DNA of 33,641 nt from positions 1 to 33,641 of the forward strand of contig JABFRC010000051.1 of NCBI GenBank assembly GCA_013141375.1. The letters run 5' to 3'. The position numbers and the translations under genes are program-made. This DNA comes from Methylococcaceae bacterium. Its GTDB lineage: Bacteria; Pseudomonadota; Gammaproteobacteria; Methylococcales; Methylomonadaceae. The first letter of the stretch is position 1. Each line of letters starts with the position of its first letter. Below the pieces are notes generated by a model. That model saw only the letters and a list, made by a program, of their open reading frames with translations. It searched no databases and was not told the origin of the DNA. Positions 1 through 33,641 of this stretch are shown here, in pieces.

Positions 1-3000
1 GTGTATAACTGCCGCTATGTAAGGCGCGAACGTAGTCCTTGGCGGTGTCGACACGGGTGTAAGCCCAGTCGCCGGTTTGCAATAACGTGTCCAGATAGTC
101 GCGTTCTGCTTGCTGGCTTTGGCAGTCTTTGTGATGATCGTCATCAGCATTGTCATCCTGTTGTTCAGTATCAGAGGAGTCATCATGATCTTCTTTCTCT
201 TTTTGGCATTGCTCATCCAGCGGATCGATCAGCACCAGTAGGCGGCCGTGTTTGCCTGCTTTTAAATCGGCATTGATACGGATCGGCGGTTCGAGTACGT
301 TAAACAATGCGGCGCCCAGTTGCCGAGTTTGTCCGCCGATGTCGGCCAATAACAGGCAGGCATAAGTGCCTATCGGCAGCGTGCCGGTGGCGATATTGCG
401 CGTTTCCACCCGTTGCCCATTGGCGGCAAGATCCGCGTTGCGGGTTTGCGAGCTCAATACTTGCTGAGTTTGGGCAGATACGACTTGGCTGGTCAATACG
501 ACGCTGGTGATCGGGCTTGCCGCTTTGTTTAACACGGTTTCCAGGCAACTTGCCGGGTCGCCTTGGGTGACTTGCACGGGTGTTACGTCAACTTTGCCGC
601 TTAGGGCTTGAAAGGGCTGGTGGTCGACATGGAAAACGCTCGCCCGGGTGATGATCGTTGCGTGACTGACGGCATCTTTAACGGTCATCATTACCGCATA
701 ATCACCGTTTAGTGCATCGACCAGATTAAGAGGGAACTGCAAGTCTCGCAACGCATTGGGTACCAGCTCACCGAGTGTGGCACTTTCATTGAGGATAAGG
801 CTTCCATCCGGTGTCGTTACCGTCATTTCCACGAGGGTAGGCGGCTGGAGCGCGTTGGCGGTAATGTTTTCAATCCGAGCTGAGATGTTTACGCTATCCC
901 AGGCCGCATAAATCGGTTTGTCCGTGACCACATGGCCATCGACTAAAGCACTCACACCCGCGACAATCTGGAACGGTGCCGTTGCTTCATCCACAACCCG
1001 ACCTTGGGTATCCAACAGCCTGACATAGGCTTCGTAGTTACCTGCCAAGACGGTACCGCTATTCCACTGTGTTTCCAGGGCTGGATTTGCTCCGGATGCC
1101 ATAGTGGGCACACTCAGGGTGTTAAGGGTTGCCAAGTTTTCATGGCTTCCGGCGGCGCGAATGTTAACTTCGGCTGTGCCGCCGGCATCTTTGGGGCCGG
1201 TGTTTGATACGACTGGCCGAATGAGGACCGGCTCGTTGGCGGTGTAACTGATGCGGTCGGTGGTCAGCGATAATGCTAAGCCACTGGCGGCTTTAACTTT
1301 CGGGATCTCAAGATCGACACGCAGTTTTTCGGTTGTGAAGGAATTGTTGAATTCAATGTAGGCGGCATCAGCAACACTGCGCTGTTCTTTTAGCGCCATG
1401 TTTTTCAGCGCCAAGTCAAAATCGAGTGAGCGTTGGTTGGCGGTTACACCCTCCAGTTTCCAAAAATAATCGATTCCTCCATTGGCATTAAACGTTTGAG
1501 ACGCCGGTGCAGGCACTGGATTAGTTAACTGGATTGATGCCGGGAAGTTGACATGCAGGTCAACATCAATGCCGCCCAGGCGTTCTAAGGCGATAGGCAA
1601 ATAGGCCACTACCAAACTGGTTGAAGCCAGACGAGTGGTTAAAATGCTGTTACTACTCAGCCAGGAATGATCGGCTTGTTGCGCGGACAGCAGGTATTGA
1701 ATAGTTTTGCGAACGATCGGGTCGTCTGCGGAAGGGTTGGTGTAATCTATCGCTAACCCGACCAAGGCCGTGACCATGGCGTCGCTGACATTGTCTGTTG
1801 TCTTCCCCCAGCCGCCATCTGCGCGTTGCCGGGTGCGCAGGGTGTTGCTGATGAAGGTAATGGCGGTGTCGATTTGTATTGTTAAGGCAGTATCACTTAT
1901 TACCTTCCGAGCTTCCGCCAAGCCTGTCAGGCGTATGGCCTGGATGATATTGTCGGTGGAGCCGTCTTTATACCGTGCCAGGAAAAAATTACCGGCTCGG
2001 GTGATCTCTGTGGCTAAATCAGTTAATTGTGCAGTGTTTAATACAAAAGCGGTCAGCTGATAGAGCTTGTTTTCAGCTGAATTGACCACGTAGGTCTGCC
2101 CATTGCCATCGACGGCTACGCCCATCATAACTCCGGCCATGGATGTCAGGCGCTCAACCACACCATTAGCGCTCAGTGCATTGATGCCGAAAGGCGTGTA
2201 TTGACCCAGATTTGAATATTCATATGAAGAATAATAAAAGCCGCCGCCCGGTTTATGGTCAATATAGAGCGGTTGGTACGCCAAGCCATCCGCAAAAATT
2301 GACACGTTCTTTGCCGGATCTATTTTGACAATATTAAATCCCCCGAAATTGGCGACATAGGCATTTCCGGCTTCGTCAAAGGTCAATCCGTAAGGGCTGT
2401 TAAGTACACCGCCAGCCACCCAGGTTTCCCATTGGCCGCTGTCGTTGAGCCATAAAATTTTCTTGTTGGTGTAATCAACAACATAAACCCGGCCATCGGT
2501 GCTGATTTCAACATCGGTTAAAATACCGGCACCAGTCAGCAAGGTATCGACCGTGCCGTCAAGGTTACGCCGCAACAATTTGCCGCCGTTGCCAGAAACA
2601 TAAATGACGCCATCGTCAGCAACGGCGATGCCGTATCCGTCGATCGCCAATTTGGCGACCGGTTCAACAGTGTTGGTCTCGATGTTAATGCGGGTAATCT
2701 CACCGCTGCCTTTTACGGTGTATAGCAAGCCGTCTTTCGCAAGTTCGACATCGCGTGGCGACGTGCCCGAACCCAGCAGAACCTTGCTGTCCAGGCGGTA
2801 ATCGTTAATCCTGTTTAAATCGGTCGTTTGAGCGGTTTTTAATAAATGACTGTAAGCTTTGACCGTTAAAGCAGTCTGCGCGTCATTGGAGTACCACCAG
2901 CCACTGGCATGATCAGGTGTCCACCAGGTTTGGTTGCCGGATTGTGTCCGTTTGCCATAAAGATGTTGGGATGCGCGATATAAAGTCCTAAAGGATTCTT

Positions 3001-6000
3001 CAGCATTCCATGCGGTCAGCGACCAAGCACCCAAGGCCGTTTGGGTTTTAGTATATTGGGGATAGCTGGAGCGCAAGCCACCGTCATTTTGTTGGGTACT
3101 TGCGATTGTATTGTATAAATTAATGGCGGAAGCTTCATCGCCCAGGTTTTTTTGGAACGCAGACGCAACACCGACCAGACTCTGTGTTTGAATATGACAT
3201 CCCCCACAGCGATTGCTTTTTTGCCAAAACATCGCCCCATTAGCGGCATACGCGCTGCCGGTTTTGACCGCAGTGCCAACAGCGAAAAACAACGGATCGG
3301 TCGCTTTGCCGCTTGCGGTATCGACACCTTCCAAAGTGATCTTTCCATGTGCCGTTTGCGTGCCTTCTGGAACGAAGGTTTTATCGACGCTAAACTTGCC
3401 TGCGGCTTTGTCGCCGACATAAAGAGCACCGGTAATATCACCGCTAACTACACTATCTGTCGCCCGAACTTTTATCGGCAAATTACCTTCAGCTGCCGGA
3501 ATCCAGTTACCGAACGATACATTTTGATAATCGTTGACCGCCAGTTTGTCGAGTGTCGCCGTTACTTGATGTAGAACGTTCCCGGTCCCTGGTTGTTCGA
3601 TGGTAAGTGTCAAGGGGACGTTTTTTAAATCGGTGTTACCGGTATTACTCAGGTATACATCAAGTTTAACTGGGGATTGTGAACCCGCCTGGGTCAACGG
3701 CGGATTAAGGCTAAGTGCGCCGTCAAAAGCAGTTGTCGAGACTATTTGGCCATAAGTCTGATTTTCAGCCAATACTTGACCGAAAGGTAATGATTGATTG
3801 ATTGTGCCGGGCTTAATCGTGCGTAATATCAATCGGTAAGTGCCTGGGGCGGTTTGCGCTGTATTCCAGGGCACGGTAAATGTGTTGGATTCTTTAGGGG
3901 CGAAACTAAATTTGGAGCCAAGCTCGGTAGTACCTGGCGCATAAGGCGACACCGTGGCAATACTGATACCTTCTGAATTGACGATTTCACCAAGAATAAC
4001 GGCATCTTGGGCTTCAGTCAGCAAGTTAGCGATTTCAGCAGTAAACAACAAAGTTTCATTTGCCCCGGCAGCCTTATTCGGCGGATTGAGCGATACGATT
4101 TGAAAGCTTTGCACGTCTGCTTGGGCCAAAGGTTCAACTGCAATTTCAGTCGTATAGCTGCCGTGCGCGGATAAAGTGACCTCCCGAATAGTCGAAAAAT
4201 AACCTTCTGCTGATGCATTCAGCGCAAAATTCAAGTTTGTGATGCCGGCAAATTCGAACTTGCCATCATTGCTGCTAATTGCACTCAAATCTCGCCCATC
4301 GTTTAATGACACTTTGGCACCGGCAACAGGTAATCCAGTCAGGCTGTTTTTAACAACACCATTTAAGAGACTGTTGATTGCTGCAGGATTGCTACTGATG
4401 GGCGATAAGGAAAACTCTTGGAAAATCTCGCCAAATCCGCTCGCATTTAGCGTAAATGTCCGCTCTGAGAACGATGGAGCGGTAAAGGTTAAGCTGAAAT
4501 TTAGCGAATCAATACCCGCTATGGCGAACGTTCCGTCGGTTGCTGTTTGTATATTTTCTCCTGTCTCTACCCATTTAACTACCGCATTATTGATAGCCGC
4601 TCCGCTCAAGCCATCAACGACTCGGCCTGATACTGTCAAGCTGGATGGCATCACGGAACCACCCAAACGATACAGACGCACAAGGCCTAAATCGCCATTC
4701 GATCCAGGACTGAAAGTAAACGATATCGATTGGTTTTGATAACCATCAGCCGAGAGATTCGCTTGGTAGCCGCCGCGCGGCATCGCATTGAAAACAAAAC
4801 TACCGTCATTGCCGGTTGCTACGGTAGCTCCACCGGACATTGCAATCTGAGCACCGCTTAAGGCTTCGCCGCTTTCACCGTCAATTATCTTGCCGAAAAG
4901 ATTGTACGGAGCGTTGTCTAAAAAGACACCGATCTTAATCAGTGATTGTTTCAATATGACACTGCCGCCACCCGCAACGGTCACCATACCGTTCACCGAA
5001 TAATAGCCGGCCTTGTCAATTTGGACGCTGTAATCGCCCGGGAGCAGTGACGACCATTCGAAATTACCGCCGCTGTCGCTTACTGTAGCGTGTGAGTCTG
5101 ACCCGGTTAAGGTGATTAATGCTCCGGAGAGTACGGAATGGTCTTGGCTGTCTTCAATATGTCCACGTACTGCTCCGGTTTGCGGATCGGCAGATAAGCC
5201 TAATGTTCCGGCGTCGGAGATTTGGCTGGAGACAACGGTCACAACGCGGCTGAGGCTGTTATAACCGTTTTTACGCGCAACCAGTGTTTGGGTATTAACA
5301 GGTACGCCAGTCATCTTAAAATAACCGGTGCTATCGCTCAGGACAGTGAATCCAGTGACTGAGGCAAGTGATATTTCGACATTGGCGAGCGGTTCATGGC
5401 TGTTTTCCTTGACGATATAACCGGTAACTGTTCCTGTTTGGCTTCCCGAAACGCCTGAATTGGCTGCGGTATACGCCGCCAAAGCCCTTAGCGCCAGTGC
5501 TGTAGTGTAAACATCGTCAGACCAGCTACCGTTCGCCGCCTGCTTGTTGGTCAGTGCTGCTGCGCTTGATTGAAATAACGAGGCCTCGGCGCCATCTGAT
5601 AAAAGCGCTATAAGAGCGACAGCACTGGTGTGATCCTCCCCCCATAAGCCATTGCCATCGCGTTTTGAAAGCAAAAAGTTATGCGCTGCGTTCAATGCTG
5701 CTGGTACGCCTGAAACGGAGGATTTGTATGGGCTCAAAGCAATGGCAGCAAGCGCTGTCACATAAATATTGTTATCGTTCGCTGCAATTGCCCAGCCACC
5801 ATCGGATTTTTGGGCATTCAGCAGAAACTTGACGCTACTATTAGCCGCCGGGATATTACCGTAACCGGATCTATTTAAGGTCTGTAAAGCAAACGCTGTA
5901 TCCGGTACGTTGCTGCCATAACCTTCTAGCTCGCCAAATCCGCCGTCGGCGTTGGCACGCGATTTTAATACATCGATTTGGTTAACTACGTTAAGACCTG

Positions 6001-6316
6001 AATCGTTCCTGGCCAAAATTAAACGCGCTAAATATTCAGTGCCGCCATAGTTTTCGTTTTCCAGATACTGCAATGCCGTAGGAGTAATGGCTTTATTGTC
6101 ACCGGTCTCTTTCCATAACTGTAAAGTTTCTGCCGAAGATTGATAGGCAGTGGCTATACCCGCATCAGTGGCTATGCTCCCGTCTGCTTGAAACTGCGCG
6201 ACCAACCAATCGTTTCCGGTATCAGCATGGGGCGGTGTAATCGCGGCAAACAGCAATGCCATTGTTATTACGAAGCGCCATTTCAATTGAGTGGGCAGGC
6301 AGCTGAATTTATTCAT
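1..6316 (-). CDS. Giant secreted multidomain protein (3' end beyond window): signal peptide, squalene-cyclase/prenyltransferase-like toroid repeats, five CarboxypepD_reg-like modules, CxxCH haem motif, NHL-type beta-propeller, second toroid region, Ig-like/CARDB-like C-terminal region
   Basis: Manual reverse-strand translation from ATG at 6316 gives 2105 codons with no stop to position 1. N-terminus MNKFSCLPTQLKWRFVITMALLFAAITPPHADTGNDWLVAQFQ is signal-peptide-like. Repeats include NAQKSDGGWAIAANDNNIYVTALAAIAL and RQRADGGWGKTTDNVSDAMVTALVGLAI. Not in the ORF track, apparently because it has no stop inside the window. Confidence 0.9.
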   Translation of the reverse strand, partial: MNKFSCLPTQLKWRFVITMALLFAAITPPHADTGNDWLVAQFQADGSIATDAGIATAYQSSAETLQLWKETGDNKAITPTALQYLENENYGGTEYLARLILARNDSGLNVVNQIDVLKSRANADGGFGELEGYGSNVPDTAFALQTLNRSGYGNIPAANSSVKFLLNAQKSDGGWAIAANDNNIYVTALAAIALSPYKSSVSGVPAALNAAHNFLLSKRDGNGLWGEDHTSAVALIALLSDGAEASLFQSSAAALTNKQAANGSWSDDVYTTALALRALAAYTAANSGVSGSQTGTVTGYIVKENSHEPLANVEISLASVTGFTVLSDSTGYFKMTGVPVNTQTLVARKNGYNSLSRVVTVVSSQISDAGTLGLSADPQTGAVRGHIEDSQDHSVLSGALITLTGSDSHATVSDSGGNFEWSSLLPGDYSVQIDKAGYYSVNGMVTVAGGGSVILKQSLIKIGVFLDNAPYNLFGKIIDGESGEALSGAQIAMSGGATVATGNDGSFVFNAMPRGGYQANLSADGYQNQSISFTFSPGSNGDLGLVRLYRLGGSVMPSSLTVSGRVVDGLSGAAINNAVVKWVETGENIQTATDGTFAIAGIDSLNFSLTFTAPSFSERTFTLNASGFGEIFQEFSLSPISSNPAAINSLLNGVVKNSLTGLPVAGAKVSLNDGRDLSAISSNDGKFEFAGITNLNFALNASAEGYFSTIREVTLSAHGSYTTEIAVEPLAQADVQSFQIVSLNPPNKAAGANETLLFTAEIANLLTEAQDAVILGEIVNSEGISIATVSPYAPGTTELGSKFSFAPKESNTFTVPWNTAQTAPGTYRLILRTIKPGTINQSLPFGQVLAENQTYGQIVSTTAFDGALSLNPPLTQAGSQSPVKLDVYLSNTGNTDLKNVPLTLTIEQPGTGNVLHQVTATLDKLAVNDYQNVSFGNWIPAAEGNLPIKVRATDSVVSGDITGALYVGDKAAGKFSVDKTFVPEGTQTAHGKITLEGVDTASGKATDPLFFAVGTAVKTGSAYAANGAMFWQKSNRCGGCHIQTQSLVGVASAFQKNLGDEASAINLYNTIASTQQNDGGLRSSYPQYTKTQTALGAWSLTAWNAEESFRTLYRASQHLYGKRTQSGNQTWWTPDHASGWWYSNDAQTALTVKAYSHLLKTAQTTDLNRINDYRLDSKVLLGSGTSPRDVELAKDGLLYTVKGSGEITRINIETNTVEPVAKLAIDGYGIAVADDGVIYVSGNGGKLLRRNLDGTVDTLLTGAGILTDVEISTDGRVYVVDYTNKKILWLNDSGQWETWVAGGVLNSPYGLTFDEAGNAYVANFGGFNIVKIDPAKNVSIFADGLAYQPLYIDHKPGGGFYYSSYEYSNLGQYTPFGINALSANGVVERLTSMAGVMMGVAVDGNGQTYVVNSAENKLYQLTAFVLNTAQLTDLATEITRAGNFFLARYKDGSTDNIIQAIRLTGLAEARKVISDTALTIQIDTAITFISNTLRTRQRADGGWGKTTDNVSDAMVTALVGLAIDYTNPSADDPIVRKTIQYLLSAQQADHSWLSSNSILTTRLASTSLVVAYLPIALERLGGIDVDLHVNFPASIQLTNPVPAPASQTFNANGGIDYFWKLEGVTANQRSLDFDLALKNMALKEQRSVADAAYIEFNNSFTTEKLRVDLEIPKVKAASGLALSLTTDRISYTANEPVLIRPVVSNTGPKDAGGTAEVNIRAAGSHENLATLNTLSVPTMASGANPALETQWNSGTVLAGNYEAYVRLLDTQGRVVDEATAPFQIVAGVSALVDGHVVTDKPIYAAWDSVNISARIENITANALQPPTLVEMTVTTPDGSLILNESATLGELVPNALRDLQFPLNLVDALNGDYAVMMTVKDAVSHATIITRASVFHVDHQPFQALSGKVDVTPVQVTQGDPASCLETVLNKAASPITSVVLTSQVVSAQTQQVLSSQTRNADLAANGQRVETRNIATGTLPIGTYACLLLADIGGQTRQLGAALFNVLEPPIRINADLKAGKHGRLLVLIDPLDEQCQKEKEDHDDSSDTEQQDDNADDDHHKDCQSQQAERDYLDTLLQTGDWAYTRVDTAKDYVRALHSGSYT
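2040..2810 (-). other. NHL/SMP-30-like beta-propeller segment of the giant ORF
   Basis: Repeats such as SPRDVELAKDGLLYTVKGSGEITRI, DGYGIAVADDGVIYVSGNGGKLLRRNLDG, TDVEISTDGRVYVVDYTNKKILWL, SPYGLTFDEAGNAYVANFGGFNIVKID, MGVAVDGNGQTYVVNSAENKLYQL. Confidence 0.75.
4175..5440 (-). repeat. Five tandem carboxypeptidase-regulatory-like (beta-sandwich) modules inside the giant ORF
   Basis: Recurrent pattern G-x-V/I-x(n)-G-x-x-L/I-x-x-A-x-V/I ... T/S-D-x-x-G-x-F ... GY: GTVTGYIVKENSHEPLANVEI, GAVRGHIEDSQDHSVLSGALI, YNLFGKIIDGESGEALSGAQI, LTVSGRVVDGLSGAAINNAVV, SLLNGVVKNSLTGLPVAGAKV. Confidence 0.75.
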
Positions 6317-6546
6317 GGCGTATTCCTAACATGACGAAGTTCGTTAAAACCGCCGTATGAAGTAGCGGTTGTTCTTGATGACAATAGCTTCAAAAATTAG
6401 ATGTCTAATATTTGGGATGAGTGGCTAAAAGAAATCAATTCGCTTGCCAATTATTTGTGACAAGCTTCATGCTATATATGCTTTGAAACTGGAATCGTAT
6501 GCAGGAGGGGTGAATTCAGGCCTTAGTTCTTAAAATCCAAGCAGTT

Positions 6547-6894
6547 TTATTGATTGTTTTTTAATTGACGCATGACGACAAAGCCCATCAGCGCTCCCCA
6601 CAGCAGCATGTAGATGCTATGTAACATCAGCTCAGGGCTAAAACTATCAACGTGCCTGACGTAGTCTAATAGGTCGTCGGCCAGCACCAAGGCCAACACA
6701 ATATAAATGGAACTTTTGAAACGAATAGCATGGGAATAAAAAACACCGATCCCCAAAATGACAAAGCCGCTTACAAAGCGTATCAGGCTATGAACAAATA
6801 GCTCTTCGGTAAATATGTTTTGCTTGAGGGCTGAATCGACAAAATACAGTCCAATTAATCCGGTTAAAAAAACGCTAATACTTAGTATTTTCAT
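6547..6894 (-). CDS. Small hydrophobic membrane protein, function unknown
   Basis: 115 aa with several hydrophobic segments (MKILSISVFLTGLIGLYFV..., FVSGFVILGIGVFY, SIYIVLALVLADDLL, MLLWGALMGFVVM); 15 bp from the end of the Hsp70 gene, same strand. Confidence 0.6.
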   Translation of the reverse strand: MKILSISVFLTGLIGLYFVDSALKQNIFTEELFVHSLIRFVSGFVILGIGVFYSHAIRFKSSIYIVLALVLADDLLDYVRHVDSFSPELMLHSIYMLLWGALMGFVVMRQLKNNQ

Positions 6895-6909
6895 GGGAGT
6901 GTCTTCCGT

Positions 6910-9678
6910 TTATTCGCTAATCAATTTTAATCCGGGCGGCAGGGTCTCGCCAAACATCTGTTTTTCTTCGGCTGAATCCAGTTCTTTGAACTGCTCTACC
7001 ATGTCAATCCAGGCTTGAGGCACTTTGGCTGACTTCAGTTGCTCGATCACTTTTTGCCGAGTTGAGCTGTCTATATCTCTCGCCCTGTCGCCACTCATTC
7101 TGGCAATGAGTGTTGCTGCAAAAGCTGATTGCGGTATTTTTTTCCAGTCTTGGGTCATGATTTCCTGTAACCATTTTTCGGCAATATCGGTGGCAATAAC
7201 ATTGTGGCTGCTGCCATGAAAGGGGATGCGCGCACCAATGCGTCCAAGTGCCCACCACGTTTGACTGGATTCGCCGGGTTTGCTTAAGCGTTTCAAAAGC
7301 CATTCGCCTAACTGGCATTTCTTGTCAACGGATAGACGTTCTAATACGGCGACCAGACGCACCATATCATCATAGCCGCGGGTTTTAATCTGTTTCGCAA
7401 GTGCCGGTTGTCTGGCTGATTCCGGGTTAATGAATTTAGCCAAGTCGTCAAAAAGTAGATTCTGTGCCTGCTCGTTTAAGCCTCCGGCAACACGCCGCCA
7501 TAATATCCACCATTCCGCCCAATGCTGGGCTTCGTTGATAAACTGTATGCCGTGGGGATAAGTCTTCCAAAGCTGTTCCACGCGCCAATCGTCAAGCGGA
7601 TAGCCAAAACCAGGCCGCAAACAGAAGCCGATCAGGCTCAGCCACAGACGCTCGTGATGTTCTGAACGGCGGCGATATTTTGCGCCTTCCAATAGCGCGG
7701 CAAACATCTCTCTAAGTAACACGGTCGGCCATTGATTGCGATCTGAGCCCAACAGTTTTTCCAGATCATTACGAAGATTCTTAACAGCTTTAGGGTCAAC
7801 CAGTTTTGACTTTGAACCAAAAACTGATTGAATTTGCTCGATAACCTTGTCGAATTGAGGGGGCAATTGTGCATCTGTTTGACTGACACCTGCCGATTTT
7901 TTGCGGATTTGAAATTCAACGTCCCAACGCTGGTTTTTATCACTGACGGATACGCATTGAATTTTCAGAGTGCCTATTTCTGTTTGTGTGACGGCGAGTT
8001 CTACGATGGTTTCTTCCTTGCCACCGTTAGCGTCACCAGCAAATGCAACGGCTAACGGCGGTAAGGAGTGAAATAGATCGGTAATTTCAGTGATATCGCC
8101 CGGTTTGAAATTGCTGTCGCCAGAGAGAGAGGCGAGGTGAAAGCGCACTGGAACGCCAAGTCGCAACGCAAAACGGCGTCCTTCCAAGATGATTTCGTTG
8201 TCTTCCTCGCTGCCTTTGGGTAGTAGGCAAATCCCCTGTTGCTTACTGGCATCACCAGTATCTACCAGTAAAAAATAACTGCGAGCGGAGCCGCCGCCGA
8301 TTTTTAATTTTTTATCCCGGCGGGCTAAGGCATAGCTGACTGCGCCGAAGGCAACAGCCAGTTCGGGGTGATTATTTTCCAGCAAGAGTGGCTGAGATGA
8401 GCGCCATGAATTAATCAGGTCAACGGCTCTTTGCGTAATAGGTTGGCTTCGAAACACGCCACCGTTTAGCAATAAGGCATCGGGGACAAGCTCATCTGAA
8501 CCCAGGGCTTCTCGACTAGCCGCCGTATGTAATTGCAAAAATGCGGCGATATGTTTGCTAACTGCGGGTTCTGCCGCATAGGGCAAACCGAATTCAACCA
8601 CGCCGCTACGTTTCCGGTCGGGTAAGTCATGAAGCCCTGATAGTGGAAAAAAACCATCCAATGCAATCGATCTGACTTCGCTTTTAGTTAAGGGGACGGA
8701 ACGAGAGCCACCAATCAGTTTCGAGCCGCCACCCAGCAGTGTGACATTGACTTGTTCAGGGGCATCACTTGCCAGCAGTTGTTCTTTTGCTATGCGACAT
8801 TGCTCGATTAGTTGGGCGAGTTCTGCTGCAGAAAGCCGTTTATCTTCAGCAGATATGCGGCCTTCGACGATATGAGCCAGTGCCAGATCAATATTATCGC
8901 CACCGAGCATTAGATGATCGCCGACACCGATACGGGTCAGCTTCGGCTCTTGAGCGCCGTGTTCGACTTTGATGAGTGTTAAATCGGTCGTGCCTCCGCC
9001 AACATCGCAGACCAGCAGTAGGTGAACATTCGCTAAGGCCTGATTGATATTGCCGGTATTGCGTCTGAGCCAGTCGTAGCAAACCGCTTGGGGTTCTTCC
9101 AATAATCTGACATTAGTCAGACCGGCAATTCTGGCTGCTTCCAGGGTTAACGAGCGAGCTTCCTCATCGAATGAAGCGGGCACGGTCAGTACGATATCTT
9201 GTTGCTCTAGTGGCGAGTCTGGAAATTTGTGACTCCACACTGTGCGGATATGAGCAAGATAACTGGCGCTGGCGTCAATCGGTGAGACTTTGGCAATATC
9301 GTTGCCGGCGCCCCAGGGCAGGATATTGGCCGACTGATCAACAGAGGGGTGAGACAGCCAGCTTTTAGCGCTGGTCACCAAGCGGCCTTTGCTTTTGGCG
9401 CCCAATAAGCGCGCGGCTTCCCCTATAACGGCAGCGTGTCTGGAGGATGGCTGTTTTTGCGGGAAACTGGCGTCAGCCTCGGATAGCTCGCCTTCGGCGG
9501 GATGGTAGCGAACGGACGGTAATAGTGGCCTGGCTGATATTTGACCAGGCGCAATTAATTGCTCGATTTGAAATAACTGAATGTCTTGATGGGGTTGATC
9601 AGTTTGGGTGTAGGCAACAACGGTGTGTGTGGTACCTAAGTCGATACCGACCAGGAAAGGTGTTGTAGTTTTTTTCAC
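6910..9678 (-). CDS. Hsp70 (DnaK-like) family protein with long C-terminal extension (DUF3731-type)
   Basis: 922 aa; LVGIDLGTTHTVVAYTQ phosphate-1 motif, VCDVGGGTTDLTLIKV phosphate-2 motif, LLEEPQAVCYDWL, DALLLNGGVFRS; C-terminus is not the canonical DnaK substrate-binding domain. Confidence 0.88.
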   Translation of the reverse strand: MKKTTTPFLVGIDLGTTHTVVAYTQTDQPHQDIQLFQIEQLIAPGQISARPLLPSVRYHPAEGELSEADASFPQKQPSSRHAAVIGEAARLLGAKSKGRLVTSAKSWLSHPSVDQSANILPWGAGNDIAKVSPIDASASYLAHIRTVWSHKFPDSPLEQQDIVLTVPASFDEEARSLTLEAARIAGLTNVRLLEEPQAVCYDWLRRNTGNINQALANVHLLLVCDVGGGTTDLTLIKVEHGAQEPKLTRIGVGDHLMLGGDNIDLALAHIVEGRISAEDKRLSAAELAQLIEQCRIAKEQLLASDAPEQVNVTLLGGGSKLIGGSRSVPLTKSEVRSIALDGFFPLSGLHDLPDRKRSGVVEFGLPYAAEPAVSKHIAAFLQLHTAASREALGSDELVPDALLLNGGVFRSQPITQRAVDLINSWRSSQPLLLENNHPELAVAFGAVSYALARRDKKLKIGGGSARSYFLLVDTGDASKQQGICLLPKGSEEDNEIILEGRRFALRLGVPVRFHLASLSGDSNFKPGDITEITDLFHSLPPLAVAFAGDANGGKEETIVELAVTQTEIGTLKIQCVSVSDKNQRWDVEFQIRKKSAGVSQTDAQLPPQFDKVIEQIQSVFGSKSKLVDPKAVKNLRNDLEKLLGSDRNQWPTVLLREMFAALLEGAKYRRRSEHHERLWLSLIGFCLRPGFGYPLDDWRVEQLWKTYPHGIQFINEAQHWAEWWILWRRVAGGLNEQAQNLLFDDLAKFINPESARQPALAKQIKTRGYDDMVRLVAVLERLSVDKKCQLGEWLLKRLSKPGESSQTWWALGRIGARIPFHGSSHNVIATDIAEKWLQEIMTQDWKKIPQSAFAATLIARMSGDRARDIDSSTRQKVIEQLKSAKVPQAWIDMVEQFKELDSAEEKQMFGETLPPGLKLISE

Positions 9679-9717
9679 GATAATTTGTCGGTGTGTTGTT
9701 TGCCTGGAGATTCGTTG

Positions 9718-9779
9718 GTTGGCGTACTCTACGCCAACATGTTTTCGGCAATTGTTGGGTTAGGCAAAGCCTAACCCAA
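9718..9779. repeat. Two adjacent perfect short-loop palindromes in an intergenic region
   Basis: GTTGGCGTA-CTC-TACGCCAAC (9718-9738) and TTGGGTTAGGC-AAA-GCCTAACCCAA (9755-9779). Confidence 0.75.
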
Positions 9780-9799
9780 GCAACTCACTGTGATAGATA

Positions 9800-12445
9800 T
9801 TAAGCGTTATGATCTTCCGATTCAGTCGATGAAGTAATCTGGTTATCCAGATCTTCAGCGTCCAAACCGTCTTTTTTCAAGCGGTAATGCGGGGCAATAC
9901 TAATCAGTAAGGTGACCAAGGCTGCTGCGTAAGGCACAACCTGTACAGATAAAATTGCTATCCACAACCGGCCGCTAAAATTATCGAAATGCTCGATGGA
10001 AGCCATGGCAGCAATCGCAGAACCCAGCAAAATCAGCAAGAATAATTCCTGACGAATAATCATCAAGCCGGCGATTAATGGACCTTGCTTTTCATATTTA
10101 GGAGTACGCATAAAGGGTTTGCCCGATGTGAATAAACCTTGCAACGTGCCCTTTGCGACTGTATGGGTCAGAGCTAGTCCACTTAAAGCTGCGCCAACTG
10201 AATTCCAGAAAGAACACGGAACGCGCGCTTGATAGAGCCATAATCCTCGAAGAATCTTGAAGGAAAATATACCGACCGTTGGCAATAAAAAGACATTCGA
10301 CGGTAATTCGCTATGAATTGGATCGTACAGGATCACACCGGTTAACAGTAAGCTGGTGCCGGTAAATAACAAGGCTAAGGCATCAGAAAACCACGGTAAC
10401 CAGCCGGCGACAAAATAGTATTTTTGTGCGGAAGTCAGTGGTGAGGCTTTAGTCGGTAAAAAGCTTTTCCAATGTGCCTTGATGATTTGCATCGCGCCAT
10501 AAACCCAGCGGAAACGTTGCGTCATATAGCCTGACATGGTGTCCGGCATCAAACCTTGACCGAAAGAGTCTTTAACGTAGACAGAATCATAGCCTGCCTC
10601 ATACAAGCGCAAACCTAACTCAGAGTCTTCACAAATACACCATTGAGCCCAGTTACCTACTTCAAGCATGGCCGATTTTCTGACCATCGTCATGGTGCCA
10701 TGTTGAATGATGGCGTTGTATTCGTTGCGTTGCACCATGCCGATATTAAAGAAACCGGCATATTCCCAATAACAAAAGGATTTGAATGAGCTCAAGTCAC
10801 GGTCACGATAATCCTGTGGCGATTGCACGAAACCGACGTTTTCGTTATCGAAATACGGCACCATGGACTTGAGCCAATCCGGCGACAAAATGTAATCACT
10901 GTCGATGACGGCAATGATTTCTGCATCCGGTGCAGTTTGTTCAAGCGCGTGATTAAGCGCCCCGGCCTTGAAACCCGGCCAGTTTTCCAAGTGGAAGAAA
11001 CGGAACATTGGGCCCAAACGTTCGCAATCATCTCGCACCGGCTCCCAGATTGTCGGGTCATAAGTGTTGTTATCCATCACCAATACTTCAAGATTTGGAT
11101 AATCAACCTTGGCAAGTGCCTCTAATGTCTTGCGCACCATCATCGGCGGCTCATTATGAATTGGCAGGTGCAAAGAAACTTTGGGATATTTGAAGCTTTC
11201 TGAAGGCGTGAGCGGTTGAAAGGTTCGCGCTGTTTTGTGGTGCCAGATGACTTCGGCAATCTCCAAACTCTCAATCAACAAAATGGCCGCGGCCATGACC
11301 TGCATTAAGATCAAAATGCCCCAGAATACGGCGGTGAGCGGTGTCTGGTATTGTTGTGCGCCGATGGAGGCCGACCAAAAAATAACGGAAATTGCCAGGT
11401 TGGCCACCAAGCCGAAAAACAACAAGCCCGGTAATTTGAGACTTTTTCTGGTGAATAAGAACAATATCATCAGCACAAAGCTGAAAATCGCCGCGCCTGC
11501 CGCCCAATGTTGCCAGCCGGGTAAAGCGATGACATCGCCATCCATTGGATATTTAGGCTGTCTATCTGCGTTGAAAATACCCCAGTAAGCACCTGCCGAA
11601 CCTTCAATGGATTTTTTCCAGGGTTGGTCGAAGGCTTCTACGACGTAATAGGTGATTTTTTCTTTATCGGCACGGTTGAGAAACTCGCGCAGGAATTTTG
11701 CCTGATTAGGAATAGAGGCTGTTGCATGACCGAACGGTTGTCCATCTGAAGGCCAGCCAACTTCTGTAATGATGACCGGTTTGTTTGGATAAGCTTTTTG
11801 CACGTCATGGTAACGGTCGAAGACATAATCAACGGCGTCTTCTGCTGCAATACCTTCCCAAAATGGCAGGATGTGTACGGCAATAAAATCGACTTCATTA
11901 ACCAGTTCCGGATGCTTAATCCAGACGTCCCAAGTTTCAGATGCACTTACTGGTCGCCAGGTTCGTTGTTTGACTTCGCGGATATAACCAATCAATTGCT
12001 CTGCAGTGATATCGGCCCGGAGCAAGACTTCGTTGCCGACCATCAAGCGAATGATCTTGGGATTGTTTTCGCGACTGACGTTGATTAAGGTTTCAATTTC
12101 CTGGCGATTTTTTTCCAGATTGCCATCTATCCAGGCGCCGACAGTGACGTTGAGATTGTGTTTGGCAGCTAACTCAGGAATTTTGTCCAGGCCTTTTAGT
12201 ACGCTATAAGTACGAATTGCATGGGCTTTATTGGCAAGTAATGCCAAGTCATTATCAATATCGGCGGCACTTGGGAAAGTGCCGCTGGTCGGAGAATCAT
12301 CTTTACGCTGAGGGTCAAAAGTGACGCCCATCGTGGTTTTGGTCCAGGGTTGAAGTTGTAATGGATTATTGACATAACTCCAGATGCTGAAGTTAATGAC
12401 AACCAGCAGAGCAATAGCGATCACTGTAACTATTTTGGTTTTCAT
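9800..12445 (-). CDS. ndvB: Beta-glucan synthase: N-terminal GH17-like domain fused to membrane GT2 glycosyltransferase (NdvB-like)
   Basis: 881 aa. GH17-like motifs GNEVLLR and VIITEVGWPSDG; GT2 motifs AVIDSDYILSPDWL, CEDSELGLRLYEAGY and QRFRWVYGAMQ; multiple TM segments. Confidence 0.8.
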   Translation of the reverse strand: MKTKIVTVIAIALLVVINFSIWSYVNNPLQLQPWTKTTMGVTFDPQRKDDSPTSGTFPSAADIDNDLALLANKAHAIRTYSVLKGLDKIPELAAKHNLNVTVGAWIDGNLEKNRQEIETLINVSRENNPKIIRLMVGNEVLLRADITAEQLIGYIREVKQRTWRPVSASETWDVWIKHPELVNEVDFIAVHILPFWEGIAAEDAVDYVFDRYHDVQKAYPNKPVIITEVGWPSDGQPFGHATASIPNQAKFLREFLNRADKEKITYYVVEAFDQPWKKSIEGSAGAYWGIFNADRQPKYPMDGDVIALPGWQHWAAGAAIFSFVLMILFLFTRKSLKLPGLLFFGLVANLAISVIFWSASIGAQQYQTPLTAVFWGILILMQVMAAAILLIESLEIAEVIWHHKTARTFQPLTPSESFKYPKVSLHLPIHNEPPMMVRKTLEALAKVDYPNLEVLVMDNNTYDPTIWEPVRDDCERLGPMFRFFHLENWPGFKAGALNHALEQTAPDAEIIAVIDSDYILSPDWLKSMVPYFDNENVGFVQSPQDYRDRDLSSFKSFCYWEYAGFFNIGMVQRNEYNAIIQHGTMTMVRKSAMLEVGNWAQWCICEDSELGLRLYEAGYDSVYVKDSFGQGLMPDTMSGYMTQRFRWVYGAMQIIKAHWKSFLPTKASPLTSAQKYYFVAGWLPWFSDALALLFTGTSLLLTGVILYDPIHSELPSNVFLLPTVGIFSFKILRGLWLYQARVPCSFWNSVGAALSGLALTHTVAKGTLQGLFTSGKPFMRTPKYEKQGPLIAGLMIIRQELFLLILLGSAIAAMASIEHFDNFSGRLWIAILSVQVVPYAAALVTLLISIAPHYRLKKDGLDAEDLDNQITSSTESEDHNA

Positions 12446-12801
12446 TTTATGGCTCGGAAACCTTGTTAACGTAATGAATTAGAGGGATTGAGAAGGGGAT
12501 AGCGATTACATTGATATATAAACCGATCAGATCCAGCAGATTTAAGGATGGTTTTATACACTCGGAATGAGGCCGTCGATAGCTATTTTACACGGCTCAA
12601 AACCAACAAGAAACACTTTAGGCGTTGGTAATCTGAACGAAGGTCAAAAACAACACCATGAGAACCTCTAAAAATTAGCTGTTCATGCGCTCAGGACAGG
12701 TTTCGACTGTCCCCAAGAGAGTGTCTTGTCGAAGGGCAATTTTTGAAGGGCACCCTCATGATAGAGCGCTGATAGGTAGGGCAATCCCTTGTGATTACCC
12801 C

Positions 12802-15438
12802 TTACAAAGCCATTAGAAATGCGACTAAATCGTTGACTTCTGTTTTCGTTAAGCCGATGTCGAATCGGGCATTATAAAACTGAACAACACCGGTTAAATC
12901 CTTGGCCGAGCCATTGTGGAAATAGGGCGCACGCCCGTTTAATCCTCGTAACACAGGGCTGTTGAACTTTCCTATATCAATCCATTTTCCGGTAATAAGT
13001 GCTCGACCTGGATCAGTGACTTGAACTTCCACACCTGATTGTGATCGCAGGGTATAAACAGGCAGTTCGGGAGCCGAAGGGACATCGATCGTTGCACCGT
13101 CATTACTATGTATATTCGCAGCCATTGACACACCGATATTTAGCGGTAGGGCAGACGAATGATTGCCTATATTAGGTGTGTTGTGACAAGTGCCGCAGGT
13201 GCCGGTTATGGTTTTATTGGGAAACGGATCATTGGTATTGTACAGAGGATGGTTTGCTGTGCTATTGAGTCCTGGAACGTTGGCAATTAAAAATAATCGG
13301 GTATTGAAGATATGCTCGCCACGACCAATAGATTTCTGGAGTGGGGTTAATTCTTTATCTGAATTACCAGGCTCCCAGCGTTTGAATAAGTTAAAAACCT
13401 CCTTATCGTAGTCGCCACTTAAAGAATCATTTTGGCCAGTGAAATATTTGGGTGCTAATTGTTCGGCAATGAATCGTGGCCCTCCATTACTTTCCTCAAG
13501 ATTGAGACCATTGAGACTTCGTTGAGCCGAATACATGTTCAGCTCAAATGCCAAAATATCTGCATGAGCCTGCGTACCTGTTATAGGTCGATCACCTTGA
13601 GCATGTTTAATGACTCCGTCATTCGATTGGCTGAGCAAACCCGAGACTAGCACTGTCGTATTGGCGAAATTCTGTCCAGTAGCTATGGGCTGGAGAGACT
13701 TTCGACCATCCCACATCAATGTTGAGCGGAAAATGAGGTTCGTAGGTGGCAAGGGTCGACGAAAAAGAAACAATTGTTTGCTGATGCCGACATTCCCCGC
13801 AGGTATCTGACAATTTTGAGGATTAGAAGCACTTGCCAGAGCAAAATCTGCCGTTTCGGGTATGCCAAGCTGCACCCGAATCAGCCCATGATTGACCAAG
13901 TGACCTGACAATCGTGCATCAGGCGATTGCGATGAGCTTGTGGGCGGACAATCGGAACCGTCCACCGGAGCAAACAACGGATCTGAAGGGTGGCTGATCG
14001 CCAACTGTTGCGCGTGAGCTGGGGTAAATGTCCAGGCCTCTTCCGGCAAATGACAGGTATTGCAAGAACGACCGTTGCCACCCAGTTTCGAGAAAAAGCC
14101 ATGGGTGATTCCGGAATGGAAATCATTGGTCGAGGCCGACGCGGCGCTCGTTGGATAGTCCATTGTTGTTATCAGTTGTCCTGCCTGCTCATGTGCTTCC
14201 ATCCTATTATCTGGTAGACCATCGGCGCATACGCTGTATGGCATGGTTTCGAGTATTGAAAGTGCTTCACAGGCATTGACGATCCCGATGCTTGAGCTTT
14301 TCCGGTAAGTTGCCGATGTTTTTAAGACATCCCTTATTTCGTCAACAGACAATTGGGGGCGTAGTTGCAACAACAAAGCAATAACACCACTGACATGTGC
14401 CGTGGCTAGCGAACTGCCTGAATAAAAATCGTAACCTAGAGGAGTGGTGGTGAGAATGTCTATGCCGGGAGCAGCCAATGGAGCGGCTTGAAATGACCAG
14501 GATGGACGGGCAACTGTCCCTGTCGAATCTGAAGATATAACCGGAATGACAGATTCGACTGACGCAGGAAAACCTGGCTCTGCTTGCGATTCATTGGCCG
14601 CTGCGACCAGGATGATGCCTTTGCTGTAAGCTTTTGCAAGCAGCTTTGTCAACAATTTGTCTGGCGGCCCGGTCAAGCTCATATTGATGATGCGGACACC
14701 ATGATTAATCGCATAGTCGAGAGCTTTCGCTAATGTCCAGCTGGCGCAACGTGCTTTCTGAGAGTGGCTATCACTATGCCAACAAGCCTTAAGTGCCATT
14801 ATGCGGGCATCCGGGGCGACACCGCGAATACCCATGCCGTCATTGGCGCCAGCGCCAATTATGCCTGCCACTGCGGTACCGTGGGCATCGGTTTTGAAAC
14901 TGGGATCGCCGCCTTCGACAAAGTTTTGGGTGTCGATTATTTGCCCTGCCAGATCGGGATGATTGCTGTTGATACCCGTATCAATGATGGCAATAGCAAC
15001 GTTTTTTCCGGTACTAACCTGGTACACCTGGTCTGCGCCGATCAACTTCATCCCGTAATCCATGTCGGCTAAGGGATCGCCATTGCCTTTTGTCAGACTA
15101 TTGAAGAACTGATTGCGTTCCACCATTTGCACGCGTTTGTCTTCGGTCAATTCCAGAATAATCTGCTCGACGGATAAATGTTCAGGAACCCGATAAACCA
15201 AACAATTGACATGAATCGAAGTAAGACTAAACTCGCCCGCTTTGGCAATTCCATACCGGGTTTGAATTTCCCGGTCGATGCTCTCCCATTTATCGCGATG
15301 ATCTTCAGAAAGAGTGACGATCACCTGTCGCGATAAAAACTGTATAGGGGGTGATGCCAACTGCGCCTGTTTGCCAGCACAACCCAATAATAGTAAGAGA
15401 ACAAATAGACTGGCAGAGATTAATTTATGGATGTTCAT
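12802..15438 (-). CDS. Fusion lipoprotein: subtilase (S8) serine protease with propeptide-like N-terminus + C-terminal di-haem cytochrome c peroxidase/MauG-like domain
   Basis: 878 aa single ORF. Lipobox-like LLLLLGCAG; S8 motifs AIIDTGINSNHPDL (Asp), DAHGTAVAGIIGAG (His), SGSSLATAHVSGVIALLL (Ser). Haem motifs CNTCH (14050-14064, residues 459-463) and CGTCH (13183-13197, residues 748-752); typical C-terminal GRAPYFHNGSAKDLTGVVQFYN. Confidence 0.92.
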   Translation of the reverse strand: MNIHKLISASLFVLLLLLGCAGKQAQLASPPIQFLSRQVIVTLSEDHRDKWESIDREIQTRYGIAKAGEFSLTSIHVNCLVYRVPEHLSVEQIILELTEDKRVQMVERNQFFNSLTKGNGDPLADMDYGMKLIGADQVYQVSTGKNVAIAIIDTGINSNHPDLAGQIIDTQNFVEGGDPSFKTDAHGTAVAGIIGAGANDGMGIRGVAPDARIMALKACWHSDSHSQKARCASWTLAKALDYAINHGVRIINMSLTGPPDKLLTKLLAKAYSKGIILVAAANESQAEPGFPASVESVIPVISSDSTGTVARPSWSFQAAPLAAPGIDILTTTPLGYDFYSGSSLATAHVSGVIALLLQLRPQLSVDEIRDVLKTSATYRKSSSIGIVNACEALSILETMPYSVCADGLPDNRMEAHEQAGQLITTMDYPTSAASASTNDFHSGITHGFFSKLGGNGRSCNTCHLPEEAWTFTPAHAQQLAISHPSDPLFAPVDGSDCPPTSSSQSPDARLSGHLVNHGLIRVQLGIPETADFALASASNPQNCQIPAGNVGISKQLFLFRRPLPPTNLIFRSTLMWDGRKSLQPIATGQNFANTTVLVSGLLSQSNDGVIKHAQGDRPITGTQAHADILAFELNMYSAQRSLNGLNLEESNGGPRFIAEQLAPKYFTGQNDSLSGDYDKEVFNLFKRWEPGNSDKELTPLQKSIGRGEHIFNTRLFLIANVPGLNSTANHPLYNTNDPFPNKTITGTCGTCHNTPNIGNHSSALPLNIGVSMAANIHSNDGATIDVPSAPELPVYTLRSQSGVEVQVTDPGRALITGKWIDIGKFNSPVLRGLNGRAPYFHNGSAKDLTGVVQFYNARFDIGLTKTEVNDLVAFLMAL

Positions 15439-16261
15439 CTGGATTGACTATTGAATTGATGGACTCCGGCACCTGCTCAGGTGTCAGCACACGCACCTTG
15501 GGATTGTTCCGGTAGGCCGCCAACACCTTATCGATCTGCACTTTAGATGCTTGGCTTGCCGGAAGCATTATTGAATACACACCCAAGTCTGATGGGCCGG
15601 ACACCAACTGAGCATTCGTGGACTTGAGCAGATTACGAATTTCAAGCTCCGTCATGGTTTCGGCAAACGTGAGTGAGATTCTTAAATTGTGCGCTTCGAC
15701 GCCAACATTTGAGGTGGTCGTGAGCGTTTCGTAAAGTGCTCCCCCGTAGGTGAGATTCTCTGGATCAGACGGCACAAATATCAGGCAAACCGTAGCCAAC
15801 ACGATGCTTTCCAGCACCAATAGGCAACGCAAATACAACGGTAGCTCAGATAGGTTGGCGATTAATGCAATGATTCCGGAATGGTAACGGCCAATTTTTG
15901 ATTTTCCGGGATTGCTCGCTGCTGAAGCGTTAATTTTCGCAGCTTGCGTCAGGGAATCTTGAATAACCGCCGATGCTTTTTGTGTAGGTGCTTCGGCAAT
16001 AACAAGCCTCTCCAAAAGTTGGTTGAAATGGTCTGGGGGCGGCTGCCATAGGCTATGTTCCTTACGCACACGAAAAGCGCCCTTCAGTACCTGAGATTCA
16101 GACCACTCAGTGAGGCACAGGTCGCAAGTTTTCAGATGTTGCTCAACGGCAAGCCGTTCTGCAGTATTCAATTTACCAGCCATAAAGTCGGGAAGCTTCA
16201 TCGAGGCATGCTCATGCCGACGCTGCAAATCGTTAAATAATTTTTTGGATGTCATAACCAC
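15425..16261 (-). CDS. Membrane-anchored zinc-finger (zf-HC2/ZAS) anti-sigma factor with periplasmic subtilisin-propeptide-like C-terminal domain
   Basis: 278 aa. HLKTCDLC (HxxxCxxC), one TM segment (LRCLLVLESIVLATVCLIFV), C-terminal LRISLTFAETMTELEIRNLLKSTNAQLVSGPSDLGVYSIMLP...NNPKVRVLTPEQ. Overlaps the sigma gene by 10 nt and the protease gene by 14 nt. Confidence 0.85.
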   Translation of the reverse strand: MVMTSKKLFNDLQRRHEHASMKLPDFMAGKLNTAERLAVEQHLKTCDLCLTEWSESQVLKGAFRVRKEHSLWQPPPDHFNQLLERLVIAEAPTQKASAVIQDSLTQAAKINASAASNPGKSKIGRYHSGIIALIANLSELPLYLRCLLVLESIVLATVCLIFVPSDPENLTYGGALYETLTTTSNVGVEAHNLRISLTFAETMTELEIRNLLKSTNAQLVSGPSDLGVYSIMLPASQASKVQIDKVLAAYRNNPKVRVLTPEQVPESINSIVNPDEHP

Positions 16262-17028
16262 CTCCCCTGTTGAAAGGCTGTTGGTGTATAGCCTTTTCGC
16301 TCCAGGCGTTCGAAGAGTTTTTTGCGTGCATGAAACACGCGGGTTTTTATTGTATTGGCTGGACAGCCCAGCAAATCAGCGATTTCTTGGTAAGAATGGT
16401 CGCCAGCGTAGCTCAGCTCTATCACCTCTCGATGTTCTGCGGAAAGCGATTCCAAGCCGTCATTTAATGCATCTAAAAGCTCCCACGCCAAAATGATTTG
16501 TTCCGGTGTCGAGGAAGGATCAAGTGGTTCGGATCGACCTTCAGTAGGTGCGGAAACATTGATTTCTGGCTGTTCAACGGCAAATCGTCGGACTCGCTCT
16601 TGAATTTTCAAGCCCTTATTAAACGCAATACCGAACAGCCAAGTGGTAAATTTACCTTTTGCAGGGTCAAAATCACCCGCATGTTGCCAGATAGCCAACA
16701 TAACATCGTTCACGGCTTCACTTGCTAAATCATGGTTTTTCAACTGTTTTATGAGGAAGCTGCCAATTCTTTGCGCATAGTTATCATAAAATTGTTGAAA
16801 TGCGTCGCGATCCTGATGCTTGATTCGATCCAGAAGATCGGTCACAGCCTGATCCATCGCGTGTTGACTAGCCTTGTTCGAAAATTGCAATGAGCCGTAC
16901 CTCAAATCGTCAACAAACGACGGACTATAGTTTTCAAGAAATTTCATTGGACTCTCGATTACCTTACTCTCATGTATCAACATGAGTTCTTTCCAAGGAA
17001 TGTCGAAAAGGTTCATGCTATTTTTCAT
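16252..17028 (-). CDS. ECF-family RNA polymerase sigma factor (sigma-70 regions 2 and 4)
   Basis: 258 aa; region 2 AFQQFYDNYAQRIGSFLIKQLKNHDLASEAVNDVMLAIWQHAGDFDPAKGKFTTWLFGIAFNKGL; region 4 LSAEHREVIELSYAGDHSYQEIADLLGCPANTIKTRVFHARKKL. The N-terminal ~55 aa are atypical, so the true start may be the internal Met at about 16857. Confidence 0.92.
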   Translation of the reverse strand: MKNSMNLFDIPWKELMLIHESKVIESPMKFLENYSPSFVDDLRYGSLQFSNKASQHAMDQAVTDLLDRIKHQDRDAFQQFYDNYAQRIGSFLIKQLKNHDLASEAVNDVMLAIWQHAGDFDPAKGKFTTWLFGIAFNKGLKIQERVRRFAVEQPEINVSAPTEGRSEPLDPSSTPEQIILAWELLDALNDGLESLSAEHREVIELSYAGDHSYQEIADLLGCPANTIKTRVFHARKKLFERLERKGYTPTAFQQGRWL

Positions 17029-17294
17029 TTATTGTGATGTTGTCGATATAAAACCGATCGGTATCTGCTTTGGCAGGCTACTCCACAACATTGCTTATGT
17101 CGATTTGTCAGAGAAGTATTGATGCCTCGGGGGTGAAATCACCTGCCACTCGACCTGATTCCCAAGTTGTAGCGGGGGAACCAGCAGGTAGTCGAATTTT
17201 TTTGAACCTTTGGTGAGTTCCCGGTAATAACAAGATGAGTCTGCAGGCTTGAGTAAACGTAAGATACCGCCCATTCCAACTTGAGGTCATTATC

Positions 17295-18548
17295 ATGAAA
17301 ACCATAACATCTATGCATAACCCACGATTTTCCATGCCTGGCTTGGCGGTGACAGCGCTGTTTGCTGTGCTCGCACCCACGTTATCGACTGCGAATAGCG
17401 CCCCACATCCTGGCGATCCGTTCCCTGGACTCAGCGCCGAGCAACAAGCACTGTTCGATGGTGGAGAAGAATACTTTGTCCAGGAACTTACAGTGACCGA
17501 AGGCCTGGGGCCTGTGTACAGCGAGAAATCCTGCCTGGCATGTCATGCATTGGGGGGGATTGGCGGTGGTGATTCACTGGAAAATGCCAATCATTTTGTG
17601 CAGCGTTTTGGCACACTCAATGCCAATGGCAGCTACAACAACCTGGCTGTGTTCGGCGGTGATGTACTGCAAACTCGATCAATTTCTGATGACCCTGGGG
17701 CGAATGGCTGTAAGGTGGCTGCTGAAGTCATCCCGCCGGAAGCAAGTATTCTAGCTCTTCGAAACCCACTGCCGATGTTCGGCATCGGCTTGATAGCGGC
17801 GATCCCGGATGCCACGATTCTAGCTGGCGCACGAACCGCACCGGATGCGGACGGCGTTTTAGGTCGTCCGAATCAAGCACCTACTGCGGCACGTCCCGGA
17901 CGTTTCGGCTGGAAGGCACAGACGGTGGACCTGGCAGCGTTTAACGCCGCCGCCGCCAATGGCACGATGGGTTTCACTTCATTGTTATCGCCAAGCGAGC
18001 AAAAACCGCAGGGCTTGGATACGCCTGCCGGATGTACAAATGCCGAGCTAGGCGTTGTACCTTTTGATGATTTCATCCCTGAAATTACCGCTTGGGAAGT
18101 CATGCTGGCGCCAGTAAAACAAAAGAGTTTTGATGAAGAAGCTCGTCGTGGACAGCGGGTTTTCAACGACATTGGCTGCGCAAAATGCCACACACCCGTG
18201 ATGCAGAGTGGGTCAAACTTCCAGGTAAAACGAACTGATGGCACATTACTGGCTGTCGAAGCCGTAAGCGATAAGCCCGTAAGGCTCTATAGTGATTTGT
18301 TGCTGCATGACATGGGCGCGGATATGGATGAAAAAGTGACCATGGGGACGGCCAAAGGCAGTGAGTTCCGCACCGCACCTCTGTGGGGTCTTCGATTACG
18401 AACCGCTTTCCTACACGATGGCAGCGCAAGTTCGGTCTATGATGCAATAAAGGATCACGGTGGCGAGTCCGCGATTATCCGCGATCGCTATTTGAAGCTG
18501 TTGCCCCGAGATAAAAAGGCTATCGCTAAATTTCTGGATAAGATTTGA
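17295..18548 (+). CDS. Periplasmic di-haem oxidoreductase family protein (DUF1111 / thiol-oxidoreductase-like)
   Basis: 417 aa; signal peptide LAVTALFAVLAPTLSTANSA; haem motifs CLACH (17532-17546) and CAKCH (18177-18191); FRTAPLWGLRLRTAFLHDGSASSVYDAIKDHGGE C-terminal signature. Confidence 0.9.
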   Translation: MKTITSMHNPRFSMPGLAVTALFAVLAPTLSTANSAPHPGDPFPGLSAEQQALFDGGEEYFVQELTVTEGLGPVYSEKSCLACHALGGIGGGDSLENANHFVQRFGTLNANGSYNNLAVFGGDVLQTRSISDDPGANGCKVAAEVIPPEASILALRNPLPMFGIGLIAAIPDATILAGARTAPDADGVLGRPNQAPTAARPGRFGWKAQTVDLAAFNAAAANGTMGFTSLLSPSEQKPQGLDTPAGCTNAELGVVPFDDFIPEITAWEVMLAPVKQKSFDEEARRGQRVFNDIGCAKCHTPVMQSGSNFQVKRTDGTLLAVEAVSDKPVRLYSDLLLHDMGADMDEKVTMGTAKGSEFRTAPLWGLRLRTAFLHDGSASSVYDAIKDHGGESAIIRDRYLKLLPRDKKAIAKFLDKI

Positions 18549-18744
18549 GTATGGGATTTAGTCGGTAGCTTCGATTTTGTCAGTCTGCGTCGAGGCTGCA
18601 TCTTGCATTTCTACCAACAACGAGACTCACATTTCACCGCTTTGGGCGGATAAATATGCCCAAGATAATACTGGATTTTCAAAAATGTAGTTTTACAGGT
18701 GGACGCGAATTAATAAGCGTCCACCTAATTAGCTAAACCCCAAC

Positions 18745-20400
18745 TTGTGTAGATGTCGATGCCTTGGGGATACTTCCTATAATGTCGTCACCGTGAGATG
18801 CAAAATGATGGTACCCAGCACAATCACAACCATGCGCTCTGACAGCACAAAAATGCAGTGCTACACCTCTCTTCGAACAGTGAAACTATGGGCGCGTCGC
18901 CGTTGTTGGGCTACCCCCAAATGTCTGCTGTTAATTCCGTTGCTTTTCTCCGGCCTATCGCTGTTAGGCAATTTTGCCTGTGCTGAAGAGGCCAAACCTC
19001 TGGGGCAAATCAATGATTACCTGCGCGTTACCGGCGAATTGCAAAGTCGCTACGAAGCGTGGGATTATTTTCAGCCGTTTCCAGCGCTGAACAACAACAA
19101 CGATTATGATTATTGGGGGCTACGTGCTCGGCTCGGCGTCCTGTTCACGACGTCTTATGTTGACGGCTATGCACAGGGTCAATATTCCGGCATTTACGGT
19201 CTTCCCGATAATGCGGTTGCGGTTCCTGGCGGTGGCCTGGGATTGGGTGCGGCTTATTTTTCGGAAAATAAGGCTACCTCCCCCAGCAATCTGTTTTTAA
19301 AGCAGGCTAATCTGAACTTTAAATTCGCAGCTTTGGGACTGCCCGGCATGTTCCTGAAAGTCGGCCGATTCGAACTTCTGGACGGCATGGAATACAAAAC
19401 CGGTGTGACCAAGTTTGATGGACTGAAGCTGACACGCGTCTCGCAGCGTCTGGTAGGGGCGTTCGGATTCACTCATGTGAGCCGAAGTTTCGATGGCTTT
19501 TCAGCTGTTTATGACCAACCCGCTTTCAATGTGACTGCGAGTGGCGTCCGTCCAACGCAGGGAGGGTTTAATGTCCAGGCACAAGATGAGATAAGTAATA
19601 TCGATCTGTTTTATACCGCATTGACTGGCAAGAAGGATGTGCTGTTGCCGGACACTGAAGGCAGGCTGTTTTACATGTATTACGATGATGACCGTAATAC
19701 CCAAGCGCTGGATAACCGTCCTGCCATCGATAGATCCCTGCTTAATCATCAGAATTTAGCCATTCACACCATCGGCACCCATTGGCTTACGCTGCATCAA
19801 CGGGGTGCGGACAGTATCGATGGTCTTTTGTGGGGGGCGTACCAGTTTGGCGATTGGACCCAACAACATCATCGAGCTTGGGCTCTCGATGCCGAAGTGG
19901 GTTATCAGTGGGGAGATCTTCCCTTGAAGCCTTGGCTACGCGCCGTCTATTTTCGAGGCTCGGGCGATGATGATTCCACCGACGGTACGCACAAAACATT
20001 TTTCCAAATGCTTCCTACCGTGCGAACCTACGCCAAGTTTCCCTATTTCAACTTGATGAATTTGCAAGATGTGTTCGTCGAAATGATCGTGTTGCCGACT
20101 CAAAAAATTAAAGTCGCAATCGATGTTCATCATCTGTCACTGGCCGATTCGAACGACTTGTTCTACGCCGGTGCGGGAGCTACTTCGCGTTCAGGATCAT
20201 TCGGCTACCAGGGCCGTTCCTCGGGTGGTAACAACAACGTGGGGGAACTGGTGGATTTAACTTTTACTCATGCGTTAACCAACGAATTGTCATGGAGCGT
20301 CTACTACGCCCACGCTTTTGGAGGTAAGGTCATTTCGAACATTTATCAAGGAAAAAAAGATGCCGATTATGCCTTCGTAGAGTTAAGTCTGGCTTTCTGA
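18745..20400 (+). CDS. Outer-membrane beta-barrel, alginate-export (AlgE/DUF) family-like
   Basis: 551 aa; signal-like CLLLIPLLFSGLSLLGNFACA; alternating aromatic beta-strand composition, LQSRYEAWDYF...GLRARLGVLF, FLKVGRFELLDG, ends ...YAFVELSLAF with terminal Phe. The start codon is uncertain (an internal Met near 18807 or 18832 is possible). Confidence 0.75.
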   Translation: MCRCRCLGDTSYNVVTVRCKMMVPSTITTMRSDSTKMQCYTSLRTVKLWARRRCWATPKCLLLIPLLFSGLSLLGNFACAEEAKPLGQINDYLRVTGELQSRYEAWDYFQPFPALNNNNDYDYWGLRARLGVLFTTSYVDGYAQGQYSGIYGLPDNAVAVPGGGLGLGAAYFSENKATSPSNLFLKQANLNFKFAALGLPGMFLKVGRFELLDGMEYKTGVTKFDGLKLTRVSQRLVGAFGFTHVSRSFDGFSAVYDQPAFNVTASGVRPTQGGFNVQAQDEISNIDLFYTALTGKKDVLLPDTEGRLFYMYYDDDRNTQALDNRPAIDRSLLNHQNLAIHTIGTHWLTLHQRGADSIDGLLWGAYQFGDWTQQHHRAWALDAEVGYQWGDLPLKPWLRAVYFRGSGDDDSTDGTHKTFFQMLPTVRTYAKFPYFNLMNLQDVFVEMIVLPTQKIKVAIDVHHLSLADSNDLFYAGAGATSRSGSFGYQGRSSGGNNNVGELVDLTFTHALTNELSWSVYYAHAFGGKVISNIYQGKKDADYAFVELSLAF

Positions 20401-20609
20401 CTTCCAATGTTACGCTAGTCGTATCTTTGGCTTTTTTAAAATACGACCAACGTATATCATTAGTAACGCTATTCATGAAGCTATTTGGAGTTATTCATGT
20501 CTCATATCAGCCTTTGCATGGCAAGCTGGGAGGCTCTGTTTCGGTGACTATCAAGGTATCAGCCTGGCGTTACTGATTCAGGCTGAGCAAATCATTTCGG
20601 TGAATCTGA

Positions 20610-20646
20610 GACCATGGTGCGGAATAGTAAAGTCCGCACCATGGTC
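20610..20646. repeat. 14-bp perfect inverted repeat with 9-nt loop between convergent genes
   Basis: GACCATGGTGCGGA-ATAGTAAAG-TCCGCACCATGGTC; no T-tract on either strand, so terminator function is uncertain. Confidence 0.7.
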
Positions 20647-20682
20647 GCGTAGGGTCGCATTTTCTGACTTATGACAGGTTAT

Positions 20683-22059
<1,377 letters not shown>

Positions 22060-23175
22060 TTATACACTTTTAGAAAAATTGCTTGGCATGTTGGCTCGAG
22101 ATTCAATGATCCCGCCGCCTAAACAGATGTCGCCGTCATAAAAAACAACGGATTGCCCTGGAGTAATGGCACGTTGGGGTTGATCGAAAACGGCACGGTA
22201 ACGATTATCGGCGATGGGTTCCAAATAACACGACTGATCGGCTTGTCGATAGCGGGTTTTGGCTTGGCAACGTTGCGGTTTAGTTATTGGCAGATCGCGA
22301 CACCAGTCCATCTGTGAGGCTTCAAGGGTGTTGTGAAGCATTAATGGATGATCATGGCCTTGGCCGACAATGAGAATGTTGTTTTCTAAGTCTTTATCCA
22401 GCACAAACCAAGGTTCATCAGGCGCATTTTTCACACCGCCGATGCCTAATCCCTGGCGCTGACCATAGGTGTAATACATCAATCCATGATGTTTGCCGAT
22501 GATTTGACCTTCAGGTGTATGCATTTCGCCAGGTTGGGTGGGTAGATAGCGCTGAAGAAACTCAGTGAATTTGCGTTCTCCAATAAAACAAATACCGGTG
22601 CTGTCTTTTTTACGGCTGTTGGCAAATCCTGCTTTATCGGCAATTGCGCGGATTTCCGGTTTATGTAAATGGCCAATTGGAAACAAGGTGCGCGACAACG
22701 CTTTTTGTCCCAATGTGTAGAGAAAATAGCTTTGTTCTTTATTGGGATCCAATCCCTTGAGCAATTGGAATTCGCCGTTATGTTCGCCGACTCTAGCGTA
22801 GTGGCCGGTGGCAATATATTCAGCACCTAGGTCTTCGGTCGCGTAATTTAAAAACGCTTTAAACTTAACATGCTTGTTGCAGAGGATGTCCGGATTCGGT
22901 GTACGTCCAAGTTTAAATTCAGATAAAAATACTTCAAATACTTCATCCCAATATTCAGCAGCAAAATTGACAGTTTTCAGCTCAATACCCAAGGTGTCAC
23001 ATACTTGCTGTGCGTCGGCCAGATCTTGCATGGCTGTGCAGTATTCCGTGCCATCGTCTTCATCCCAGTTTTTCATAAATAATCCAGTCACCTGATGACC
23101 TTGCTCCAAAAGCAGCAAAGCAGTGACAGATGAATCGACACCGCCGGACATGCCGACGATTATGTTTTTACCCAT
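22060..23175 (-). CDS. mnmA: tRNA-specific 2-thiouridylase MnmA
   Basis: PP-loop [61 protein letters not shown]. The ORF extends to 23187, but Met at 23175 gives the expected N-terminus. Overlaps the nudJ stop by 8 nt. Confidence 0.97.
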
Positions 23176-23635
23176 GGTCAAGATCAAGAAAGGATTGTAA
23201 TAGGGATAATGGGTAGCGCTGCCCGCTCAAGAATTCATCAATGCTAATTGACACTAATGGGCTTCTTAAACGATGACGCTGGGCGATAATTTCTTCTCGC
23301 GTTAGCCAATGAGTTGTCACAATGCCTTCATCCAGTTTTTGCAATGGATTGTGCGAATGACAGTGTCCGGTAAAACAAAATCTCATAAAGCTTGGGAATT
23401 CAGGGTTTTTTCGCCATAGTTGCACAGATAAAAGAGCTTCTGGTTCAAATTGCCAAGCGGTTTCTTCCAGAACCTCGCGTTTGACAGCGGTAAGAAGATC
23501 TTCGTTTTCTTCAAGATGCCCTGCTGGTTGGTTGAATTGCAAGCCGGAAGGCGTATGTTCTTCTACAAGTAAGAAACGGTTGTTTCTTTCGACGACTGCT
23601 GCGACTGTCACGTGTGGTTTCCAAACCATTGCCAA
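23168..23635 (-). CDS. nudJ: NUDIX hydrolase NudJ-like
   Basis: 155 aa; Nudix box [23 protein letters not shown]; adjacent to mnmA as in many gammaproteobacteria. Confidence 0.88.
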
Positions 23636-23828
23636 ATTCCGAATCTATAAATCGATATTTTACAAGATTATAAAGATGCTATGTTGGCAAATCGGTAGAA
23701 GTAACGTGATCTTTATTTGGACCTTGAAAATCAAACAAATAAGCCGCCAATTTATTATGTAAAGAGTATTGAAATCTACTAATATTGACTCTATGTTGAT
23801 AAATCGAAACATTTAGAAAAAAGCGACC

Positions 23829-24152
23829 ATGTCCAAGTTAGACCAGCAAAAAAATATTGATAACGATCTGGCAGTTCAAGATGCTAAGCCGAAATTACAA
23901 AGGCCACCCTTATATAAAGTCATTCTTTTAAATGATGACTTTACGCCGATGGATTTTGTGATAGAAGTGTTGATGGACTTTTTTTCGATGACTGAAGAAA
24001 TGGCGACACAGATTATGTTGCAGGTACATACGGAAGGTATTGGTGTTTGTGGGACTTTTTCCAAGGACGTGGCGGAAACAAAAGTTTACCTAGTTAACGA
24101 GTATTCACGAGAGAACCATCACCCATTGCTGTGTACAATGGAAGCCGACTAG
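23829..24152 (+). CDS. clpS: ATP-dependent Clp protease adaptor ClpS
   Basis: 107 aa; [23 protein letters not shown]...[15 protein letters not shown]; immediately upstream of clpA. Confidence 0.97.
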
Positions 24153-24164
24153 CCTGGAGGGTTT

Positions 24165-26429
24165 ATGTTAAATAAAGAACTTGAAATAACATTGAACACA
24201 GCTTTTAAAAACGCACACGACAAGCGTCATGAGTTTATTACTGTAGAACATTTGCTGTTGGCGCTTATCGATAACGCCTCTGCTGAAGCCATTATGACCG
24301 CCTGTGGTTGTGATGTTAGTATGCTTAGAGGTCAGTTGACGCAGTTTATTGATGAAACTATTTCTTTGATTCCAGAGGGTATTCATCGTGAGACTCAACC
24401 CACTTTGGGATTTCAAAGAGTCTTACAGAGAGCAGTATTTCATGTTCAGGCATCTGACAAAAAAGAAGTCACCGGTGCTAATTTATTCGTTGCCTTATTC
24501 AGTGAGCAAGATTCGCACGCCGTTTATCTCCTGAATAAACAAGATATTTCCAGGCTGGATGTGGTCAATTACTTGGCTCATGGTATTTCAAAAATCAATC
24601 CTGATTTATTAGAGTCCCGGGCTCCGGAACAAAACAACTCTGATTCTGAAGCTTCCGGTTCTGCGCTGGATAAATATGCAACGAATCTTAACGAAGAGGC
24701 GCTGCATGGGCGGATTGATCCTCTGATTGGCAGAGAGCCTGAGTTAGAGCGAACTATTCAAACATTATGCCGTCGCCGTAAAAATAACCCTTTGTTGGTG
24801 GGAGAGGCTGGCGTTGGTAAAACTGCAATTGCTGAGGGACTGGCAAAGCGTATAGTAGAAGAGTCGGTGCCGGATATTCTCAAAAACAGTGTTATTTATT
24901 CGCTAGATCTAGGTGCATTGGTTGCAGGTACGAAGTATCGCGGAGATTTTGAAAAGCGGTTAAAGGCACTCGTCAATCAGCTTAAAAAAGACCCGGATTC
25001 GATTTTATTTATAGATGAAATTCATACGCTGATTGGCGCGGGATCTGCCTCAGGTGGCGTGATGGACGCTTCTAATCTGATTAAACCGGTCTTAGCCTCG
25101 GGGCAGTTACGTTGCATTGGCTCAACCACTTATCAGGAATATCGTGGCATATTTGAAAAGGATCATGCCTTAGCAAGACGATTCCAAAAGATCGACGTAC
25201 TTGAGCCTTCTGTTGAAGACACTATTTTGATCCTTAAAGGGTTGAAATCAAGATTTGAAGATCATCATGACGTTAAGTATTCGTCTGAAGCATTACGATT
25301 AGCTGCAGAATTATCGGATCGTTATATTACCGATCGCCATTTGCCTGATAAGGCCATTGATGTGATTGATGAGGCTGGCGCAAAACAGCGCATGACTGCT
25401 GAAGCCGATCGAAAAAAACTGATTGATGCGGCTGAAATTGAAGATATCGTTGCAAAGATTGCCAGAGTACCTGCCAAATCAGTCTCATCTAGTGATGTTG
25501 ATAAGCTGGCAAATTTAGAAAAAAATCTCAAAATGTTGGTATTCGGGCAAGACGAAGCTATTTCGGCTTTGGCTTCAGCGATAAAGCTTTCTCGTGCAGG
25601 ACTGCGTGAGTCGCAAAAAACTATTGGTTCATTCTTGTTTGCAGGTCCTACCGGTGTTGGTAAGACAGAGGTGACTCGGCAATTAGCCAAAGTATTAGGT
25701 GTAGAACTGATACGTTTTGATATGTCTGAATACATGGAGCGGCATACAGTTTCCCGGTTAATCGGTGCTCCTCCGGGCTATGTTGGTTTTGATCAGGGTG
25801 GATTGCTGACCGAGCAAATAACCAAGCATCCACATGCGGTTTTGCTGCTGGATGAGCTTGAAAAAGCACATCCTGACGTATTCAATCTTCTATTGCAGGT
25901 GATGGATCATGGTTCGCTAACCGATAACAATGGCCGTAAGGCAGATTTTCGCAACATCATTCTGGTAATGACTACCAATGCGGGAGCGGAAGAGGGAAGT
26001 CGTGCCTCCATTGGCTTTACCCAGCAAGATCATGCAACTGACAGCATGAAAGTCATTGAAAAAGGCTTCTCTCCAGAGTTTAGAAATCGTCTGGATGCCA
26101 TTATTCAATTTAAACCATTAGACATTTCCATTGTTGGTCATGTTGTTGATAAGTTTATTTTCGAATTAGAAGCCCTGTTGGCAGAAAAGCATGTCACATT
26201 AATGTTAGAGCCTGATGCCCGATATTGGCTGGCGGAAAATGGCTGTGATCCTAAGATGGGTGCTAGGCCCATGGCGCGGCTAATTCAGGAAAAAATTAAA
26301 AAACCTTTGGCAAATGATTTGCTATTCGGTGAATTAGCGCAGGGCGGTAGTGTAAGGATTTACGTGCAAGATAACGATTTAGCGTTCGCTATTAAACGGA
26401 ACGAATTAAGCGTTACGGAAAATAGTTGA
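24165..26429 (+). CDS. clpA: ATP-dependent Clp protease ATP-binding subunit ClpA
   Basis: 754 aa; Walker [14 protein letters not shown] and [14 protein letters not shown]-terminal Clp_N repeats; [10 protein letters not shown]. Confidence 0.98.
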
Positions 26430-26465
26430 GAGGTTTAAATTTGGGTTGATCTGGCATTGACGATA

Positions 26466-26684
26466 TTAGCGCATGCGGAATGTTATTCTGCCTTTGCTTA
26501 AGTCGTAGGGTGTCATTTCAACCTTAACGCTGTCCCCAGTAAGAATACGTATGTAATGTTTGCGCATTTTTCCAGAAATATGAGCCGTTACAATATGCCC
26601 ATTTTCAAGTTGTACTCTAAACATGGTATTGGGAAGGGTGTCGATCACCTTTCCTTCCATTTCAATCTGATCTTCTTTAGCCAT
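26466..26684 (-). CDS. infA: Translation initiation factor IF-1
   Basis: 72 aa [72 protein letters not shown]. Confidence 0.98.
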
Positions 26685-26862
26685 CTATAGTCACCATCGG
26701 TAATAAATATCCAATAATACCATAGCCTGGTTTTTAACAACAGAAGCGAGTGATTGTTATAACTTAAGCAATTGGTGGATAAGTCCTATCGATAATAATA
26801 TGTTTCAGTCGTTTAATGACTGGGTTATATTTGCTATTGAACTATTAACCGAAGACATTTAC

Positions 26863-27408
26863 ATGGCTGACAAACCTAATATCCTCAACAAGACCGTCAT
26901 TGCAACCAGTCGGTTGTTTCGTATTGAATCTCTGGATATTGAATTCAGTAATGGCCAGCAGCGAAATTACGAACGTTTGGCCAGAAGCGGATCAGGCGGT
27001 GCAGTTTTAATCGTGCCTATGCTGGATAGCGAAACTGTCTTGCTGATTAGAGAATACTCCGCGGGCGTCCATCGTTATGAATTAGGGCTACCAAAAGGCA
27101 AGACGGATCCCGGGGAGACGTTTTTTGATGCGGCTAATCGTGAGCTTAAAGAAGAAGTCGGTTTTGGTGCCAGGAACCTGCATCATCTAAGTTCGTTCTC
27201 CATTGCGCCATCGTATTTAGAGCACATGACTGAAATCGTACTTGCTCGAGATTTGTATCCTGAAAAATTGAATGGTGATGAGCCGGAAGAGCTGGAAGTG
27301 GTACCTTGGAAGTTAGGTAACATTAACCAGTTGTTGGCAACTGGTGAATGTACTGAGGCACGTTCAATAGCTGCGCTGTTTATGGCTGTAGAATATCTTA
27401 AAAGCTAA
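26863..27408 (+). CDS. nudE: ADP compounds hydrolase NudE (NUDIX)
   Basis: ORF listed from 26800; Met at 26863 (MADKPNILNKTVIATSRLFRIE) is the likely start. Nudix box GKTDPGETFFDAANRELKEEVGFG. Confidence 0.88.
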   Translation: MADKPNILNKTVIATSRLFRIESLDIEFSNGQQRNYERLARSGSGGAVLIVPMLDSETVLLIREYSAGVHRYELGLPKGKTDPGETFFDAANRELKEEVGFGARNLHHLSSFSIAPSYLEHMTEIVLARDLYPEKLNGDEPEELEVVPWKLGNINQLLATGECTEARSIAALFMAVEYLKS

Positions 27409-27417
27409 AGATAAAAG

Positions 27418-29211
27418 CTACAATCGATAAAGTGGCTCCAATCCATCTTCATTTCTACTTGCCAACTGAGTTCTCGCCTTATTTTCAGTAAAAGCCTGAA
27501 AAAGCTTTTTACCTTCCCACGGCAATGTTTCTTTTCCGTAAATCACCTGATTTAAGGTCAAAATTTCATCGCGTAATCTTGCGTCAGATTGATCGGCAAT
27601 ATCGCCCAGACTGCTGGCATTAAATTTGTGTCGACCCCAGTCAAGCAAAGCGCTTTTTGCTGCTTGTGCCTCGTTATTGGTGCAGGCAGCTTTCAAACGC
27701 TTGCTGCTGTCGTCTAGTCGATCGTGTTTTATATTGTCAGTGGTTGGCTGCAATTTTGGAAGGTTCCGGGCGTTGATGAAATATAGAAATGTTACCAGCC
27801 AGCCAAGACCTAAAAATAGCGAAATCCACATCCATAGACTGTTTTGTTGGATGCTGACTTCAGGGGTACCAATACCCTTGTTGGGCTGTTCTGATACTGT
27901 ATTTTCCTGTGATAACTGAGGGGGAGTGCTTATAACTTCTGTACCGGGTGCTGAAATGGCAGTAATAGTGGTTTCAGGAATCCTGGCGATTTCCATTTTC
28001 CCACTTTGCGTATTAAACCAAGGTAACTCAATTGCGGGTAACGTTATATTGCCTGCTTGAGACGGAATGATGGCGACTTTTTCTTCTCGAAGTGCAATTA
28101 CACCGTCTGCCGTTTTCTCTTCCTTCAGCGTGGGTTGGTCAGGATAGACTTTGATCTTTTCATCGGATGTCAATGCATTGATTTCCGAAACAGCGCCAAT
28201 TGTTGAGCCTTTTGCGCGCACTTTCAGGGTGCGAGTGATGGGCTCGCCGACTTTGATTTGTTGGAAATCCTCTGACCATTCCTGGCTAAGTTCAAGTTGT
28301 TCGGCAGGTAACCAATGTTTTCCAGTAAAAACGCTGGGTTCAACTTTTACTTCCAGAGTGATCGCTTTGGATTCAATGCGTTTGGTTTTGGCAATCTGAG
28401 GATTAAAAAAGCCATTAAATCTTGATCTTGTGTTGCTAGCGATCTGCGCGGTTAATACCAGTGGTTTAATCGTCAAACTGCCGCTTTTTTGGGGGAAGAT
28501 GGCGTATTTTCTTTCGGTTACCAAATAACCCACACCATTTACCTGTGTATTGTAATTACTATCTTCCCCCAGTTTTTCGATTACAGCATCAGCCAATTCC
28601 GGATCGGTAAGGCTGGCCTGGGCAATATCCACTTTTCTATATAGCCTTACTGTATAAAGCACTTGCGCTTGGATAAATGGAGTTTCTGGGCTGGCTTCCA
28701 CTTCTAAGAATAATTCCTGATCAGTGTCGACATTTTTATTGGCGGCTTGTTGGCTGACCGTAATTTCCAGTGGCTGGCTGGTGTCTTTGCCAAATTTGAT
28801 TGGCGGAATTGTAATATTGCCGGGATGTTTGGGGATGACAACTAGAGTCCAAGTGATGGAACGACTGGATTTGCCGTTGATTAACGACAGATTGCTGCTC
28901 TGGCTTTTGCCAAGAATAGTAAAGTCCTGATCCAATGGTGCGAAGTCCGGATCATCGTCGGGTGATTTGTTTGCTGTGAATGTTAGTTCAAAGGAATCTT
29001 CCAGACTGACAGGATTGCGATCTACAGTTGCGGTAATTTGTGCGGCCGCAAAGCTGAGCGTCGGCACGAATAGGGCCAGCAACAAAAGTATAAACACCGG
29101 GCTGATTTTCGAAGTCTGAAATAGCTGCTTAATCGAGAAGAAATGTCGGGCTGAGGAAAGTATGTAGTCCAATTTGTGATGCTTCGATGGGAGATTAATC
29201 AGCGACGTCAT
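27418..29211 (-). CDS. BatD-family (oxygen tolerance) protein
   Basis: 597 aa; AAQITATVDRNPVSLEDSFELTFTANKSPDDDPDFAPLDQDFTILGKSQSSNLSLINGKSSRSITWTLVVIPKHPGNITIPPI; C-terminal TM segment WMWISLFLGLGWLVTFLYFI. Confidence 0.88.
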   Translation of the reverse strand: MTSLINLPSKHHKLDYILSSARHFFSIKQLFQTSKISPVFILLLLALFVPTLSFAAAQITATVDRNPVSLEDSFELTFTANKSPDDDPDFAPLDQDFTILGKSQSSNLSLINGKSSRSITWTLVVIPKHPGNITIPPIKFGKDTSQPLEITVSQQAANKNVDTDQELFLEVEASPETPFIQAQVLYTVRLYRKVDIAQASLTDPELADAVIEKLGEDSNYNTQVNGVGYLVTERKYAIFPQKSGSLTIKPLVLTAQIASNTRSRFNGFFNPQIAKTKRIESKAITLEVKVEPSVFTGKHWLPAEQLELSQEWSEDFQQIKVGEPITRTLKVRAKGSTIGAVSEINALTSDEKIKVYPDQPTLKEEKTADGVIALREEKVAIIPSQAGNITLPAIELPWFNTQSGKMEIARIPETTITAISAPGTEVISTPPQLSQENTVSEQPNKGIGTPEVSIQQNSLWMWISLFLGLGWLVTFLYFINARNLPKLQPTTDNIKHDRLDDSSKRLKAACTNNEAQAAKSALLDWGRHKFNASSLGDIADQSDARLRDEILTLNQVIYGKETLPWEGKKLFQAFTENKARTQLASRNEDGLEPLYRL

Positions 29212-29279
29212 AATGGTGATAGAGCAGTTGTTTGCGTTAAGAATGTTGTTCTAGGCGCCTGAGGCCAGACTAGCGCTGT

Positions 29280-29311
29280 AAGTTGGGCTGCTGGAATTAG
29301 CAGCCCAACTT
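29280..29311. repeat. 13-bp perfect hairpin downstream of the RND operon (possible terminator)
   Basis: AAGTTGGGCTGCT-GGAATT-AGCAGCCCAACTT; lies 3' of the minus-strand DUF3240 gene; no obvious T-tract in that direction. Confidence 0.55.
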
Positions 29312-29344
29312 TAAATGCCAAATTATATCAATGCAAGCATGGGG

Positions 29345-29650
29345 TTAAAGAATGCCGTTTTCAAGAATGGGCATTACCCAATAGTGTATCCCGGAACCAC
29401 TAAATTCGTTTTTTAAATGCGTCAGTAATTCTGCCAAGCCTTTTTCAGACAGATACATTTGAAAGCGAATTTTTCGCTGGCGACCAAATACCTGTTCTCT
29501 GGTGGAGAGACCTTGATTTTTGTGATCATGGGCGTTGACAGGGAAGGTACTAAATCCTAACTCTGATTCCAATGTTAATAAGCAATCAACAACGGCTCCC
29601 TCAAGCATAGGAGGGACGTTCATGGTTACAAGAAATTTTTTATTATTCAT
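29345..29650 (-). CDS. DUF3240 / PII-like small protein linked to heavy-metal RND pump
   Basis: 101 aa; LSTREQVFGRQRKIRFQMYLSEKGLAELLTHLKNEFSGSGIHYWVMPILENGIL; 2 nt from the RND gene. Confidence 0.75.
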   Translation of the reverse strand: MNNKKFLVTMNVPPMLEGAVVDCLLTLESELGFSTFPVNAHDHKNQGLSTREQVFGRQRKIRFQMYLSEKGLAELLTHLKNEFSGSGIHYWVMPILENGIL

Positions 29651-29652
29651 GG

Positions 29653-32600
29653 CTAAATTTCCTCTGACATGTCTGCAATAGTCGTCTGACCATAAAGCTT
29701 AAACAAAATGGGCAGCAGGAATAAGGTTAAGAATGTGGACGATACCAAGCCGCCAATTACCACGATTGCCAATGGCCGCTGAATTTCAGAGCCCGGGCCG
29801 GTTGCGAACAATAGAGGAATTAAGCCAAAAGCTGCGATGCTCGCGGTCATTAATACCGGGCGTAAGCGGCGTATTGAGCCGATGATGACTACCCTGGTTA
29901 TATCCATGCCGGTGGCAAGTAACTGATTAAAGTAACTGACCATCACTACGCCGTTGAGCACTGCAATACCCAGCAAAGCAATAAACCCTACTGATGCCGG
30001 CACCGATAAATATTCGCCGGAGAGCCATAGCGCAAACACACCGCCGACCATTGCCAGTGGGATGTTGGAAAGCACCAGAGTGGCTTGACGTACTGAACCA
30101 AAAGTTGAAAACAGCAGTAAAAATATCAAACCTAATGACACAGGTACTACCACAGACAAAGTAGCGGCAGCGCGTTGTTGGTTTTCAAACTGCCCGCCGA
30201 ATTCCACAGTGTAACCAATCGGTAGCGTGACTTTTTCTGCCACGGCCTTACGGGCCTCATCAACAAAGCCAACCAAATCACGATCCTGGACATTGCTGCG
30301 AACGACTACAAAGCGCTGGCCGCGTTCTCTGCCGATGGATACCACACCTTCGACCTTCTCCAATTTTGCAACAGCGGTGACTGGTACATGTCCGCCTGTA
30401 GGTAGGGTAATTTGCAGATTGTCAAAATTGGCAGTGTTACTGTTACCGCGAACAATCAGTGGAGTCCGTTTAATGCCTTCCTGCACAATACCTAGATTCA
30501 ATCCCTCAATTTGGGTGCGTAAGATTGTTTCGATACTGTCGCTGTTAAGCCCTAAACGCCCGGCCGCCAATTTGTCGATGGTTAATTGCAAAAACTGCAT
30601 ACCATCATTTTGTTTGGCGAAGACATCGCTTGAACCTTCGATATGCTTCAATATTTCGGCAATTTCATTGGCTTTTTCATTGAGCACCGCCAAGTCTGAG
30701 CCAAAAAGTTTAACGGCAACGTCGCCGCGAGTACCGGTAAGCATTTCTGATACGCGCATTTCAATGGGTTGAGTAAAGCCGAAAGCGATGCCCGGCGTTT
30801 GGGCCATGACTTTACGGATTTCTTCAATCAGTGCGTCTTTACTATCCATACGCCATTGATCTTTGGGTTTTAGAACCAGAAAAGTGTCTGTTTCATTTAA
30901 CCCCATCGGATCTAAGCCCAGTTCATCGGAACCGACTCTTGCCACGATTGATGCAATTTCAGGGATATTTTTCAGCAGATTCTTTTGGACCTGACCATCC
31001 AGTGCGACTGATTGCTCCAACGTGATTGAGGGCAATTTTTCCAATTGCAGGATGATGTCGCCTTCATCCATGGTCGGCATGAAGGTACTGCCTATCTGGG
31101 TGAAGATAAGAATGGTAATTACCAACAACGAACCTGCGCCCACAAAGACTTTCTTGGCGTTGTCCATACACCAGACTAAAGCGGGTTGATACAGTTTTTG
31201 TAAGTGTCGAGGTAACCAGGGTTCTTCATGAGAGACATTTTTAAGAAGATAAGAAGCCAGTACCGGAATGATGCTGAGTGACATGACTAGCGAACCGCTT
31301 AAGGCAAATACGATGGTTAATGCGACCGGAGTAAATAATTTTCCCTCCAGGCCTTGTAAGGTCAACAACGGCAAAAACACGATAATGATGATTAATATGC
31401 CGGAAGTCACCGGTGCTGCTACTTCGCGGGTGGCGCGGTAAATCACATGTAATCGAGGAAGCCGTTTGGCTTTTTCTGTATGAGCCAGATGTGTGATCAA
31501 ATTTTCTACGACGACGACCGCCGCATCCACCAACATGCCGATGGCGATGGCTAGTCCTCCTAAGCTCATCAGGTTGGCCGACATGCCCATCGCATTCATT
31601 AAAATAAATGTGAATAACGCAGCCAGCGGTAAAGCCAGTGCAACGGTCAGTGCGGCTCGAAGATCACCCAAGAATAGAATGAGTAACACGATAACCAATA
31701 CAATGGCTTCCAATAATGCATGTAATACGGTATCAACGGCTTTATCTACCAGATTGCCCCGGTTATAAAAAACCTTGGCTTCAACGCCTTTAGGAAAGCT
31801 TTTGCTGATTTCAGCGAGCTTTTGTTCAATGCCTACTATAGTTTGCCTGGCATTAGCGCCACGTAAACTGAGCACTAATCCGGTCACGGCTTCGCCTATA
31901 CCATCTTTGCTTACGGCGCCGTAACGGGTTAGGGCACCGATATTCACATCGGCAATATCACCGACTGTGATGGGGATGCCGCTGCTATTATCGACTACGA
32001 TGGTTTTAACATCCGCCAGTGTTTTAATACGGCCTTCTGCACGAACGATCAGCGCTTCTTCGCCGTCGGTCATACGGCCGGCACCGTCATTACTATTGTT
32101 GGTTTGTAGTGCCTGTACCAGTTGGTCGATGCTGATGCTTCTTGCAGACATACGAGTGTTGTCAGGTACGACGGCAAAACTTCTTACCAGACCGCCCAAA
32201 GAGTTAACATCAGCTACACCAGGCACAGTACGAAGCGCAGGGCGAATCACCCAGTCCAGTAAATCACGACGTTCCATCAGGCTGAGATCGCCGCCTTCGA
32301 CGCTGAACATAAACATCTCGCCCAATGGTGTCGTCATTGGTGCAATACCGCCTTGCACGCCGGCTGGGAGATTGCTCCATATGGTATTGAGGCGTTCAGC
32401 GATCTGTTGTCGTGCCCAAAAAATATCGGTGCCTTCGGTAAAATCAACCGTAATATCTGTCAGTGCGTATTTGGCGATGGAACGCAGCATTGATTGATGA
32501 GGAATGCCTAATAGTTCAACTTCGATAGGTGCAGTAATTCTGGCTTCCACTTCCTCCGGGGTCATGCCGGGTGCTTTAACAATTATTTTTACCTGAGTCG

Positions 32601-32727
32601 GTGAAACCTCAGGAAACGCATCGATAGCAATGTGATTGAAAGCATAATAGCCGCCACCTATCAGCAGAGCTATCGCTAAAAGAATAATTATGCGCTGACT
32701 TAATGCAAAACGAATCAAAGCCGTCAT
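29653..32727 (-). CDS. CusA/CzcA-family heavy-metal efflux RND transporter, inner-membrane pump
   Basis: 1024 aa; KAPGMTPEEVEARITAPIEVELLGIPHQSMLRSIAKYALTDITVDFTEGTDIFWARQQI; TM4-like LGGLAIAIGMLVDAAVVVVENL. Confidence 0.95.
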   Translation of the reverse strand: MTALIRFALSQRIIILLAIALLIGGGYYAFNHIAIDAFPEVSPTQVKIIVKAPGMTPEEVEARITAPIEVELLGIPHQSMLRSIAKYALTDITVDFTEGTDIFWARQQIAERLNTIWSNLPAGVQGGIAPMTTPLGEMFMFSVEGGDLSLMERRDLLDWVIRPALRTVPGVADVNSLGGLVRSFAVVPDNTRMSARSISIDQLVQALQTNNSNDGAGRMTDGEEALIVRAEGRIKTLADVKTIVVDNSSGIPITVGDIADVNIGALTRYGAVSKDGIGEAVTGLVLSLRGANARQTIVGIEQKLAEISKSFPKGVEAKVFYNRGNLVDKAVDTVLHALLEAIVLVIVLLILFLGDLRAALTVALALPLAALFTFILMNAMGMSANLMSLGGLAIAIGMLVDAAVVVVENLITHLAHTEKAKRLPRLHVIYRATREVAAPVTSGILIIIIVFLPLLTLQGLEGKLFTPVALTIVFALSGSLVMSLSIIPVLASYLLKNVSHEEPWLPRHLQKLYQPALVWCMDNAKKVFVGAGSLLVITILIFTQIGSTFMPTMDEGDIILQLEKLPSITLEQSVALDGQVQKNLLKNIPEIASIVARVGSDELGLDPMGLNETDTFLVLKPKDQWRMDSKDALIEEIRKVMAQTPGIAFGFTQPIEMRVSEMLTGTRGDVAVKLFGSDLAVLNEKANEIAEILKHIEGSSDVFAKQNDGMQFLQLTIDKLAAGRLGLNSDSIETILRTQIEGLNLGIVQEGIKRTPLIVRGNSNTANFDNLQITLPTGGHVPVTAVAKLEKVEGVVSIGRERGQRFVVVRSNVQDRDLVGFVDEARKAVAEKVTLPIGYTVEFGGQFENQQRAAATLSVVVPVSLGLIFLLLFSTFGSVRQATLVLSNIPLAMVGGVFALWLSGEYLSVPASVGFIALLGIAVLNGVVMVSYFNQLLATGMDITRVVIIGSIRRLRPVLMTASIAAFGLIPLLFATGPGSEIQRPLAIVVIGGLVSSTFLTLFLLPILFKLYGQTTIADMSEEI

Positions 32728-33641
32728 TACTCTTCGCTCCCCAAGCCAAGCCAGTTGGCTTTAAGAGCCACAGCACCCTGAACAGCAATTTGTTCACCAC
32801 CTGTGAAGTCACCACTAACAACGGATTCGTCACCTTGTTTGCCTAATACTTTGATGGGTTTGACTAAAAAACCACTGGCTGTACGTACAAATACAAATGA
32901 GCTGCCTTCATTTTGAGCAATCGCAACGTTAGGTAATTTATACGCGGTGCTGTTGGTGTTTTGGATGATTTGGATGTTGACTTGTTGACCGACTCTTACA
33001 GTTGCTTGTGGGCCTTTAATAACCGCTCTGGCATGAACCGTTTGGTTTTTGGGATTGACGCTTTGACCCAGCAAGCTGATTTTGGCGCTGACGCTTTCAT
33101 GAGTGTCTTCAATGATGACTTTGTCGCCCACCTTGACGCTATCAATGCGCTCTTGTGGAATATTGAGTTCCAGCCAAAGCTCATCGAGATTAGCGATACG
33201 ATAGATAGGAGACAGCAAATCAATGCGGCTGCCCGCTTCTGCCAAGCGCTCCATGATCACGCCATTAATCGGTGCGTGAATGTTGAGCTGGCCGTTTAAT
33301 CGGCGAGTCTTGGTGAGGTGGTCAATTTCGCCGTTAGTCATGCCGGCGATAGTTAACAGTTGCCGGTGTTCATCGGCCTCAGAGACAAATGCTTGATGTT
33401 GGCTGGCGGTTTCTTGCCAACGCCTCTCGGCAATGGCGCCATCCGCAAACAGTTTTTTGTCACGCTGATAGGCCAGAGAGCTCAACTGCAAGTCACTGAC
33501 GGCTTTAAGATAGAGACGCTGCATTGACAGCAAATCAGGGCTATCCAGTTGGGCCAGAATATCGCCCTTTTTTACGCTATCGCCTATAGCTACATTCATT
33601 TTAGTGATCAAGCCCATTTGCGAAGCAGCAACGGTATATTC
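32727..33641 (-). CDS. Efflux RND periplasmic adaptor subunit (CusB/CzcB-like), 5' end beyond window
   Basis: MNVAIGDSVKKGDILAQLDSPDLL (lipoyl-like hairpin), NIHAPINGVIMERLAEAGSRIDLLSPIYRIANLDELWLELNIPQERI. Frame stays open past the listed Met (EYTVAASQMGL...) to the window edge; its stop overlaps the pump start (TAATG). Confidence 0.92.
   Translation of the reverse strand, partial: EYTVAASQMGLITKMNVAIGDSVKKGDILAQLDSPDLLSMQRLYLKAVSDLQLSSLAYQRDKKLFADGAIAERRWQETASQHQAFVSEADEHRQLLTIAGMTNGEIDHLTKTRRLNGQLNIHAPINGVIMERLAEAGSRIDLLSPIYRIANLDELWLELNIPQERIDSVKVGDKVIIEDTHESVSAKISLLGQSVNPKNQTVHARAVIKGPQATVRVGQQVNIQIIQNTNSTAYKLPNVAIAQNEGSSFVFVRTASGFLVKPIKVLGKQGDESVVSGDFTGGEQIAVQGAVALKANWLGLGSEE

Follow-up and report, generated by a model that had tools for sequence, protein, structure and literature searches.

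A widespread ECF sigma/anti-sigma/subtilase cassette in which the anti-sigma factor carries a subtilase propeptide-like domain

We found that the C-terminus of an ECF anti-sigma factor, encoded between its sigma factor and an exported S8 protease in a window of 33,641 nucleotides (the whole stretch of DNA analysed), is homologous to the inhibitory N-terminal propeptide of S8 proteases, as indicated by Pfam, profile comparisons, AlphaFold and Foldseek, and gene linkage. On balance, and with some reserve, we favour a model in which the S8 protease of this conserved sigma/anti-sigma/subtilase cassette would dock on and cleave the propeptide-like domain, freeing the sigma factor to transcribe its own operon and secreted redox genes.

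Organization and conservation of the gene trio

The three genes lie on the minus strand and overlap end to end, the sigma and anti-sigma genes by 10 nt and the anti-sigma and protease genes by 14 nt. These overlaps, which an earlier note on this DNA had described, are confirmed for the open reading frames as annotated; likewise, the identities it gave to the products (ECF sigma factor, membrane ZAS anti-sigma factor, and S8 protease/di-haem lipoprotein) agree with Pfam, the CxxCH motifs and PDB sequence matches. The sigma factor frame (positions 16252 to 17028, 258 aa as read) matches Sigma70_r2 and Sigma70_r4_2, and only the sigma2 and sigma4 regions were found by Pfam. Its start at 17028 is doubtful, because a conserved ECF promoter sits in codons 5-13 and related sigma factors are shorter, mostly about 190-220 aa; the ATG at 16947 (codon 28), about 80 nt downstream, is the more likely start and would give a protein of about 231 aa. 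The anti-sigma factor (15425 to 16261, minus strand; zf-HC2, E 1.1e-5) is 278 aa long when read from a GTG. The ATG at 16255, which is preceded by AGGGGAGG and yields the usual 4-nt ATGA overlap, is likely the true start; an overlap of 4 nt is also found in 51 of 95 related anti-sigma/S8 pairs.

The third gene (12802 to 15438, minus strand) encodes an 878-aa lipoprotein, with the lipobox cysteine at position 20, in which an S8 protease is fused to a di-haem half. The match to Peptidase_S8 is strong (Pfam, E 4e-43). The protease has its own N-terminal propeptide (residues about 38-108; 15115 to 15327, minus strand), a beta-alpha-beta-beta-alpha-beta unit supported by the AlphaFold model and by a Foldseek match to unprocessed pro-subtilisin. 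In the catalytic domain (residues 144-380; 14299 to 15009, minus strand), Asp153, His186, Asn252 and Ser343 are intact, and at least 120 of 125 S8 sequences retain these four catalytic residues. Three cysteines of the subtilase, Cys79, Cys219 and Cys231, are near-invariant.

The earlier note had called for a search for co-occurrence of the three genes. Among 80 named loci that had been retrieved by S8 similarity alone, 69 carry the complete trio; its hosts include Methylococcales, Burkholderiales, Rhodanobacteraceae, Alphaproteobacteria and Acidobacteriota. Order and strand are identical in 91 of the 93 loci with a complete trio, a set that includes a few duplicate fetches of one contig, and the arrangement is therefore far beyond chance. 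From this comparative evidence, we conclude that the trio is a real, broadly conserved signalling cassette that is widespread in bacteria. Our literature search returned no description of a sigma/anti-sigma/subtilase cassette; the main ECF classification and its group tables, which lay outside that search, may mention the neighbourhood.

The propeptide-like domain of the anti-sigma factor

The anti-sigma factor contains a conserved zinc motif (H42-x3-C46-x2-C49) and a single predicted transmembrane segment at about residues 142-162. Beyond this segment, and external to the membrane by predicted topology, lies a domain resembling Fervidolysin_NPro and the subtilisin prosegment (residues about 191-263; 15473 to 15691, minus strand). 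We found this domain in all of the anti-sigma factors compared (102/102), ending 0-14 residues from the C-terminus. Its AlphaFold model, at about 90 pLDDT, has a beta-alpha-beta-beta-alpha-beta fold, and Foldseek matched it to subtilisin prosegments: 3whi with probability 0.99, 3cnq_P with an rmsd of 2.4 A, and also 1spb_P, with the caveat that other ferredoxin-like folds rank near the prosegments and that no match has E < 0.001.

Sequence comparisons point the same way. The Fervidolysin prodomain family PF22148 was matched by 15 of 20 domain members (best 9.5e-6), with every other Pfam family matched by at most one of the 20; the window's own domain, taken singly, falls under the Pfam cut-off. 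A profile of the anti-sigma domain also picks up unrelated S8 proteases by their N-terminal prodomains, and in a profile-profile comparison with the prodomain of the trio S8 itself it reached a probability of 88% and a score of 30.7, the highest score among 200 shuffles being 20.0. When PDB sequences were searched with the same profile, no propeptide was returned, only designed repeat proteins. Gene linkage adds a further line of evidence: across 151 genomes, 55 of 61 strong domain matches lie no more than 300 nt upstream of an independently found S8 gene. The few domain-bearing anti-sigma factors that have no S8 neighbour, two of which adjoin a caspase-like C14 protease instead, indicate that the link between domain and S8 is not strict. 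Together, these comparisons make protease control of the anti-sigma factor likely. In the searchable literature, we found no description of a propeptide-bearing anti-sigma factor.

The di-haem half and the predicted outputs

The C-terminal half of the lipoprotein (residues 425-878; 12805 to 14166, minus strand) carries two CxxCH motifs, at 14050-14064 and 13183-13197. Its Pfam matches, CCP_MauG/RoxA-like, are weak; a BCCP/MauG nature is confirmed by PDB sequence matches and by an alignment with 15 stand-alone relatives. Both CxxCH motifs are invariant in that alignment, and the conserved C-terminal LR-x4-P-Y-F-x-N-G region is present. By family, we conclude, this half is a BCCP/MauG-type di-haem enzyme. 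Its place in the protease is another matter: a CxxCH motif occurs in only one of 110 unique S8 relatives, the window protein, and the fusion was not found in 311 order-level genomes, 370 class-level genomes and the 80 named loci. The viral contigs searched likewise held no relative of it. At the junction, the haem enzyme is joined minus exactly its signal peptide, and the linker VCADGLPDN is similar to the mature N-terminus of two stand-alone relatives. By these comparisons, the haem half is a lineage-specific, in-frame fusion of a normally separate enzyme and stands outside the conserved cassette.

The earlier note had proposed a protease- and redox-gated switch. The dedicated protease is upheld by the conserved trio and the propeptide-like domain, whereas gating by haem, redox state or peroxide is not, given that 109 of 110 S8 relatives have no haem half. 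One of the outcomes that the note had named as a refutation was a trio not conserved in related genomes: the trio is conserved, but the trio with haem is not. We reject the haem domain as a conserved sensor, since it is not conserved among the S8 relatives, genomes and named loci searched.

A conserved ECF promoter motif, TGAACCTTT-N11-13-GGWA, lies upstream of both the sigma gene and a divergent di-haem DHOR gene. The copy for the trio operon is TGAACCTTTT-N11-GGAA (16991 to 17015, minus strand), and the copy facing the DHOR and porin genes is TGAACCTTT-N11-GGTA (17203 to 17226, plus strand). The motif precedes the sigma gene in 60 of 91 loci, compared with 3-6 in shuffles; a scan of 1.4 Mb gave 48 matches, versus 0 for the reversed control. 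Its GAAC-type -35 element upstream of sigma appears to match the autoregulated type of ECF promoter. The whole genome holds six matches, three at its two trio loci and three within genes. The predicted sigma target is a secreted DHOR-family di-haem protein of 417 aa with two CxxCH motifs (17295 to 18548, plus strand), and an Alginate_exp-family outer-membrane barrel encoded downstream of it (18745 to 20400, plus strand) is a probable co-output; the 440-aa barrels beside related trios have no detectable homology with this barrel. At other loci, the motif is found upstream of genes for other haem, copper or secreted proteins. An S8 gene with a separate copy of the promoter occurs at one locus (L155), where the sigma and anti-sigma genes lie on the opposite strand. 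The placements of the motif suggest that the recurring haem link is at the level of output, and that the switch seems to produce haem proteins rather than to sense through them.

Models for control of the sigma factor

In the model that we favour, the zinc-finger part of the anti-sigma factor would hold the ECF sigma factor at the inner membrane, and the protein would cross the membrane once, displaying a copy of the S8 propeptide outside at its extreme C-terminus. The neighbouring exported S8 lipoprotein, which carries a propeptide of its own, would be produced as a pro-enzyme. We infer that, once active, it would take the anti-sigma domain for a pseudo-propeptide and clip the anti-sigma factor, whose breakdown would thus begin and release the sigma factor. 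Free sigma would then transcribe its own operon, including the protease, in a positive feedback, as well as nearby secreted redox and outer-membrane genes, here the divergent DHOR and porin genes. The di-haem domain on the protease would be one more output-type enzyme fused on. More tentatively, with doubt and confidence nearly balanced, this may be an undescribed form of transmembrane signalling, in which ECF anti-sigma factors of several phyla use a trans-encoded subtilase propeptide as receptor and the state of the partner subtilase (mature, inhibited, or thiol/disulfide-locked via Cys79/219/231) is read as bait cleavage; the domain would also have moved to caspase-like-protease cassettes and to a sigma-54 activator.

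Other readings must be weighed. The propeptide-like domain might mainly inhibit the S8 protease, or help it fold, at the membrane, with the anti-sigma factor sensing active protease, much as RsiV senses lysozyme, and another protease cutting first. The domain does end freely at the C-terminus, like an inhibitory propeptide after cleavage, and the S8 protease is already supplied with its own, so that the copy on the anti-sigma factor need not serve in maturation; yet a dedicated protease that recurs, and is even swapped for a C14 protease, fits a proteolytic signalling role more simply, and we consider this reading possible but rather doubtful. The presence of the S8 gene within the sigma-driven operon, and its separate promoter copy at L155 despite the opposite-strand sigma and anti-sigma genes, would also suit a protease that is an output only and does not act on the anti-sigma factor. 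The propeptide homology in every anti-sigma factor, together with the 90% S8 linkage, would then be an extraordinary coincidence, which makes this quite improbable.

Two further readings concern the haem fusion. As it was seen only once, it could be an assembly artefact of a metagenome-derived genome, but the reading frame is kept, the junction omits precisely the signal peptide, and the linker resembles a mature N-terminus; an artefact is unlikely. If the fusion is genuine, the in-frame joining of a mature haem enzyme, without signal peptide and with both CxxCH motifs, means that it could act as one protein, and the haem domain might sense peroxide, redox state or a metal and gate the protease on the anti-sigma factor. 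The uniqueness of the fusion among the relatives, genomes and loci described above, and the conservation of the cassette without haem, leave this very improbable.

The favoured model bears on a question that many ECF anti-sigma factors pose, namely which of their parts receives the signal: in this cassette, the putative receptor can be identified as the neighbouring protease's natural ligand, and the propeptide link turns a vague sigma-beside-protease association into a specific, testable pair. The promoter motif offers a ready read-out and suggests secreted redox proteins among the outputs, and the hosts of the cassette include the tractable genera Janthinobacterium, Massilia, Duganella, Paraburkholderia and Variovorax. 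The haem fusion is a natural experiment and not the principle.

In the RsiV-SigV system of Bacillus (cited in PMC7406223), the lysozyme that is sensed comes from outside, and the cut is made by signal peptidase; in the window cassette, by contrast, the anti-sigma factor is proposed to pair with a protease of the cassette itself. The two would be alike in having an anti-sigma ectodomain as inhibitor-like receptor for a secreted enzyme. With AlgU-MucA-MucB-MucD and RpoE-RseA-DegS (PMC8103513), the cassette has in common an ECF sigma factor, a membrane anti-sigma factor and an extracytoplasmic serine protease. In those systems, the anti-sigma factor is removed by regulated proteolysis, and in the first of them the operon also encodes MucD. 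Their proteases, however, belong to the HtrA type, with a trypsin fold and PDZ domains; such a site-1 protease was not found in the cassette, whose protease is a subtilase, and its anti-sigma ectodomain is a subtilase propeptide as opposed to a RseA/MucA-type ectodomain. The fused haem half and the promoter-linked neighbours belong to the same di-haem peroxidase superfamily as MauG, BCCP and CorB-SACCP of methanotrophs (PMC3912023), whereas no protease fusion occurs in any relative found. With the subtilisin prosegments and the fervidolysin prodomain (PF22148; PDB 3whi, 1spb, 1r6v), the anti-sigma domain shares its fold and detectable sequence homology; it differs in being C-terminal, on a separate membrane regulator, and present besides the protease's own propeptide. 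Finally, ECF54 sigma genes have subtilase and CHAT protease neighbours and no anti-sigma factor, and proteolysis of the sigma factor itself has been proposed (PMC8999054); the window cassette, in contrast, includes a ZAS anti-sigma factor.

A conserved sigma/anti-sigma/S8 cassette

Three genes overlap on the minus strand, by 10 nt and 14 nt: at 16252-17028 one for an ECF sigma factor, at 15425-16261 one for an anti-sigma factor of the membrane, and at 12802-15438 one for an exported lipoprotein of 878 residues in which an S8 protease is fused to a di-haem half. An earlier note described these genes and overlaps accurately, with the exception of the sigma start. Because a conserved ECF promoter falls within the first codons and relatives are mostly shorter, the true sigma start likely lies about 80 nt further in than 17028. 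The ATG at 16255 is a better placed anti-sigma start than 16261; the first overlap would therefore be a 4-nt ATGA. Just downstream of the trio, positions 9800-12445 encode a membrane protein that combines GH17-like and family 2 glycosyltransferase domains.

The earlier note had proposed a search for co-occurrence of the three genes in this order. Using the S8 half alone as query, we collected 80 named loci and found that sigma and anti-sigma homologues adjoin the S8 gene in 69 of them; several of the remaining loci are truncated by contig ends. Strand and order are identical in 91 of the 93 loci holding all three genes (a few being duplicate fetches of one contig), and the anti-sigma/S8 overlap is exactly 4 nt in 51 of 95 pairs. 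The hosts include Methylococcales, Burkholderiales (Duganella, Massilia, Janthinobacterium, Paraburkholderia, Variovorax), Dyella/Luteibacter/Lysobacter, Nitrosomonas, Sulfitobacter, Novosphingobium, Acidobacteriota and Eremiobacteraeota, and the window's own genome carries a second trio on contig C68. Together, these results demonstrate that the trio is real and widespread.

A propeptide-like domain at the end of the anti-sigma factor

The anti-sigma factor begins with a ZAS zinc finger, in which H42-x3-C46-x2-C49 is conserved, followed by a single predicted transmembrane helix. For the 70-odd residues at its end, the predicted fold is beta-alpha-beta-beta-alpha-beta (about 90 pLDDT). By Foldseek, this domain matches pro-subtilisin E (3whi; prob 0.99, 2.7 A) and the prosegments of subtilisin BPN' (3cnq_P, 2.4 A; 1spb_P), with other ferredoxin-like folds scoring similarly; where these scores overlap, sequence evidence decides for a propeptide. 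Pfam PF22148 (fervidolysin prodomain) was matched by 15 of 20 diverse domain members, and any other family by at most one. When run against whole genomes, the domain profile also detected N-terminal prodomains of unrelated S8 proteases, two of which, on checking, themselves score as PF22148. Profile-profile comparison between this domain and the prodomain of the trio protease itself gave 88% probability and a score of 30.7, against a maximum of 20.0 in 200 column shuffles; that protease's N-terminus has the same predicted topology and matches unprocessed pro-subtilisins. From these sequence comparisons, we conclude that the anti-sigma C-terminal domain is homologous to an S8 propeptide, and this is the main discovery of the analysis.

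The domain is present in all 102 anti-sigma factors examined and always ends 0-14 residues from the C-terminus; in an inhibitory propeptide, the active-site tail is the C-terminal end. In the reverse direction, a search of 151 genomes found an S8 gene within 300 nt downstream of 55 of 61 strong domain matches. The same domain also ends a 585-aa sigma-54 activator (VpsR/NtrC-like; L177:4621-6375), which suggests that it passes, as a receptor domain, from one type of regulator to another.

The literature searched yielded no account of an anti-sigma factor with a propeptide, and the main ECF classification paper possibly mentions the gene neighbourhood. In outline the cassette works like RpoE/RseA/DegS or AlgU/MucD, but their protease is HtrA, whereas that of the cassette is S8, and the cassette is thus not a member. 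There is also a resemblance to RsiV, an anti-sigma factor with an enzyme-binding ectodomain.

Proposed proteolytic control and the haem half

Trio conservation and propeptide homology strengthen the proposed link between protease and anti-sigma factor, and make it specific: in the most likely reading, the S8 protease would recognise the anti-sigma factor's copy of its propeptide and clip the anti-sigma factor, which would then be destabilised and free the sigma factor to amplify its own operon. In the main rival reading, the domain would chiefly inhibit the protease and so sense its presence, with another protease making the cut. We consider this rather unlikely: at two loci (L181, 3874-5388; L184, 4461-6475), a caspase-like Peptidase_C14 gene replaces S8 after the sigma factor and the propeptide-domain anti-sigma factor, which favours a dedicated proteolytic role. 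These loci also show that the link between the domain and S8 is not strict. Three cysteines of the window S8 protein, 79 in the propeptide and 219 and 231 in the catalytic domain, are near-invariant (115 of 125 sequences) and could form a disulfide lock or thiol switch.

The earlier note had further suggested that the haem domain could gate the protease. Among 110 unique S8 relatives, CxxCH occurs in the window protein only, where 532 residues follow the catalytic serine motif versus a median of 63. No other S8/haem fusion was found in 311 genomes of the order, a 370-genome class sample or the 80 named loci. The apparent S8 ORFs of about 600-700 aa in GC-rich loci (L169, L118, L119 and others), inflated by antisense or overlapping long ORFs, were rejected as fusions and represent N-terminal read-through. 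With the fusion confined to one protein among those searched, we set haem gating aside. Such rarity might reflect an assembly artefact, which we judge very improbable. Stand-alone secreted di-haem proteins, among them a paralogue on contig C351 of the window's genome, align with the full length of the haem half at 33-44% identity with both CxxCH motifs invariant, and the junction leaves out their signal peptides. The haem half thus looks like a one-off, genuine domain fusion; in the PDB it is related to a 'di-heme enzyme' (6e1c), to MauG and to cytochrome c peroxidases from bacteria.

Promoter motif and candidate outputs

A bipartite ECF promoter motif, derived from regions upstream of sigma, was found there in 60 of 91 loci, versus 3-6 in shuffles. 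Its strict form, TGAAC[CT]NTT-N11-13-GGWA, has 48 matches across the 1.4 Mb of trio loci, and the reversed pattern has 0. Of the CC form, the window's entire genome contains 6 copies (control, 2), of which three lie at its two trio loci and three within genes.

One window copy precedes the trio; another, divergent, faces a secreted DHOR di-haem protein gene (17295..18548, plus strand) and the Alginate_exp barrel gene behind it (18745..20400, plus strand). Elsewhere the motif lies ahead of genes for a beta-propeller di-haem protein (L071, L072), a cytochrome c/thioredoxin-domain surface protein (L113), a plastocyanin-domain/sorbosone-dehydrogenase protein (L101), TIGR03118-type propeller proteins (L158, L161), FG-GAP and RTX proteins, and a secreted protein of 204 residues (L077). 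Given the promoter-linked di-haem and cytochrome c genes, c-type haem proteins seem to belong to the system as regulated products.

The divergent L113 protein (2423-5092) combines a cytochrome c motif, choice-of-anchor D repeats, a JDVT-CTERM sorting signal and a thioredoxin-like domain. An RTX calcium-binding repeat protein with the ECF promoter motif lies upstream of the second trio on C68 (L050:1496-2380). A beta-propeller plus di-haem protein of about 790 aa adjoins the trio at L071:1784-5720, L072:1250-5052 and L033:6669-9056, and the first two loci also encode a 440-aa barrel-like protein lacking a Pfam family. A TorF/Gcw_chp porin (PF09694, TIGR02001) is a further recurrent neighbour, in a cluster that spans 51 loci (L034, L037, L048, L049, L053 and others); in most cases its gene immediately precedes sigma in the same orientation, and it is probably a fourth cassette member in many lineages.
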